A stretch of 64,000 bases of DNA from Spirosoma sp. (lineage in GTDB: Bacteria > Bacteroidota > Bacteroidia > Cytophagales > Spirosomataceae). The notes under the pieces were generated by a model, which worked only from the letters and a program-made list of their open reading frames with translations, was not told where the DNA came from and did not search any database. Shown here one piece after another: positions 1 to 64,000 of this stretch (within the stretch, counting starts at the first letter, position 1; each line of letters begins with the position of its first letter). The stretch lies in the NCBI RefSeq assembly GCF_026391055.1, contig NZ_JAPLET010000030.1, positions 248,001-312,000 on the forward strand, given 5' to 3'. Position numbers and translations under genes: made by a program.

Positions 1-2220
1 GGAAGCAGGCTGAATAGGATCGGAAGGAATCACTTCGAGCAGAATCTTACCCGATGTCTTATGGAAATAATCGACGGAACCCGTCAACGCTCCCCGGAAC
101 AGACCGAAATCGAGGCCCAGGTCGGTTTGGGTCGATACTTCCCACTGAATGTCAGGGTTGGCCAGACGAGTATACGTGGTACCCGCCGGATAGTTGGTCG
201 ATGCGTCGAGCGGGTAGCTGGTTGAGGCCGACACGTTCGAGGTGAACAGGGCCTGCGTGATTTTGGACGGAATCTCCTGATTACCGGTCTGTCCCCATCC
301 GGCCCGCAGTTTCAAATCCGAGAATGGCCCTGACTTAAGGAACCCTTCTTCCGACAGCCGCCACCCACCCGAGAACGAAGGGAATACGCCATACTTGTTG
401 TTTGCGCCGAACTTGCTCGATCCATCGGCACGAACCGTAGCAGTAAACAGGTAGCGATCTTTATAGGCGTAATTAACCCGTGAGAAGAACGACTGCAACT
501 CGTTGATGATGGCATAGCCGCCGGGGCGGTTGTTAGCCAGAGTAAGGTCCTGCCCCAGGCCAGGGTTATTGGCGGGCTCGATGGGCGATACCGGGAATTT
601 ATTGATACTCCAGTTACGCCCCTGAATGGTGAATTTCTGATACGAATGCCCCAGCAAAGCGGTCAGGTTATGATCGCCCGAAGTTTTGGTGTAGGTGAAA
701 TAATTTTCGATCAGCACGTTCCGATTGTTCAGGTAGGTAGCATCCAGACGACCGTCCTGTTGGGGTACCGTACTGGCGTAAGACTGCTGATCGCGCGTGG
801 AACTTGAATTATCAACGCCCAGATTCAACTTGTAAACCAAATCTTTGGTAATGCTGAACGATGGTGATACCGACGCCACAACCCGGTTAATGGTTGTCAG
901 ATCCTTATTCAGATCCAGCGCCAGTAGTGGGTTGGTGAAGGCCTGATACCGGGCCGGATTACCATTGGCATCGCGTGCCGGATACGTTGGATTGGCCGAC
1001 AGAGCCGCCCCGATTATGCCCTCAATTGGCGGACGTTCATTGACCGTTTGCGAGGCTGTCATGTTGACATCCAGCAGCAGCCGATTTTCCAGGAATTTTT
1101 GTGAAGCGTTGAAACGACCCGTGTACCGTTTCAGATTACTGTTCTTCAGAATACCCTGTTGGTCCTGCACACCAACAGAACCATAGTAGGTGAGCCGGTC
1201 AGTACCCCCGCCAAACGACAGGTTGTGGTTTTGGGTAATGGCCGTCCGGCTGATTTCACGCTGCCAGTCTGTCGAGGCTTTCTGATCGTCGACTACACCA
1301 CCAATGGCCGCTACCTGCTGCTTGTACTCATCCGCCGAAAACAGGCCAATGGGACGGGCCATCGTTGAGATGCCTACATTGGAAGAAATAGTCAGGTTGG
1401 TTGCACCAGCCTTGCCTTTCTTGGTGGTAATCAGAACCACGCCATTGGCACCCCGCGCTCCGTAAATAGCCGTTGCGGAGGCATCTTTCAATACGTCGAT
1501 GGATTCGATGTCCTGTGGATTCAGGAAGTTTAATGGATTGGTCGCCCCACCCGTACTGGAGTTGTCCAGGGCAATACCGTCCAGCACGAAGAGGGGCGTA
1601 CTCCCCGTCCGAACGCCACCCGGCCCACGTATCGTAATGTTCTGTGTACCGCCGGGTTCACCACTGGCAGACGTGACGTTTACACCCGCTACTTTACCCT
1701 GTAAAAGCTGTTCCGGCGAGTTCATGATACCCCGGTTAAAGTCGGTGCTTTTGATTGTTTTGAGCGATCCGGTTACGTCTTTCTTCGTGGTGGTTCCGTA
1801 ACCAATGACAACGACCTGGTCTAATTCGGACGCCGACGATTTCAACGATACATTAACAATAGTTCGGTTTCCTACGGGTACTTCCTGCGACACAAAGCCG
1901 ATAAACCCGAACACCAGTGTGGCCTTGCCATCGGGCACTACAATTTTGTAATCGCCGTTGGCATCCGTCGTCGTTCCCTTCTGTGAACCTTTCAGCACAA
2001 CAGAACACCCTGCGAGAGCTTCGTTGGTGGTGGCATCCGTAACCCGGCCGCTGATGGTTATGTCGGCCGCTGGCTTTTCATCCGAACGATGAACCACCGG
2101 CAAAGCTGACGTCAGGGAATTCGTTCCATAAACAGATAAAGAACTGACAGTCAACAGTAAGAAGCACAAGAACCGCCATCTGTAGGTACATGGCGGTGGA
2201 GAGGGGTAAAAAAACGTCAT
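1..2220 (-). CDS. SusC/RagA-family TonB-linked outer-membrane receptor (C-terminus beyond window)
   Basis: I translated this by hand because the ORF track misses it: the frame is open from an ATG at 2220 to the window edge, about 740 codons. The product starts with a signal-peptide-like segment, then a carboxypeptidase-regulatory-like domain (GRVTDATTNEALAG, TTTDANGDYKI), a TonB-box-like stretch (LDQVVVIGYGT), the plug domain (QLLQGKVAGVNV, SVDVLKDASATAIYGARG-type segment) and the start of the barrel. SusC proteins are usually about 1000 residues, so roughly 300 are missing, and the SusD partner would be off-window downstream. In this family the receptor imports a glycan or peptide ligand with TonB energy; the substrate cannot be read from the sequence. 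The plus-strand ORFs here are shadows. Confidence 0.93.
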   Translation of the reverse strand, partial: MTFFYPSPPPCTYRWRFLCFLLLTVSSLSVYGTNSLTSALPVVHRSDEKPAADITISGRVTDATTNEALAGCSVVLKGSQKGTTTDANGDYKIVVPDGKATLVFGFIGFVSQEVPVGNRTIVNVSLKSSASELDQVVVIGYGTTTKKDVTGSLKTIKSTDFNRGIMNSPEQLLQGKVAGVNVTSASGEPGGTQNITIRGPGGVRTGSTPLFVLDGIALDNSSTGGATNPLNFLNPQDIESIDVLKDASATAIYGARGANGVVLITTKKGKAGATNLTISSNVGISTMARPIGLFSADEYKQQVAAIGGVVDDQKASTDWQREISRTAITQNHNLSFGGGTDRLTYYGSVGVQDQQGILKNSNLKRYTGRFNASQKFLENRLLLDVNMTASQTVNERPPIEGIIGAALSANPTYPARDANGNPARYQAFTNPLLALDLNKDLTTINRVVASVSPSFSITKDLVYKLNLGVDNSSSTRDQQSYASTVPQQDGRLDATYLNNRNVLIENYFTYTKTSGDHNLTALLGHSYQKFTIQGRNWSINKFPVSPIEPANNPGLGQDLTLANNRPGGYAIINELQSFFSRVNYAYKDRYLFTATVRADGSSKFGANNKYGVFPSFSGGWRLSEEGFLKSGPFSDLKLRAGWGQTGNQEIPSKITQALFTSNVSASTSYPLDASTNYPAGTTYTRLANPDIQWEVSTQTDLGLDFGLFRGALTGSVDYFHKTSGKILLEVIPSDPIQPAS

Positions 2221-2531
2221 AGTGTTGGTGATTAATGTGTGAGCGCAAAAATCCTTCTATTAATTATTTTTTTTCAATTGGGCGAATAAGCATAAAAAAA
2301 ATTTAAAATACTCATTCCGAATTATCTGCCCTTTTCATTTGAGTACATATACGCTATAAACTATTCCTGATGAGCTGGAATAGCACTTTTTAGTAGGAAA
2401 GTCTACCTATAGAAGCTCGCTAAACAGACAGGTCCATCAGAGCAGCGAAAGCCTGATGGACCTGTTATATTATGGTAATGTTATGTTCTGCTGATTCCAG
2501 ACCAATCCGAGGTAAATACAGGCTGCTAAAG
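2221..2531. other. Intergenic region upstream of the susC-like gene
   Basis: This 311-bp gap separates the 3' end of the repeat protein (minus) from the susC-like start (minus). It is AT-rich next to the start and must contain that gene's leader and promoter, but no TTTG/TAnnTTTG pair can be read there. The only structured element is the hairpin at 2428-2465. No coding potential was seen. Confidence 0.5.
2428..2465 (-). terminator. Perfect 13-bp hairpin downstream of the repeat-protein gene
   Basis: ACAGGTCCATCAG and its exact reverse complement CTGATGGACCTGT are separated by 12 nt. It lies about 65 bp past the stop of the minus-strand gene ending at 2532, so it is best read as that gene's terminator. 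The T-tract on the minus side is weak (TGTCTGTTTAG). Confidence 0.6.
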
Positions 2532-3650
2532 CTAACCCTTATACGCTTTGGCCTCGCGGATCAGTGCTTTGTACTGACCCGCGGCAAGTGCTTTTTTGTA
2601 GAAAATACGAGCCCGGTTTGTATCATTGGCGCGGGCAGCAATTCGAGCTAAACCGGCGTAGGCAAACGCGTGGTACTCTTTGGTATATGGTTCATTGAAC
2701 GGCAGACGGAGGGCTGTTTCATAGGATTCAGCCGCTGCCGTATCGTTTTTATCGGCATACTCAGCCAGCATCCCGCTAAACGTATGCACGGCCACAGGCA
2801 CCAGTTTATTGGACATGTGTTTTAGCCGTTGTACGTACGGGCGGGCTTCATTGTATCGGCCTGCCAGCAGGAGTGATTCGGCCCCTAGCATGCCAAACAA
2901 TGGATTATTGGGATACTTGTCGGCCAGCGATTTAGCGTAAACAACCGCCCGGCCGGGACTCATTTCATGCTTCACTAAAATATGCGCCAGATAATAGTTG
3001 GCCACCGGACGCAGGAAAACGGCTTTTTGGGCGGCTACGTCCATTTGCTTTAGCCCTTTCGCCATGTCGCCACGCTCAAAGAAAACCAGAAACGGCTTAA
3101 CAATGGAATGATCCATTGGGTAGCGTTCTATATAGTAATTATAGAGTCCGGTTGTGAAATAGAAATCCGGCGTTTTATTCATCAGCACAAAGCCATCCCG
3201 AAGGTAGTTGTACGCCTTTTTAGATTCACCAACGGCTTTCAGTGATTCATTTTTGTTATTGTAAAAGGAAGCCAGATAGCTATGCGCCGTCAGCGCAAAG
3301 AACACACCTTCCGGGTCGCTCTCGTCCTTGTCAAGCATTTTCTTCGCTAGGGCCAATCCCTGCTCTACGGCCTGTATGAACTGCGCAGATGCCGCCTGGT
3401 TCTCATGCACCGGCAGGTACTGAAGTTCCAGCTCGGTAGCCCGCAAAATAGGCCCGATCGGGTGCTGGGGAAACCGGCTTTGAATCTGTCGAATCTGTAC
3501 ATCAGATTCGGCAAAGTCAAGGTTATAAATATTATCCAGTATTTTCTGAACCGTTTGCTGAACCGTCGGATCGGTCAGCACCTGCGCCGGAGCCGTCAGG
3601 GAAAGCACAAGACCGCTTAGAATGAGAAGCGTATTTTTTAGAATGGACAA
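2532..3650 (-). CDS. Secreted TPR-like repeat protein, function unknown
   Basis: The 372-residue product has a clear Sec signal peptide (LKNTLLILSGLVLSLTAPAQ), followed by helical-repeat sequence of the tetratricopeptide type with many Ala/Tyr/Leu pairs (for example GLARIAARANDTNRARIFYKK near the C-terminus). The start codon is TTG at 3650; no in-frame ATG lies upstream or near the signal peptide. It is probably periplasmic and acts as a protein-interaction scaffold; no catalytic motif was seen. It is divergent from the M16 peptidase across a short promoter gap. Function is not assigned. Confidence 0.8.
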   Translation of the reverse strand: MSILKNTLLILSGLVLSLTAPAQVLTDPTVQQTVQKILDNIYNLDFAESDVQIRQIQSRFPQHPIGPILRATELELQYLPVHENQAASAQFIQAVEQGLALAKKMLDKDESDPEGVFFALTAHSYLASFYNNKNESLKAVGESKKAYNYLRDGFVLMNKTPDFYFTTGLYNYYIERYPMDHSIVKPFLVFFERGDMAKGLKQMDVAAQKAVFLRPVANYYLAHILVKHEMSPGRAVVYAKSLADKYPNNPLFGMLGAESLLLAGRYNEARPYVQRLKHMSNKLVPVAVHTFSGMLAEYADKNDTAAAESYETALRLPFNEPYTKEYHAFAYAGLARIAARANDTNRARIFYKKALAAGQYKALIREAKAYKG

Positions 3651-3672
3651 AGCTTTTGCTGAAATTACGTCG

Positions 3673-3704
3673 TTTGATTCTATACGACCAGAACCTTACT
3701 TTTG
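3673..3704 (+). promoter_or_regulatory. Bacteroidota-type promoter for the M16 peptidase gene
   Basis: TTTG (3673-3676) and TACTTTTG (3697-3704) are separated by 20 nt. This matches the known Bacteroidota consensus TTTG-N19-21-TAnnTTTG for the -33 and -7 boxes. It lies about 45 bp before the ATG at 3749 and is the best complete promoter match found in the window. Confidence 0.7.
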
Positions 3705-3748
3705 TTCAATGCGTAGTACATAGATAAGACTACAAGGAACCACTTTCG

Positions 3749-4990
3749 ATGATTCATTACGAAAAATTTGTGTTAGATAATGGCCTTCAGGTATTCGTCC
3801 ACGAAGATGAATCGACCCCCATGGCGGCCGTTAATATACTATATAATGTAGGCTCACGCGATGAAGACCCGGCTAAAACAGGGTTTGCTCACTTGTTTGA
3901 ACACCTGATGTTCGGCGGATCGCAGCACATTCCCAGCTACGATGAGCCGCTGCAAAAAGTAGGTGGCGAGAACAATGCCTTCACCAGCCCTGATATTACC
4001 AACTATTACATTACGCTCCCGGCGGCTAATCTGGAAACAGCCTTCTGGCTCGAATCGGACAGGATGCTGAGCCTTTCTTTCGACCCGCAGGTGCTGGACA
4101 TTCAGCAAAAAGTTGTGATCGAAGAGTTCAAGCAGCGCTATCTGAATCAGCCCTATGGCGATGTGTGGCTGAAACTCCGCCCGCTGGCCTACCAGCAGCA
4201 CCCCTATCGCTGGGCCACCATCGGCAAGGACATCAGCCATATCGAAAATGCCACGATGGACGATGTAAAGGCCTTTTTCTTCAAGTATTACCTGCCCAAC
4301 AATGCCATTCTGGTCGTAGCCGGCAACGTTACCGTTGAGCAGGTGAAGCAGCTGTGCGCCAAGTGGTTTGCACCCATTCAGGCAGGAGCCTCCTACGTTA
4401 GGCAACTTCCGGCAGAGCCAACTCAGACGGAAGCCCGTAAGCTGGAAACATCGGCCAAAGTACCGCTCAACGGCCTGTACAAAGCCTACCACATGCCCGG
4501 CCGATTCGACACCGATTTTTACGCTGCCGACCTGCTGGGCGACCTCCTGGGCCGCAGCAAGTCGTCGCGCCTGTACCAGCAGCTGTTACGGAACAACCCG
4601 CTGTTCAGCAGCGTCAATGCGTACATTACAGGTTCCGTCGATCCCGGTTTGCTGGTGATTCAGGGTAATCTCAACAAAGGTGTTTCGCTGGAAGAAGCCG
4701 ATGCGGCCGTGGAATCGGTGGTGCAGGCGTTTATCGATGAGGTTGTACCGGACGATGAACTGGCGAAGGTAAAAAATCAGGCAGAAGCCACGCTGGCGTT
4801 CTCGGAAGTCGAACTGCTGAACCGCGCCATGAACCTGGCCTACGCAGCCAACGCAGGCAACCCCGATTTCGTCAATCAGGAAGCCGAACAGATACAGGCT
4901 GTCACGCCGGACTCGATTCAGAAGATGGCCCGTCAGGTACTCCGGAAAGATAACTGCTCGACCCTCTACTACCGACAGGCAGAAGCCTAG
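3749..4990 (+). CDS. M16-family zinc metallopeptidase
   Basis: This 413-residue protein resembles the single-unit M16 (pitrilysin/processing-peptidase-like) enzymes. The inverted zinc motif HLFEH is at residues 48-52, and the downstream glutamate segment VVIEEFKQRYLNQPYG (E125/E126) supplies the third ligand. The N-terminal catalytic M16 domain is followed by the C-terminal homologous domain (about 170-400). No signal peptide is evident, so it is likely cytoplasmic or exported in an unusual way. Bacterial M16 genes often sit next to an inactive partner; none is adjacent here. It has its own TTTG/TAnnTTTG promoter and is followed after 17 bp by the MNT gene. Confidence 0.92.
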   Translation: MIHYEKFVLDNGLQVFVHEDESTPMAAVNILYNVGSRDEDPAKTGFAHLFEHLMFGGSQHIPSYDEPLQKVGGENNAFTSPDITNYYITLPAANLETAFWLESDRMLSLSFDPQVLDIQQKVVIEEFKQRYLNQPYGDVWLKLRPLAYQQHPYRWATIGKDISHIENATMDDVKAFFFKYYLPNNAILVVAGNVTVEQVKQLCAKWFAPIQAGASYVRQLPAEPTQTEARKLETSAKVPLNGLYKAYHMPGRFDTDFYAADLLGDLLGRSKSSRLYQQLLRNNPLFSSVNAYITGSVDPGLLVIQGNLNKGVSLEEADAAVESVVQAFIDEVVPDDELAKVKNQAEATLAFSEVELLNRAMNLAYAANAGNPDFVNQEAEQIQAVTPDSIQKMARQVLRKDNCSTLYYRQAEA

Positions 4991-5007
4991 CCCAACCCAA
5001 TCGCGTC

Positions 5008-5361
5008 ATGGAAACCACCTATCAACCCAGGGCCTTATCTGCCGAGCAACTTCAGGCGTTATCGCAGGAGGTGAAGCAGGCACTTACCCGGCTATACGGC
5101 GACCGCCTGGCCCAGGTAGTCCTGTATGGGTCGTATGCCCGTGGTGATTTCCATGCCGAGTCGGATGTCGACTACCTGGTGGTGCTGAATGACGACGAGG
5201 TGAAAGCGGGGAAAGAGATTTGGTTCTTTGGCGAAACTGCTAGTGAATTGATTGACAAATTCGATATTCATGTCTCTTTCAAACCAGCATCATTAAATAA
5301 ATACCTCTTCTCAGATCTCCTTTTTTACAAGAACGTACGCAGAGAGGGTAAAAGGCTATGA
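5008..5361 (+). CDS. MNT-type nucleotidyltransferase domain protein (partner of HEPN)
   Basis: This 117-residue minimal nucleotidyltransferase has the polymerase-beta-fold motif GSYARGDFHAESDVD (about residues 40-54), with the GS pair, Arg and two acidic residues of the SDxD element, plus a later acidic strand (KFDIHVSF). Such MNT proteins are typically paired with a HEPN protein. Family members of known function transfer AMP to a HEPN partner and act as antitoxin, but that activity is an inference here. The stop overlaps the start of the HEPN gene by 4 nt (ATGA), implying translational coupling. The 3' half looks AT-richer than the flanking peptidase and ispF genes. Confidence 0.88.
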   Translation: METTYQPRALSAEQLQALSQEVKQALTRLYGDRLAQVVLYGSYARGDFHAESDVDYLVVLNDDEVKAGKEIWFFGETASELIDKFDIHVSFKPASLNKYLFSDLLFYKNVRREGKRL

Positions 5362-5741
5362 GTACACCAGGAAACTACATGCTGATTGCAGAGGACTGTC
5401 TGGAAGAAGCAGCTATTCTCTTTCAAAACAAAAAATTCCGGGGAGCGTGCGGACGAGCCTACTATGCCTATTTTGATGCTATTCTGTTAGCTACTAAAGA
5501 AATTACAACGAAATCGCATGCTGCCGCCCGTGGACTATTTAGTGCCAACTTTGTTAAAGCAGGCCCTTTTGAAAAGAAAGATTCGACCTATCTAAACGAA
5601 CTGTTCGAATTACGCCAAGCCGGAGAGTATGATCCGGACGAAGATATATCAGAAGAAGACACCCGTCGAGCTATTGATCTTGCATCCGAATTTCTCCTTC
5701 AGGTTGAAGCTTACCTCCGTGAAAACGGATTTACCTCATGA
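5358..5741 (+). CDS. HEPN-domain protein (UPF0332-like)
   Basis: This 127-residue all-helical protein matches the HEPN/UPF0332 pattern: RAYYAYFDAILLATKE near residues 34-49, the KSHAAARGLF segment and an acidic C-terminal helix (DEDISEEDTRRAIDLASEFL). The RX4-6H catalytic motif of HEPN RNases is not obvious in its canonical place, so nuclease activity is uncertain. Four-nucleotide overlaps on both sides join it to the MNT gene and to ispF, giving a coupled three-gene cassette. It could be a toxin-antitoxin partner or a regulatory pair; the sequence alone does not decide. Confidence 0.85.
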   Translation: MSTPGNYMLIAEDCLEEAAILFQNKKFRGACGRAYYAYFDAILLATKEITTKSHAAARGLFSANFVKAGPFEKKDSTYLNELFELRQAGEYDPDEDISEEDTRRAIDLASEFLLQVEAYLRENGFTS

Positions 5742-6217
5742 AAATACGAGTAGGACAGGGATATGATGTACACCGACTGGAAGAAGGCCGCGCCTTCTGG
5801 CTGGGTGGCATCCAGATTCCGAGTACGTTTGGACCGGTGGGCCATTCCGATGCTGATGTGGTGTGTCATGTGCTCTGCGATGCCCTGCTGGGTGCCGCCA
5901 ACATGCGCAACATCGGCTACCATTTTTCGGACAAAGACCCGCGCTGGAAGGGCGTCGACAGCAAACTGCTGCTGGCCGAAGTACTCCGGATGGTGCGCGA
6001 AGCAGGCTACGAAGTCTCCAACGTCGACGTGACGGTGGTGTTGCAGGAGCCAAAGCTCAACCCGCACATTCCGGCCATGAAAACCTGTCTGGCCGAGGTC
6101 ATGGCCATTCCGGAGGGCGATATTTCCATTAAAGCCACCACCTCCGAGCACATTGGCTTTGTTGGTCGGGGCGAGGGCATTGCGGCCCATTGTGTGGCGC
6201 TTATCTTTAAGGATTAG
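5738..6217 (+). CDS. ispF: 2-C-methyl-D-erythritol 2,4-cyclodiphosphate synthase
   Basis: IspF cyclizes CDP-methylerythritol 2-phosphate, releasing CMP, in the MEP pathway to isoprenoids. The 159-residue length is normal. The metal-binding start GQGYDVHRL (Asp10, His12), the HSDADVVCHVLCDALLGA block, GYHFSDKDPRWKGVDSKLLL and the C-terminal KATTSEHIGFVGRGEGI are all present. The start ATG overlaps the HEPN stop by 4 nt, an unusual coupling of a housekeeping enzyme to an MNT/HEPN pair. No other MEP-pathway gene is adjacent. Confidence 0.97.
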   Translation: MKIRVGQGYDVHRLEEGRAFWLGGIQIPSTFGPVGHSDADVVCHVLCDALLGAANMRNIGYHFSDKDPRWKGVDSKLLLAEVLRMVREAGYEVSNVDVTVVLQEPKLNPHIPAMKTCLAEVMAIPEGDISIKATTSEHIGFVGRGEGIAAHCVALIFKD

Positions 6218-6241
6218 TTTTAACGACCCATTGACCTGTTT

Positions 6242-7366
6242 ATGAAAATCCTTTACCTGTCTACCTTTTTACTAACAGGCCTGCTCGCTTGTGGCCAGTC
6301 CAAACCAAGTCAACCTGATATGCCGTTGGGTTTCGAGGAGTATGATCCTGTCTCGACGCTGAAAGTGCCAGAGCACAAGCTGACGCGCTCGAAGTTTCCG
6401 TTCATCGACGTTCATAACCACCAGTGGGATATGGACAAGGCGAACCTCAAACCGCTTCTGGCCCAGATGGACAGCCTGAATATGGGTATTATGATCAACC
6501 TCAGCGGCCGGGGCTGGGGCAGCGTGGCTCAGGGAACCCAGTTTTTCGACAATGCAATGGCCAATGCGGCCAAAGCAGCGCCCAAGCGACTGGCGATGTT
6601 CACTAACCTCAACTTCGATGAGATTGGCCGGAAAGGTTGGACGGACGATGCTGTTAAACTGCTCGAAGAAGACGTAAAAAAAGGCGCCCATGGACTCAAG
6701 ATTTTCAAGAACCTCGGCCTGAATAGCAAAGACGAATCTGGCCAACGCGTTCGGGTAGACGATCCACGCCTTGACCCCATCTGGGCCAAATGTGGCGAAC
6801 TGGGTATTCCGGTACTCATTCATACCGCCGACCCCAAGCCGTTCTGGGACCCGATGGACCGCTACAATGAGCGCTGGCTCGAACTAAAACTACACGGCGG
6901 TCGCAAACGCTCGCCCAACGACCCTGTTCCCTGGGATAAGCTCATTGCTGAGCAGCATAATGTATTCCGGAAACACCCGAAAACAACATTTATTGCCGCT
7001 CACATGGGATGGTACCCCAACGACCTCAACAAACTTGATAGTTTGATGACGATCTTCCCGAACATGAACGTCGAGATTGGGGCCGTCATCGCTGAACTGG
7101 GCCGCCAGCCACGCGCCAGCCGGAAGTTCTTCGAGAAATATCAGGACCGGATTCTGTTCGGAAAAGACAGCTGGGTACCGTCTGAGTACGCCACCTATTT
7201 CCGCGTGCTTGAAACAGAGGATGAATACTTCCCGTATCACAAAAAATACCACGCTTTCTGGCGCATGTACGGCATGGGCTTACCCGATGAGATTCTGAAA
7301 AAAGTCTATTACAAAAACGCCCTCAGGCTCGTGCCGGGTTTGGATAAGAGCCAGTTCCCAAAGTGA
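6242..7366 (+). CDS. Amidohydrolase-2-like TIM-barrel hydrolase, lipoprotein
   Basis: The 374-residue protein has a lipoprotein signal with the lipobox LLAC (Cys17), so it is probably membrane-anchored in the cell envelope. The barrel carries the amidohydrolase-family metal site: FIDVHNHQW (His58, His60), LIHTADPKPFWDP, FIAAHMGW and ILFGKDSWVPS with the late Asp. Family members hydrolyse or decarboxylate small molecules; the substrate is unknown here. It begins 24 bp after ispF and is followed by an inverted repeat, so it may end this transcription unit. Confidence 0.85.
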   Translation: MKILYLSTFLLTGLLACGQSKPSQPDMPLGFEEYDPVSTLKVPEHKLTRSKFPFIDVHNHQWDMDKANLKPLLAQMDSLNMGIMINLSGRGWGSVAQGTQFFDNAMANAAKAAPKRLAMFTNLNFDEIGRKGWTDDAVKLLEEDVKKGAHGLKIFKNLGLNSKDESGQRVRVDDPRLDPIWAKCGELGIPVLIHTADPKPFWDPMDRYNERWLELKLHGGRKRSPNDPVPWDKLIAEQHNVFRKHPKTTFIAAHMGWYPNDLNKLDSLMTIFPNMNVEIGAVIAELGRQPRASRKFFEKYQDRILFGKDSWVPSEYATYFRVLETEDEYFPYHKKYHAFWRMYGMGLPDEILKKVYYKNALRLVPGLDKSQFPK

Positions 7367-7369
7367 TTC

Positions 7370-7466
7370 TTAACCGCAAAAGGTTAACGCAAAGTTCGCA
7401 AAGAAACTACGTGTGTTATTTAACCTTTACGACCTTTGCGTTAACCCTTTGCGCCTTTGCGGTTAG
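7370..7466. repeat. Long imperfect inverted repeat (TAACCGCAAA...TTTGCGGTTA)
   Basis: The gap between the amidohydrolase and epimerase genes is almost filled by two arms. The left arm (about 7370-7412) contains TAACCGCAAAAGGTTAACGC; the right arm (about 7426-7466) is its near reverse complement (CGTTAACCCTTTGCGCCTTT, then GCGGTTA), with a small insertion. The arms also share GCAAAG direct motifs. It looks like a REP-type dispersed element or a strong transcription-attenuating hairpin. Confidence 0.75.
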
Positions 7467-7472
7467 ATACCA

Positions 7473-8573
7473 ATGAAAATCACCCAGATTTCCCTCTACC
7501 AGTACGACATTCCGCTCAAAGCGCCCATTGCCATTTCGCTCGGTACGATCGAGAACGCCCGGAACATTCTGGTTGAGATACAAACCGACGAGCGCATTAC
7601 GGGCTGGGGCGAAGGCTCTCCGTTCTGGATGATCGTAGGCGAAACCCAAGCTTCAGCCCTGGCTGCTGCCGACGATATGGCCAAGCTCCTGATCGGGCGC
7701 GACCCACTCGACATTGAGGGTTGCCTGACGGCTATTACCCGCTATTTGCCCGGCCATCCCACCACCCGCTCGGCTTTCGACATGGCTTTGTACGACCTGG
7801 CCTCTAAAACCGCCCGGATGCCGCTCTACCAGTTTCTGGGGGGAACGAAAAAGACGCTCGTTACCGACGAAACGATTTATATCAACACGCCGGAACGTAT
7901 GGTAGACGATGCGTTGCGTATTCAGGAAAAAGGTGCCGAAGCCATCAAAGTTAAACTCGGCACCAACCTCCACGACGATGTTGCCCGCATAAAAGCCATC
8001 CGTAACGCCATTGGCGACACGACGCCTATCCGTACCGACGCCAATCAGGGCTGGGATGTGGTGACGGCGACCGGCGTCTTACGGGCCATCGGCGACTGGA
8101 ACGTTCAGTATTGCGAGCAACCCATCAAACGGCACGACATTGCCGGATTACGGCAGATTCGGCAGAAAACGACCGTGCCTATTATGGCCGATGAGAGCCT
8201 GTTCGACTCGGTCGATGCCATCCGGCTGGTCCGCGAAGAAGCGGTCGATTATTTCAACATCAAACTCTCCAAAAGCGGGGGTATTTTCGACGCGCTTAAG
8301 ATAAACGCTATTGGCGAAGCCGCCGGGATTCCCTGTATGATCGGCTGCATGTCGGAGTCGAGGCTGGCGCTAACGGCCAATGCCCATTTTGCGACGGCTC
8401 GTCAAAATATTCGATTCTACGACCTGGATGCCTGCTTTGAACATGCCGATGATCCCGTATACGGCGGCATTACCTATACCGGTTACCAGATTGAACTGCC
8501 CGATGCACCGGGAATCGGTGCCGAGATAGACTCCGCCTTTCTGGCTAAATTGCCGCATAAAACCATCTCCTGA
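7473..8573 (+). CDS. Enolase-superfamily dipeptide epimerase (MLE subgroup)
   Basis: The 366-residue protein has the N-terminal capping domain and the TIM barrel of the MR/MLE enolases. The acid/base residues of the muconate-lactonizing subgroup are visible: KxK (Lys159, Lys161), metal ligands Asp189 (RTDANQGW), Glu215 (YCEQP) and Asp240 (MADES), and the second lysine Lys264 (NIKLSKSGG). The DLD pair at 317-319 matches the DxD motif that binds the amino group of dipeptides in L-Ala-D/L-Glu epimerases. Hence a dipeptide epimerase is likely, possibly in murein-peptide recycling; the exact dipeptide is not predictable. A GNAT gene follows after 7 bp. Confidence 0.85.
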   Translation: MKITQISLYQYDIPLKAPIAISLGTIENARNILVEIQTDERITGWGEGSPFWMIVGETQASALAAADDMAKLLIGRDPLDIEGCLTAITRYLPGHPTTRSAFDMALYDLASKTARMPLYQFLGGTKKTLVTDETIYINTPERMVDDALRIQEKGAEAIKVKLGTNLHDDVARIKAIRNAIGDTTPIRTDANQGWDVVTATGVLRAIGDWNVQYCEQPIKRHDIAGLRQIRQKTTVPIMADESLFDSVDAIRLVREEAVDYFNIKLSKSGGIFDALKINAIGEAAGIPCMIGCMSESRLALTANAHFATARQNIRFYDLDACFEHADDPVYGGITYTGYQIELPDAPGIGAEIDSAFLAKLPHKTIS

Positions 8574-8580
8574 CGTTTAT

Positions 8581-9141
8581 ATGCTTGCCATCACCACCGT
8601 TCAGTCAGCCGCCGATGTGCAGGGTATTCTTGACCTGCAACAGGCCAATCTTCGCAAAAACGTACCACTCGACGTGCAGCTCGCTCAAGGCTTTGTAACG
8701 GTTGAGCACGACCCCGGCGTACTGACCCGCATGAACCGGGCGGCACCCAGCATCATTGCTAAAGATGGTGATAAAGTTGTTGGGTATGCCCTAACCATGC
8801 TGCCCGAATTTGGCACCGACATCCCAGAATTACTGCCCCTTTTTGCCCTCATAAACTCGATTACTTACCAGGACAAACCCCTTGGGGAGTATCCGTACTA
8901 CGTCATGGGTCAGGTTTGCGTAGCCAACGGCTACCGAGGTCAGCGGGTGTTCGACCGGATGTACCAGCACCACCAGGAGGTCTATGGCAACCGCTTTCAA
9001 TTGCTGATTACCGACATTTCGGCTAATAATGCCCGCTCCCTAAAAGCACATGCCCGTGTTGGATTCCAATCCATTCATGAGTTCCACGATTCGACCATTG
9101 GCGAAACCTGGGTAGTGGTAGTATGGGATTGGCATAAGTAA
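8581..9141 (+). CDS. GNAT-family N-acetyltransferase
   Basis: This 186-residue protein shows the GNAT acetyl-CoA site: strand MGQVCVANGYRGQRVFDRMY (Q/RxxGxG/A-like NGYRGQ) followed by ITDISANNARSLKAHARVGF, the typical N-acetyltransferase C-terminal motif. No signal peptide is present, so it is cytoplasmic. It lies 7 bp behind the dipeptide epimerase and is probably co-transcribed with it, so its substrate may be an amino acid or peptide; that is inference. Its stop is followed at once by a large inverted repeat. Confidence 0.85.
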   Translation: MLAITTVQSAADVQGILDLQQANLRKNVPLDVQLAQGFVTVEHDPGVLTRMNRAAPSIIAKDGDKVVGYALTMLPEFGTDIPELLPLFALINSITYQDKPLGEYPYYVMGQVCVANGYRGQRVFDRMYQHHQEVYGNRFQLLITDISANNARSLKAHARVGFQSIHEFHDSTIGETWVVVVWDWHK

Positions 9142-9142
9142 C

Positions 9143-9205
9143 GTACCCACGGGCTTCAGCCCGTGTTTCATCTCAACATAAACACGGGCTGAAGCCCGTG
9201 GGTAC
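9143..9205. repeat. Perfect 26-bp inverted repeat with nested palindromes
   Basis: The arm 9143-9168 (GTACCCACGGGCTTCAGCCC plus GTGTTT) is the exact reverse complement of 9180-9205, with an 11-nt spacer. Each arm is itself a near-palindrome (CACGGGCT-TC-AGCCCGTG), so the element can fold as one long hairpin or two small ones. It starts 2 nt after the GNAT stop. It may act as a terminator or be a REP/REPIN-like dispersed repeat. Confidence 0.85.
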
Positions 9206-9230
9206 ATTATAAAAATAACCCGATATACAA

Positions 9231-10510
9231 ATGCGCTTACTCCTACCCCTGCTCCTGCTTACAACTTCGCTCCTTGCGCAGCCGCGCAACGTTTTACCCC
9301 AGTCAAATCGCCCGCTGAGGCCGGTTTCTCGCCCGAACGGCTGAAACGGCTGGACATCTGGTTGCAGGGGTTAATCGACAAAGACATTGCTCCCAATGCC
9401 GTAACGTTTGTGGCACACAAAGGAAAAATCGTCCATTACAAAGCCTTCGGGTATAGCAACCTGGCGAAGAAAACGCCCCTCAAACGCGACGATATTTACC
9501 GGATTGCCTCGCAGTCAAAGGCCATAACGACAGTCACGCTGATGACCTTGTTTGAAGAAGAGAAGTTTTTGCTCGACGACCCCATCTCCAAATACATTCC
9601 AGCCTTTAAGAACCCTAAAGTGCTGGTCAGCTACGATAAAAAAGACCCTGTTGGCGGCAGTTACGATACCCGTCCGGCCAAAGGCGAAATCACGATCCGC
9701 CAGCTGCTGAGCCATAACGCGGGCATTCCCTACGAACACCCTCTCGACCAGCGTCCCGAGTTTAAGGTACCATTCTTTAACTCGACGGCCCCCGATAAGC
9801 TCGAAGATGTGATCAATAAACTGGCGAAGCGCCCCCTGCTGCGCGACCCCGGAACGGACTCTACCGGCGCGGGTTTCACCTACGGCCTCAACATCGACAT
9901 TATCGGGCGACTCATCGAAGTGCTGTCCGGCAAACCGTTCGACGTTGCCATGCGCGAACGGGTGCTGGAACCGCTCGGCATGACCGACACCTATTTCTAC
10001 CTGCCCGACAGCAAAGCCAGCCGACTGGTGGAACTGTACGAAAAACCGAGCATGGACAAGCCGCTGGCCCTCCACCCGAATGAAGCTTACCGAAACTTTG
10101 CTACCTCGGGAGCCAAAACGCTCTTTTTGGGCGGAGCCGGTCTGGTCAGTTCTATCGAAGACTATGCAAAGATTTGTCAAATGCTGCTAAATGGCGGCAC
10201 CTTCAACAACAAGCGCATCATTGGCCGCAAAACCGTCGAGATGATGCTCCGCAACCAGATCGGAGCCGCCGAAGTATGGGATCGAAAGGACAAATTCGGC
10301 CTTGGCTTCCAGCTGATTACCGAGGGTTCTCACTACGGCGATCAGGCCACACCGGGCTCCTACACCTGGGGCGGCATGTACTGTTCCGAATTTACCATCG
10401 ACCCAAAAGAGGAGCTTATTCTCCTGATTTTCACGAACGTACAGCCTTACGCTTATTACGGCGATTTCGTTAAAAAGTTTAGGATAGCTGTTTATCAGGC
10501 GTTGGAGTAA
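9231..10510 (+). CDS. Serine hydrolase (beta-lactamase/S12-like), frameshifted behind its signal peptide
   Basis: The body (track ORF from a TTG at 9362, 382 aa) is an S12 beta-lactamase-like serine hydrolase: SxxK (IASQSKAIT), the YxN motif (YGLN), HNAGIPYEHP and a late WGGMY segment. The true N-terminus lies in another frame: ATG at 9231 encodes MRLLLPLLLLTTSLLAQPRN, a fine signal peptide, but that frame ends at a TGA near 9340. The mature frame continues upstream as SPAEAGFSPERLKRLD. One missing base explains this: adding one A to the AAA at 9305-9307 gives a continuous LAQPRNVLPQSKSPAEAGF. The gene is therefore either a recent pseudogene or carries a sequencing error. The product would be periplasmic, with unknown ester or amide substrate. 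Confidence 0.85.
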
Positions 10511-10561
10511 ACGATAGTACTGACAAGCTTTTACGGACAATCAACTCAAACCAGAAACGCC

Positions 10562-11203
10562 ATGAATTCGCAAAAAACAGCCGTTGTCCTGATTGAATAT
10601 CAGAATGATTTTACGTCGCCGGGGGGCAGCCTGCACGATGCCGTGAAAGGGGTGATGGACTCATCGAACATGCTGAACAATACCCTCGATCTCGTTGCCA
10701 AAGCCCGGGAGGCCGGTGCTGTCATCATCCACTCGCCAATTAGCTTTCAGGAAGGTTATTTTGAGATCACGAAGCATCCGTATGGCATTTTGAAAGGTGT
10801 GGTGGATAGCCAGTCGTTTCGCAAAGGCTCGTGGGGTGTTGAGATCATTGATTCGCTGGCACCGCAATCCGACGATATTGTGCTCGAAGGCAAGCGTGGT
10901 TTAGATGCGTTTGCCAGTACTAACCTCGACTTCATTCTCCGCAGTAAAGGCATAGAAACCATTGCATTGGGTGGCTTCCTGACCAACTGCTGCGTCGAAT
11001 CGACCATGCGGTCGGGTTATGAGAAAGGGTTTGAAGTTATTACCCTAACCGACTGTACGGCCACCCTCAGTGAAGAAGAACAGGCCTTTGCCTGCGCTAA
11101 AAACTTCCCGATGTTTTCCAAACCCATGACGCACACGCAGTTTCTGGACGAACTAACGGGCGAGACCGTTCAGAAAGTCGAAACGCGGGGTTATTCGGCT
11201 TAA
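10562..11203 (+). CDS. Isochorismatase-like cysteine hydrolase
   Basis: This 213-residue protein has the isochorismatase/nicotinamidase fold. The triad is readable as Asp16 (IEYQNDF), Lys111 (LEGKRGLDAF) and Cys144 (LTNCCVESTMRSGYEKGFEV). Family members hydrolyse amides or vinyl ethers such as nicotinamide, N-carbamoyl compounds and isochorismate; nothing in the sequence fixes the substrate. No signal peptide is present. It follows the serine hydrolase by about 50 bp and ends before a strong terminator. Confidence 0.9.
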   Translation: MNSQKTAVVLIEYQNDFTSPGGSLHDAVKGVMDSSNMLNNTLDLVAKAREAGAVIIHSPISFQEGYFEITKHPYGILKGVVDSQSFRKGSWGVEIIDSLAPQSDDIVLEGKRGLDAFASTNLDFILRSKGIETIALGGFLTNCCVESTMRSGYEKGFEVITLTDCTATLSEEEQAFACAKNFPMFSKPMTHTQFLDELTGETVQKVETRGYSA

Positions 11204-11227
11204 GATTCATCCATTCTGTTTCCCCTA

Positions 11228-11262
11228 AACCTATAAGGTATCTGAGACCTTATAGGTTTTTT
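11228..11262 (+). terminator. Rho-independent terminator
   Basis: The perfect 12-bp stem AACCTATAAGGT/ACCTTATAGGTT with a 7-nt loop is followed by TTTT. It lies 25 bp after the isochorismatase-like gene. Confidence 0.88.
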
Positions 11263-11286
11263 CATATGTCATGGACTCATTTTTTC

Positions 11287-11294
11287 TATTTTTG
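11287..11294 (+). promoter_or_regulatory. Putative -7 box TATTTTTG
   Basis: TATTTTTG matches TAnnTTTG and lies 20 bp before the ATG at 11314. It falls inside the N-terminal extension proposed by the ORF track, which favours the later start. No matching TTTG -33 box was seen. Confidence 0.45.
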
Positions 11295-11313
11295 TATTGA
11301 ATTATTCCAACCT

Positions 11314-12345
11314 ATGGTCAAAAAAATTGCTCTTGTCTTTGTAGGGGTTTTGCTGGCGTTAGTTGTCTGGCAATGGGAGTTGGTTAGCTATGGATGGATG
11401 CAGGCGAAAGGACAGGTGCGACTTTTATGGAATACAAAACCTGTAGCCGACGTACTGGCCGATCCGGCCTACCCAGATTCGACAAAGCAAAAAATAGAAC
11501 TAATCCGGGAAATCAAGCGTTTTGCCATCGACTCGCTCGGGTTGGATAAGTCCGGTAGCTACGAATCGTTTTATGACCAGCAGGGCAAGCCGATTTTATG
11601 GGTAGTTACAGCCGCACAACCGTACCAACTCGTTGCAAAGCAGTGGCATTTCCCTATAATCGGCACGTTTTCATACAAAGGTTTTTTTGAAAAAGACCGG
11701 GCCGACACGACCAAAGCGGAGTTGCAACGGGACGGTCTGGATACGCGTATCGGGGAAGTATCGGCCTGGTCGACATTAGGATTTTTAAACGATCCGATTC
11801 TATCCAGCTTTCTGGATAGACCGGTCGGAAGCTTGGCCGAGTTGATTATTCATGAACTGACGCATGGTACATTATTTATCAAAAACAGCCTTGAATACAA
11901 TGAAAATCTGGCTGATTTTGTAGGCGAATACGGTGCATTACGCTTTATGGCTCAGAAATACGGCAGAAATTCCGTGCCCTATCGTGACTATCTGGCCACA
12001 AAAGTGTTTTATGAAAAGTACGATGAGCATATATTGCATGGCACCCGAGTACTCGACAGTTTGTACAAGACGTTTAAACCAACCACGCCTACGATGATCA
12101 AAGATTCGTTGAAGTGGCAGACCATCCGGCAAATCGTTGTTTCGTCGGATACCATTAACACCGGCGAACGTTCAATAAAAAAGCGGGCTGCCGGAAAACT
12201 AAACTTACCGAATAATGCGTATTTCATTGGTTATCTGACCTATCGAAAACAGCAGAATCGGTTTCGGCAGGAATTTGAAAATCGGTTTGGAGGGGATTTC
12301 AACCGGTACCTGACTTACCTGAAACAAACCTATCCATCCTTATAA
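11314..12345 (+). CDS. Predicted zinc aminopeptidase (PF10023-like)
   Basis: I chose the ATG at 11314 (MVKKIALVFVGVLLALVVW) over the track start at 11266, because it begins a normal N-terminal membrane anchor and a -7 box lies just upstream. The 343-residue product contains the HELTH zinc motif (about His180-His184) and the downstream segment EYNENLADFVGEYGALRFM with the third-ligand glutamate. This pattern fits the 'predicted aminopeptidase' family. It is probably anchored in the inner membrane facing the periplasm. The DUF3108 gene follows after 30 bp, probably in the same transcript. Confidence 0.85.
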   Translation: MVKKIALVFVGVLLALVVWQWELVSYGWMQAKGQVRLLWNTKPVADVLADPAYPDSTKQKIELIREIKRFAIDSLGLDKSGSYESFYDQQGKPILWVVTAAQPYQLVAKQWHFPIIGTFSYKGFFEKDRADTTKAELQRDGLDTRIGEVSAWSTLGFLNDPILSSFLDRPVGSLAELIIHELTHGTLFIKNSLEYNENLADFVGEYGALRFMAQKYGRNSVPYRDYLATKVFYEKYDEHILHGTRVLDSLYKTFKPTTPTMIKDSLKWQTIRQIVVSSDTINTGERSIKKRAAGKLNLPNNAYFIGYLTYRKQQNRFRQEFENRFGGDFNRYLTYLKQTYPSL

Positions 12346-12375
12346 ACGAAGCCCGGTGGCCGGGCGGTTGTTCGT

Positions 12376-13167
12376 ATGAAGAAGTTATTGATTAGCTTGG
12401 GTATCCTATCTGCACTGAGCACTGGCTTTGTGGCGATGAATACCTATCGACGCGTTCATAATACCAGTTTTGGTCCGGGCGAGCACCTGGAATATCGGGT
12501 ACACTATGGGTTTATCAACGCAGCCGAAGCTGTTGTCGATGTAAGTCCTACGCTCTATAAAGTCAATGAGCGTCCCTGTTATCGGGTCAACGTCGACGCC
12601 CGGACGCTGGGTGCTTTCGACCTCGTTACGCGCATCCGGGATACCTGGCGGTCGTACATCGACACCTCGGCTATTCTGCCGCAGAAATTTTATACCAACC
12701 TTCAGGAAAACAGCTACCGTAAGGAAGAGAACATTACGTTCAACCACGAAGCGAATACGGTGAAAGCTGAAGAGCGCACCGAGAAGGACGTTTTTAAAGT
12801 CCCGGATAATGTGCATGACCTGATTAGCGGTTACTACTTCCTGCGCACCATTGATTTCAGTAAATTAAGCAGCGGGCAGGTAATCGAAGTCCCGGCTTTT
12901 TACGACGATACTGTCTATAACATGAAGGTGCGCTACCGCGGTAAAGATGTTGTGAAGACAAAGCAGGGCAAGATCAATGTCATTAAGCTGAATCCGGTTC
13001 TGCCGCAGAATAAACTCATCAAGGAAGAAGAATCCATCCGAATTTTCGTTTCCGACGATGCGAATAAAGTACCCATCAAGGTAGAAGTCGACTTTTTTGT
13101 CGGCTCCATGGAAATGGACCTCAAACGCGATGGGGGGCTGAAACAGCCGCTGCGCTATTATAAGTAG
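12376..13167 (+). CDS. DUF3108-domain protein, exported
   Basis: This 263-residue protein has an N-terminal hydrophobic export segment (LLISLGILSALSTGFVAM) and then a DUF3108-like beta-rich domain starting FGPGEHLEYRVHYGFINAAEAVV and running through YYFLRTIDFSKLSSGQVIEVP. Family members are periplasmic or outer-membrane-associated proteins of unknown function. It is downstream of the aminopeptidase-like gene and is followed by a terminator hairpin. Confidence 0.82.
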   Translation: MKKLLISLGILSALSTGFVAMNTYRRVHNTSFGPGEHLEYRVHYGFINAAEAVVDVSPTLYKVNERPCYRVNVDARTLGAFDLVTRIRDTWRSYIDTSAILPQKFYTNLQENSYRKEENITFNHEANTVKAEERTEKDVFKVPDNVHDLISGYYFLRTIDFSKLSSGQVIEVPAFYDDTVYNMKVRYRGKDVVKTKQGKINVIKLNPVLPQNKLIKEEESIRIFVSDDANKVPIKVEVDFFVGSMEMDLKRDGGLKQPLRYYK

Positions 13168-13192
13168 ACGAATCAATACGCCTACATAAGGA

Positions 13193-13227
13193 GATGGGGG
13201 CTGCAGCTTTAACCTGTAGCCCCCATC
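13193..13227 (+). terminator. Terminator hairpin (GATGGGGGCT...AGCCCCCATC)
   Basis: A 14-bp stem with a single G-U pair and a 7-nt loop lies 25 bp after the DUF3108 gene. The T-tract is short (TTCGT). It may serve both strands, since the pseudogene ends close by on the minus strand. Confidence 0.75.
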
Positions 13228-13290
13228 TTCGTAATGAATCTGACAAAAAACGTCTTTTATCGTGTTATCAGCACTTTAACAGACTTACTC

Positions 13291-14727
13291 TTAAGCGCGG
13301 TGTATTGGAAGCAGCATGCCCTCCACCCTAGACTGATTACCGGCATAAAATTGACCATTCAGGGTAACGAGACCGGGGGCGGCAGGTGCCGACAGCACAC
13401 TAATGCTTTGCGTAGACGTACCGGAACAGCCCTGGTTGGTAACTGAATACATAATCGTATACGGTCCACCCGCCTGAACACGACCGGGCTAGAACATACT
13501 TTTCTCTATACCAACCCCCGCGAAGATGCCACCCAGTGTACTGGCAGTGAGATTAACGGGAGTAGACTCCTGACATAGGCTGGCGGGTAGGCCGGTAAAC
13601 GAAGCATTAGGAAGGCTGTTTATGGTAATGGCCAGGCTCGCGCTACTGGTCGCCCCCGTCGCATCGGTAACTACTACGTTTACCGAAATCACCTGAGCCA
13701 TGTTCGCCCGAAGTTGAATGGTATTATCAACAGCATTACTTAGAATAGCGTCACCAGTGGAATACTACGAATAGGTGTAAGGCGCTGTGCCTCCGCTGGC
13801 CTGTGCTACAGGCTGCGTCTGGCAACCAGCGCATAGACTCAATGTTGTGGCAGTTAATGAACTTACAAGCAAAGTAGCCCCGGCCTGCACGCTGGACTGA
13901 CTCACTGGCTGCTGGGTGAGGGCAATTGGTGTTGCACTGGTCTGCTGCGATTCGTAGGCACCAGCATCAATCGTGCCACCGGCAGGAAACAGGCGGGAAT
14001 TACCCGCCAGATCGGTAGCCGGACCATTTGCACTGGTGTACGCTGAGTTCAGCCCTGTATTGACCGCTGGTGAACAAGGAGACAGTTGCAGACTCCCCTC
14101 ACGGACGAAGGGAGCAATAGTGATAAATTGGTTGGCACTGCCGCTGGTCAGCACAACACCTGCTTCCAGAACACTAATTGTTGACACAGTATGCCCCTGG
14201 CCACCACTAGTTACGCCAGATGGCGGGCTGTACGTTTCGTTAACGACAGCATTCGTGCCACCGTTGTTCCAAAGGATACAATTGGTTAGGTTAAGCTGGC
14301 TTATGACAAGAACAAACCGGGTGAAAAGTGGCGTTGCAGTATTCAGAAATGCGCCCCCACGGGGGTGGTAGTGTCGCTCAGCGTACGGTTGATCAAGGTA
14401 GACAGGGTCTGGAGAGACGTTGTTCCCCGGGCATCGTTGTACATGCCCCTCCGGCTCGTAGCCGTATTCCCGACAAAAGCGATCACTCGTCATTGTAGGT
14501 TTATACAGGCCTCCGGCCAGTCGAAATACGGTACCCGCCGATGCGCTGGCCAATTGAGCCTGTAAGGCTGAACCCGGTAACGCATTGGCCCAGTCGGCAC
14601 CGGTTTGCGGCCCTGCTCCGGCGGGGGTGACGTAAACAGTTTGCCCCCATAGATACACCGGAGTTAGTAGCCATAGACAAGTAACCGGCAGACGGCATAA
14701 AAGTGCCTTGTTGAGTAAAGTAGGCAT
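13291..14727 (-). pseudogene. Decayed beta-helix/choice-of-anchor-type surface protein
   Basis: One 479-codon frame from ATG 14727 (MPTLLNKALLC, signal peptide ending LWGQ) to TAA 13291 is interrupted by two amber codons, at 13765-13767 and 13489-13491. Translation across them still reads as protein (PYTYS*YSTGDAIL; GGPYTIMYSVTNQGCSGTS). The start VYVTPAGAGPQTGADWANAL and the NCILWNNGGTNAVVNETY and NGPATDLAGNSRLFPAGGTID blocks are typical of secreted right-handed beta-helix proteins, followed by Ig-like repeats. Around 14345-14500 the meaningful reading jumps to another frame (GMYNDARGTTS), and a middle part seems deleted. The C-terminus stops abruptly without a sorting domain. The tracks at 13489 and 13765 are its fragments. 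Confidence 0.85.
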
Positions 14728-14951
14728 CTTCACCACAAAATAAAAGTAAGAGGATAAGAAAGTTGAACTACAGTAAAATATGATTATTTCATTATAGTAG
14801 TTACTTAAAGCCACATTACACTATTTATAGTACAGAGACTATAGGATAATATTATAGTCGACTCAACACCTATTTCATTCATTTATCTGTAACTACCGCT
14901 ACCTCATGTTCGCGTCATTTCCTACATTCGTCGTTCAGTAAAAAAAACGTT

Positions 14952-15512
14952 ATGAAAAAATCATTCTTTCTACTGTTCTTTCTGGTCATAACAACCAATG
15001 TGATTGGGCAATCCTTCTTTACCCCACAAAAGCGAACATCGGGTTACGTCAATATCAGTGAATTTGGGTACGCGCCCAGCATCGACGGGCGTGCCGGGGC
15101 CATAACCGTTTCAACGGTCAACGGCTACAAACCAAACGATCACTTCTCGGCAGGCCTGGGCGTTTCTTATGTACGCTTCAGTACGGGCTCTACCAATATC
15201 GTCAACTTCATGCCGATCTTCGCTGACGTACGGGCTTATATCGGTGGGCGAACGGCCTTGATGCTGGTAGGCGATATTGGTTACGGTCTACTGCTCGATA
15301 ACGTCAAAACGACCTACACCAGCAGCAAGGGAGATCTATACATTAACCCGGCCATTGGCATTCGCACTTACGTGTCCGAAAAATCGGCGCTTGTGCTGAG
15401 TGTTGGTTATTTGTCACAGTATGTACTTAATCGGGCCGACTACAATGGGGACCGGTACAACAGCTCCGAACATTCTGACAATGTAAGTGTCAAGCTCGGT
15501 TTTCTTTTCTAA
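14952..15512 (+). CDS. Small outer-membrane beta-barrel-like protein
   Basis: This 186-residue protein has a Sec signal peptide (MKKSFFLLFFLVITTNVIGQ). The rest is rich in alternating aromatic and small residues (GYVNISEFGYAPS, AGLGVSYVRFSTGS, ALVLSVGYLSQYVLN) and ends in Phe (VKLGFLF), the pattern of a small 8-stranded outer-membrane barrel. No family was recognised with certainty. It stands alone between the pseudogene and the TraB-like gene. Confidence 0.75.
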   Translation: MKKSFFLLFFLVITTNVIGQSFFTPQKRTSGYVNISEFGYAPSIDGRAGAITVSTVNGYKPNDHFSAGLGVSYVRFSTGSTNIVNFMPIFADVRAYIGGRTALMLVGDIGYGLLLDNVKTTYTSSKGDLYINPAIGIRTYVSEKSALVLSVGYLSQYVLNRADYNGDRYNSSEHSDNVSVKLGFLF

Positions 15513-15607
15513 CGCTCTCCCCTGTTCAAACAGTCATTGACAAACAACCATCGCCCTGATGCCTGACCAGTGCGCTATTGCCCTCTGCTCAGGTTTAATT
15601 CACCCAT

Positions 15608-16474
15608 ATGATTTATTTATACCGCCAGTTTATTGGCCTTTGCCTGGTTGGCCTACTGGCTATTGATGCCAGTGCCCAAAACCAACCTTCCGTTCAGATT
15701 ATGCTCGCAGGCTTCGACCACCTGAACCAACTCTATAACCAACAGCCCCAGTCGGATGTGTATAGTCCTAAAAAACAGGCAGAAATCAACCAACTCAATA
15801 CCTGCTTTCAGGCCTACGCCCCCGATATGATTATGGTTGAAGTCGACCCCATCGAACAACCTCGAATCGACAGTTTATTCGCCCTTTATTCAGCGGGGAA
15901 GTTGACCCTGGATGACTTGCCTTACGGACGTAGTGAGACCTACCAAATTGGGTTTGCCCTGGCAAAACGCTTAAAGCATAAGCGTGTCTATTGCGTTGAT
16001 CATTACGAAGCCACATCGCAGTCACTACTGACCGACGGAACCAACATTGATGTGTATCAACGAGCGCTGCAACAGTTGCAGGGACTTGCCCGTCCGTTAA
16101 AAAAACAGGTTCAGCAAGACAGTTTATCGGTATACGAATACATACGCAGGCTCAATCAGCCGGAAATGATCGCGCTTACGCATCGCCTGTTTTATAACTT
16201 ACCGGCTCTAGTGGTAAACGGCGAGTTTTCCAAAACGGCCACGAACACCCTGGATGTGAGCAAAATTGACAAACGGTACATCGGTGCCGAATTTATCAGT
16301 CTGTTTTACAATCGAAACCTGAAAATTTACAGCAATGCCCTGATAAGCCAGCGTCAGTATCAGGGCAAGAAACTGCTGTTACTCTTTGGGCAGACTCATG
16401 TTGGTGTATTACAAGAACTCGTCAAGGCAAATCCGGACTACAAGCTGGTGTCTCCCCTCACCTATTGCAGGTAA
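15608..16474 (+). CDS. TraB/DUF5694-like exported protein
   Basis: This 288-residue protein has a signal peptide (FIGLCLVGLLAIDASAQ). The core resembles DUF5694/TraB-fold proteins: an N-terminal MLAGFDHLNQLYN block, APDMIMVEVDP, a central KRVYCVDHYEATS stretch and a C-terminal LLLFGQTHVGVLQELV. In the TraB/TiKi fold such Glu/His-rich strands can bind metal, but activity in this family is unknown. It is convergent with the GNAT-fold gene, with only 26 bp between stops. Confidence 0.7.
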   Translation: MIYLYRQFIGLCLVGLLAIDASAQNQPSVQIMLAGFDHLNQLYNQQPQSDVYSPKKQAEINQLNTCFQAYAPDMIMVEVDPIEQPRIDSLFALYSAGKLTLDDLPYGRSETYQIGFALAKRLKHKRVYCVDHYEATSQSLLTDGTNIDVYQRALQQLQGLARPLKKQVQQDSLSVYEYIRRLNQPEMIALTHRLFYNLPALVVNGEFSKTATNTLDVSKIDKRYIGAEFISLFYNRNLKIYSNALISQRQYQGKKLLLLFGQTHVGVLQELVKANPDYKLVSPLTYCR

Positions 16475-16500
16475 ACGGTTTTTCGGTTGGTCTGACGTTA

Positions 16501-17502
16501 TCATCGTAGCTTTCTAAAGTAGCTCCAGCCAGTGCGTAACCAGTTTTCAATTGTACTCAGTCGATTCCAGCGCAGCGCCCAGAATGGTTCTTCAATCGCC
16601 CCGAAACTCTGATAAAAGCTACGAATTGAAGGCTTTTCGGGGCTCTCGAAGTCAAAGACTACCGGCTGGCCCGCTTTTTCCTGAATCAACTGGTCGATAA
16701 GCATCGTGCGGGCATTCGCTTTTCGACCTAATGGAGAGGCCGCGTTGAACAGATACGTAATACGGGTCTCCTCGCAGACAAACAAAGCACCTGCTTCAAT
16801 TTGGCCATCATAAACGGCGTATCGCAGCACAGATAAACCACGTTTATGCAGCGACTGAGCCAGCATCCTTAACAGTTCATAGGCCCAGTCGGCAACGCCC
16901 CCATCAATGGTATCGGCATGGTTTTCCCGGAATAATATCAGCAACGGACCAATATCTGCTGACTCAATGAAAGCCCAGCGAGCGTTAACCCCAAATTCAT
17001 GGCAAGCACGGCGCAGGTTCTGTTTACGGTCGCGTGTGTAAGCAGCGTAAACACGATCGTAACCGACCGACAGGTCGATGGTATGGGTAGTCCGTGAATG
17101 ACAGGCGACGGAAGAAAGATCGATGCCGGGTTGTTGCTGTATACAAAACAGCGAACCATACCGATACTGCTCGAGCAGTTGTTCAAAGAATGGGGCCGTA
17201 TTCAGCCATACGCCAGCGCTAAAGATGGACAGGAAGGGGCAGAAAAACGGCTGGTGTACAACCCACCGGTACGCAATCCCGGCAACCCGTTTCCGACGTA
17301 ATGGAACCGGCATCACCGCCTGGTACGCTCCAGACTTATCTACCTTCACGATGCCCATCCACTGCCACTCGGGTGCGGGCAGTATGGCATCCAAATACCA
17401 TGAATAGCCGTATACCCTTACCTGACGGGAGCTTGCTACACAGGTATCCCAGGCATCGGTATTAAGTTCAGAGCGGGTGATAGTTTTCAGCATGATAAAC
17501 AT
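16501..17502 (-). CDS. GNAT/FemAB-like acyltransferase-fold protein
   Basis: This 333-residue protein has no signal peptide. It resembles Bacteroidota proteins with a duplicated GNAT fold (FemAB/CelD-like): an N-terminal VYGYSWYLDAILPAPEWQW segment, an Arg/Lys-rich linker (YTRDRKQNLRRACHEFG) and a C-terminal GNAT-like part (GALFVCEETRITYLFNAASPLG, FDFESPEKPSIRSFYQSFGA). It is downstream of dnaA on the same strand, 65 bp away. The substrate is unknown. Confidence 0.7.
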   Translation of the reverse strand: MFIMLKTITRSELNTDAWDTCVASSRQVRVYGYSWYLDAILPAPEWQWMGIVKVDKSGAYQAVMPVPLRRKRVAGIAYRWVVHQPFFCPFLSIFSAGVWLNTAPFFEQLLEQYRYGSLFCIQQQPGIDLSSVACHSRTTHTIDLSVGYDRVYAAYTRDRKQNLRRACHEFGVNARWAFIESADIGPLLILFRENHADTIDGGVADWAYELLRMLAQSLHKRGLSVLRYAVYDGQIEAGALFVCEETRITYLFNAASPLGRKANARTMLIDQLIQEKAGQPVVFDFESPEKPSIRSFYQSFGAIEEPFWALRWNRLSTIENWLRTGWSYFRKLR

Positions 17503-17567
17503 GCTGACGAATAAACCGGGGTAAAGTCTCTTTCCGAGAGTATCCCGATTCAGTTGGCCGGTTCCAT

Positions 17568-19001
17568 TTATTTGAACTGGCCCTTTAGCTTCTCAATAAT
17601 ATCACGGGTTTCGGCATGTTTGGCGACCAGATCACTTACCGTTTGTACGGCATGGATGACGGTGCTGTGGTCACGCCCGCCAAAATGGTAGCCAATGGAT
17701 TTCAGCGACAGGTCGGTTTTCTCTTTGGCCAGATACATAGCAATCTGCCGGGGATGAACCAGTTCGCGTTTTCGGCTTTTCGCTTTCAGGTCGGCAATGG
17801 TTACGTTGAAAAAGCTGGCAACGGCTTCCTGAACCGAGTCGATCGTAACTTCCCGATCGGAGTCGACAACGATGTTGCGCAGGGTTTGCTTGGCCAGCTC
17901 AAGGTCGATTTCCCGCCGGTTGAGTGATGCCTGCGCCATCAGCGACACAATGACGCCCTCCAGTTCCCGAACGTTTGTATTGACACTATGCGCCAGGTAC
18001 TCGATCACATTGTCGTCAATATAAATCCCTTCGGCCTGAAGTTTTTTCTGAATGATGGCGATACGGGTTTCGAGGTCGGGCGTCTGCAAATCGGCCGATA
18101 ACCCCCACTTAAAACGCGACAATAGCCGATCTTCCAGCCCGTCCAGTGCCCTCGGTGCCCGGTCGGAGGTCATAATAATCTGCTTACCGGACTGGTGGAG
18201 GTGATTAAAGATGTGGAAGAAAATCTCCTGCGTTTTCTCTTTCTTCTGCAAAAACTGCACATCGTCGATCACCAGCACATCGACCTGCATATAAAACGAG
18301 GTGAAGTCGCGAATACCATCCGAACGGACGGCATTCAGAAACTGGTTCGTAAACTTCTCCGACGTAACATACAGGACAAACTTGCCCTGGTTGTTATTCT
18401 TGATAAAGTTACCGATGGCCTGTACCAAGTGGGTTTTACCCAGCCCCACCCCGCCATAGATCATGAGCGGATTGAACGAGGTTACGCCCGGTCGCTCGGC
18501 AACGGCATAACCTGCCGATCGCGCCAGCCGGTTACAATCACCTTCCACATAATTGTCGAAGGTATAGCTTGGATTCAGGTACGAGTCCAGCGTTAGCGAA
18601 TCGAGGTCTTTGAGCTGGAACGGACTCTTCAGAATATCGGGGTTGACATTGTCCGGCTTGGAGGTGTGCGTCGATTTGGTAGTGGGCACATTAACCGTAA
18701 GCGGCCGGTTCTGCTCGTTGCCTTTATCGACAATGATGGAGTATTCGAGCTGGCCATCGCGTCCAATAGCGGTGTCAAGGGCTTTACGCAGGGCGTGTAC
18801 GAAGTTTTCCTCCAGCCATTCGTAGAAAAACTCACTCGGTACCTGAATGGTCAGGACATGACCATTTAGCCGCAGGGGAACAATTGGCTCGAACCATGTA
18901 TTAAAACTCTGTTCGGGGACAATCTCCCGTATGACATTCAGACAGCGATTCCACACCGTCGTTACTTCACGCTGCATGCCGGTCTGAGGAGTTACATTCA
19001 C
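17568..19001 (-). CDS. dnaA: Chromosomal replication initiator DnaA
   Basis: This 477-residue protein has all DnaA domains: N-terminal domain I (VWNRCLNVIREIVPEQSFNTWF), a short linker, the AAA+ core with Walker A GGVGLGKT (183-190) and Walker B VLVIDDVQF (242-250), and the C-terminal DNA-binding helix-turn-helix with the signature HPRQIAMYLAKEKTDLSLK and GGRDHSTVIHA. It unwinds oriC with ATP. The track start is GTG at 19001; an internal ATG (Met9) is an alternative. There is no dnaN neighbour and no cluster of DnaA boxes next to it. Confidence 0.98.
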   Translation of the reverse strand: MNVTPQTGMQREVTTVWNRCLNVIREIVPEQSFNTWFEPIVPLRLNGHVLTIQVPSEFFYEWLEENFVHALRKALDTAIGRDGQLEYSIIVDKGNEQNRPLTVNVPTTKSTHTSKPDNVNPDILKSPFQLKDLDSLTLDSYLNPSYTFDNYVEGDCNRLARSAGYAVAERPGVTSFNPLMIYGGVGLGKTHLVQAIGNFIKNNNQGKFVLYVTSEKFTNQFLNAVRSDGIRDFTSFYMQVDVLVIDDVQFLQKKEKTQEIFFHIFNHLHQSGKQIIMTSDRAPRALDGLEDRLLSRFKWGLSADLQTPDLETRIAIIQKKLQAEGIYIDDNVIEYLAHSVNTNVRELEGVIVSLMAQASLNRREIDLELAKQTLRNIVVDSDREVTIDSVQEAVASFFNVTIADLKAKSRKRELVHPRQIAMYLAKEKTDLSLKSIGYHFGGRDHSTVIHAVQTVSDLVAKHAETRDIIEKLKGQFK

Positions 19002-19280
19002 GGGTTTATACTTCTGTTACGTTGGGGGCCGTCAAAAAAGGGAGACAAATGTATGAAAATATCTGACCGGCCCATACTGCCTAGGTCACGTTTTTCTGAC
19101 TTATTGGTCATTCTTTTAATGGTATGCTAAAAATACGCTATTCGAACAGAAGGGCAATGCCGGATGAAAATACCTTTGAATAATGCAATCGGGCTTATAG
19201 CAAATGCGTGAAATTTTTGCCTTATCTCTGTAAAAAAGAAAAACAGTACTTTTACCGGTATCTCGCACTAAACAAACCTG
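19002..19280. other. dnaA-mutA divergent intergenic region
   Basis: This 279-bp divergent gap holds promoters for dnaA and the mutase genes. TACATTTG (19046-19053, minus) and TACCTTTG (19171-19178, plus) match the -7 consensus, though neither has an obvious -33 TTTG. I scanned for TTATCCACA-type DnaA boxes and found no cluster, and no cobalamin-riboswitch-like B12 box. Confidence 0.5.
19046..19053 (-). promoter_or_regulatory. Putative dnaA -7 box TACATTTG
   Basis: On the minus strand TACATTTG matches TAnnTTTG about 45 nt before the GTG start of dnaA. No -33 partner was recognised, so this is tentative. Confidence 0.4.
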
Positions 19281-20627
19281 ATGGTGTCTTCTTTTTCAAC
19301 GATATTCCCTTCCACCAGCAAATCAGACTGGATGGCGCAAGTACTCAAAGAGCTTAAGCCCGCTCAAAATGGCGCTGAGGCCATGGAAAGTCTTCGCTGG
19401 CACAGCCCGGAGGGATTTAGCCTTGACCCTTACTTTACCGCCGAGGAACTAACAGGAACGACTTCGGTAAAAACGGTACAAGCGGCCCAAAAGCAGCTGC
19501 CGGGATGGCTCAACGCTCCGGAAAGACTGGTTACCGGCGACAAATCAGATAACGAGGGGCTGCGGAACGCCCTTGCTCAGGGTGCCGATGCACTTGTGCT
19601 GTCGATGCCCGCGCATATCAACTGGACAACCGAGAATCTTACCCGTTTATTGAACGGCATAAAACTGAGCGACATACCGGTTTTCGTCCGGCTACCTGCC
19701 GAGCAGACTGCTCACTTCATACAGGACCTCAAAAGCGTAGCTCCTTATCAGCTTAAAGGTGGCCTGTTGACTGCTATCAGCGAGTCGACCGCAACCATAA
19801 CCCGCCAGACACTCGACTCACCCCAGTTTCGTACTATCTGCGCCAGTGGTCACGCGTTTCATAATGCCGGAGCCACGGCCACGCAGGAACTGGCCTTTAC
19901 CCTGGCTTCATTAACTGATACCTACGATCAGCTGACCGATGCCGGACTGGCCCTTGAGCAGCTCATTCCCAAAACGGTAGTGTCGATGTCGATAGGTACC
20001 AGTTTTTTTCTTGAAATTGCCAAACTTCGGGCCCTGCGTGTGTTACTAAACCGCCTGATAGCGGCTTATTCCCCATCAATCAGGCAGTCGACTTTCTTTA
20101 TTCACGGCCAGACATCGACGTTTTACGATGCTGCGGCCACGCCCAATACTAACCTGCTTCGGGCTACTACTGAGGCTATGGCCGCCGTTATAGGTGGGTG
20201 CGATGCACTGACCGTACACCCATACGATGCCGTTTTGGGCACTTCGGCCGATTCCGATCTATCTACCCGCATGGCACGGAACATCTCACTTCTGTTGCGG
20301 GATGAATGTTATCTGGATAAAGTGGCCGACCCGGCAGCTGGCTCGTACTACATAGAAATCCTGACCGATAAACTGGTCGAATCCGCCTGGACGCTCTTTC
20401 TGACAGTCGAAGAAAAGGGCGGGTATGCCAAAGCCATCTCCGCTGGATTCATACAAACTGAACTGGACAAAGCTTATCAGGAAAAGGTTGAGGCAGTACA
20501 GGCGGGCAAGGTGCTGGTGGGGGTTACGAAGTTTCGATTCAACGAACCCGGCTCTGCGTCCTATAAGCCGCCGATAGCTCCTGAAACAGCATTGCCATAC
20601 CGTCGATTAGCTCAACCATTTGAATAA
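19281..20627 (+). CDS. mutA: Methylmalonyl-CoA mutase small (beta) subunit
   Basis: This 448-residue protein is a methylmalonyl-CoA mutase-type TIM-barrel chain lacking the C-terminal B12-binding domain, as expected for the small subunit of the heterodimer. Family landmarks include RWHSPEGFSLDPYFTAEEL, ASGHAFHNAGATATQELAF, the IGTSFFLEIAKLRALRVL helix and DPAAGSYYIEILTDKLVESA. It pairs with the catalytic large subunit encoded 21 bp downstream. The two interconvert methylmalonyl-CoA and succinyl-CoA in propionate metabolism. Confidence 0.95.
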   Translation: MVSSFSTIFPSTSKSDWMAQVLKELKPAQNGAEAMESLRWHSPEGFSLDPYFTAEELTGTTSVKTVQAAQKQLPGWLNAPERLVTGDKSDNEGLRNALAQGADALVLSMPAHINWTTENLTRLLNGIKLSDIPVFVRLPAEQTAHFIQDLKSVAPYQLKGGLLTAISESTATITRQTLDSPQFRTICASGHAFHNAGATATQELAFTLASLTDTYDQLTDAGLALEQLIPKTVVSMSIGTSFFLEIAKLRALRVLLNRLIAAYSPSIRQSTFFIHGQTSTFYDAAATPNTNLLRATTEAMAAVIGGCDALTVHPYDAVLGTSADSDLSTRMARNISLLLRDECYLDKVADPAAGSYYIEILTDKLVESAWTLFLTVEEKGGYAKAISAGFIQTELDKAYQEKVEAVQAGKVLVGVTKFRFNEPGSASYKPPIAPETALPYRRLAQPFE

Positions 20628-20648
20628 ACTTTAGTCACCGTACCTGTC

Positions 20649-22823
20649 ATGAGACCCGACTTTAAGACCATCCAACTCTCCCCGACGGCCGATAATGCCT
20701 TACCCGATGATCAACTCTCGTCCGTGCGTTCCGACCGTGCCTTCCCGACTGCCGAGGGCATCAAATTGAAGCCGCATTTCACACGGACCGACCTGCAGGC
20801 TGCCGATCACCTGAACTATGCGGCCGGCATTCCGCCGTTTCTGCGGGGGCCATACGCCAGCATGTACGTCCGTCAGCCCTGGACAATCCGCCAGTATGCC
20901 GGCTTTTCGACCGCCGAAGCCTCAAACGCTTTTTACCGGCGTAATCTGGCCGCCGGTCAGAAGGGCTTATCCGTGGCCTTTGACCTGGCGACTCATCGGG
21001 GTTACGACTCCGATCACCCACGTGTGATAGGCGACGTAGGCAAGGCCGGGGTAGCGATTGATTCGGTCGAAGACATGAAAATCCTGTTCGACCAGATACC
21101 CCTCGACCAGATGTCGGTGTCGATGACGATGAATGGGGCCGTACTGCCCATTATGGCCTTTTTTATCGTAGCTGCCGAAGAGCAGGGCGTGCCACCGGAA
21201 AAACTGGCGGGTACAATTCAAAATGACATTCTGAAAGAGTTCATGGTCCGGAATACCTATATCTACCCACCGGAGCCATCCATGCGCCTTGTGGGCGATA
21301 TTTTTTCGTACACGGCCCGGCACATGCCTAAGTTCAACTCCATCAGTATCAGCGGCTATCACATGCATGAAGCGGGCGCACCAGCACAGCTTGAACTAGC
21401 CTACACCTTGGCGGATGGACTTGAGTATATCCGAACGGGCCTGCGGGCGGACATGGGTATCGACGATTTTGCTCCACGTCTGTCGTTCTTCTGGGGTATT
21501 GGCATGAATCACTTCATGGAGATTGCCAAGCTCCGGGCGGGGCGACTGCTCTGGGCCAAAATTGTAAAGCAGTTCGACCCGAAAAACGCAAAGTCACTCG
21601 CCTTACGCACCCACTGCCAGACCTCAGGCTATAGCCTGACTGAGCAGGACCCATTCAATAATGTAGCCCGAACAACCATCGAAGCTCTGGCTGCGGTGCT
21701 CGGGGGTACGCAGAGTCTGCATACCAACTCGCTTGACGAAGCCATTGCGCTGCCAACTGATTTTTCGGCTCGCATTGCCCGGAACACCCAGCTTTATCTA
21801 CAGCATGAAACTGACATCACCCGCGCTGTCGATCCTTGGGGCGGATCGTATTATGTCGAATACCTGACTAAAGAACTGGTCGAAAAAGCATGGGCGCTCA
21901 TTGAAGAAGTAGAACAACTGGGTGGCATGACAAAAGCCATTGAAACAGGTCTGCCAAAACTTCGGATTGAAGAAGCCGCAGCCCGAAAACAGGCCCGTAT
22001 CGACTCCGGCAAAGACATAATTGTGGGCGTCAATCGGTACAAGCCTTCTTCGGAAACAGACATAGAATTACTCAATATCGATAATAAAGCGGTACGTGAA
22101 AGCCAGCTGAACCGACTCAAAGACGTTCGGGCGAAACGGGATAATCAGAAAGTGGAGCAGGCTCTGAATGCCATAACCGAAGCGGCCATGACTCCGCCCC
22201 AACCCTCCCCCGAAACTAATGGGACGGAGAAAAATCTTCTGGCACTCGCTGTAGAAGCAGCCCGGCACCGCGCTACTCTTGGGGAAATTTCTGACGCTAT
22301 GGAAAAAGCATTTGGTCGCCATAAGGCCACCATCCGGGCCGTATCCGGCATCTACTCAGCCGAAGTATCGGACGATGAAAACTTCCGCATCGCCCGCGAA
22401 ATGAGCGACAAATTTGCCGAACTCGACGGTCGGCGACCCCGAATTCTGGTGGCCAAGATGGGCCAGGACGGTCACGATCGGGGTGCCAAGATCATCGCTA
22501 CGAGTTTCGCTGACCTTGGCTTCGACGTCGACATGGGGCCACTTTTCCAGACACCCGACGAGGTAGCCCGGCAGGCGGCAGAAAACGACGTGCATATTGT
22601 GGGCGTATCGAGTCTGGCTGCGGGGCACAAAACGCTGGTGCCGCAACTCATCGATGAGCTGAAAAAGATTGGCCGCGACGATATTATGGTCATTGCCGGG
22701 GGGGTCATCCCGGCGGGCGATTACCAGTATCTGTACGATGCGGGCGTTAAAGGCGTATTTGGTCCCGGCACGGTCATCTCCGTAGCGGCTCAGAAGATTC
22801 TGACGGAGTTGATGGCGGAGTAG
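20649..22823 (+). CDS. mutB: Methylmalonyl-CoA mutase large (alpha, catalytic) subunit
   Basis: This 724-residue protein has the N-terminal catalytic barrel ([36 protein letters not shown], the mutase signature [26 protein letters not shown]) and the C-terminal adenosylcobalamin domain. The DxHxxG motif is GQDGHDRG, with Asp607 and the cobalt-ligating His609. A low-complexity linker ([12 protein letters not shown]) joins the two domains. It is co-transcribed with mutA. Neither the epimerase nor the MeaB/ArgK chaperone gene is in this window. Confidence 0.97.
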
Positions 22824-22931
22824 AGTTTAACCCATAGCCATCCGTTAATATTTCCTAATTTACTAAACCCAACAGGTAGAGTTTGCCGTATGGTCTCGTT
22901 TGTGAGTCAATAGCCAACACCCTCAACCTGT

Positions 22932-25163
22932 ATGGTAAACCCTTATCTCCTTCTGCTCGCCTACCTGACCAGCCTCTCTCTCTACGCACAAACAGATAAC
23001 TTCGGGTTTGAACAACGTACCGCTACCGGACAGCCCGTTGGCTGGAATAGCCTTAGCAACGATTACCTGTTCACCCTCGATTCGTCGGTAACGCACGGCG
23101 GCCGGTATGCGCTTCAGGTTGCCTATAAAAATAGTGGCACGTTCGGGGGTAGTCACTGGCGGATACCGGCCACCTTTGCGGGCAAAAAACTCACACTGAA
23201 AGCCTTCATCAAAACCAGCGGTACGGGTACTGAGCCAAACACCTACGCAGGCCTGTGGATGCGAATCGACGATGCGGCCAGCAAGGCGCTGGCATTTGAC
23301 AACATGGCCAGCCGGGGTATAAAAGGTACAACCGACTGGCAGCAAGTCACCATTACCCTCGCCATGCCCGACGAAGCCGCCAGTATTCATATGGGGGGAA
23401 TACTGGTCGGCAAAGGAACCGCCTGGTTCGACGATGTTGAACTGACGGTCGATGGAACGCCCGTCGAAAATGCCCCGGTAAAGGTAGTGAAACTCATGAA
23501 AGCCCAGACCGATACAGCTTTTGCCAGTGGTTCGGGCATTGAACTTACTTCACTCACCAAACAGCAAATCGACAACCTGGATTTGCTGGGTAAAGTATGG
23601 GGGTTTGTCAAATACTACCATCCTGCTGTGGCCGAAGGCAAGCATAATATGGATGCCGAACTATTTCGCGTGATGCCTCCCCTATTGAAAGCAACGTCTA
23701 CGACCCAGCGAAACGAAGTGTTACTAAACTGGCTGAACACATTTGGCCCAGTAAAAGCGACCGCCAAAGAGCCCGACACGGCGCAGGCGGTTCTACGCCC
23801 AGATCTCGCCTGGCTTACAGATGTAGCCCGGCTGGGTGAGCCTTTACAGGCACAACTAGCGGCCATTCGGCAAACCAAACGCCCGAACAAGTCCTATTAC
23901 ATCAGCCTGTTTCCGCAGGTGGGCAATCCCGAATTTAAAAATGAACTGCCTTACCGACGGATGACCACACCGGATGCGGGCTACCGGCTTTTGTCGCTCT
24001 ATCGCTACTGGAACATCATTCAGTACTTTTTCCCTTACAAGCACCTCATCGGCGAAGACTGGACCAAGGTTCTGCCGACGTCCATTCCGGCCTTTGTCAA
24101 TGCCCGTGATTCGCTGTCGTATCGACTGGCCGCGCTATCCCTCATCGGACGAATTCACGATACGCACGCCAATGTATGGGGCGACCCAATTATTCGGAAG
24201 GAGTATAAAGGAGCCTTCTTTTCGCCCGTTCAGGTCAGGCATATCGAGAATCAGTTCGTGGTTACTAATTTCTTTAACGACTCGCTGGGCAGATTATCGG
24301 GGCTAAAGCTGGGCGATGTTGTTACCTCTGTCGACGGGGTTTCGACTAGCTCACTCGTGCAACAGCGCAAGCCTTATTATCCCGCTTCGAATGAACCCAC
24401 CCAGCTTCGCGATATTGGTCGTGACCTGTTGTCGGGTCATACAAACACGGTTCGGCTGGAAATTGAGCGAGCAGGAAAAACGCAGACAGTCGTTTTAAAT
24501 CGGTATAAACCAGGGCAGGCGCAGTTCAGCGATCGCATCGATTACAGCAGTTTCCCCAAAGACAGTTGCTATCAGCTCCTCCACCCGGATATTGGGTACC
24601 TATTCCTGGGGAACATAAAGGCCAGCAAACTGCCCGACATCATGCGGCTGTTCAACAGCACCAAAGGTCTGATTATTGATCTGCGGTGCTACCCATCGGA
24701 ATTTGTCGTTTTTTCGCTGGGTAGGTACCTCACTACCCCTAAGCTGTTCGCTAAGTTCACGGCAGGGAGCGTGGAAACGCCCGGCCTTTTCCGATGGCAG
24801 TCGCCCATCTTGGTCGGTGAGCGTGGTGTGCGGGAGGCTTACAAGGGTAAAGTCGTTATTCTAGTCAATGAGATGACCCAAAGTTCGGCGGAGTACCATA
24901 CGATGGCCTTCCGACAAGCACCTGGCGCTATCGTCCTGGGCAGTACAACCGCTGCGGCCGATGGCAACGTCTCTGCTTTCTATTTGCCCGGCGGTCTGTC
25001 AACCATGATCAGCGGCATTGGCGTGAACTATCCGGATAGCCGCGAAACCCAGCGCATTGGCGTAGGGGTAGATGTGGAGATGCGTCCCACCCGTCGGGGC
25101 ATTGAAGCTGGCCGTGACGAACTTCTCGAAAAAGCCATAAGCCTGATCCGGCAAGAGAAGTGA
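22932..25163 (+). CDS. S41-family C-terminal-processing-type peptidase
   Basis: This 743-residue exported protein has a short signal peptide (LLLLAYLTSLSLYAQ). Residues about 20-180 form a galactose-binding-like beta domain (GGRYALQVAYKNSGTFGGSH), then comes a conserved WGFVKYYHPAV region, a PDZ-like part (GLKLGDVVTSVDGVSTSSL) and the S41 peptidase core. The catalytic Ser lies in EMTQSSAEYHTMAF (Ser651/Ser652). Such proteins are periplasmic or surface proteases in Bacteroidota. It is convergent with the LacI-type gene and not clearly part of the glycan locus. Confidence 0.9.
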   Translation: MVNPYLLLLAYLTSLSLYAQTDNFGFEQRTATGQPVGWNSLSNDYLFTLDSSVTHGGRYALQVAYKNSGTFGGSHWRIPATFAGKKLTLKAFIKTSGTGTEPNTYAGLWMRIDDAASKALAFDNMASRGIKGTTDWQQVTITLAMPDEAASIHMGGILVGKGTAWFDDVELTVDGTPVENAPVKVVKLMKAQTDTAFASGSGIELTSLTKQQIDNLDLLGKVWGFVKYYHPAVAEGKHNMDAELFRVMPPLLKATSTTQRNEVLLNWLNTFGPVKATAKEPDTAQAVLRPDLAWLTDVARLGEPLQAQLAAIRQTKRPNKSYYISLFPQVGNPEFKNELPYRRMTTPDAGYRLLSLYRYWNIIQYFFPYKHLIGEDWTKVLPTSIPAFVNARDSLSYRLAALSLIGRIHDTHANVWGDPIIRKEYKGAFFSPVQVRHIENQFVVTNFFNDSLGRLSGLKLGDVVTSVDGVSTSSLVQQRKPYYPASNEPTQLRDIGRDLLSGHTNTVRLEIERAGKTQTVVLNRYKPGQAQFSDRIDYSSFPKDSCYQLLHPDIGYLFLGNIKASKLPDIMRLFNSTKGLIIDLRCYPSEFVVFSLGRYLTTPKLFAKFTAGSVETPGLFRWQSPILVGERGVREAYKGKVVILVNEMTQSSAEYHTMAFRQAPGAIVLGSTTAAADGNVSAFYLPGGLSTMISGIGVNYPDSRETQRIGVGVDVEMRPTRRGIEAGRDELLEKAISLIRQEK

Positions 25164-25207
25164 CACCACGCCCATCAGCGGTTCGATGCAAATCAATACC
25201 CTCTTCG

Positions 25208-26221
25208 CTACGAAACCGCCCGGACAACCAGTTCCGGTTCGAGCATGATCCGATGAAAGCCTGACTCAACTTCGCCCGAATCAAGAACGGATAGTAAAAT
25301 ATCGACGGCTTTGCGGCCAATCTGATACGGATGCTGTTCCACCGACGCCAGGGGCGAGTGGTCCATGTAGGCCGTTAGGGGAAGGTTGGCGAAGCTGACA
25401 AACGAAATGTCAGTATTGATGCACAACCCATTTTTTCGACAAACCTGCATGGCGTCCAGGGCCACATAATCATTGAAAGCCAGTACGGCATCGGGTGGGT
25501 GGCTGGCGCTCAGCAGTTGGGTCATTTTCTGGATGGTATCTTCCGGGCTCAGGTCGACCCGTTTCACCAGCGCATTTTCGACTGGCAGGTTCTCGGCTAG
25601 CAAGGCCTTGATGTAGCCTCTGTACCGATCTTCGCTGGCTACCAGCGGCTGCGGGCCGTTCAGCAGCGCTATTCGTTTGAACCCACGCCCGGCCAGCCAC
25701 CGGGTTGCTTCCATCGCGCCTTTCTCCATGTCGCAGCCTACCTGATGCGTATCGATATTGGGCGGAATCCGGTCGAACAGCACCACCGGAATGCCGCGGT
25801 CGATCAGATCCTGCACATGATCGAACTGCCGCGACTCTTTAGCCACCGACAGCATCACCCCGTCGACCTGAGTTCGGGTCAGCATGGCCAGTATCTGCTG
25901 CTCCCGTTCGAACAGATCGTGCGATTGATACAGGGCTACCGAATACTGGTGCGAAAACGCCAGCTCTTCAACGCCATTGACAACTTCAGAGAAGAAGTTT
26001 TCCCGGATTTCAGGCAGCACCATAGCAAACACGCCAGTTTTACCCCGGCGCAGATTACGGGCTGTCTGGCTGGGCGTGTAGCGCAGTTGGGCCGCCAGGT
26101 CCTGCACCGCTCTGCGCGTCTTCTGCCCGATGCGCGGACTATCCTGAAGTGCCCGCGACACACTGGACGGGGAGATCTTTAATCGACGGGCAATTTCCTT
26201 GATCGTAATCGCTTCTTTCAT
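25208..26221 (-). CDS. LacI-family transcriptional regulator
   Basis: I place the start at the ATG at 26221 (MKEAITIKEIARRLKISPSS) rather than the track start at 26269, because a LacI helix-turn-helix normally begins within the first few residues and a -7 box lies at 26269-26276. The helix-turn-helix and hinge (SVSRALQDSPRIGQKTRRAVQ) precede the periplasmic-binding-protein-like effector domain (GVFAMVLPEIRENFFSEVVNG, IPVVLFDRIPPN, PDAVLAFNDYVALDAM). It is divergent from the oxidoreductase-susC-susD-DUF3472 genes. It very probably represses them and itself through the twin operators in the gap; the ligand is probably a sugar. Confidence 0.93.
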   Translation of the reverse strand: MKEAITIKEIARRLKISPSSVSRALQDSPRIGQKTRRAVQDLAAQLRYTPSQTARNLRRGKTGVFAMVLPEIRENFFSEVVNGVEELAFSHQYSVALYQSHDLFEREQQILAMLTRTQVDGVMLSVAKESRQFDHVQDLIDRGIPVVLFDRIPPNIDTHQVGCDMEKGAMEATRWLAGRGFKRIALLNGPQPLVASEDRYRGYIKALLAENLPVENALVKRVDLSPEDTIQKMTQLLSASHPPDAVLAFNDYVALDAMQVCRKNGLCINTDISFVSFANLPLTAYMDHSPLASVEQHPYQIGRKAVDILLSVLDSGEVESGFHRIMLEPELVVRAVS

Positions 26222-26268
26222 ACGTTGAGCTGATCGCTTGCATAAAATAGCCTTTTCGGCCTTTAACA

Positions 26269-26276
26269 CAAAATTA
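26269..26276 (-). promoter_or_regulatory. Putative -7 box of the lacI-type gene (TAATTTTG)
   Basis: TAATTTTG on the minus strand matches TAnnTTTG, 48 nt before the chosen ATG. The proximal operator copy begins 12 bp upstream and would cover the -33 region, a layout typical of autorepression. Confidence 0.5.
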
Positions 26277-26288
26277 ACGTCAATTTAA

Positions 26289-26326
26289 GACAAACGTTTG
26301 CGCACGGCAGGACAAACGTTTGCGCA
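26289..26326. promoter_or_regulatory. Twin LacI-type operators (GACAAACGTTTGCGCA x2)
   Basis: Two identical 16-bp copies (26289-26304 and 26311-26326) each contain the perfect palindrome CAAACGTTTG. The CG-centred A/T-flanked form is typical of LacI-family sites. Their centres are 22 bp apart, about two helical turns, so two dimers could bind on one face of the DNA. They lie between the divergent regulator and the oxidoreductase-led genes. Confidence 0.85.
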
Positions 26327-26468
26327 GAGTATCGGGCGCATTATTGTCAGCTTCAGCTGTTTCCGGCTATTTAGAATAGAAAGTCTTGCGGCTAACTTCA
26401 GTCATTAATCAATTCGGCCTGACGGTAACCTGTTCAGGCTTGATCTTCTGACTAACCCCTCGTTACTT

Positions 26469-27842
26469 ATGTCTCTTCCAACTCGACGCTCTTTCATTCG
26501 AACGGCGGCCCTGACCACGGCTGCCGTTCCGCTCATGCCTTCGCTCTATACGACCGCTCAGGCTGGCAGTCGACCACCGGCTTTATCAAAAGTACGGCTG
26601 GCCTTCATCGGCGTTGGTCTGCGCGGACGCAACCACCTTCAGCAGGCCCTTTACCGGTCCGATGTCGAAGTGACTGCCCTCTGCGATATTTCGGCCGATG
26701 CCATCGCCAAGTCCAACGCCATGATTGAAAAGGCAGGTCGTAAAATTCCGCCCGCCTATACCAAAGGCGACGAAGCGTTTCTGGACATGCTCAAACGGGA
26801 CGATATCGACGGTGTCGTGATTGCTACCCCCTGGGAATGGCACACGCCCATGGCCGTTGCATCCATGAAAGCGGGTAAATACACCGGACTCGAAGTATCG
26901 GCTACGGTTACGCTGAAGGAGTCGTGGGATCTGGTCAATACGTACGAGAAGACTAAGTCGCACTGCATGCTGCTGGAGAATGTCTGCTACCGGCGCGATG
27001 TCATGGCCATTCTTAACATGGTACGTCAGGGTATGTTCGGCGAGATGACCTACGCGCACTGCGGCTATGAACACGATCTGCGGAACATCAAATTCAACGA
27101 CGGTACCGCCCGTGGCGTCGGCGCTGAATTCGGCGAAAAAGGGTTCTCGGAAGCCCATTGGCGCACCCAGCACTCCGTCGACCGGAACGGCGACCTATAC
27201 CCCACGCACGGCCTGGGGCCGGTGGCCCACTGGCTCAACATCAACCGGGGCAACCAGTTTGTCCGGCTGACGTCCATGGCGACTAAGAGCCGGGGCCTGC
27301 ACAAGTATGTTGTGGACAAAGGCGGGGCCAATCACCCCAATGCCAAAGTGAACTTCAAACTGGGCGACGTGGTGACCACCATGGTCGAATGTGCCAACGG
27401 CGAGAATATCGTCATCATCCACGACACGAACTCGCCCCGCCCCTACTCACTGGGTTTCCGGGCGCAGGGTACGCAGGGAATCTGGATGGACGACGGCGAC
27501 ACCATTTATCTGGAAGGCGTCAGCCCCAAGCCGCACCAATGGGAATCGTTCACCCCGTACCAGGAAAAATACGACCACCCGCTCTGGAAACAGCATGCCG
27601 AAACGGCGCAGAATGCCGGACACGGCGGCATCGACTTTTTCGTGCTGCGCGGCTTCATCGAATCCATCAAAAATCAGGTAGCCCCGCCCATCGACGTCTA
27701 CGATGCCGCGGCCTGGAGTGCCATCAGCCCGCTGTCGGAGCAGAGCATTGCGGGCGGCAGTAAAGCCGTCGACATCCCCGATTTTACCCGTGGCAAATGG
27801 AAGACCAACAAGCCCATCTTCGGCCTTACCGATGTGTACTGA
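26469..27842 (+). CDS. Tat-exported Gfo/Idh/MocA oxidoreductase, GH109-like
   Basis: This 457-residue protein starts with a twin-arginine signal (TRRSFIRTAALTTAAVPLMP), so it is exported folded, probably with bound NAD. The Rossmann domain (RLAFIGVGLRGRNHLQQAL) is followed by the GFO/IDH/MocA segment VVIATPWEWHTPMAVASM. The block LENVCYRRDVMAILNMVRQG with FGEMTYAHCGYEHDLR resembles GH109 enzymes, which cleave alpha-N-acetylgalactosaminides by an NAD-dependent mechanism. A glycosidase role is therefore plausible, but oxidoreductase activity cannot be excluded. It is the first gene of the operon controlled by the twin operators, 49 bp before the susC-like gene. Confidence 0.88.
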   Translation: MSLPTRRSFIRTAALTTAAVPLMPSLYTTAQAGSRPPALSKVRLAFIGVGLRGRNHLQQALYRSDVEVTALCDISADAIAKSNAMIEKAGRKIPPAYTKGDEAFLDMLKRDDIDGVVIATPWEWHTPMAVASMKAGKYTGLEVSATVTLKESWDLVNTYEKTKSHCMLLENVCYRRDVMAILNMVRQGMFGEMTYAHCGYEHDLRNIKFNDGTARGVGAEFGEKGFSEAHWRTQHSVDRNGDLYPTHGLGPVAHWLNINRGNQFVRLTSMATKSRGLHKYVVDKGGANHPNAKVNFKLGDVVTTMVECANGENIVIIHDTNSPRPYSLGFRAQGTQGIWMDDGDTIYLEGVSPKPHQWESFTPYQEKYDHPLWKQHAETAQNAGHGGIDFFVLRGFIESIKNQVAPPIDVYDAAAWSAISPLSEQSIAGGSKAVDIPDFTRGKWKTNKPIFGLTDVY

Positions 27843-27890
27843 TTTTCGGTTGATTTCATAAAGACACCAATCCAACTCCATCTTATTCGT

Positions 27891-30869
27891 ATGAACAGCA
27901 CGTTTATGTATGTACAGACGCTGGTCTGTCCGCCCGCCCGCTGGCTGCTGGCACTAGGGCTCTTTCTGCTTAGTATCACCAACCATGCCCAAACCGCGGG
28001 CAATCTCAGCGGTACCGTTGTCGATTCGGAAAACGGACAGGGACTGCCGGGTGTCAATGTAGTGGCCAAGGGGTCAACGCGGGGGACCACTACCGACGGG
28101 AACGGCCGCTATCAGTTGACTGGCATTCAGCCCGGCACCGTTCTGGTATTCAGTTCCGTTGGGTACACCTCGCAGGAAGTTGCCGCTGGCAATCAGACGA
28201 CCATCGACCTGCGCATGGTCAGCGACAACAAGAGCCTGAACGAAGTGGTGGTACTGGGCTACACATCGACCCGCCAGAAAACCCTGACCGGCTCCGCACA
28301 GGCCGTTAGTGCGAAGGAGCTAAAAGACGTAACGGCCAACAATGTGGGGCAGTTATTACAGGGAAAAGCCGCCGGTGTGTTCGTGGGCAACAGCTCCGGC
28401 GACCCGCGTGTGCCGCCTAAAGTGCTGGTTCGGGGGATTGGTACACTCACGGCCAGTTCCAACCCGCTTTACGTAGTCGACGGCGTAATTGGCGGCATTC
28501 CCAACCCCAGCGATATCGAGTCCATCACCGTGCTTAAAGATGCGGCTTCTACGGCTTTGTACGGTGCCCGGGCCTCCAACGGAGTCATTGTGGTGACCAC
28601 CCGCCGGGGCGCATCGGGCAAAACTCAGGTTACGGCCCGGCTGAACAAAGGCGTTGGTTACCTGAGCCTGGGCAATTTCAGGCTCCTCAACGGTCAGGAG
28701 CTGTACACCCTTCAGAAAGGCGTGTACCAGCGCGACCAGCCCAACGGTAACGTCAATGATTACCTGCCCACCCCCGAAGCCAACGCCAATACGAACTGGT
28801 TCGACATCGCCTTTCGCCCCGCCACCAACACCCTGGCGGAGGTTAGTGCATCGGGCGGAAGCGATAAAACCCGATTTTTCCTGAGCGGCAACTACTATCA
28901 GGAAGAAGGTATCCTGAAAGGAACGGGCCTGAATCGGTTTGGCTTACGGCTAAATTTCAGCCATAACCTCAGCGAGAAGTTCCGGGTGAGCCTCAACAGC
29001 GCCGGTACCTACACCCGTGGGTACGACAACAGCAATGGCTCGCTGTACGGCGCCTACACCTACCTGCCCTACGATGACCCGTACGACAACGGACAGCCGT
29101 ACAACCCGATTACCGGTGCCAAAAAATGGTACGGGCGCGATAACGCTAACTTCGTATACAATCAGCCATTCAACACGTTCAAAGAAAATACCTTTGCGGG
29201 AGATGTGCTCTTTAAAGCCGAATACGACCTGCTGCCCTGGCTTTCGCTCTCGACAACCAACCGCGCCCAAACCAACTATTACGGCAGCGAAAGCAGCCAG
29301 GATTTGCGGGGTAATGCCGCAGCCGACGTGCTGGGCCGGTTAACGGACTACACCAGCCGCGACTACAACCTGCTCACCTCCAATCTGCTTCGGTTCCGGC
29401 ACAGCTTTGGCGACGGGCACAGCCTGGACGGACTGGCTGGTTATGAATACCAGACCTATTATTTCGAATCGCTGGGCGCAACGGGAAAGGGCATTTTCTC
29501 GGGACTGAACATTCTGGACGCAACCTCCCAGCCAGAAAGCATCAACGGCACCAAAACCGATAATGCTTTTGCGTCTTACCTGTTCCAGGCCAACTACGGC
29601 TATAAGGAAAAATATCTGGTGACAACCTCGTTCAGGCGGGATGGCTCCTCGAAGTTCGGGCGCGACCGTAAATACGGCAACTTCTACGCCGTGGGTCTGA
29701 GCTGGATTGCCTCCAACGAAGCCTTCCTGAACAACAACCCGACGCTGAACAACCTTAAATTCCGGCTCAGCTACGGTACTACGGGCAATGCCGACGGTAT
29801 CAATGATTATGCTTCGCAGGGGCTGTATAACCTCACGGGTCAGTATGCGGGGGTGCCCTCGGCCTATCCTACCCGTATCGAGAACCCCAACCTGTCGTGG
29901 GAAGTATCCAACAACGCTAACTTCGGTGTGGACGCTACCCTCTGGAACCGGCTGAACGTTACCGTCGACCTCTATAACCGGCTGACCAACAACCTGCTGT
30001 TCAACCGACCGTTGCAGGGAACCAGCGGCTACGCGTTCATTACGGAAAACATCGGAGCCGTACGCAATCAGGGACTTGAGGTGGTGTTATCGGCAGATAT
30101 CCTGCAAAAAACCGCCCTCAAATGGCGCACCGAAGTGAACGTCGGCATGAACCGCAACGAACTGACGGCCCTCTACGGCGACCGTACCTTCGTGGCCAAC
30201 GGGCAGCGTCCGTTTGCGCTCGACAAGCCGCTGAACAGCTGGTACATGCGTCGGTGGATGGGCGTCGATGCACCCACCGGCGACCCGCTCTGGCAAAAGG
30301 TCAATGCTGACGGCACGACCGCCACGACCAACAATTACAACGAAGCCACGCTTCAGTTCATCGGCAGCAATGCTAACCCAAAACTGTTTGGCGGTATTCG
30401 TCAGGTGCTCAACTGGAAGAACTTCGAGCTGAACGCTTTCTTTACCTATGCAGCCGGGGTAACGCTCTACAACGGCGACCGGAACCTGTTCGACAACGAC
30501 GGGGCCTATGACCGGTACAACCTGATGGCCCTGCAGGACGGCTGGAGCCGCTGGGAAAAACCGGGCGACATCGCCACTCACCCAAAATACGTGATCGGCG
30601 GCAATAAAAACGCCCAGCGCCCGTCGTCGCGTTTCCTCGAAAACGGCAATTACCTCCGGCTTCGCAACGTCAGCCTAAACTACGACCTGCCCAAAGCCCT
30701 GGTCAGCAAAGCCCACCTCGGCAGCGTCCGGCTGACGGCATCGGGCGATAACCTGTTTACAGTCACGAAATTTTCGGGTATCGACCCGGACGTGGCAGAA
30801 ACGGGTGAAGTCGGGACGAAATACCCCTTCAGCAAGAAATTTGTCTTTGGCGTTCAACTCAGCTTTTAA
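27891..30869 (+). CDS. SusC/RagA-family TonB-linked outer-membrane receptor
   Basis: This 992-residue protein has a signal peptide ending SITNHAQ, a carboxypeptidase-regulatory-like domain (LSGTVVDSENGQGLPGVNVV), a TonB-box region (LNEVVVLGYTSTRQ), the plug (LLQGKAAGVFV, ITVLKDAASTALYGARAS) and a long barrel ending KFVFGVQLSF with the C-terminal Phe needed for barrel assembly. It would take up a substrate captured by the SusD lipoprotein encoded 13 bp downstream. It is followed by susD- and DUF3472-type genes in one transcription unit with the GH109-like gene. Confidence 0.96.
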   Translation: MNSTFMYVQTLVCPPARWLLALGLFLLSITNHAQTAGNLSGTVVDSENGQGLPGVNVVAKGSTRGTTTDGNGRYQLTGIQPGTVLVFSSVGYTSQEVAAGNQTTIDLRMVSDNKSLNEVVVLGYTSTRQKTLTGSAQAVSAKELKDVTANNVGQLLQGKAAGVFVGNSSGDPRVPPKVLVRGIGTLTASSNPLYVVDGVIGGIPNPSDIESITVLKDAASTALYGARASNGVIVVTTRRGASGKTQVTARLNKGVGYLSLGNFRLLNGQELYTLQKGVYQRDQPNGNVNDYLPTPEANANTNWFDIAFRPATNTLAEVSASGGSDKTRFFLSGNYYQEEGILKGTGLNRFGLRLNFSHNLSEKFRVSLNSAGTYTRGYDNSNGSLYGAYTYLPYDDPYDNGQPYNPITGAKKWYGRDNANFVYNQPFNTFKENTFAGDVLFKAEYDLLPWLSLSTTNRAQTNYYGSESSQDLRGNAAADVLGRLTDYTSRDYNLLTSNLLRFRHSFGDGHSLDGLAGYEYQTYYFESLGATGKGIFSGLNILDATSQPESINGTKTDNAFASYLFQANYGYKEKYLVTTSFRRDGSSKFGRDRKYGNFYAVGLSWIASNEAFLNNNPTLNNLKFRLSYGTTGNADGINDYASQGLYNLTGQYAGVPSAYPTRIENPNLSWEVSNNANFGVDATLWNRLNVTVDLYNRLTNNLLFNRPLQGTSGYAFITENIGAVRNQGLEVVLSADILQKTALKWRTEVNVGMNRNELTALYGDRTFVANGQRPFALDKPLNSWYMRRWMGVDAPTGDPLWQKVNADGTTATTNNYNEATLQFIGSNANPKLFGGIRQVLNWKNFELNAFFTYAAGVTLYNGDRNLFDNDGAYDRYNLMALQDGWSRWEKPGDIATHPKYVIGGNKNAQRPSSRFLENGNYLRLRNVSLNYDLPKALVSKAHLGSVRLTASGDNLFTVTKFSGIDPDVAETGEVGTKYPFSKKFVFGVQLSF

Positions 30870-30881
30870 GCAACCGCATTT

Positions 30882-32333
30882 ATGAAATCTTATTTTTCCC
30901 GTTTTACGCTGCTGGGCCTGCTCGTTCTGGCGGGGGCCTGCAGCATCGAAAAAAAGCCCTACAACGGTCTGGCGGAGGATGCCATTCTACAAAATGCACA
31001 AGGACTTCGGGCCGCTACAGATGGCAATTACACGTTCATAAAAGATTCGGATTACACCCGTAATCTGTACATCATGAACGAATATCCGGGCGATAACATC
31101 ACCCTGAGCGGCACCACCACCGATCCCCTGTTCCTGACGTACACCTACCGTCACACCTCCGACCAGGCCAACGCGCTGGCCATTTACCGGAAGGGCTATC
31201 AGGTCATTGTGGGCTGTAATAAAGTGATTGTCGCCATCAAGGAAGGCACTTCGCCGGAGCTTGATCAGATTCTGGGTGAGAACCTGTTTCTGCGCGCTAT
31301 GGTGCATTTCGACCTGGTTCGGCTGTTTGGCCGCCCGTACACCCAAAGCCCGGAAACGAACCTCGGCATCATCATTAAAACCGACGCCAAAGCCGACGAC
31401 AACGCCAGCCGCAACACGGTCAAAGAGGTGTATACCTTCGTGCTCAGTGAGCTTCAGCGGGCCGCCAAACTCATGACCTCTTTTCGCACAAGCAGCTACG
31501 CCAGTCCGGCATCGGCCAATGCACTGCTTTCGCGGGTGTACCTGTACATGAACGACAATGCCAACGCCATCAAATATGCCGATCTGGTTATTGCTGATAG
31601 CCGGTTTGCGCTGGCAACACCCACGCAGGTGCCGGATTTTTACACGCTGGAAAACGAGCAGAACCGCGAGGTTATTTTCGCGATCAAGCATACACTGAAA
31701 GATGACCGCACCTGGAGCGCCATTGGCTCCATGTATTACACATCGCCGGGGGGCGTTGGCTGGGGCGAAGTGTATGCCTCGCAGGAATACCAGGATCTGG
31801 TCAACAAATACCCGAACGATAAACGCCGGTCGTTTCTGGTCAGGAAACTGACGAGTCAGGGGCTTCAGGAAAAGCGCAACGGTATTGATAAAGTGTACAT
31901 TACCAAATTTTCCAACCAGGGCGGTATCCCTACGCTAAGTTCGCCCGTTGTGCTGCGGCTATCGGAGATGTACCTGAACCGGGCCGAAGCGTACGCCAAA
32001 CAGGGCGATGCTGCCAAAGCCCTCAGTGATGTCAATCTGATTCGCCAGCGGGCGGGGCTGACTGGTACCGAACTCTATACTGCGGCAGATCTGAAAGGCT
32101 TACCTTCGGTGCTCGACGTGGTGCTTCAGGAACGTCGGCTGGAGCTGGCTTTCGAGGGGCATCGCCCCTACGATCTGTTCCGCAACAACCGGAGCCTCAC
32201 TCGCAGCTATCCAGGCTTTCACAACACCCAGAACGGGCAGCAGACCGTTTTGCCGGACGACAAGCAAGTGGTTAACCTGATTCCGGAATCGGAGATCGTA
32301 CTGAACAAAAACCTTCGGCAAAATCCGCTTTAA
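30882..32333 (+). CDS. SusD/RagB-family substrate-binding lipoprotein
   Basis: This 483-residue lipoprotein has a lipobox LAGAC (Cys20). The SusD landmarks are NYTFIKDSDYTRNLYIMNEY, GENLFLRAMVHFDLVRLFGRPY, the TPR region around SASANALLSRVYLYMN-like sequence, and the C-terminal LRLSEMYLNRAEAYAKQGD and LQERRLELAFEGHRPYDLFR blocks. It should cap the SusC pore on the outer membrane and bind the imported ligand. It is coupled to the susC-like gene by a 12-bp gap. Confidence 0.96.
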   Translation: MKSYFSRFTLLGLLVLAGACSIEKKPYNGLAEDAILQNAQGLRAATDGNYTFIKDSDYTRNLYIMNEYPGDNITLSGTTTDPLFLTYTYRHTSDQANALAIYRKGYQVIVGCNKVIVAIKEGTSPELDQILGENLFLRAMVHFDLVRLFGRPYTQSPETNLGIIIKTDAKADDNASRNTVKEVYTFVLSELQRAAKLMTSFRTSSYASPASANALLSRVYLYMNDNANAIKYADLVIADSRFALATPTQVPDFYTLENEQNREVIFAIKHTLKDDRTWSAIGSMYYTSPGGVGWGEVYASQEYQDLVNKYPNDKRRSFLVRKLTSQGLQEKRNGIDKVYITKFSNQGGIPTLSSPVVLRLSEMYLNRAEAYAKQGDAAKALSDVNLIRQRAGLTGTELYTAADLKGLPSVLDVVLQERRLELAFEGHRPYDLFRNNRSLTRSYPGFHNTQNGQQTVLPDDKQVVNLIPESEIVLNKNLRQNPL

Positions 32334-32346
32334 GTCAGCATTTATC

Positions 32347-32383
32347 GAATGAGGGAGCTACCTTGCCCACGGTTCCCTCATTC
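32347..32383 (+). terminator. Hairpin between the susD-like and DUF3472 genes
   Basis: GAATGAGGGA and TCCCTCATTC form a perfect 10-bp stem with a 17-nt loop. There is no long T-tract. It may lower read-through from susD into the last gene, as is common in PUL operons, or protect the 3' end. Confidence 0.55.
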
Positions 32384-32406
32384 ACCGTTTTCGTCCTGTC
32401 TTATCC

Positions 32407-33711
32407 ATGATCGCACTCCACTGGCTGCAACTGGGCTGTCTGCTCCTGACAACGGTTGGCCCCGCCACCACCCGCCCCCATCATGAACCGAACGAAGTAC
32501 GGGTTCCGCTTGGCGGCAATAGCTGGGTGACCAATGCACCATCGTTGGCGGCTACTGTCTCGAAAGAGGGCCTGACAAACTGGTCGAGCCCGGCCAGTAC
32601 GGTCGATACGTACGTGCGGGTTGCCCAAACGGGCACGCTGCATCTGTCCATCAACCTGCGCGTTCCCACCGGTAAGAGCCGATTGCGGATCACTTTGCTG
32701 GGAAAGTCGAAGGACATCGATGTGCAGGGTAGCACATTTATAGATTACCCGCTCGGCCAGTGGACGATTTCGAAAGCGGGTTATGTGAAACTGACGTTGC
32801 AGGGAATCAGCAAGACTGGCGCAACCTACGCCGACGTAACCAATTTTGGTATCAGTGGCCCAGTCGTCGATGAGCAAACGGCTTTTGTCCGCAACAACGA
32901 CGGCAATTTTTTCTACTGGGGTCGGCGCGGGCCGTCGGTGCATCTGCGCTACGCCGTTCCCGAGGGTATCGACGCCGAATGGTTCTATAATGAGATAACC
33001 GTTCCCAAAGGGAATGACATCATCGGGTCATATTACATGGCCAATGGCTTTGGCGAAGGGTATTTCGGGATGCAGGTCAACTCACCCACCGAACGCCGAA
33101 TCTTGTTTTCTGTTTGGAGTCCGTTTCAGACCGATAACCCCAGCCAGATTCCGGCCGACCAGAAAATTCTGCTTGATCGCAAGGGCGAGCAGGTTGTCAC
33201 GAATGAGTTTGGCAACGAGGGTTCAGGCGGGCAGAGCTACCTGCGCTACAACTGGGTAGCCGGACAAACTTACCGATTTCTGCTGCATGGCAAACCCGAT
33301 GCAGGCGGGTACACAGCCTATACTGCCTATTTTATGCCAGCGGATGGCGCTCGCTGGCAACTGATCGCCAGTTTTAAACGCCCCAAAACCACAACCTATC
33401 TTAAGTCACTTTATTCCTTTCTGGAAAATTTCACACCCGAAACGGGCAATGTGCAGCGGGAAGTCGAATTCTCAAACCAATGGGTCAGGAGCAAAGACGG
33501 AAACTGGCTGGAGTTAACCCAGGCGCAGTTCACGGGCGACAACACCGCGAAGAAAGCGTACCGGATGGACTTTGCCGGTGGGCTTGCTCAGAATCAGCGT
33601 TTCTTTCTGCGTAACTGCGGTTTCTTCGATATGTACACGCCCCTTAAATCTGATTATACGAGACCGGCTCAACATCAGGCACCGACGATAGCGCTGGACC
33701 AGCTTCCCTGA
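32407..33711 (+). CDS. DUF5077/DUF3472-domain exported protein
   Basis: This 434-residue protein starts with an export signal-like segment (ALHWLQLGCLLLTTVGPATT). Residues about 30-155 match the DUF5077 beta-sandwich pattern (VRVPLGGNSWVTNAPSL, DTYVRVAQTGTLHLSINLRV). Residues about 165-420 match DUF3472 (VHLRYAVPEGIDAEWFYNEI, GSYYMANGFGEGYFGMQVNS, YRFLLHGKPDAGGYTAYTAY). Such proteins recur in Bacteroidota polysaccharide loci and are presumed carbohydrate-active or carbohydrate-binding. It is the last gene of the operator-controlled unit. Function is unproven. Confidence 0.83.
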   Translation: MIALHWLQLGCLLLTTVGPATTRPHHEPNEVRVPLGGNSWVTNAPSLAATVSKEGLTNWSSPASTVDTYVRVAQTGTLHLSINLRVPTGKSRLRITLLGKSKDIDVQGSTFIDYPLGQWTISKAGYVKLTLQGISKTGATYADVTNFGISGPVVDEQTAFVRNNDGNFFYWGRRGPSVHLRYAVPEGIDAEWFYNEITVPKGNDIIGSYYMANGFGEGYFGMQVNSPTERRILFSVWSPFQTDNPSQIPADQKILLDRKGEQVVTNEFGNEGSGGQSYLRYNWVAGQTYRFLLHGKPDAGGYTAYTAYFMPADGARWQLIASFKRPKTTTYLKSLYSFLENFTPETGNVQREVEFSNQWVRSKDGNWLELTQAQFTGDNTAKKAYRMDFAGGLAQNQRFFLRNCGFFDMYTPLKSDYTRPAQHQAPTIALDQLP

Positions 33712-33713
33712 AT

Positions 33714-33783
33714 GCATACTGGTTTATTTACAAGAAGCCCGATTCTGATCAGAATCGGGCTTCTTGTAAATAAACCAGTATGC
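33714..33783. terminator. Perfect 70-bp palindrome, bidirectional terminator candidate
   Basis: The 35-bp half beginning GCATACTGGTTTATTTACAA is followed directly by its exact reverse complement, with centre TGATCA and no spacer. It starts 2 nt after the DUF3472 stop and ends 2 nt before the stop of the convergent TMTC-like gene, filling the whole gap. A bidirectional terminator is the simplest role. In RNA the hairpin has the GC-rich part (GAAGCCCGATTCTGA) near the apex. Confidence 0.9.
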
Positions 33784-33785
33784 CG

Positions 33786-35807
33786 TTAATACTTATTGAT
33801 AATTGAATCGGGCAGCGCTTGTACGTCGATTCCCGTGGCCTTCATCAGATTCATGCGGTTGTTCTGCCCATCGACGTAGGCGGGGTTCACCACCATCGAG
33901 CGATTGTAGTAATACGATGCCAGTTCCAGTTTCTGCCGGTTATTCTGCGCGATTCCTTCCCCTTGATAAATTACACCCAGATTGTTGTATGCGGGGGCAT
34001 AAGCGTTGGCCGCCCGGATCGTCTGCTTGTAATAATATTTGGCCGAGTCGACATTAGGCGTAATTTTCTGAAACACGTACGCCATCGAGAAGTACGCTTC
34101 ACCGAAGCTTGGGTAGATCCGGGTCGATTCCTGAAGATGGTCGAGTGCCCAGCGCCCGTGTTTGTTGGCATGAGCAATGTTTGTATCAATAAGCACCTGT
34201 GCTTTTTTGATTTGCTCAGGCGTTGGCCTGGGCTTAATAGCGTTCGTTGCGTTGGCAATGGAATCGGCTTTGGCGCGGTCTTTCAACCCTTTTTCAATCC
34301 ACTCATTAGCTACGTGCCGCTGTACCTGACAGCTGTTGGGTGCATATGGGAGTGCTGAGTTGAAAAGAACGAAGTTATTTTCCCAGTCGCGGTTGCGCTC
34401 AACGGTTTTGAACGAGTACAACCCCGTTACAACCGCCATCAGCCCCAGCAATGGCATGTAGCGAACCAGACGTAACTGGGTTGGGGATTCATTCGCGTCG
34501 ACCGGATTGCGTACCAGTAACTTCTGCAATGCCCAGACCAGTACAAAGGCAAAACCCATGACGGCGGCATACGTAAAGCGTTCAGCGAAAATACCTCCTC
34601 GAATCCAGATGAAGCCAAGTCCCGGCGCCATGGTAACAAAGAACCAGAAAATACCGAATCCCCAAAGTGTGCGTTTAACAAACCCTTTCCAGGTGAGCCA
34701 GATTAACCCCACAAAGGTGAAGAAACCCGCCCAGGTCAGCAAATCGCCCTTACCCCCCGATGGAATCACGTTGTACGAATAATCATACACCAGCGGATGC
34801 GGAACAATCAGCAGTCGGATGTAGTATTCCAGAAACTTGAACATGGTCGACTTTTGGGTCTTCTCAATAGCATACGGATAATTGGCCCAGTCGACGGGGG
34901 GCGTACCGCTGAGGGTACCGATCATTTTCTGTTTCTGGTAAAAGAACAGAGCCGCCACAATCAGGAATGGCCATAGGCTAATGAGCGAATTCCAGAGATT
35001 ACGGCGGGCAAACCAGTACTGCATGGCCGGAATCAGTGCCAGGCTAACGATGGACGATTCTTTGGAGAGAAAAGCCAGATACAGGGAGGCACAAGCCCCG
35101 ATTATCCAACCCTGCTGATTCGTTTCCAGATACCGCCAGTAGGACAGCAGCATGAGCGCAATAAACAGAAAGCTCAGTATTTCGTCGCGTCCTTTAATAT
35201 TGGCAACAATTTCGGTGTGCAGCGGGTGCGCCACGAAAACCAGCCCGATCAGGAATGCCGTAATGGTTTGATTGGTAAGCCATTTCTGCAGCAGTATACC
35301 CACTACCAGACCCGTAAGGCCGTACAGGCCCGCATTGATCATGTGGCTGATATTCGGATTATCCTTAAAATACTCCTGCTCCAACGCAAACGTAATCAAG
35401 GATAAAGGCCGGTAGTAACCCAGCGAAATATTACTAAAGTGCCAGAACTCGGTGCGAAGCAGGTCTGGAATACCGGCAATACCTTTTTTCACGAACAGAT
35501 TCTGCCCCACAGCGGCTATATCGTCTAGTGCATACTGATGCCCAAAAGTATTGATATACAGGGCAACACCCAGCAAAGCCAGTACAACGGGAGGCCACCA
35601 TTTAACGTACCGTTCCTCAATGGGCAAGTCAGTCTTCGGGTCAGTTGATTTTGGTGGCTGGGTACGTACCGATGGGCGCTGGCCGGGTTCGGTGGTGTGG
35701 GGCCGACCGGTACTGCCAGCATTCGTCAAAGCAGGTTTAGGAGTAACCGCTCTTTCCTGGGGCGGCCGAGGGTTCTCGTAGCCCTGTGATTGCTTCTTTT
35801 TAGCCAT
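33786..35807 (-). CDS. Multi-pass membrane protein with C-terminal TPRs (TMTC/PMT-like)
   Basis: This 673-residue protein has a charged, Pro-rich cytoplasmic N-terminus, then about ten hydrophobic segments starting WWPPVVLALLGVALYINTF, and a C-terminal tetratricopeptide part (about 540-660; EAYFSMAYVFQKI, YAPAYNNLGVIYQGEG). The loop after the first membrane segment (YALDDIAAVGQNLFV, GYYRPLSLITFALEQ) resembles GT-C glycosyltransferases of the TMTC/protein-mannosyltransferase type, including the acidic DD pair. It may glycosylate exported proteins or lipids. It is convergent with the glycan locus and divergent from the endonuclease. Confidence 0.82.
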   Translation of the reverse strand: MAKKKQSQGYENPRPPQERAVTPKPALTNAGSTGRPHTTEPGQRPSVRTQPPKSTDPKTDLPIEERYVKWWPPVVLALLGVALYINTFGHQYALDDIAAVGQNLFVKKGIAGIPDLLRTEFWHFSNISLGYYRPLSLITFALEQEYFKDNPNISHMINAGLYGLTGLVVGILLQKWLTNQTITAFLIGLVFVAHPLHTEIVANIKGRDEILSFLFIALMLLSYWRYLETNQQGWIIGACASLYLAFLSKESSIVSLALIPAMQYWFARRNLWNSLISLWPFLIVAALFFYQKQKMIGTLSGTPPVDWANYPYAIEKTQKSTMFKFLEYYIRLLIVPHPLVYDYSYNVIPSGGKGDLLTWAGFFTFVGLIWLTWKGFVKRTLWGFGIFWFFVTMAPGLGFIWIRGGIFAERFTYAAVMGFAFVLVWALQKLLVRNPVDANESPTQLRLVRYMPLLGLMAVVTGLYSFKTVERNRDWENNFVLFNSALPYAPNSCQVQRHVANEWIEKGLKDRAKADSIANATNAIKPRPTPEQIKKAQVLIDTNIAHANKHGRWALDHLQESTRIYPSFGEAYFSMAYVFQKITPNVDSAKYYYKQTIRAANAYAPAYNNLGVIYQGEGIAQNNRQKLELASYYYNRSMVVNPAYVDGQNNRMNLMKATGIDVQALPDSIINKY

Positions 35808-35917
35808 AACAGCAGGTATTCGTCAATTGGGTTAATGCTGATTCTTTCCTTTCACAGGCCGGGCAGCTGAAGTAGAGAATCAGTACATTTATGGATTATT
35901 TGTAAAGTTCCGCAAGA

Positions 35918-36802
35918 ATGTCAGTAAAATCAATGAAAGGTTTCGATCAACTTAAAACTATAAGCTGGGCGCTGGGTCTGGGTCTGCTGCTCAACGGTTG
36001 TCTCAGCGTTCGTCCGTCGTTACCGGGAACAACCACATCCGCCGTTCTAAGCCGAACCGATAACCTCGCCCTGGGCAACCCAAGTAACGCAACTGCCGGT
36101 GACCCGGATAATTACCTCATCAGCCGACCCCAGTATACGCTCTCCTACAGCCGCAGCCGTGGCATTGCCAACTGGGTGAGCTGGCACCTCAGTACGGCCT
36201 GGAAAGGCGATGCCAAACGAGTAGACCTTTTCCGTCCTGACCCGGCTTTGCCAACAGGCTGGTCCACGGCCCGAACGTCCGATTATACCAACTCCGGCTT
36301 CGACCGGGGTCACCTTTGCCCTTCCGACGACCGGGATGCCACGTCCGAAGATAATGCCGCTACCTTTCTCCTTACCAACATCGTGCCACAAGCGCCCCGT
36401 CATAATCGTGAAGTCTGGAAGAATCTGGAAGAGTATGAACGGCAGCTTATCAGCAACGGCAACGATGTGTACATTCTGGCCGGTACAAGTGGTACCGGTG
36501 GCACGGGTCTTAATGGGTTTGCCACTTCTATAGGCAATGGAAAACTAACCGTTCCAGCCATACTCTGGAAAATACTGATTGTGGTTCCACCCAGTGGTGA
36601 CAACACATTTCAACTCACCGAAAACACCCGCGTCATTGCGGTATCCATTCCGAATACGCAGGCGGCTGCCGATAAGCCCTGGCGTGCTTATTTAACCAGT
36701 ATTGATGCCATCGAATCCATGACCGGCTACGATTTCCTTTCAACAGTATCCGTCGATGTTCAACGCATCATTGAAAAGCGAATTGACGGCAGCAACAGCT
36801 GA
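35918..36802 (+). CDS. DNA/RNA non-specific endonuclease, lipoprotein
   Basis: This 294-residue protein has a lipobox LLNGC near residue 28, so it is probably anchored in the envelope or on the surface. It belongs to the NUC1-type beta-beta-alpha-Me nucleases: FDRGHLCPSDDRDATSEDN contains the catalytic DRGH His, and NIVPQAPRHNREVWKNLEEY contains the metal-binding Asn. Such enzymes digest extracellular DNA or RNA for nutrients. It is followed by a strong terminator and convergent with the desaturase. Confidence 0.92.
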   Translation: MSVKSMKGFDQLKTISWALGLGLLLNGCLSVRPSLPGTTTSAVLSRTDNLALGNPSNATAGDPDNYLISRPQYTLSYSRSRGIANWVSWHLSTAWKGDAKRVDLFRPDPALPTGWSTARTSDYTNSGFDRGHLCPSDDRDATSEDNAATFLLTNIVPQAPRHNREVWKNLEEYERQLISNGNDVYILAGTSGTGGTGLNGFATSIGNGKLTVPAILWKILIVVPPSGDNTFQLTENTRVIAVSIPNTQAAADKPWRAYLTSIDAIESMTGYDFLSTVSVDVQRIIEKRIDGSNS

Positions 36803-36815
36803 CAAGTACAAATAA

Positions 36816-36880
36816 ACAGAGGCCCGAAAAACACAGACAATCAGGAGTTCCTTTTATCGCTGTGTTTTTCGGGCCTCTGT
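36816..36880. terminator. Perfect 21-bp inverted repeat between convergent genes
   Basis: ACAGAGGCCCGAAAAACACA plus G (36816-36836) is exactly complementary to 36860-36880, with a 23-nt loop. It lies 13 bp after the nuclease stop and 21 bp before the stop of the convergent desaturase, so it can terminate both. Confidence 0.85.
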
Positions 36881-36901
36881 AACCAGCTATGTCACAAACC
36901 C

Positions 36902-37987
36902 TTAGGCCGTAGCAACGCTCACCTGGCTCATAGCCGGAACGTCCATTTTTACCGGTATCCGCTGCGTCCGGCGACGCAGTAACGCAATCGCATCTGCATC
37001 GTCGGTAAAGGTATTGTTGATATTGACCATATGCTGAGCCAATACGTCGTACTTACCGCGCATGAGCAGGAAAAACACCTGTCCAAAATCCAGACCGTCG
37101 AAGATGATGGCTCGATTCTGCGCGTATTTATCGATTGTTTTCAGGAAAAAAGTCGGGTGTTCAGTCCAGTGCATAGCAGGGCGAACATGGTGGCTGATGT
37201 GATACCCGTCATTCCAGCATTTTTTGTTGTACTTTACATTTATGCAGGTGATGCTGTTTTTGTAAGCATTTCCGGGATCTTCACCATCAACAAATGCGTG
37301 CTGCGTCCAGTTGCCGAGCATGGCAATCAGGCGGTAGATGACGAGCGGCAACAGAAACACCAACACCGTAGCAGGCCAGTTTATGAAACATAGTCCCACA
37401 CAAATGACAGCAAAGATAATCTCGCCCGTCAGGGCGCGGGTAGCTAACTTAGCCCGGTTTTTCAGCCGCAGGTAATCCAGCAGGTTCCGCACGCCAACCA
37501 CGAAGAACCGACCAAAATAAGCCAGGAAGCTCCGGTAGCTGTCACGTTGAAACGTCATTGTGCTGCTGTCATCATCTTCAAGGTTATTTTCGGGATGATG
37601 CATGCCAATGTGGTGGCTGTAATACGTTTCGGGGGTGTGTCCAAAAAAGGGTGCCAGTATCCAGGGCAGGTAGTTATTCATCCAGCCATACTCAGGCTTG
37701 AAAAACGGACGGTGACTGGTGCAGTGGAGCATCAGACCGAAGGGGCCTTTGAACCTGAAGTTGCTGATAAAAAAATGAACAGCCGCTACAGTCCACCAAA
37801 TCCAGCCGGTTACGAACGGCATAAATAGAAGAATACTCAGCGGAATAAGGGTTAGACTAATGCGAAGCGTGAGGTAGATAAAGGGCAGATCCCGTTCGTC
37901 TTTGATATAGTGAAGAAAAAAACGATCTAATCGGCTGTAATCGCGCCCCTGAAAAGTAGGGTCCTGTAGGGTGCTTAATACCTTCAT
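36902..37987 (-). CDS. Membrane fatty acid desaturase
   Basis: This 361-residue membrane protein carries the three histidine boxes of the di-iron desaturase family: HCTSH region, HHIGMHHPEN (HxxxHH) and YHISHHVRPAMHWTEH (HxxHH). Paired hydrophobic segments lie on either side. It probably desaturates acyl chains of membrane lipids; carotenoid or sphingolipid oxygenases share the same fold, so the precise substrate is open. The 5' flank contains the gnd terminator. Confidence 0.9.
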   Translation of the reverse strand: MKVLSTLQDPTFQGRDYSRLDRFFLHYIKDERDLPFIYLTLRISLTLIPLSILLFMPFVTGWIWWTVAAVHFFISNFRFKGPFGLMLHCTSHRPFFKPEYGWMNNYLPWILAPFFGHTPETYYSHHIGMHHPENNLEDDDSSTMTFQRDSYRSFLAYFGRFFVVGVRNLLDYLRLKNRAKLATRALTGEIIFAVICVGLCFINWPATVLVFLLPLVIYRLIAMLGNWTQHAFVDGEDPGNAYKNSITCINVKYNKKCWNDGYHISHHVRPAMHWTEHPTFFLKTIDKYAQNRAIIFDGLDFGQVFFLLMRGKYDVLAQHMVNINNTFTDDADAIALLRRRTQRIPVKMDVPAMSQVSVATA

Positions 37988-38033
37988 GTATAAGTACGCT
38001 GAGTTGAATTAAGATGTCTAGTAGTTATAAAAA

Positions 38034-38086
38034 AGGTTCAGGCCTTTCGATTCTCGTTCCTGGCGAACTCGAAGTGACCTGAACCT
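38034..38086 (-). terminator. Rho-independent terminator of gnd
   Basis: AGGTTCAGG/CCTGAACCT with an inner TTCGA/TCGAA stem is followed on the minus strand by TTTTTT. It lies about 60 bp after the gnd stop and before the desaturase start. Confidence 0.82.
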
Positions 38087-38146
38087 CTTCCTTTTACCAA
38101 CGAAATTACGTGAATTTAATTGGATAGTACTTTAGTAAGATAAATT

Positions 38147-39043
38147 TTATTTTTTCTCAACGGCGTGTCCGCCGAACTCGTTCCGCAGAGCCGCCACGAC
38201 TTTACCCGTAAAGGTATCGTCCTGCAAAGAACGATAGCGTGTCAGTAAAGACAGTGCAATAACGGGTGTCGGTACGCCCAGATCCAGCGCTGTTTCGAGT
38301 GTCCACCGGCCTTCGCCCGACGAGAACATGCGCCCTTTTATGGAATCGAGCTTGGGATCTTTGCTAAAGGCATTCTCGGTCAGTTCCATTAGCCAGCCAC
38401 GAATAACCGAGCCATGTCCCCACATTTTAGCAACGGCTTCGAAATCGAAGGGAAACTGACTCTTCTCTAATACCTCGAATCCTTCGGCAATAGATTGCAT
38501 CATACCGTATTCAATACCATTGTGCACCATTTTGGTGAAGTGGCCACTACCAGCCGGGCCGGTATACAGATAGCCGTCCTCCACTGAAATGTCACGAAAA
38601 ATGCTGTGCAGCGGTTCAATCACGTCCGGGTCGCCCCCAACCATAGTACAGGCACCGTTTAAGGCTCCACTAATTCCGCCACTGGTTCCGCAATCGAGGA
38701 AACCAATGCCCTTCTCTTTAAGGTAAGCATGCCGCCGGAGTGAGTCTTTGTAATGTGAGTTACCACCATCAATGATCACATCGCCCGACTGCATAACCGC
38801 TAATAACTGGTCAATCACATTATCAATCAACGGACCGGCCGGAATCATCAGCCATAATACCCGTTTTTCCGGCAGCGCATTATATAGTTCCTGCAATGTA
38901 TTTGCGCCCTGGGCTCCCTCGCCTTTGACAGCATCCACTAACGTTTCGTTAATATCGTAGCCAACAACAGTATGGCCATGATTTACCAAGTTACTAACGA
39001 GGTTAAACCCCATCTTGCCTAAACCAATAAATCCAATATTCAT
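38147..39043 (-). CDS. gnd: 6-phosphogluconate dehydrogenase (decarboxylating), short form
   Basis: The start is the ATG at 39043 (MNIGFIGLGKMGFNLVSNLV); the track start at 39052 is a TTG. The 298-residue length marks the short 6PGDH type rather than the about 470-residue form. It has the Rossmann motif GLGKMG, the signature FLDCGTSGGISGALNGACTM, the catalytic HNGIEYGMMQ region and FSSGEGRWTLE. It converts 6-phosphogluconate to ribulose 5-phosphate, reducing NAD(P). It stands alone with its own terminator; no zwf neighbour is present. Confidence 0.93.
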   Translation of the reverse strand: MNIGFIGLGKMGFNLVSNLVNHGHTVVGYDINETLVDAVKGEGAQGANTLQELYNALPEKRVLWLMIPAGPLIDNVIDQLLAVMQSGDVIIDGGNSHYKDSLRRHAYLKEKGIGFLDCGTSGGISGALNGACTMVGGDPDVIEPLHSIFRDISVEDGYLYTGPAGSGHFTKMVHNGIEYGMMQSIAEGFEVLEKSQFPFDFEAVAKMWGHGSVIRGWLMELTENAFSKDPKLDSIKGRMFSSGEGRWTLETALDLGVPTPVIALSLLTRYRSLQDDTFTGKVVAALRNEFGGHAVEKK

Positions 39044-39351
39044 AGCAATCAATAATTTGAGCGGTTAAGTTGGCGATTTTCCGGTAATGCCCTGCCCGTA
39101 TTCCACTGGGAGTCACGGCAGCAGCCGTCTTTGCAGTACGGCCAGTCGCTCAAACATTTGTTGATTGACCTGCGGGCTGTGGGCTGTAGCTATACATGTA
39201 TATACAACAAGCATATACCCCATTTGTTACCCAAATCAACATAGAAGACATATTTTATATTTAGTATACATATATGTGCCTGTTTATGCATTACTTGTAT
39301 CAAAAATAGATTCAGGCCGGTATTCTCCATAAATCAACTCATATAATAAAC
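39044..39351. other. gnd/TPR-gene divergent intergenic region
   Basis: This 308-bp gap between divergent starts is AT-rich in its right half, with alternating TA stretches (for example TATACATGTATATACA). It must contain promoters for both genes, but no TTTG/TAnnTTTG pair was seen. No coding potential or RNA structure was recognised. Confidence 0.45.
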
Positions 39352-40728
39352 ATGAGAACGTTGCACGTATCCCTTCTTTTTCTGTACCTGACTGCGCAGA
39401 TGCATTCGTCCTTTGCTCAGCCAGCGCAAACGCAAACAGCTACTGATTACTTTAACGAAGGCATTCAGAAAAGTGCCGCAAAAGATTACCCCGGTGCCTT
39501 GCAGGCCTTTACAATGTCGATTATCCAGAATCCAGAAAATGGACCGAGTTATTATAATCAGGCACTCACCAAAATCAGTTTGAATGACATTCAGGGGGCT
39601 AATCTCGATCTCGATTTAGCCATTGAATTTACCCCCGGCGATGCGAATGCGTACTTATACCGGGGCATAAACCGAACCCGCCAGGAAGACTTCCGGGGCG
39701 CTATGCAGGATTTCAACAGAGCTATTGAACTGAGCCCGAACGATGCACTATTTTATTACAACCGGGGCCTCTGCCGACTTCAGATCAACTACACAACCAC
39801 GGCACTGGCCGACTTTACCAAAGCGGTGACACTGGCACCTAGCGATGTTATGATGCTGATCGCCAGAGGAAACTGCAAAATGCAGTTGACCGATTACAAA
39901 GGGGCGCTGGCCGACTATAATCTGAGTCTCGAAAAATCGCCCAACAAACCACTGGCACTGGCAGGCCGTGGGTATGCTCGTTTTAAACTTGAAGATTACA
40001 AAAACGCAATTCTCGATTTTAACCGGGCCGTCGAATTAAGCAAAGACGATCCTGAACTGTATTACCGGCGAGGGCTGGTTAAATCCAGGCTAGGTGAATT
40101 TGAAAATGCACTTACCGATTTCGATAAAACAGTGCAACTAAATCCCAATCATTTCAGGGCGCTGTTCAGCCGTGGTTTCTGCAAGAGCCGGTTAGGCAAT
40201 GTGAAACAGGCCGTCGCCGATATCGACAAGTCCATCGAGATGGGTACGGCCAACAAAACCAACAAAGCTTATTACAGTGATTTCATTACGGCCAGTACGC
40301 TACAGTTATTCGGCTCGGTTGTTCAGGACCGCTACAAGGCCACGGAATTAGCCGACGACCGTGCGGATGCTTATCTGTTACGAGGCCTCATCCGAAACTC
40401 GGAGGGCGATAGTAAGCTGGCCCTGCAAGACCTCAACCGGGTCGTTGAACTAAGTCCAACGAATGCCGAAACGTACTTCATTCGCGGTGTTGTCCGGTCG
40501 TCGCTTGGCGATCAGAAAGGTGCCCTCATTGATTGCAATAATACCATCAAATTAAACCCGCGTCATGCCGAAGCGTATTACCTGCGGGGTATCATCCGTT
40601 TCGATTCGGGCGATGAAGCCGCAGCCTGCATTGATCTGAGCCGATCGGGCGAGTTGGGCTATTCACAGGCATACAAAATTATCAGTACCAAATGCAATGC
40701 GGCCTCCCGGCCAACAGCCATGCGCTAG
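39352..40728 (+). CDS. Exported tetratricopeptide-repeat protein
   Basis: This 458-residue protein has a signal peptide (SLLFLYLTAQMHSSFAQ) and then about ten to eleven consecutive 34-residue TPR units filling the rest (for example ALFYYNRGLCRLQINYTTTA, LYYRRGLVKSRLGEFENAL, AEAYYLRGIIRFDSGDEAAA). It is probably a periplasmic scaffold. No enzymatic domain is present. A perfect terminator hairpin separates it from the convergent VanZ gene. Confidence 0.9.
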   Translation: MRTLHVSLLFLYLTAQMHSSFAQPAQTQTATDYFNEGIQKSAAKDYPGALQAFTMSIIQNPENGPSYYNQALTKISLNDIQGANLDLDLAIEFTPGDANAYLYRGINRTRQEDFRGAMQDFNRAIELSPNDALFYYNRGLCRLQINYTTTALADFTKAVTLAPSDVMMLIARGNCKMQLTDYKGALADYNLSLEKSPNKPLALAGRGYARFKLEDYKNAILDFNRAVELSKDDPELYYRRGLVKSRLGEFENALTDFDKTVQLNPNHFRALFSRGFCKSRLGNVKQAVADIDKSIEMGTANKTNKAYYSDFITASTLQLFGSVVQDRYKATELADDRADAYLLRGLIRNSEGDSKLALQDLNRVVELSPTNAETYFIRGVVRSSLGDQKGALIDCNNTIKLNPRHAEAYYLRGIIRFDSGDEAAACIDLSRSGELGYSQAYKIISTKCNAASRPTAMR

Positions 40729-40744
40729 CGATGGTTTATCGATA

Positions 40745-40778
40745 AAGGGCCTGACGTGTCTCGCAACGTCAGGCCCTT
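40745..40778. terminator. Bidirectional terminator hairpin
   Basis: AAGGGCCTGACGT and ACGTCAGGCCCTT form a perfect 13-bp stem with an 8-nt loop. It lies 16 bp after the TPR gene and 23 bp before the VanZ stop, so it can serve both strands. Confidence 0.85.
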
Positions 40779-40801
40779 ACCTGCTTGACTCCGATCAGCG
40801 A

Positions 40802-41158
40802 TCAATACTCGATCTTCACCATTTTCTGAACGACGGGGGCCAGCAACAAGCCGATAATGACACCAACAAAATCGGCAGCCAGATCCATCCAGTCTCCGCT
40901 GCGGTTGATGGGTAACACGTATTGAAGCACTTCGATCAACGCCCCAAAAAGCAGACCCGCCACCATTACCGTAATGAACGGAAAACCGGTCATACGCCAG
41001 AGTATGGCAAAAAGGGCAAAGATCGATAAGTGCTGCCCTTTGTCATTCCAGGTCAATAGCTCATCCGGCAAGTCAGAATGCGGTGTTAAGCAGCCGATAA
41101 GCATTATGATCGTCCAGGCAATGGCCATCCATCGCACTAAAATCGGAGTAATTTTCAT
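40802..41158 (-). CDS. VanZ-family membrane protein
   Basis: This 118-residue protein has about four membrane segments and the VanZ-like pattern: an N-terminal helix ending in a short outside loop (LTPHSDLPDELLTWNDKGQH), then IFALFAILWR and the Asp-containing DWMDLAADFVGVIIGL. Small VanZ proteins are of uncertain function in Bacteroidota. Its ATG overlaps the gldF stop by 1 nt, so it is translationally coupled. It is the last gene of the minus-strand run starting at sprA. Confidence 0.87.
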   Translation of the reverse strand: MKITPILVRWMAIAWTIIMLIGCLTPHSDLPDELLTWNDKGQHLSIFALFAILWRMTGFPFITVMVAGLLFGALIEVLQYVLPINRSGDWMDLAADFVGVIIGLLLAPVVQKMVKIEY

Positions 41159-41880
41159 CAGGTTGATTTCAGCCTGTTGGCCGTGAGAAGAAGAAAAAGT
41201 ATAACAAGACTGAGCAAATACACAACGTTTCGGGTGTCGATAATTCCCCGGCCCAGCGCCCGGTACTGTTCATCCAGTGCGAAGAGCGATAAATAGTACG
41301 AAAGCCCGCCGAGCAGGGTCAGACCCGCCAGGGCACTGAGGCCAACATAAAGCAAAAAGCAGAAGAAAACCCCCAGTACAAAGGCCACTACCTGGTTATC
41401 GTTGAGCGAAGAAGCCCATAAGCCAATGGCGACAAATACGCCCGCCAGCAACACTAGACCTACATACGACCCAAATACGCCCGCCGAGTCGATATTACCA
41501 ATGGGCGAACCAAGCTGGTACAGCGTTATGTAATACAGTATCGTGGGGACCAGCGTAACTACAACAAGCAGCCAGCTCGCCAGAAACTTGCCGCCTACCA
41601 CACCCCATCGGCTGACGGGCTTGGTCAACAACCATTCGAGGGTACCCGCCCGCACTTCATCGGCAATGGAGCGCATAGTAATGGCAGGCACCAGAAATAG
41701 CATGACATAGGGCGTCAGGTTAAAAAAAGTACCCATATCGGCATACCCATTCTCCAGCAAACTCGTATCCGGAAACACCCAGAGCAATAGCCCTACGGCT
41801 GTCAGAAATACGCCCATGATAATGTAGGCGATTGGCGACGAGAAGAATTGGTTGACCTCTTTACGAAAAATAGCCAGCAC
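41158..41880 (-). CDS. gldF: Gliding-motility-type ABC transporter permease GldF
   Basis: This 240-residue protein has six predicted membrane segments and the GldF/ABC-2 permease pattern: MLAIFRKEVNQFFSSPIAYI at the start and SIADEVRAGTLEWLLTKPVSRW in the cytoplasmic loop. GldF works with GldG and the ATPase GldA. Neither partner is adjacent here; instead it overlaps a VanZ gene downstream and follows two DUF4199 genes. Sharing the strand run with sprA fits a gliding/T9SS context. Confidence 0.9.
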   Translation of the reverse strand: MLAIFRKEVNQFFSSPIAYIIMGVFLTAVGLLLWVFPDTSLLENGYADMGTFFNLTPYVMLFLVPAITMRSIADEVRAGTLEWLLTKPVSRWGVVGGKFLASWLLVVVTLVPTILYYITLYQLGSPIGNIDSAGVFGSYVGLVLLAGVFVAIGLWASSLNDNQVVAFVLGVFFCFLLYVGLSALAGLTLLGGLSYYLSLFALDEQYRALGRGIIDTRNVVYLLSLVILFLLLTANRLKST

Positions 41881-41928
41881 GGACAGAACTCGGTTTACGG
41901 TTCACCACAAAAACAGGTACACAAGTAC

Positions 41929-42450
41929 TTAGTCAAACGGATTTGCTTTGTTCCGGCGTATAAACGCGGCCACAATCAGCGACAAGAGAAAGCCAACGAT
42001 TAACGTGCCAAACACCCCGGCAATAAACGTAAATCCCGGCGACTGTAGCTTCTCCGACCATTCCATAGCCTGATCAATGGCTTCATCAGACATGTTTCCT
42101 TGTTCTTCCAGCTTCTCGCGGGCTTTTTCCATAGCCCGTTGCTGTACCGTTGGATCAATGAATACATTATAGAAGGTCGTAAAAGCCGAAGAGAGTATCC
42201 CGCCTATGGCAGAGGTAAGTGCCCCAAGGCCAAGCCCTTCGCCGTAGGCCATATAGCCGCCGTTTAACGACCTGAACTCCCGCATCGAAAGAATCAGGAA
42301 GGCAACCATTGCCCCTAAAGTCAGTCCGCTGAACAACGGATTGGTCGTCTGGTCGGTGAGGTACATAACCAGCGTAATAGCCATCAGTACGAGGCCAAAG
42401 ATAACGCCCCATTTCAGGGCTACACGAGCGGTAGACGGTTGTTCATTCAT
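41929..42450 (-). CDS. DUF4199-family membrane protein
   Basis: This 173-residue protein has four hydrophobic segments (WGVIFGLVLMAITLVMYL, LTLGAMVAFLILSM, ALTSAIGGILSSAFTTFYNVF and TLIVGFLLSLIVAAF). The segment EFRSLNGGYMAYGEGLGLG is typical of DUF4199. The extended charged loop (RAMEKAREKLEEQGNMSDEAI) lies between helices 3 and 4. It is the second of two adjacent paralogues, 16 bp behind the first. Function is unknown. Confidence 0.83.
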   Translation of the reverse strand: MNEQPSTARVALKWGVIFGLVLMAITLVMYLTDQTTNPLFSGLTLGAMVAFLILSMREFRSLNGGYMAYGEGLGLGALTSAIGGILSSAFTTFYNVFIDPTVQQRAMEKAREKLEEQGNMSDEAIDQAMEWSEKLQSPGFTFIAGVFGTLIVGFLLSLIVAAFIRRNKANPFD

Positions 42451-42465
42451 AGTTACAAGTCGATT

Positions 42466-43017
42466 TTACTGCATGATGCTGTAATCCTGCTTCCGAAAAA
42501 TAAGCGAAATGATCAGAACGGGCAGTACGGCTAGTGCTGTTTTTTTGGTAAGTTCGTCGGGCAGCAATACACCCGGCTGCATGGTCGATACTTTTTCCCA
42601 CTGCTGGGCAAACGTTTCAGGGCCAAACTGATCGGTAATCTGCTTCTTGCCTTCCAGCAAAAGCTTTTTTGAATTTGTCACATACTCGGCAAAAACGCCC
42701 GGATCGATCTGGGTCACAAACAGGTAAATAAGCCAGCCCGTTACCAGGGCAGCTATCGTATTGAGAACATAACCAATGGTTAAGCCTTCCCATAAATGAA
42801 GCCGCCCCTGACCAATGTGCTTTCGGTAATACCAGACGGTGGCAATCATTACGATGATGTGAATCCCGTAATCAAGGACGCGGATATTCCCGAGCGCCGG
42901 TACGCCAATGGCATACAGACCCAGAAAATAAAGAAAGCAAAGAACCCCCGTAGCCAGCCCGGCAAGAAGCGGAAACTTTAATAGCGGATGCCCAAAATAA
43001 TTGAGGATACTTTTCAT
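42466..43017 (-). CDS. DUF4199-family membrane protein (paralogue)
   Basis: This 183-residue protein resembles the next gene: four membrane segments, HLWEGLTIGYVLNTIAALVTG in the middle and a charged loop (YVTNSKKLLLEGKKQITDQFG) before the last helix. It overlaps the stop of the dihydroorotase-like gene by 4 nt, so it is translationally coupled to it. The DHOase-DUF4199 arrangement recurs in Bacteroidota, but no function is established. Confidence 0.82.
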   Translation of the reverse strand: MKSILNYFGHPLLKFPLLAGLATGVLCFLYFLGLYAIGVPALGNIRVLDYGIHIIVMIATVWYYRKHIGQGRLHLWEGLTIGYVLNTIAALVTGWLIYLFVTQIDPGVFAEYVTNSKKLLLEGKKQITDQFGPETFAQQWEKVSTMQPGVLLPDELTKKTALAVLPVLIISLIFRKQDYSIMQ

Positions 43018-44318
43018 AAGGTAGTCGTCAATTGGCCGCGATGCACCGTGCCGATTACGCGGCCCGTGAGCGTTTGGCCCAGAAATGGTGAGTTTTTCGA
43101 TTTAGAGAACGTACGATCGTACGTCCAGCTACCCGCGGGGTCGAAGAGCGTCAGGGTGGCTGGTTGCCCCTCAGCAATGGCCGTTACCGGAAGGCGTAGT
43201 ATCTGCCGGGGCCGGGTAGTCAGCTTCTCGATAAGTTGCGGTAAAGGCAAATCCTGATTGTGCATGATCGCATTGGAAAAAACCGTTTCCAGACCGATAA
43301 TACCGAAATCGGCCTGGTCGAATTCCAGGTTTTTGCATTCCGGATCGTGGGGCGTATGGTCTGATACAATCGCATCGATGGTGCCGTCTTTCAGGCCGTC
43401 CCATAACGCACGCACATCGGCCACCGAGCGGAATGGCGGGTTTACTTTCAGATTTGTGTCGAAGCTCGACAGGGCCGAATCGTCAAAAACCAGTTGATGG
43501 GCCGCCACGTCGCAACTCACCGGGCTCCCTTTCGCTTTGGCCTGCCGGATCAACTCTACCGACCGGCCCGTTGAAATAGTCGAGAAGTGTAATGCGGGAG
43601 AAAATCCGTGTTCTGATTCGTGGGGTTCCGTCTGTCCTGCACCCACATAATCCAGCAGCCGCAAATCGCGCTCAATCATCAGCTCTTCGGCCAGCGCAGG
43701 TATGCCTTTCAGGCCGAGCAATGTGCTCTGAATGCCCTCGTGCATCTGTCCGAAACGCGTCAGCAGGGTTTCTTCCGGGCGGTTCATGAGCAGACCATTG
43801 ACCGGCTGTAAGTACTGAAGTGTTTTAAGCAGCAGATCGGGGTTCTGAAGCGGGTGATTTCCATCCGAAAACGCAACGGCACCTGCATGGTGCAGGTCGA
43901 GCATTTCCGTAAAATCTTCACCAGCGGCTTTTTTTGTGACAGCGGCAATGACGTGTACCCGTACCGGCTGCCCCTCGGCCATCCGCTGAATATAGCCCAG
44001 TGTCCCCTTGGCATCCACAACGGGCTGCGTGTTGGGCAGTACGGCAATATCGGTGAATCCACCGGCAGCTGCGGCCCGGCACACGCTGGTCAGGTCTTCT
44101 TTGTGTTCGTAACCGGGGTCCTGGGTCAGCACGCGCATATCGACCCAACCGAGGGAGACGTGAAGATTATCGGCTTCAACGACCCGGACATTCGCGTCGA
44201 CGGGCAAGTTGTTGCCAATCTGACGAATCAGGCCATTATCAACCAGAATATCACATACCTGTCCATCGAACGATGAAGCAGCATCAACAATACGGGCAGA
44301 ACGAATCAGGAGTTGCAT
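43014..44318 (-). CDS. Dihydroorotase homologue, probably non-catalytic
   Basis: This 434-residue amidohydrolase-fold protein follows dihydroorotase along its whole length: DPGYEHKEDLTSVCRAAAAGGFTDIAVLPNTQPV, GAVAFSDGNHPLQNPDLL, HFSTISTGRSVELIRQAK and the late SDHTPHDPECKNLEF with its Asp. Key metal ligands are missing: the usual DxHxH reads VDMRVLTQDPG, and the HxED site reads MNRPEETLL. It is therefore unlikely to hydrolyse dihydroorotate alone and is probably a structural or regulatory paralogue, like the PyrC' chains paired with aspartate carbamoyltransferase. A true pyrC should exist elsewhere. It heads a coupled DHOase-DUF4199-DUF4199-gldF-vanZ run. Confidence 0.88.
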   Translation of the reverse strand: MQLLIRSARIVDAASSFDGQVCDILVDNGLIRQIGNNLPVDANVRVVEADNLHVSLGWVDMRVLTQDPGYEHKEDLTSVCRAAAAGGFTDIAVLPNTQPVVDAKGTLGYIQRMAEGQPVRVHVIAAVTKKAAGEDFTEMLDLHHAGAVAFSDGNHPLQNPDLLLKTLQYLQPVNGLLMNRPEETLLTRFGQMHEGIQSTLLGLKGIPALAEELMIERDLRLLDYVGAGQTEPHESEHGFSPALHFSTISTGRSVELIRQAKAKGSPVSCDVAAHQLVFDDSALSSFDTNLKVNPPFRSVADVRALWDGLKDGTIDAIVSDHTPHDPECKNLEFDQADFGIIGLETVFSNAIMHNQDLPLPQLIEKLTTRPRQILRLPVTAIAEGQPATLTLFDPAGSWTYDRTFSKSKNSPFLGQTLTGRVIGTVHRGQLTTTL

Positions 44319-44371
44319 GAGTGACGTCCCGGCTGTTTTCGGGGGCAGGGGCCGGGTAAAAATGATTGTTT

Positions 44372-44397
44372 AAAAAAAAGGCCCCTTGCGGAGCCTT
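44372..44397 (-). terminator. Rho-independent terminator of gcvH
   Basis: AAGGC..CC/GG..GCCTT forms an interrupted stem with loop TTGC, and on the minus strand it runs into eight T residues. It lies 20 bp downstream of the gcvH stop and before the dihydroorotase-like start. Confidence 0.75.
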
Positions 44398-44417
44398 CTG
44401 GAGTTCAATGCGGTAAA

Positions 44418-44801
44418 TCAGGCACCAACCAATTCCCGATAAGCATCGGCGGTTAGCAAGCCGTCCTGTTGCGACGCATCGGCGGGTTTCAGGCGGATAA
44501 TCCAGCCTTCACCATATGGGTCGCTATTAAGCAGTTCCGGCGATTTTTCGATGGCCGGATTCAGCTCAAGGATCTCTCCCTCTACCGGCAGAAACAGATC
44601 TGATACAGTTTTAACAGCCTCAACCGCACCAAAAACCTCACCTTTCGGTAACGACTGACCAACGGTCGCAACATCAATGAAGATAATATCACCCAGTTCG
44701 TGTTGTGCGAATTCGGTAATACCAATTACGGCCGTACCGTCCTCTTCTATCCGAATCCATTCGTGATCCTCCGTATAGCTTAGTTCTGCAGGAAAATTCA
44801 T
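44418..44801 (-). CDS. gcvH: Glycine cleavage system H protein
   Basis: This 127-residue protein is the lipoyl carrier of the glycine cleavage complex, shuttling the methylamine group between the P, T and L proteins. The lipoylated lysine is Lys64 in [16 protein letters not shown]. The N-terminal [21 protein letters not shown] and the C-terminal [15 protein letters not shown] are standard. gcvP and gcvT are not in the window. gcvH near sprA is, as I recall, a common Bacteroidota arrangement. Confidence 0.97.
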
Positions 44802-44860
44802 TGTAGGGAAATTGATTTATGGCCGCAAAATACGACAGATGAGGGCGTATTTGCAAGCGA

Positions 44861-44886
44861 TACCGGCCAGAACGTCCTGGCCGGTA
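44861..44886. terminator. Hairpin TACCGGCCAG...CTGGCCGGTA
   Basis: A perfect 10-bp stem with a 6-nt loop lies 22 bp downstream of the aldo/keto reductase stop, between it and gcvH. It has no T-tract, so its termination strength is uncertain. Confidence 0.55.
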
Positions 44887-44908
44887 ATGGGAATTTACTG
44901 CTAGTCAA

Positions 44909-45985
44909 CTATTTGGCAGCTACCGCTGATTGGTTCGGGGAGAAATTAGCTGCCCCCAGCCGGTCGTTGCCCTGCCGCTCGATCATCCATTGCGGGTATG
45001 GTTTTGGCTTAGCACTCACTTCGTCAAGTTGCTGAAGTTGCTCTGTGGTTAAGCGTATGTCAACCGCTTTGATGTTATCCAGAAGCTGGTCGGTATTCTT
45101 AGCCCCTATAATTACACTCGTAACGCCAGCTTTGGCCAGCACCCAGGCCAGCGCAATCCGGGCGACCGATACCCCCGATCCGTCTTCACGGTGCGCTTCG
45201 GCAATGGACTGCATCACCTCAATAATGTCGTAGGCATGCTCCTGATTAACGGGCGGGAAGTCGAAGTTGAGCCGCCGTGACCCGTCCTCCGGTTTATTAT
45301 TCCGGGTGTACTTACCCGACAGAAAACCACCCGCCAGTGGGCTCCATGGCAAAATTGCCATCTGCTGATCCTGCACCATCGGTACAATCTCGTTTTCGAG
45401 GTCGCGACCAGCAATGGAATAGTAATTCTGGGTAGAAATAAACTTCGTCCAGCCGTGCTTATCGGCAATACCGTTGGCTTTCATGACCTGCCAGGCCGCT
45501 AGGTTCGAACAGCCAATGTAGCGCACCTTGCCGCTCCGGACTACATCTTCCAGCCCGCGCATGGTCTCTTCGAGGGGTGTGATGGGGTCAAATCCATGAA
45601 TCTGGTACAGGTCGACATGGTCCAGTTGCAGGCGTTTGAGGCTATCCTCTATCTGCTGCATAATTTGCAAACGGCCCAGGCCAACCTGATTTTTCCCTTC
45701 GCCCATGCGGCCCCGCACTTTCGTGGCAATCACGAGTTCGCTGCGCGACAGACCCAGCGATTTGATCGACTGCCCGAGTAGCCGTTCCGACTCACCGAAA
45801 GAGTACACGTTGGCGGTGTCGATAAAGTTGATGCCGTTATCAACAGCGGTTTTCACAATCTCGTTGACGGCATCCTGCTGGAGTTCGCCCATGGCTTTCC
45901 AGTAGCCATTGCCGCCAAAAGTCATAGTGCCGAGACAGATTTCGGAGACGAGTACGCCGGTACTGCCAAGTTGGTTGTATTTCAT
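44909..45985 (-). CDS. Aldo/keto reductase
   Basis: This 358-residue TIM-barrel oxidoreductase has the AKR catalytic tetrad context: FIDTANVYSFGESERLLG (Asp and Tyr), LVIATKVRG (Lys), VDLYQIHGFDP (His), and the NADPH-binding IIGAKNTDQLLDN near the C-terminus. It reduces or oxidises carbonyl compounds; the substrate is not predictable. It lies between sprA and gcvH on the same strand, with 61 bp to sprA. A second AKR occurs at 58253-59239. Confidence 0.93.
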   Translation of the reverse strand: MKYNQLGSTGVLVSEICLGTMTFGGNGYWKAMGELQQDAVNEIVKTAVDNGINFIDTANVYSFGESERLLGQSIKSLGLSRSELVIATKVRGRMGEGKNQVGLGRLQIMQQIEDSLKRLQLDHVDLYQIHGFDPITPLEETMRGLEDVVRSGKVRYIGCSNLAAWQVMKANGIADKHGWTKFISTQNYYSIAGRDLENEIVPMVQDQQMAILPWSPLAGGFLSGKYTRNNKPEDGSRRLNFDFPPVNQEHAYDIIEVMQSIAEAHREDGSGVSVARIALAWVLAKAGVTSVIIGAKNTDQLLDNIKAVDIRLTTEQLQQLDEVSAKPKPYPQWMIERQGNDRLGAANFSPNQSAVAAK

Positions 45986-46046
45986 AATTGTTTGCTAAGT
46001 AGTTGGTAAGTCAACTGGTGCATGAGGGCGATTGTTGACAATCTTC

Positions 46047-49000
46047 CTACTCTGCCAGATTAAACTTCACCTGGATACCGCCCGATGTTGTGGCGCGCCG
46101 GAAGGAATTCGAAACGAGCGGATCGTTGAACGTACGGTCGAAATAGAAGTTGAAGTTCAACCGGCGGTTAACGATGTAGCTAATCTGCGGGCGAAGCTGG
46201 AAGTTCACGTTACCGGCCGTAATGATCTGCTCGGCATCCAGTTTTCGCTGAATGGCCCGCGTATCGCGCAGGGTCAGGTTGCAGGAGAAGGTCAGGTCGT
46301 TTTTCAATCGCTTAACGGCCCCGTTTATCAGGAACGGGATGCGTACATTCTGCCGGGTAAAGCCCACCGAAGCCGTCAGGTCTTTATTGCTCAGTTCGGC
46401 CACCTGCGAGTTCGACAGATTCAGGGCTACGTCGCGGCTCTGGTTGTACTCCAGACGTCCGCTAATGCGGCTTTTGGTCTGAAACTGTACCCCTATCAAC
46501 GGCTGAAACTTCTCCGACATGGTGATGGTACTCATCGCAAACACCGGTACATACTGCCCCAACTGATTAATAGCCGCTGCCATGGGGTAACCCTGCACGG
46601 CCAGGTTGACGTAAGCCGCTGTATAGTCCAGGTTCGAAATGAAGTTTCCGACACTGTAAGTCGACGAATAGCTGTGGTTGATGGTAAACGCGCTAAACTG
46701 TTTCCGAATAATACCCAGTCCCGACAGGCCATTGTAGGCAATTGTCCAGTTCGGCAGGGGGAAATTATAGAACGGCGACAATTGTGCTTTCTCAGCCGGC
46801 TGTCCGCTATAAGCCGCAAAGAATGCCGGAATCAGCACATCCTGCGATGTTTTGGTATACTCTCCTTTCACCACACCCTCAGAATTGGCTTTAGTCAACT
46901 TCTCAACAAAAAATTGACGGTAGCTCTCAAACCGGTCGAAAATGGGCGAGGTATTATCGCCCCGCAATCCTTCAAAAGCCGTACGGAACGACCAGAACGA
47001 CATGCTGAACTGCCCGTTACGCACCGGCGAGTACGTCTCGAACGGGCCGCCCTGCGCCCCCGGCCGGAAGTATTCCTGATACGCATCCGTTCGGTCCAGA
47101 CGCCAGTTGATCTGCATCCTGAAATCTTTGAAAGGCTCCAGCGTCGTATTGGCCGTAAACTTTCGGGTAATGTTCTGCTGGAAGGCCGTATTGAGTACCG
47201 TACTTGGCGAAAGCCATCCTTTATCAGCGGCCCGGTACGCAATGTTTGGGTCCTGACTACCCAGTACAAACCCAAGTCCCGGCGCACTCCCGGCCCCGGA
47301 ACTAACGCCAAACAGCTTGGGCGTTGGTAAAAAGCCCGGTAGAATCGTCGACTCCTGCTGAATGTACGAGAAGTTGATCCCCCGAACCGTTAGCAAAGCC
47401 CGCGTAAAGTTTTTCAGCACCGTGTTCTCACTCCGGACAACATCCTCAACGTCGCCGGGGTTACGGGCAAAGTTCTTGCGAATGGGCGACGGGGTGTTGG
47501 CAAAACGCAGATACCTGATTTTGTTGTACAACCGAATTAAGTCGACCCGTCCGGTGATGCCCCGCTCCCGGTTGTTGCGAATCACGTTACCAAAGGGTAC
47601 ACCCAGCGAATCGGCCACGCCATAGGAGTTAGCCTGAAACTGGTACCCGACTCCATATACGGCATCGGCGGCAATCCAGTCGAGCAGCGGAATTTTGTCG
47701 AGCGGCAACCGGTATGTAGCCCGGATATCCTGCACGAAATTCTTCATCCGCCCGAGGTTCTTGAGGCTGGTCAGGATGGAGTCGCGCTTGGCCTGGGTAT
47801 TGATATCGCCCGCAGGTTCGTCGATGATGGCGTTGGCCTGCGCATGGTAGGTCAGTACCAGACTGCGCGTGAGGTTCCAGGTCAGGTCGTAATACCGGTT
47901 GAAAAGGAAGTACTTTTCGTACTGCGGAATGATGCCATTGGTTGTCAGGTCCGAAGAGCGAAGCTGCGTTTTGATGAAACTTCGGTCCAGATCAGTCCGA
48001 ATCGACACCAGCGTGGGCAGCAGCGTCAGGTTAAAATCCTTAAGCCAGCGTAAATAGGGAGCCTCGAAAGACGCCTTGTTGCGGAACGGCTCAAACGCTT
48101 TCGGCTGACCGGTGTAGGTGTACGCAATGCCCCCGCGCGTCTGCTGCTGTAAATACTCCTGCGTCAGAATATTTGTGCGTTTGGCATCGGTAAAGGCATA
48201 GGTAAAAGCAAAGTTTTCGAAATCCCAGAAGTGTGATTTTGACTCCGGGTTGGTCTTTACTTTTCTGACATTTGAGAAATTGTACCCTCGGCGGGTTGTG
48301 TTGTCCTGTACCAGTCGGCGGTAGCTGTCCCGGTCCGACTCCGCTTTCGTCGACAGCGATGTTTCCAGGGGCGTATCGGGGTCCAGCGGGTCAAAATGCG
48401 GGTCAACATTGCGGTGGTCGTAGTTCACGTAAAGCGGAATACGAAGCCCCCAGCTGGCAGGCAGGAACTTGTCGACGGCCAGCGCCGACGAAAAGCCAAA
48501 TTCTGTTGTTGTTTCGAGCGCCCGCTCGCCAATACGCGTTTGCACCCCACCGAATCCAAAAGTCGTAATGCGGCCGGAGGCTGTCAGCGTACCAATGTCG
48601 GCCAGTTTCATATTCAGCGACCCGATAGCGGCCATGCCCGCGTGCTGGTCGTACCCATACGCCCGGAGTTCATCGACCCAGACCGTAAAGGATTTGGGGC
48701 GTTCGCCGTCACCAGCGATTTTGGGGTTGCGCACGCCAATCATGATCGACTGCACTGAACTCAAATCCGGGCTCCCAACCACGGTTAGTATATAGCGGTT
48801 GTTCACTGATCGTTCCGAGTACGGGAGCGATGTCCGGCGGGTGTACAACCGGTTCCGGTTGGCTTTTAGATTGATGAGTTCTTCCAGTGCCAGGTCCAGT
48901 TCATTCGCACTCGGCCAGACCACGTCGGCTGGTTGGTTACCGGACGGAGTAGCCACCAGATCGGGAATTTCAATTTCGTAATAGTTGTCCGTGTAGTCGG

Positions 49001-52000
49001 TTCCGACCCGAATGAAGGTAGACACCTGCCCGCTTTCGTTGTCGGGATTGTGCATGTGTACGAACATTTTGAGTCGCTCCCGGAACAGCAGATTAAGATT
49101 GGTATTCCGGAACGCCCCGCGCGAATCACCATCGCGCAGGTTGGTTACACTCAGGCGCATCGACTGTTCGTTCAGCTCAACGACGTTCGGCTGAGTATAG
49201 TCCCGGTCGCGAACGTAGCCCGGCGGTACGGAGTAAATGTATTTGTCACCTCCCTGAGCGCTCGTCTGGGTGCTGCTGTTTTCTTCTACGTTCACCGTCG
49301 ACACCGTAAAGTTAGCATCGTAGGGTTCGGGCACTTCCTGTAGGCCGCGCTGGGTCAGGTCGCCGGTATACTTGCGGTACTGGTTGGCCTCCATCTGCAA
49401 CTGAGCAAAACGCAGCACGACCGGCTCGGCAAAGTCGGTCAGGTACATCCGCATGAAACGCATGGACTTAAAGCCGTTGATGCTGCCCACTTTACGGAGT
49501 GGCTCACGAATCGGAATCCGGAACTGATACCAGGTAACAACGCCCCCTGGCGCCCCTTTTGTGGGTACAGATACTTTATCGACAATGTATTTCGATGCGC
49601 CCACTTCCAGTTTACCGGGCCGCAAGTCTACTTCGTACTCATAATATGCCTCGTTATCATTGATGGTATTATCGATGTTCAGGTCTTCAATATCGGGCAG
49701 TGTCGACGACGCGGGGGTCAGAAACTGGTTGGTGCTGGTGTTTTCGGGAGAGTTATTCTCCATGCCCATGAACCGCTTGTACCGCGCAACAAGGTATTTC
49801 TGCTGGTCTGCCTCTTCGCCCAGGTAAAACTTAAAATCATCGCCGGAAGGGTCCTGCTGAATCTCAGCCAGTACCGCCGGGTCAGTTACGCGCGTCTGGA
49901 TGGCCCGTAAGTAATTCTGAAAAAACTGCTGTTCGGATGTCACCCCGTCCGGAATAGTAGGCTGGCTGCTCAATCCGTCCAGACCAATATCCTGCCGTTC
50001 GCGAACACCACTCTGAAAGGCGTTTGTGACAAACTGCTGCGTGGGCGCTTTCCCCCAGTTGGTTGTCTGAACACCCCCGATTCTGGGGTTGTTGGTCGTA
50101 TCGGCACTGGCTGGGAAACCATTTTCGAACTCGTACCGGCCGTCTTTAATAACGTCTTCCGAAATATCGCCGAGGTTGAAGACCAGTTTACCGCCCGAGG
50201 TGTTGTTTATATTCTTTGTATCATCGCTGCTGCCCCGCACTTTACCGGCCTCACCGGGAACGAAAGGGTCCATCAGCCAGAATGTTACGTTCTCGATATT
50301 GGCGTTATCAAAATCAATGTCCGACGCGATGGCCCGCGTTACAGCCCCGAAATTCTGTCTGGGATTCGGCAGTCTACCAGCGGCATCCAGGTTGGTATTG
50401 TAGTTATACATCCCCCGCTCGGCCGGAAAATACGATACGTCGAGAATACTTTCGGGCAACTGAACCACCCGCGCCGACCGGCCCGGGAACAGATCCTGAG
50501 GGAGGAAAGGCCGCTCGTAAACGTGCCCATTTACGTCCTCCAAATCAATATTCGAAGCAACGCCCAGCGTACCCGTCGAGCCAAAAATACTGGGATCGAC
50601 TGTGTAGACCGACATACGGGCACGGTTGTAGGCAAACGGCAACGGGTCGGCAAAGGAGCCCTGCGGAAACTGCTGGGGAGTAGCACCCAGTCGCCAGCGC
50701 GTGGGCTGACGGGTCAGATCGAAGATGGTGCGGGCCGCTTCAAAGTCATCCAGATAGCTTTCGTTCCGCGCCTTTTGGTTCGTACCGGGAAACAGCTGAG
50801 CCACTTCGGCATTGAGCTGAACCGTCGACATTTCTTTAGTCTGCACGCCCGGTAAGGCATCGAGCAGGCGCGTCAGGCCGGGAGCATCTTTGCGGATGTT
50901 GGCGTTAACGCCCAGAATGGTGTTGTTGACGGGCTCATTGCCAAGGGCCACGCGGGTCAGAAAACCGGCGGGCGTCTCTTTCATGTGCATAGCCGTCAGC
51001 CCGATACTAACGTCTCTATTGATGGCGTAATCCAGTCGGGTACCAATCAGGGTACGAATCTGGTTCTGGAACAGGTCGGGCTGTTCGTAGCTGATGCGAA
51101 TCTCGCGGCCGGAATTCGTTACGCTCTCGTTGATGATCCGCAACCGGCCAATCTGTGCTTCGAGTATGTAGTCCTGACCGGCTACCAGCGGCACACCACC
51201 GGCGGTTACCGTCACCGACTGCTCATTGACGCCATAAGGCAGTTGCACTTCGGCTCCATTCCCCGACTGGAAAGACCCTTTCAGGAAAAACTTGTTCTTC
51301 TCCGCAATCTGCTGAGCGTCGGTTTGCGTGGTTCGGTACAATTGGTCGAACACGTACTTGGACCGCAAAGTCGCGTCATTACCAAGCCGGGTAGCCAGAT
51401 AAGCCCCGAACGGCTCCAGCGTCGGAAAAATGATCTTGCCGTACCGGCTGTCGATGGTGATGTTCTCGACATAGTCGAAGTTACCATCGGGCTGGGCGTC
51501 CAGCTGCTGGTTGAGTCGGTCCATGCCGAACACCTGAACCAGCGGTATGTTTTGAATCGGCCCCTCCTGAAGGTTGGGGTTGTCGATACCCGTTAAGTCG
51601 TCCTTGTAAATAACCCGTAACTGGAATCCCTGACGCGTAATCTGTGCCGTATTGAGGGAGTAGATGTTTTTCATCATCAGGTTCCACATCGGCAACTGGA
51701 GATTATTACGGAGCGTAGCTGACTTTAGCAATTTCAGTACCAGCACCTCATCGTCACGCCGGGCCTGATAATCTTCGGTTAGTTCACCCACTTTATAGCG
51801 TCGGCCCTGGTAAGTATACTCGTAGGCAACGGCCAGAATCTCATCGTTTCGCAGGGGCGTTACCAGCGAGATATAGCCCAGTTCGGGCTGGAGTTTGTAT
51901 TCCCGGTCGGTCAGGCGTTTGGCCCCCCGCAGCAGGTCGTAATCCGTTCCTTTATTAAGTGTATAAGTACCCGTCAATACCTCATTGGCCCGGTCCACTT

Positions 52001-53669
52001 GCCGAAACGGGTTGGCGGTATTGGCGGTGAGTTTATTGTACAGGCTGTTAGCTGCGTTGTCGGTCGGGGTTCGGTTATTGCGGGAAAAGGGCGGCAGGTT
52101 CGGGTTGTTCTGCGCGTATGGGTTGCCTTCGCCCAAATCCTGAAAGCCAGCGATGTTTCGCAGGGATTCGGTCGTGTTCGTCCGGTTCGTCACGTACACT
52201 TCCACGCGTGTTATGTTTACTCCCGAGGTTACCTGGGGCAGCGTTTTCAGCGACGATTCGTAGTTGGCCCGGAAGAACTGCGACAGGAAAAAGTGCCGGT
52301 TTTCGTCGTACTGATCGGCCCGGATTTCGAACGGACGGCTCGACGTTCCCCCACGCAGCACAATCTCGTTCTTCCGCGACCGCTGTTGCGAAGCGACCAG
52401 CGTGGCGTTCAGCTTACCGAACCGCAACTGGGTTTTTATACCGAATAGGTTCTGTACACCCGGTATTAACTGACTATTGACCGCCCAGCTAATGTTACCC
52501 ACTTCCAGCCCTTGCAGTATGCTTTCGTTCTGGGGTGTAAAATTGGGCATTGATCCGTTCATACCCGGTACATTCGGCATACCCGGCAGATTGGGTGTAC
52601 CAGGCAGGTTAGGAACGCTGGGTAGATTAGGCATTCCTGGAAGGCCCTGTCCGGTACCCAACGCGGGTAAACCACCGCCCGGCCGGTAATTCAGTTTGAG
52701 GGCGTTCTCGAAGTTAAAGCTGGCTTTGGTGTCGAAATTGGCCAGTACGCCCAGCTTTTCGCCGATCTTGCCGTTGAAATTTATACTGATCTGCTCATTG
52801 AACAGAAAGTTGCCATTCCGGCGCTGACGAACAGGAAGAACCGGGTTATCAATGAATTGATACAGGTACCCAAAATCGAGGGTCACAAATCCATTGGGTT
52901 TGAAGTCGACCTGACTACCGCCAAAAAGCCGGTCAATAACGGGCGGCAGTTCGAGCTTAGGGACCAGTCCCCGCCCACTTAGCGCACTTTGCCCATCACG
53001 CTTGGCACTGTATTCACGCCATATATTTTGTTCAACCCGCTGGTTTTGGAGCTGGTTGTAGGTTGAGAAAGGAATTGTTTCGCCGGGGCGGTACGGCAAG
53101 CCAAACTGCGTAGGCGGCAGAATAGCCCCCTGAACGGTGGTACTCACAACCGGTGCCGAACTGGTAGCCGTGTTGCTCATGGGTGCCCCGGAAAGCGACA
53201 CGCCCGACCGTACCCGTTCCGTAATGGCAATATTCCCATCGGGACCTAACCGAAAATCGGTGGAAACACCTTTGGGATCACGAAGAATAAATGGTGATTT
53301 TGATGACCGCTCCGAAAACCGTGTGGCCCGTCGGTCGGGCCAGTTAACGGTTGGCCGCCGGTTGGCGCTTCGCAGTGAGCGGATGCTATCAGTACGCTCC
53401 TGAAGGGCCTGTTTGGCCGAGTCGGCTCGCATAATGGCCCGTCGACGGGCGTTGGCGCGTGCCGAATCAGTTGCAGCCTGTTGGCGTCGGGTAGCCGCTC
53501 CGCGCCGGGCGGGTGTTGTAGTGGGTTGTTCCTGTCCTAAACTCACTCCCAGTCCAATAAGCAACCAGCATCCCATCATGAGCCACCCGTTTGGAACAAA
53601 CAGGAGCCTGGTGACAGCGGGAATTAAGTGGCTAACGACAGACGTGTGAACAAAGTAAGGGTTCACCAT
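46047..53669 (-). CDS. sprA: SprA, T9SS outer-membrane translocon / gliding protein
   Basis: This giant secreted protein is about 2540 residues. I prefer the ATG at 53669 (MVNPYFVHTSVV...), because the track start at 53741 is a TTG; the export signal is LMMGCWLLIGLGVSLGQ. SprA forms the 36-strand barrel through which type IX secretion cargo crosses the outer membrane and is needed for gliding. SprA landmarks are present along the length: QVDFKPNGFVTLDFGYLYQF, LRFGKLNATLVASQQRSRKN, QVTSGVNITRVEVYVTNRTN, TVWVDELRAYGYDQHAG. It ends with GGIQVKFNLAE. An unusual Pro/Gly hexapeptide tandem repeat sits in the N-terminal third. The 432-aa plus-strand ORF at 46032 is a shadow. Confidence 0.96.
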   Translation of the reverse strand: MVNPYFVHTSVVSHLIPAVTRLLFVPNGWLMMGCWLLIGLGVSLGQEQPTTTPARRGAATRRQQAATDSARANARRRAIMRADSAKQALQERTDSIRSLRSANRRPTVNWPDRRATRFSERSSKSPFILRDPKGVSTDFRLGPDGNIAITERVRSGVSLSGAPMSNTATSSAPVVSTTVQGAILPPTQFGLPYRPGETIPFSTYNQLQNQRVEQNIWREYSAKRDGQSALSGRGLVPKLELPPVIDRLFGGSQVDFKPNGFVTLDFGYLYQFIDNPVLPVRQRRNGNFLFNEQISINFNGKIGEKLGVLANFDTKASFNFENALKLNYRPGGGLPALGTGQGLPGMPNLPSVPNLPGTPNLPGMPNVPGMNGSMPNFTPQNESILQGLEVGNISWAVNSQLIPGVQNLFGIKTQLRFGKLNATLVASQQRSRKNEIVLRGGTSSRPFEIRADQYDENRHFFLSQFFRANYESSLKTLPQVTSGVNITRVEVYVTNRTNTTESLRNIAGFQDLGEGNPYAQNNPNLPPFSRNNRTPTDNAANSLYNKLTANTANPFRQVDRANEVLTGTYTLNKGTDYDLLRGAKRLTDREYKLQPELGYISLVTPLRNDEILAVAYEYTYQGRRYKVGELTEDYQARRDDEVLVLKLLKSATLRNNLQLPMWNLMMKNIYSLNTAQITRQGFQLRVIYKDDLTGIDNPNLQEGPIQNIPLVQVFGMDRLNQQLDAQPDGNFDYVENITIDSRYGKIIFPTLEPFGAYLATRLGNDATLRSKYVFDQLYRTTQTDAQQIAEKNKFFLKGSFQSGNGAEVQLPYGVNEQSVTVTAGGVPLVAGQDYILEAQIGRLRIINESVTNSGREIRISYEQPDLFQNQIRTLIGTRLDYAINRDVSIGLTAMHMKETPAGFLTRVALGNEPVNNTILGVNANIRKDAPGLTRLLDALPGVQTKEMSTVQLNAEVAQLFPGTNQKARNESYLDDFEAARTIFDLTRQPTRWRLGATPQQFPQGSFADPLPFAYNRARMSVYTVDPSIFGSTGTLGVASNIDLEDVNGHVYERPFLPQDLFPGRSARVVQLPESILDVSYFPAERGMYNYNTNLDAAGRLPNPRQNFGAVTRAIASDIDFDNANIENVTFWLMDPFVPGEAGKVRGSSDDTKNINNTSGGKLVFNLGDISEDVIKDGRYEFENGFPASADTTNNPRIGGVQTTNWGKAPTQQFVTNAFQSGVRERQDIGLDGLSSQPTIPDGVTSEQQFFQNYLRAIQTRVTDPAVLAEIQQDPSGDDFKFYLGEEADQQKYLVARYKRFMGMENNSPENTSTNQFLTPASSTLPDIEDLNIDNTINDNEAYYEYEVDLRPGKLEVGASKYIVDKVSVPTKGAPGGVVTWYQFRIPIREPLRKVGSINGFKSMRFMRMYLTDFAEPVVLRFAQLQMEANQYRKYTGDLTQRGLQEVPEPYDANFTVSTVNVEENSSTQTSAQGGDKYIYSVPPGYVRDRDYTQPNVVELNEQSMRLSVTNLRDGDSRGAFRNTNLNLLFRERLKMFVHMHNPDNESGQVSTFIRVGTDYTDNYYEIEIPDLVATPSGNQPADVVWPSANELDLALEELINLKANRNRLYTRRTSLPYSERSVNNRYILTVVGSPDLSSVQSIMIGVRNPKIAGDGERPKSFTVWVDELRAYGYDQHAGMAAIGSLNMKLADIGTLTASGRITTFGFGGVQTRIGERALETTTEFGFSSALAVDKFLPASWGLRIPLYVNYDHRNVDPHFDPLDPDTPLETSLSTKAESDRDSYRRLVQDNTTRRGYNFSNVRKVKTNPESKSHFWDFENFAFTYAFTDAKRTNILTQEYLQQQTRGGIAYTYTGQPKAFEPFRNKASFEAPYLRWLKDFNLTLLPTLVSIRTDLDRSFIKTQLRSSDLTTNGIIPQYEKYFLFNRYYDLTWNLTRSLVLTYHAQANAIIDEPAGDINTQAKRDSILTSLKNLGRMKNFVQDIRATYRLPLDKIPLLDWIAADAVYGVGYQFQANSYGVADSLGVPFGNVIRNNRERGITGRVDLIRLYNKIRYLRFANTPSPIRKNFARNPGDVEDVVRSENTVLKNFTRALLTVRGINFSYIQQESTILPGFLPTPKLFGVSSGAGSAPGLGFVLGSQDPNIAYRAADKGWLSPSTVLNTAFQQNITRKFTANTTLEPFKDFRMQINWRLDRTDAYQEYFRPGAQGGPFETYSPVRNGQFSMSFWSFRTAFEGLRGDNTSPIFDRFESYRQFFVEKLTKANSEGVVKGEYTKTSQDVLIPAFFAAYSGQPAEKAQLSPFYNFPLPNWTIAYNGLSGLGIIRKQFSAFTINHSYSSTYSVGNFISNLDYTAAYVNLAVQGYPMAAAINQLGQYVPVFAMSTITMSEKFQPLIGVQFQTKSRISGRLEYNQSRDVALNLSNSQVAELSNKDLTASVGFTRQNVRIPFLINGAVKRLKNDLTFSCNLTLRDTRAIQRKLDAEQIITAGNVNFQLRPQISYIVNRRLNFNFYFDRTFNDPLVSNSFRRATTSGGIQVKFNLAE
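52557..52646 (-). repeat. Five-fold 18-bp tandem repeat coding for xLPGxP hexapeptides in SprA
   Basis: The minus-strand reading gives GLPGMP-NLPSVP-NLPGTP-NLPGMP-NVPGMN: five 6-residue units with degenerate third positions. It lies inside sprA, just before GSMPNFTPQNES. The codons differ between units, so it is an old or purified repeat rather than a fresh slippage tract. Confidence 0.9.
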
Positions 53670-53805
53670 TGAGGGTACTTTATAGTTCAGAATTTGTAGC
53701 GTATGGGACGTTCTTCTATCAAACGGCCGAAATCGGCCCAATCGTCTAATTGAATGACAGATTTTTTATATAGCTCTTTTCTTTCGGTATAGCATATGTA
53801 TATAA

Positions 53806-53813
53806 CAAAAGTA
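53806..53813 (-). promoter_or_regulatory. Putative sprA -7 box (TACTTTTG)
   Basis: TACTTTTG on the minus strand fits TAnnTTTG. It would give a leader of about 130 nt to the preferred ATG. A convincing TTTG -33 box was not found. Confidence 0.45.
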
Positions 53814-53933
53814 GGCATTAAGCGAATGGCATACGAATAAGTGTCACGACGATTTGAAATATTTTTCGTTCGTGAACTTCTCCGCACCTATCACCTAATG
53901 CCTTACAATTACCAGGCCAGAATCTAAAAATGA

Positions 53934-55460
53934 TTAGTGAGACTCCTTAACCGTTATCCCCGTCAAGGGCAAAACAGACACTGGCGATGAGCGCCTTACG
54001 GCCTGAATAAGCGAATAAATAGTAACCATACCAAATCCCACCATCAGCATGATATGAAGAAAAAACATCCGGAAATCCTGTAGGTAAACGGCCAGCCCAA
54101 GACCAAAGAAGAAGTATAAAGCAAGGAATCCTTCAGCAATCGTTAGCCAGCTAATCCGGCGGCTGATGTACTTGTTGGCAGCCCAACTGTCGGCGGCTGT
54201 TTTCACGTTGAACTTGGGTGTCCGGACAAAAGGCGTCTTGCGCCCCATGTATCCTTCAACTACAGCAATGGTGTTGTGCAGCGACAAGCCCATCATGAGC
54301 GATGAATACATCGGAAAATACCACGCGAGCCGGGCTTTATTAGCACCTTTTAAAAACCACACGGGTATGCCGTAAAAGGTAATCAGGATGAGCAGGTTAA
54401 ACTGAAAGAGGTTTATCACAACAAACACCCACTCCCACTCGGGATGCTGGCTACGAATGTAAATGAGGGGCACACTCATCACGCCCAGAATCAGCACCAG
54501 AATAAAGGTGGCACTGCTGAAGAGGTGAAAAAATGCGTGCAGTTTCATTGACAGCGAAACGCCCGGTGTTTTCAGCACGTTGACGAACAGTTTGCGGGCA
54601 CATTCGGCGGCTCCTTTCATCCAGCGGTACTGCTGCGACTTGAGGGCATTCATGGCCACGGGTAGCTCGGCGGGTGAGCCCACATCTTCCCGGTACACAA
54701 ACTTCCAGCCCCGCAGCTGTGCCCGGTAGCTCAGGTCCAGGTCTTCCGTCAGCGTATCGCTTTGCCAGCCACCGGCATCGGCGATGGCCACTTTGCGCCA
54801 TACGCCACCCGTACCGTTGAAATTAGCGAGCAGTCCGGCAGCATAGCGCCCGCTTTGCTCAACCGTAAAATGGGCATTAAGCCCGAATGCCTGCAATTGC
54901 GTGATTAGCGAAAAGTCTTCGTTCAGGTGCTCCCAGCGGGTTTGCACAATGGCTACTTTCGGATCGGCAAAGTGCGGCACCGTTTTGAGCAGAAACTCAG
55001 GGTCCGGCACAAAGTCGGCGTCGAAAATGGCGACAAACTCTCCTTTCGCCAGCGTAAGTCCATAGGCGAGGGCTCCGGCTTTAAACCCCTTGCGCTCCGG
55101 CCGACGAATGTGTTCAATATCAAATCCCTGCTTTTTGTATTCGGCCACTTTTCGGGCAATAATAGAGACGGTTTCGTCTGTTGAGTCGTCCAGCACCTGG
55201 ATATCGAGCTTATCTTTTGGGTATTTCAACAGCACGACGGCGTCGATCAGTCGCTCCACGACGTACAATTCATTGTAAACAGGCAGTTGAACGGTGAGCC
55301 TGGGCAGGGCATCCGGCGAATAATCAGCGGCCGATTGGGCGAGTGCCCGACGCTTCTTTTCTGAACGTAAATAACTAATTATCAGACTTAATTGACCACA
55401 GTTATATACAAACAACAGGAGTAAGGCTATTGCGTATAGTATCAGGACCAGAATTTCCAT
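53934..55460 (-). CDS. Processive family-2 glycosyltransferase (cellulose-synthase-like)
   Basis: This 508-residue membrane protein has an N-terminal membrane helix (ILVLILYAIALLLLFVY), a GT2 catalytic domain and four or five C-terminal membrane helices. The processive-GT motifs are all present: LDDSTDET, AIFDADFVPD, TEDLDLSYR and QQYRWMKG (QxxRW). It resembles Bacteroidota cellulose-synthase-like enzymes that make exopolysaccharide or glycolipid; the sugar is not predictable. It stands apart from other polysaccharide genes and is upstream of sprA on the same strand. Confidence 0.93.
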   Translation of the reverse strand: MEILVLILYAIALLLLFVYNCGQLSLIISYLRSEKKRRALAQSAADYSPDALPRLTVQLPVYNELYVVERLIDAVVLLKYPKDKLDIQVLDDSTDETVSIIARKVAEYKKQGFDIEHIRRPERKGFKAGALAYGLTLAKGEFVAIFDADFVPDPEFLLKTVPHFADPKVAIVQTRWEHLNEDFSLITQLQAFGLNAHFTVEQSGRYAAGLLANFNGTGGVWRKVAIADAGGWQSDTLTEDLDLSYRAQLRGWKFVYREDVGSPAELPVAMNALKSQQYRWMKGAAECARKLFVNVLKTPGVSLSMKLHAFFHLFSSATFILVLILGVMSVPLIYIRSQHPEWEWVFVVINLFQFNLLILITFYGIPVWFLKGANKARLAWYFPMYSSLMMGLSLHNTIAVVEGYMGRKTPFVRTPKFNVKTAADSWAANKYISRRISWLTIAEGFLALYFFFGLGLAVYLQDFRMFFLHIMLMVGFGMVTIYSLIQAVRRSSPVSVLPLTGITVKESH

Positions 55461-55662
55461 ATTGACGAAGACGAGACGATAGTGCCATGCGCTAGTAATC
55501 TAATATTTTAGTAGACTAAGCTTATGAGTAACTGGAGAAGTAGCCAAATGGTTAGCGGATGAAGGGTCTAATTAGGCTGTGTCTCGGGATATGTTGGCTA
55601 AGTTTCCAGACGAGCCTATCGGCACTAAACCCAGATTCGCGTAAAATAGCCTATACTTGAAC

Positions 55663-56463
55663 ATGGAAATTTCGTTTATCGGTGCCGGAAACCTTGCCTG
55701 GCACCTCGCTCCGGCGCTCGAAAACGCTGGCCATCACATCAATGAGGTCTATAGCCGACAGCTGCAACATGCGCGCCAGTTGGTCAGTAACTTGTACGAC
55801 GCGCATACCCATTCGGAGTTGAACTTCGCCGATAGCCCATCGAAATTATTTATCCTGGCCATTCCCGACGATGCCCTCGAACAGGTCTGTTCGCAACTGG
55901 TTTTACCGGAAGATGCTATTCTGGTACATACAGCCGGTGCCCGTACGCTTGCCTCGCTGGAACAGTGGATGGCCATTTACAGTGATGTACCCGTTCAAAC
56001 GGGTGTCTTTTATCCGCTCCAGACGTTCAGCAAAGGGCAGTCGTTTATGGTGTTCGACGAAATTCCACTCTGCATCGAATCGGGCGACAGCGTAACGGAG
56101 GAAACCCTGGTACAGTTGGGTCAGGACATCAGCGATATTGTTTACATTATCACGTCTGAAGAACGTCGGGCGCTGCACGTTGCCGCTGTTTTTGCCTGCA
56201 ATTTTACCAACCACCTGCTCACACTCGCCCACGACCTTACCGTACAGGACGGACTGGATTTCGACCTGCTCCGGCCCATCATCGGCGAAACTTTTCGGAA
56301 AGGACTGGCCGCTTCCGATCCGGCGGATGTACAGACAGGCCCCGCCCGCCGTGGTGACCTGACCACCATTGACACGCATCTGGCCTACCTCAGCAACCAG
56401 CCGAAGCTCTCCGAGATTTACCAGTTACTCACACAAAGCATTCAGCATCAATACCGCCAGTAA
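55663..56463 (+). CDS. Rossmann-fold NAD(P)-binding protein with DUF2520 domain
   Basis: The start is the ATG at 55663 (MEISFIGAGNLAWHLAPALE); the track start at 55657 is a TTG. The 266-residue product has an N-terminal dinucleotide-binding fold (GAGNLAWHL) of the F420-dependent NADP-reductase type and a C-terminal helical DUF2520 domain (ERRALHVAAVFACNFTNHLLTLAHDL, GPARRGDLTTIDTHL). It resembles ketopantoate-reductase-like proteins of unknown substrate. It is not obviously linked to its neighbours. Confidence 0.85.
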   Translation: MEISFIGAGNLAWHLAPALENAGHHINEVYSRQLQHARQLVSNLYDAHTHSELNFADSPSKLFILAIPDDALEQVCSQLVLPEDAILVHTAGARTLASLEQWMAIYSDVPVQTGVFYPLQTFSKGQSFMVFDEIPLCIESGDSVTEETLVQLGQDISDIVYIITSEERRALHVAAVFACNFTNHLLTLAHDLTVQDGLDFDLLRPIIGETFRKGLAASDPADVQTGPARRGDLTTIDTHLAYLSNQPKLSEIYQLLTQSIQHQYRQ

Positions 56464-56616
56464 TCCAATATGACTTTTCGCTTAACGTCAATTTAGGTAT
56501 CTACCGGGGCATCTGTCAAAAACCCGCATATAAGGATTACAACCGTACCCTAAAAGCGTACCAGAACCGATTTACACGTATTTTAAGTACCTTCGCCCTT
56601 CTCAATTGCATGAACC

Positions 56617-57126
56617 GTGAAGACCTATCAGTATTTAAGAAGTGGTATTCTGGAAGCGTATCTGTTGGGGTCGGCCACAGAAAAAGAAAAGGAAGAAGTC
56701 GAGAAACTTCTGACAACAGATGCGGATGTACTGGCTGAACTAAACGAATTGGAAGCCAGCATGGAAGACTATTTTTTACGTAATGCGGTTCCTCCCCCAC
56801 CCGGCATCCGGGAGGCCGTTGAGCTACGCATCAGCCAGACAGAAGTAAAAAAATGGGAAAAGCCACCCCATACTTACACGGAGCCTAAATCAACGGAATC
56901 AGAAGAGAGGGGGCCTTCTTATGTACACGTTGAGGTAGATAACACGCACATCCGGGTGCATAAGTACTGGCGTACCGCCTTTATCGCCATTTTCATCCTG
57001 TCGAAAGTGTTTTTGATTCTTGGTCTTTATTATTACTTCAAAGCGTCCAGCCAGGCCGATGAAATCGACCGACTGAAAGCCCAGATACAGCAAACAAGTC
57101 CCCTTTCACGTCCGGCAACACCCTGA
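56617..57126 (+). CDS. Anti-sigma-factor-like single-pass membrane protein
   Basis: This 169-residue protein begins at a GTG (KTYQYLRSGILEAYLLGSA); the nearby ATG at 56610 is out of frame. The N-terminal cytoplasmic part (LEAYLLGSATEKEKEEVEKLLTTDAD) resembles the helical region of RskA-like anti-sigma proteins. It is followed by one membrane helix (about 122-141; AFIAIFILSKVFLILGLYYY) and a short coiled-coil tail. No sigma factor gene is adjacent, which weakens the assignment. The C-terminus lacks the usual RskA domain. Confidence 0.68.
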   Translation: MKTYQYLRSGILEAYLLGSATEKEKEEVEKLLTTDADVLAELNELEASMEDYFLRNAVPPPPGIREAVELRISQTEVKKWEKPPHTYTEPKSTESEERGPSYVHVEVDNTHIRVHKYWRTAFIAIFILSKVFLILGLYYYFKASSQADEIDRLKAQIQQTSPLSRPATP

Positions 57127-57128
57127 TC

Positions 57129-57149
57129 AGCCAATCGGACGGATTGGCT
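57129..57149 (+). terminator. Hairpin AGCCAATC...GATTGGCT
   Basis: An 8-bp stem with a 5-nt loop, followed by TTTCG, lies 2 nt after the anti-sigma-like gene. A short T-run makes it a plausible weak terminator. Confidence 0.65.
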
Positions 57150-57190
57150 TTCGACGGTATTTTATTCATTTTGCAGTCAATACACGCCCG

Positions 57191-58216
57191 ATGAAACACA
57201 TCATTCTTAGTATCACCTTCAGTTTTTTACTGACGCTGCCCGCTTTGTCGCAGTGGCAACCCCAAACCGTAACGACCGATGCCAGTTTCAGGGCGGTTAG
57301 CGTAGCCAGCCCGGATGTTGCCTGGCTTGGTGGCACCAAAGGCACCTTCGTCCGAACCGTCGACGGTGGGAAAACGTGGCAAACCGGCACCGTGCCTGAC
57401 GCCCAAACCTGCGACTTTCGCGATGTTCAGGCCATCGACGCCCAAACGGCCTACCTCATGAGCGCCGGACCTGCCGAACAGGGACAGGCTCGTATTTATA
57501 AAACGACCGACGCCGGGCAGCACTGGACACTTCTCTATCAGACGCAGCAGAAAGGGGTGTTTTTTGACGGCATCGACTTCTGGGACGAGCAGCACGGCAT
57601 TGTTTTCAGTGATCCCATTGAAGGGAAATGGTTCATGCTAACGACCGACGACGGGGGTAAAACCTGGCAGCCGGTTTCGTCCGCAGCATTACCCCTGATG
57701 GAACCGAACGAAGCGGCCTTTGCCGCCAGCGGTACCAGTCTGGTTGTGCAGGGCAAGCGTAATGTCTGGATTGCATCGGGTGGAGGTACGTTCGGGCGGG
57801 TTTTCCGATCTACCGATCGGGGCCGTACATGGGCGGTCAGCAACACTCCTCTCCCAGCGGGCGAAGCCACAGGCCTGTTCGGGATGCGCTTTTTTACGAA
57901 CAAAATCGGGGTTGTTGTCGGCGGTAATTATAAGAAGGAACAACTGCCTGGCGCGAATGCGGCCATCACGCGCGATGGCGGGCAAAGCTGGCAGTTGCTT
58001 ACCCCTACTGACCCGCCCGGCCTGAAAGAAGCCGTTGCCCTGCTCCCCGGCGACCGGTTACTCACTGTAGGGCCTTCCGGCACGAGCCTTTCCGCCGATC
58101 AGGGCCAGACCTGGCAGCGACTCGACAATGACGGGTTTCATTCGGTGGCCTGCGCCAAAGGCACCTGTTACGCCGTTGGTGCCAAAGGAAAAGTAGCCAT
58201 GCAGCGGTTTAAGTGA
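57191..58216 (+). CDS. YCF48/BNR-repeat beta-propeller protein, exported
   Basis: This 341-residue protein has a signal peptide (SITFSFLLTLPALSQ) and repeated Asp-box (BNR-like) turns: TVDGGKTWQ, TTDAGQHWT, TTDDGGKTW, STDRGRTWA, TRDGGQSWQ. This is the beta-propeller seen in YCF48/HCF136-like and sortilin-like proteins. It is probably a periplasmic or surface structural or assembly factor. It is convergent with the second aldo/keto reductase over a short hairpin. Confidence 0.88.
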   Translation: MKHIILSITFSFLLTLPALSQWQPQTVTTDASFRAVSVASPDVAWLGGTKGTFVRTVDGGKTWQTGTVPDAQTCDFRDVQAIDAQTAYLMSAGPAEQGQARIYKTTDAGQHWTLLYQTQQKGVFFDGIDFWDEQHGIVFSDPIEGKWFMLTTDDGGKTWQPVSSAALPLMEPNEAAFAASGTSLVVQGKRNVWIASGGGTFGRVFRSTDRGRTWAVSNTPLPAGEATGLFGMRFFTNKIGVVVGGNYKKEQLPGANAAITRDGGQSWQLLTPTDPPGLKEAVALLPGDRLLTVGPSGTSLSADQGQTWQRLDNDGFHSVACAKGTCYAVGAKGKVAMQRFK

Positions 58217-58225
58217 GGTATTGTG

Positions 58226-58249
58226 GTGGCAGGTTCTCAAACCTGCCAC
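58226..58249. terminator. Bidirectional hairpin GTGGCAGGTT...AACCTGCCAC
   Basis: A perfect 10-bp stem with loop CTCA lies between the convergent YCF48-like and aldo/keto reductase genes. It has no long T-tract on either side. The sequence type resembles small dispersed repeats, so it could be a repeat copy used as a terminator. Confidence 0.7.
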
Positions 58250-58252
58250 TCT

Positions 58253-59239
58253 TTAGTTCTTGTCCACAAACTTGTAGTTCGCTTCGTTATAGCGGTCGCC
58301 GGTGTTCGGGTAGGTTGCCAGCAGGGTTTCGATAGCGGCAATGTCATGAGTCGTCAACTTAACGTCCACGGCCCCGGCATTATCCAGCAGGTAGTTTCTG
58401 CGTTTGGTACCCGGAATGGGAATAATGTTGTCGCCCTGCGCCAGCACCCAGGCCAACGCCAGCTGAGCAGGTGTGCAGCTTTTGTTCGCTGCGATTTCGG
58501 CGAAGCCTTGTGCCAGATTTTTGTTATTTTCTGCGTACTCTTTCTGATAGCGGGGTAACGTTTTCCGAAAATCCGTTGGTGCCAGCTCATTCACATCCAG
58601 CGCATTGGTTATTAGCCCACGCGCCAGCGGGCTAAACGGCACAAAGGATATTCCCAACTCCTTGCAAAGCGGCATAATTTCGGTTTCTACGTCTCGCGTC
58701 AGAAGCGAATATTCACTTTGAAGGGCAGATATGGGGTGCACCGCATTGGCCCGGCGGATGGAATTGGCAGAGGCTTCGGATAAGCCGAGGTACCGTACTT
58801 TACCCTCTTTTACCAGGTCGGCCATTGCGCCAACCATGTCTTCCACGGGCACGTTAGGATCGATCCGGTGGGCATAATACAGGTCGATCACGTCCGTTCG
58901 CAGTCGTTTCAGGCTGGCTTCCACGGCTATTTTTATATAAGCCGGTGATCCATCGAACTCCGTCAGTTTCCCGTCGGCATCGGCGCGAAAGCCGAATTTG
59001 GTGGCAATGAAAATTTTGTCTCTGTTAGGGACCAGCACTCTCGACACCAGTTCTTCATTTTTCCCATTGGCATAGGCGTCGGCAGTATCCCAGAAATTGA
59101 TGCCTATGTCGAGGGCTTTTTCGAGAGTGGCAATGGACTCTTCATCATTTGGTTCACCATAAGCATGGTTCATACCCATGCAGCCCAGCCCGATGGCCGA
59201 TAAGTTAACATCTGTATTGCCAAGTTTTCTGTATTTCAT
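58253..59239 (-). CDS. Aldo/keto reductase
   Basis: This 328-residue AKR has the catalytic context [18 protein letters not shown] (Asp, Tyr), [12 protein letters not shown] (Lys), [17 protein letters not shown] (His) and a C-terminal cofactor loop [20 protein letters not shown]. It belongs to the bacterial general-stress/YakC-like AKR group acting on aldehydes; the physiological substrate is unknown. The start ATG is clear and the 5' side (59240-59404) is a divergent promoter gap without a recognisable -7 box. Confidence 0.93.
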
Positions 59240-59404
59240 TATCTGCGGGTTTTATAGGCAAGTTCGGTAAATAGCCGCAACGGTCTACCCTCGCCGGACA
59301 CCTTTTTGGCAAGTGTCCCGCAAAACTTTCCCGGCAGGGGTCTAAAATAGCGACCCGGTTTTCTTCGTTATTCTGCCGTGTTGAACGATTAACCCCACCC
59401 GGTT

Positions 59405-60478
59405 ATGCCTGTGAGAGCGGCTTTAGTGTTATCCTCTTTTTTTCTGACAACGGCCCTTGCCGTACCCTTATTTGCCCAGACACCCCCAACAGCCCTGCCG
59501 TTTGCGTCCGGCGCGTTCATTTGCAGCTACACGGGCGGCAAAGTGAGTCCAGACGTTATCTGCTCGCCTACGACCTCTTCAAACCGCCACGCTGAGAACG
59601 TCGTTGACCGCATCCTGAAACCCATCGGGCTGATGCGGAACTTCAAAGTCATTGAATGCTCCAACACCGACAATTGCTTTGCCACCGTGCTGAAAGGCCA
59701 GCGCTTTATTGTGTACGATGGCGCGTTCATGCAGCAAATCGAAGAGGAAACCGAAACTGACTGGTCGGCAATCAGCATCATGGCGCACGAGATCGGGCAC
59801 CACTTGCAGGGCCACACCATCGACGGGCGAGGTGGGCAGCCGATAAAAGAAATCGAAGCCGACAAATTTTCGGGCTTTGTCCTGCATCAGTTGGGAGCAT
59901 CGCTGGAAGACGCCACCGTAGCCGTCAGGGCGCTTGGCGACGACCATGCTACCTCAACGCACCCGGCCAAACCGGCCCGTATCGAGGCCATCCGAAAAGG
60001 GTGGCTGGAAGCGGAAGCCATGTACCCCAAAAGCCGAACGACTATAAAAACCCCAACGGCTATGGCTCCCAAACCCATTAATACGACACCCGCTGCCGTA
60101 GCCACAGCCCGGCCCGTTGTGACACCCGGCAGGGCACCCCAGCCGTCCGGTAATCGGGCAACCGTTGGCTGTGTATCGGGCGATTGCGAAGATGGAACAG
60201 GCGTGTTCGTTTACCCAACGCGTGAGCGCTACGCCGGTGAGTTCGAAGAGGGCGACAAGCACGGCGAAGGCGTCGAGTATTACGCCGATGGTAAGGTAAA
60301 ATACAAAGGCAATTTCCGCGATAACCTCCGCTCCGACTACGGCGTATATTACTATCGAAACGGCGACAAATACGCGGGATGGTTCAAGAATAACGTGCCC
60401 AATGGCAAAGGCACCTACTTTTTTGCCGGTGGCGACAAAATTGAAGCAACTTTTAAAAATGGTCAGCCCGTTCAGTAG
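59405..60478 (+). CDS. M48-like zinc peptidase domain fused to MORN repeats
   Basis: This 357-residue exported protein has a signal peptide (LSSFFLTTALAVPLFAQ). Residues about 60-190 form a gluzincin-like peptidase module with MAHEIGHHLQGH (His128, Glu129, His132) and a second motif KEIEADKFSG (Glu149, Asp153), as in M48 peptidases. After a Pro/Thr-rich linker (about 205-255), residues about 270-350 are three MORN repeats (YAGEFEEGDKHGEGVEYY, YKGNFRDNL, YAGWFKNNVPNGKGTYFF). The combination suggests an envelope protease with a lipid- or protein-binding tail; its target is unknown. Confidence 0.85.
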   Translation: MPVRAALVLSSFFLTTALAVPLFAQTPPTALPFASGAFICSYTGGKVSPDVICSPTTSSNRHAENVVDRILKPIGLMRNFKVIECSNTDNCFATVLKGQRFIVYDGAFMQQIEEETETDWSAISIMAHEIGHHLQGHTIDGRGGQPIKEIEADKFSGFVLHQLGASLEDATVAVRALGDDHATSTHPAKPARIEAIRKGWLEAEAMYPKSRTTIKTPTAMAPKPINTTPAAVATARPVVTPGRAPQPSGNRATVGCVSGDCEDGTGVFVYPTRERYAGEFEEGDKHGEGVEYYADGKVKYKGNFRDNLRSDYGVYYYRNGDKYAGWFKNNVPNGKGTYFFAGGDKIEATFKNGQPVQ

Positions 60479-60502
60479 AGTCCGAACGGGCTGACCATTT
60501 TT
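60455..60502. terminator. Terminator hairpin overlapping the MORN-gene stop codon
   Basis: AAAAATGGTCAGCCCGTTC (60455-60473) is exactly complementary to 60484-60502, with a 10-nt loop, and ends in a T-run. The left arm is inside the last codons of the M48/MORN gene. It also lies 22 bp before the convergent PqaA-like stop, so it can terminate both strands. Confidence 0.85.
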
Positions 60503-60523
60503 GAAATGAAAGTGGTAAGGTCG

Positions 60524-61897
60524 TTACTTCAGAAAAATCTCGTCATTGTCGGTCACGAACATCCGGGTACTTTCCGTGTAGGTGCCGCCCGTTGGCGATT
60601 TATACTTCAGATCAACGTAAAACGCCCGGAAACCCGATGCTGGATACGTATCCGTTAGTGTAACGGTTCCTTTATTTTTAATTCCCAGGCTTTTGCCTTC
60701 CCACTTCTCGTCCTGAAAAATCATATCCGTTGAATTAGCCGACCAGATGACGGCGTCTTCGAGTAAATCGGCCGTTGCTTTTACGGTCAGGTTCACCCCT
60801 GTTTTGGTCGTCGAAACGGTCCACTGGCAGGCTGGGTAGGGCTGCCGGGTAAGAGTCGTCCCGAAGAACGCGTTTAGTGCTTCCAGCGCCTGTCGTTTAT
60901 CGCCCAAGTCGTGTCCCACGTTCGGAACATAATGAATAAAATTCTCGCCCGGAATCTGGCCAATGTAGTGCTTAACGGCATCGACCGTCCAGTACTCATC
61001 GTTAGTACCCATAATGAGCATTTTGGGCATGGTCAGCTTTTTACGGTATGAATAGGGGTCGATCATCTGGTTAATAGCTGCTCCTTCCTTGCTGTGTACC
61101 GTTTGCGGAATACCGATTTTCACGTAGTCTTCGATCTGCTCGCTGTACTTGTTCCAGACCTTCATCTGGTAATCCAGATTGACGGGCATGTTCAGCACAT
61201 CAATGACCATGGGCGCAATGGCCGCAACCCGTTTGTCGCTGGCCCCCGTCAACCAGGTGGTCCAGCCACGCTTGGAAGCTCCCGACACAACGAAGCGGTT
61301 AACGTCTTTGTGCAGTGTTTGTTTAGCCAGTTCCTGCACGGCGTCCATGGCCCGAACGGCACTCTTCGTCATCGGAAAAAGCAGCGGCCAGGAGTAATCC
61401 CCGTCTTTTTTGAACTGATGCAGGGTGTAGGAGATCAGGGCATCTTCCGTCAGGTTATCGTATAGTGGCTGATTGGGTGTTTGCCGAAGTACGGCCACAA
61501 TGGCTTTGTTTTTCGTAGCCAGCGTGCTCATAGCCCGGTTAAAGCCATCCTCGCGGCCATTCCATCTGGGTTCGCCTTCTTTGAGCGACCCGCCCGTGAT
61601 GAACAGCAAAGCCCCATCTTGATTGACTTCTTTCGGCACCATTACGGTTAACTGGTGCTTCCAGAGGTGTTCACGCCATTTTTGGGAGGTGAGCATCACT
61701 TCATAGGCCGTAATATCACCATAGGTGTACGTATCTTTCACTTCCCACTTAAATGACTGGTCGCCGTTTTTGAGATAGCTTTCCAGGGCAGTGGCCGGGG
61801 TAATGCCATCGGCGGGTTCGGGCAGATCGAACGAGAAAAGCGCGCTGACGCCAAGGAGACCGGCGAGGGCAATGGGTTTGAATCGATTTAGTTTCAT
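60524..61897 (-). CDS. PhoPQ-activated pathogenicity-related (PqaA-like) alpha/beta hydrolase
   Basis: This 457-residue exported protein (signal LAGLLGVSALFSFDLPEP) fits the PqaA family: SFKWEVKDTYTYGDITAYEV at the start, a nucleophile elbow FVVSGASKRGWTTWLTG (GASKRG, Ser) and the C-terminal MGTNDEYWTVDAVKHY and VGHDLGD segments with the catalytic Asp and His. The family name comes from Salmonella; a virulence role should not be inferred here. It is transcribed behind the ceramidase-like and SusD-like genes, suggesting a role in degrading an imported or surface substrate. Confidence 0.88.
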   Translation of the reverse strand: MKLNRFKPIALAGLLGVSALFSFDLPEPADGITPATALESYLKNGDQSFKWEVKDTYTYGDITAYEVMLTSQKWREHLWKHQLTVMVPKEVNQDGALLFITGGSLKEGEPRWNGREDGFNRAMSTLATKNKAIVAVLRQTPNQPLYDNLTEDALISYTLHQFKKDGDYSWPLLFPMTKSAVRAMDAVQELAKQTLHKDVNRFVVSGASKRGWTTWLTGASDKRVAAIAPMVIDVLNMPVNLDYQMKVWNKYSEQIEDYVKIGIPQTVHSKEGAAINQMIDPYSYRKKLTMPKMLIMGTNDEYWTVDAVKHYIGQIPGENFIHYVPNVGHDLGDKRQALEALNAFFGTTLTRQPYPACQWTVSTTKTGVNLTVKATADLLEDAVIWSANSTDMIFQDEKWEGKSLGIKNKGTVTLTDTYPASGFRAFYVDLKYKSPTGGTYTESTRMFVTDNDEIFLK

Positions 61898-61974
61898 GGA
61901 GTAAAGGGGTCTCCCGCTCCTTTTCAGAAGCGGGAGACAGGGTTTAGGAAATTAGTCAATACAGGGCATTTACG

Positions 61975-63246
61975 CTATTTATAGTCATCCGCTTTTGGCG
62001 AACCGGCAATTAATTTCAGGGCTTCGTCCATGTAAATCTCGGCCGTGTTTTCACCCAGACTGGTCCGGCTGATGTACTCGTACCGTTTAAAGCTGTTGAA
62101 GTCTACTTTCGTGAGCATATACCCGAAAGCATCGTTCGTCAGGCCAAATAACAAAGGCACATGGGCGTGCATGTGTCGCTTTAGGTAATACCCGATGTTC
62201 GGCAGGGCTTCGCCGGGAATGGTCAGTACCTGTGCGCTGCCAATGTTGAGGAGGTTCACTTGAGCCACCACCTTATCCCCGGCGGCAATGGGGTACTTCA
62301 ACGGTGAGTTCTTGACGATGTACTTCATCACCTCCGACTCGATGGGAAATGTAATGTTACGGGTGGTACAGAATAAGGTAGGGTTCGATTGCGGCTCAAC
62401 GGGAGTTACGATACGCAGGGCTTCGTCGGCCAGCAGCTCGCCAATGCGGATACATTCTTCCCAGGTATTGGCTTCTTTGCCATTCTCCCGCCGGTTGTCG
62501 GCCGTGACCATGCCGCCCTGAGCGCCGTTCATGAACAGGGCCACACCCCCCACTTTCGACTCGATTCGCTGACAAAGCGGACCACATAAATCCGGACTGA
62601 GGATACCTCGGTCCGAGCCGATCACCTCCGGATGAATGGCGTAGTTGACCAGCGTTACAATGGGCTTTCCGGTATTCGTGCCAGATGTAGCAATAGCTTG
62701 TATGACCCCACAGCGAGGGTCATATAACGCCGGAGCATAATAGTTGTAGGCAATTTGCCCTTTGGCATCGCCAACGGCAATTTTCAGGGTGGCCGGACTT
62801 GCCGTTGCCAGTGCTTCATTAACGGCATCGGCAATGGCGTGTACGCATTTGTCCAGATACGGAAGGTCGGCAAACGACTCCCCTTTTTCGTTCGGGAAGC
62901 CATAGGCATCCGGGCCACTGTGGGTGTGCGTAGCACCGATCAGGATATTTTCGGGTGGAATTCCCTTGATGAGCGCCCTCGATTTGTTACCCAGTACCGA
63001 TGGCCAGCCCAGGTTATCGACGCTGACGATGGCAACGCGCGTACTCCCCCGTTCGAAAACACAGGCCCGGACAAATAACTCCCCTTTTGCCTCGACCGCT
63101 TTTTTGGGCGTACCAATTCCGCCGGAAACGGGCAGCAACGGGTTGGGCGTAATCAGCCGGACAGCCGCCCCTACCTTAAAGACTTGGGCGGAAACGGAAA
63201 CGACCGTCAGGCCGAAGAATAGAAGCGCAACGACGATTTTTTTCAT
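61975..63246 (-). CDS. Neutral/alkaline ceramidase-like (N-terminal domain) exported protein
   Basis: This 423-residue protein has a signal peptide (IVVALLFFGLTVVSVSAQ). It shows the neutral-ceramidase N-terminal domain pattern: FKVGAAVRLITPNPLLPVSG, VSVDNLGW, the zinc motif ILIGATHTHSGPDAYGF and VNYAIHPEVIGSDRGILSPD with FMNGAQGG. It lacks the C-terminal ceramidase domain, so ceramide hydrolysis is uncertain; related short proteins occur in Bacteroidota glycan loci. It lies between the SusD-like and PqaA-like genes on the same strand. Confidence 0.86.
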   Translation of the reverse strand: MKKIVVALLFFGLTVVSVSAQVFKVGAAVRLITPNPLLPVSGGIGTPKKAVEAKGELFVRACVFERGSTRVAIVSVDNLGWPSVLGNKSRALIKGIPPENILIGATHTHSGPDAYGFPNEKGESFADLPYLDKCVHAIADAVNEALATASPATLKIAVGDAKGQIAYNYYAPALYDPRCGVIQAIATSGTNTGKPIVTLVNYAIHPEVIGSDRGILSPDLCGPLCQRIESKVGGVALFMNGAQGGMVTADNRRENGKEANTWEECIRIGELLADEALRIVTPVEPQSNPTLFCTTRNITFPIESEVMKYIVKNSPLKYPIAAGDKVVAQVNLLNIGSAQVLTIPGEALPNIGYYLKRHMHAHVPLLFGLTNDAFGYMLTKVDFNSFKRYEYISRTSLGENTAEIYMDEALKLIAGSPKADDYK

Positions 63247-63262
63247 GTCAGCTAAACCGTTA

Positions 63263-63338
63263 GGTGGTTTTTTCGGTGTTCTTGTATGGTGTCAGTTTCT
63301 CAAAGCTGATACCATACAAGAACACCGAAAAAACCACC
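63263..63338. repeat. 33-bp inverted repeat between the susD-like and ceramidase-like genes
   Basis: The arms 63263-63295 (GGTGGTTTTTTCGGTGTTCT...) and 63306-63338 are complementary except for one G-U position, with a 10-nt loop. It lies 16 bp after the SusD-like stop, on the same strand as the next gene. It is a strong hairpin that could terminate or attenuate transcription between susD and the hydrolase genes, with T-runs within the stem. Confidence 0.85.
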
Positions 63339-63353
63339 ACAGAAACAAAAAAT

Positions 63354-64000
63354 CTACCAGGGTTTACCGGTTCCCTGAACCAGCCAGGGTTTCGACCAGG
63401 CACTGTTTTTCCCGTCGGATTGCGAGTTTGTGGTCACCTCCAGTTTATCGACGGCCGCACCGGCATTGGCTTTGTTGAGGTTCAGCTCATCCCGCATATA
63501 GTAAAACCGCAGCGGCAGGGCTTTCCGTTTGGCAGCAACACCCGCCGACAGGGCCGGTAAGCCCGTTCGCCGGTAGTCGAACCAGGCCTCCGTGGCGTTG
63601 GTCCAGCTCGCAATCCATTTCTGCCCGATTATCTGTGCCTGTGTACCCTCGTAAGCGACCCCTTTCTGCATAATAAACGTGGGATAGCTGCTGGCTACTC
63701 CCCAGGTAGTGAGCGATGCTTTAACCCCGGCTTCGTACTGCGTTTTGGCATCTCCGGCAGCCCAGCCTTTCAGGGCCGCTTCGGCCAGAATAAACCGCAC
63801 TTCAGCCGCCGACATCAGCCGGGCTTTCAGCAACGAGCCTTTGGCCTGCATGTATATCTCATTCAGATACGAAACGTGCGGATTAACCGAGGTCTGGCCC
63901 GGTGTCGGGTTGAAGTTATAGCCCGATGGCAGCTGCGATACGCTGGGGGGTAACCCTACGTAATTTGGGTCGGTATCGATGGGTGTTGCGCCCACTTTGT
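63354..64000 (-). CDS. SusD/RagB-like lipoprotein, C-terminal part (N-terminus beyond window)
   Basis: The frame is open to the window edge; the track Met is really a GTG inside KVGATPIDTDPNYV, so the start lies off-window. About 215 residues are present: the late SusD-like domain with LKARLMSAAEVRFILAEAAL, GVASSYPTFIMQKGVAYEG, IGQKWIASWTNATEAWFDYRRTGLP and the ending VTTNSQSDGKN. This pattern matches SusD-like group 2. A susC-like gene should precede it off-window. It is followed on the same strand by the ceramidase-like and PqaA-like genes, a second PUL-like cluster. Confidence 0.9.
   Translation of the reverse strand, partial: KVGATPIDTDPNYVGLPPSVSQLPSGYNFNPTPGQTSVNPHVSYLNEIYMQAKGSLLKARLMSAAEVRFILAEAALKGWAAGDAKTQYEAGVKASLTTWGVASSYPTFIMQKGVAYEGTQAQIIGQKWIASWTNATEAWFDYRRTGLPALSAGVAAKRKALPLRFYYMRDELNLNKANAGAAVDKLEVTTNSQSDGKNSAWSKPWLVQGTGKPW

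Follow-up and report, generated by a model that had tools for sequence, protein, structure and literature searches.

The locus considered here raises the question of how a long, perfectly self-complementary sequence comes to fill the space between two convergent genes, and whether its persistence there calls for a special explanation. It lies in a 64,000-nucleotide stretch of DNA from Spirosoma sp. (the window; coordinates in Table 1). The initial annotation had described a loop-free 70-bp perfect palindrome lying 2 bp from each of two convergent stop codons, and this description proved exact on re-checking. The two 35-bp arms (GCATACTGGTTTATTTACAAGAAGCCCGATTCTGA and TCAGAATCGGGCTTCTTGTAAATAAACCAGTATGC) are 100% complementary with a spacer of 0 nt; the palindrome begins 2 bp past the TGA of the plus-strand gene (33709-33711) and ends 2 bp short of the stop of the minus-strand gene (33786-33788, read on the minus strand), within a stop-to-stop gap of 74 bp. 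Arms in five Markov-shuffled windows reached at most 9-11 bp, so that an arm of 35 bp is far beyond chance. As RNA, a 101-nt segment is predicted to fold into a hairpin of 33 bp with a 4-nt loop (-57.1 kcal/mol), and the z-score of the palindrome segment is -15.

Table 1. Features of the convergent gap and its flanking genes, in window positions.
Feature	Position	Strand	Basis
Convergent gene, 434 aa, DUF5077 + DUF3472 (Pfam)	32407..33711	+	Pfam match
Palindrome, spacer-less, 35+35	33714..33783	none	Inverted-repeat check and RNA fold
Derived arm on the plus-gene side, copied from the donor flank as its exact reverse complement	33714..33731	+	Alignment of relatives
Ancestral core, bidirectional terminator-like hairpin AAGAAGCCCGATTCTGATCAGAATCGGGCTTCTT	33732..33765	none	Alignment with G010, S. 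fluviale and G016
Donor arm, minus-gene side, shared ancestral flank GCATACTGGTTTATTTAC (- strand)	33766..33783	-	Alignment of relatives
Convergent gene, 673 aa, weak PMT_2 match	33786..35807	-	Below Pfam's cut-off

The minus-strand gene has a homologue in all 36 Spirosoma genomes searched, its product being 98% identical in G010, the closest relative, and 94% identical in S. fluviale, and the convergent pair is kept in three relatives (G010, S. fluviale and G016). Comparing the gap among close relatives, as the initial annotation had suggested, returned a hairpin at the same site in all three, although the long 70-bp form is absent from their gaps. The homologous stem in the alignment of the four sequences is AAAAAGCCC...GGGCTTTTT; G010 carries ATAAAAAGCCCGATTCT-ACATC-AGAATCGGGCTTTTTAT, with a perfect stem of 17 bp, S. 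fluviale carries CATATAAAAAGCCCGGTTCTGGATCAGAATCGGGCTTTTTATATG, with near-perfect arms of 21 bp, and G016 has a hairpin that is related to the focal core but shorter. By their sequence, these hairpins look like ordinary bidirectional terminators, with the characteristic GC-rich stem, A-tract and T-tract between two stops. The focal hairpin is likewise a GC-rich stable stem-loop directly past both convergent stop codons, but it differs from bidirectional intrinsic terminators in its 35-bp stem, in being loop-free as DNA and in a degraded T-tract (TTCTTGT adjoining the GC core, vs TTTTTAT in the relatives), and it went uncalled in a simple terminator scan. The initial proposal of a bidirectional terminator probably holds for the core, which is terminator-like in the three relatives, although the state of the T-tract and the result of the scan count against it. 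A terminator function of the palindrome is probable, and the outer arms are unnecessary for it.

The origin of these outer arms can be traced because the relatives differ on the two sides of the stem. Their stop-to-stop gaps measure 116 bp (G010), 230 bp (S. fluviale) and 106 bp (G016), vs 74 bp here, and the only flank that they have in common with the focal sequence is that of the minus-gene side (GGTTTA..TA adjoining the stem), whereas their plus-gene-side flanks are longer and unrelated to the focal plus-side sequence. The G010 counterpart of the donor flank, GCATATCGGTTTATTTAT, is identical at 15 of 18 positions. Assuming that the G010 contig ends join as a circle, the minus-gene-side arm matches G010 at 30/35 positions and the plus-gene-side arm at 22/35. 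In agreement with this asymmetry, the 25 plus-side bases outside the GC stem match the reverse complement of the G010 minus-side flank at 20/25 positions, vs 10/25 for the in-register flank on the plus side of G010 itself. Against G010, then, both comparisons identify the plus side as the copy and the minus side as the donor. The outer flank can be aligned at high identity in G010 only; in ungapped comparison, the identity of the donor flank is 16/25 in S. fluviale and 9/25 in G016. One arm is thus ancestral, and the other is a reverse-complement copy of it that displaces about 50 bp or more of the unrelated intergenic DNA seen in the relatives, as expected of fold-back copying. Within the stem there are two differences from G010 (ACAAGAAGCCC / GGGCTTCTTGT), both symmetrical, as copying would yield. 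As for microhomology at the return of the strand, TTCAGGG here can be matched to TTTAGGG in the native flank of G010 or to TTTCAG, read from the other G010 flank as reverse complement; both fit, so that the site of return is ambiguous.

Taken with the hairpin that pre-exists in the relatives, these observations make it likely that the bidirectional terminator-like hairpin of two convergent genes was lengthened by fold-back (template-switch) DNA synthesis. In the ancestral gap there would have been a hairpin of about 17-21 bp with an A-tract and a T-tract, and stems such as those of G010 and S. fluviale could have primed the switch. While this DNA was being replicated, the nascent strand of minus-gene sense would have folded back at the hairpin, extended its 3' end by copying at least 18 nt of its own upstream flank, and then rejoined the original template beside the stop codon of the plus gene, dropping about 50 bp. 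The two stem substitutions could have been made symmetrical by the same type of event or by repair of mismatched arms. Both the template switch as the molecular step and the strand on which it took place are deduced from the aligned sequences. Hairpins are known to be created and mended by template switching (PMC8794818): Monttinen and Loytynoja (2022) described neighbouring stretches copied as reverse complements to give a perfect stem in one event, and stems kept perfect by two-sided changes. Their cases were RNA genes (microRNA, rRNA), whereas the present one is a bacterial intergenic terminator-like hairpin from a genus in which arms reach 30-41 bp. The step proposed here is also that of the quasipalindrome-associated template-switch mutations studied in E. 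coli (e.g., PMC7202029), where an imperfect inverted repeat lets the nascent strand fold back and copy one arm; those mutations were scored at reporter loci, whereas the present footprints are read by comparing species, and the copied stretch reaches well past the original stem. Terminator and fold-back are therefore not alternatives, each being right in part.

The initial annotation had also raised a fold-back duplication produced at a replication or assembly event; the outer arms do look like a replication copy, but the assembly version fares poorly. An assembly or amplification artefact (a fold-back chimera) would account for the exactness of the arms, and the genome is a draft of 31 contigs. 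However, the locus is in the middle of a 672,202-bp contig (C27:281714-281783), about 50 bp of the other flank are missing where the sequence is joined between the two stop codons, and long hairpins, equally long ones among them, occur at similar rates in single-contig relatives. The mid-contig position, the join right past a stop and the equal hairpins of those relatives make an artefact very unlikely.

Alternatively, compensatory substitutions could have lengthened the stem step by step, with selection favouring a strong RNA hairpin or terminator and no copying involved. This would be in line with the conserved position of the hairpin at the locus and with the location of hairpins at gene 3' ends. 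Homologous hairpins compared between this genome and G010 bear on the point: at 30 paired positions both bases had changed and again formed a Watson-Crick pair, where about one such case would be expected by our own estimate if changes were independent, an excess that speaks for copying; another 45 had changed on one side, 13 of them giving the G-T pairs that stepwise compensation would pass through. Selection on an RNA hairpin can also produce two-sided changes and may explain part of them, so that the counts alone do not prove copying. On the other hand, the stem has gained 18 perfect pairs that match one of the ancestral flanks and has lost the second flank, which would need many coordinated changes, and a 17-bp stem with a T-tract already suffices for a terminator. 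Additionally, a second hairpin (C27:245359-245434, arms of 37 bp) includes in its left arm the end of a coding sequence with its stop codon (LNLEVDY*), codons that G010 has once, adjoining a different hairpin. S. fluviale is unusable for polarising this case, its two flanks lying far apart there, and the best reading is a second copying event anchored by coding sequence. Stepwise compensation is thus improbable, and fold-back copying is favoured because the relatives keep the minus-side flank while differing on the plus side and because the second case includes a coding end; the location of long hairpins at gene 3' ends is also in its favour. A further candidate for one-sided copying or mending of an arm lies at window positions 9143-9205, where perfect 26-bp arms flank an 11-nt spacer and match G010 at 24/26 and 15/26 positions.

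Another possible origin is a mobile or dispersed palindrome of REP or MITE type that inserted here. The genome does contain dispersed palindromic cores, among them CGCCATATCNNNNNGATATGGCG, found in 17 places with at most 2 mismatches. The focal palindrome, however, is single-copy in the 7.98-Mb genome, even allowing 3 mismatches across its central 34 bp, and its core and one flank are common to the relatives at this locus. Given this uniqueness, an origin from a dispersed repeat was rejected, and insertion of such an element has a very slight probability. The CGCCATATCNNNNNGATATGGCG core, which is a REP-like family with symmetric variants, lies at C27:348911, C27:370232 and 15 other places, and at least two of its copies centre longer hairpins with locus-specific outer arms (C27:370202-370284 and C27:348898-348946). 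The palindrome AAACCTATAAGGT...ACCTTATAGGTTT, at window positions 11227-11259 and also in the homologous convergent gap of G016 (L008, just past the stop of the minus-gene homologue), is possibly another dispersed palindromic repeat.

The very stable hairpin, together with sub-threshold Rfam hits, could also suggest a protein-binding site or a structural RNA (e.g., a regulatory sRNA) maintained as a perfect palindrome. These hits are mostly to microRNA models far below gathering scores, as any long hairpin gives, and an Rfam family was rejected on this ground; the palindrome beyond its core is not conserved between sister species, so that such a maintained function is extremely improbable. Apart from probably ending the transcription that arrives from either side, the palindrome by itself is of no special consequence.

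As for persistence, the palindromes that are lethal in E. coli are those longer than roughly 150 bp; at 70 bp, the survival of the focal palindrome is not paradoxical. A search for SbcCD genes, also suggested at the outset, found SbcD over the NCBIfam cut-off in this genome, adjoined by an SbcC-like gene (C20) below the SbcC cut-off, which 0 of 59 genomes of the order reach; SbcC is probably encoded as well. An SbcD match over cut-off is missing in 10 of the 36 Spirosoma genomes, including single-contig G001, G004, G008 and G012. The density of hairpins with arms of at least 20 bp is 50/Mb in G008, 25 in G001 and 5 in both G004 and G012, all without sbcD, and 35/Mb in G016 and 40 in G018, which have it. 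Loss of SbcCD was therefore rejected as an explanation, given that this genome has SbcD and probably SbcC and that the density of hairpins is not tied to the presence of sbcD. The initial view that the palindrome should be unstable, and its persistence notable, is weak, since sampled Spirosoma genomes carry such hairpins at about 25 per Mb, whether or not they have sbcD.

This figure comes from nine Spirosoma genomes (58 hairpins with arms of at least 20 bp in 2.28 Mb), counted, as elsewhere, in parts of genomes. In 464 kb of the present genome there are 11 perfect inverted repeats whose arms measure at least 20 bp and whose spacer is at most 12, the arms reaching 41 bp (others of 37, 34 and 31 bp). 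Six other genomes of the order gave 4 hairpins in 0.40 Mb, a difference that is no more than suggestive of enrichment in Spirosoma (p = 0.07), and 200 kb sampled from E. coli K-12 gave none. Bacterial transcript ends are enriched in perfect inverted repeats (PMC13155455). The long hairpins of Spirosoma are located at gene 3' ends and are enriched in convergent gaps, which, by crude open-reading-frame calls, hold 24 of 51 placed intergenic hairpins vs 15% of intergenic bases, divergent gaps holding 4/51 vs 28%. In several cases the hairpin overlaps the stop codons or is separated from them by only a few bases (C27:37370, C27:245359, G008 L129:9334, G016 L151:16246), so that nearly filling the gap is a recurrent arrangement and the focal palindrome, with many similar hairpins in the genus, is tidy but no oddity. 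Another inverted repeat, at window positions 63263-63338, has 36-bp arms (94%) and a 4-nt spacer, between minus-strand ORFs 61975-63246 and 63354-63998. Among the titles and abstracts that a literature search on Spirosoma and palindromes returned, none deals with this hairpin class, which is weak evidence of absence.

More tentatively, Spirosoma might undergo unusually frequent fold-back template switching at gene-end hairpins, giving a genome-wide class of perfect hairpins (about 100-200 per genome by extrapolation) that extends into flanks and even the ends of coding sequences and stays perfect through copying between arms, in spite of an SbcCD nuclease; this is less likely than not. The focal palindrome would itself be a clean, polarised bacterial example of a long perfect hairpin arising by copying and not by stepwise compensation, and, with many more candidate cases in the genus, the rate of fold-back and its strand bias at gene ends should be measurable from genomes alone.
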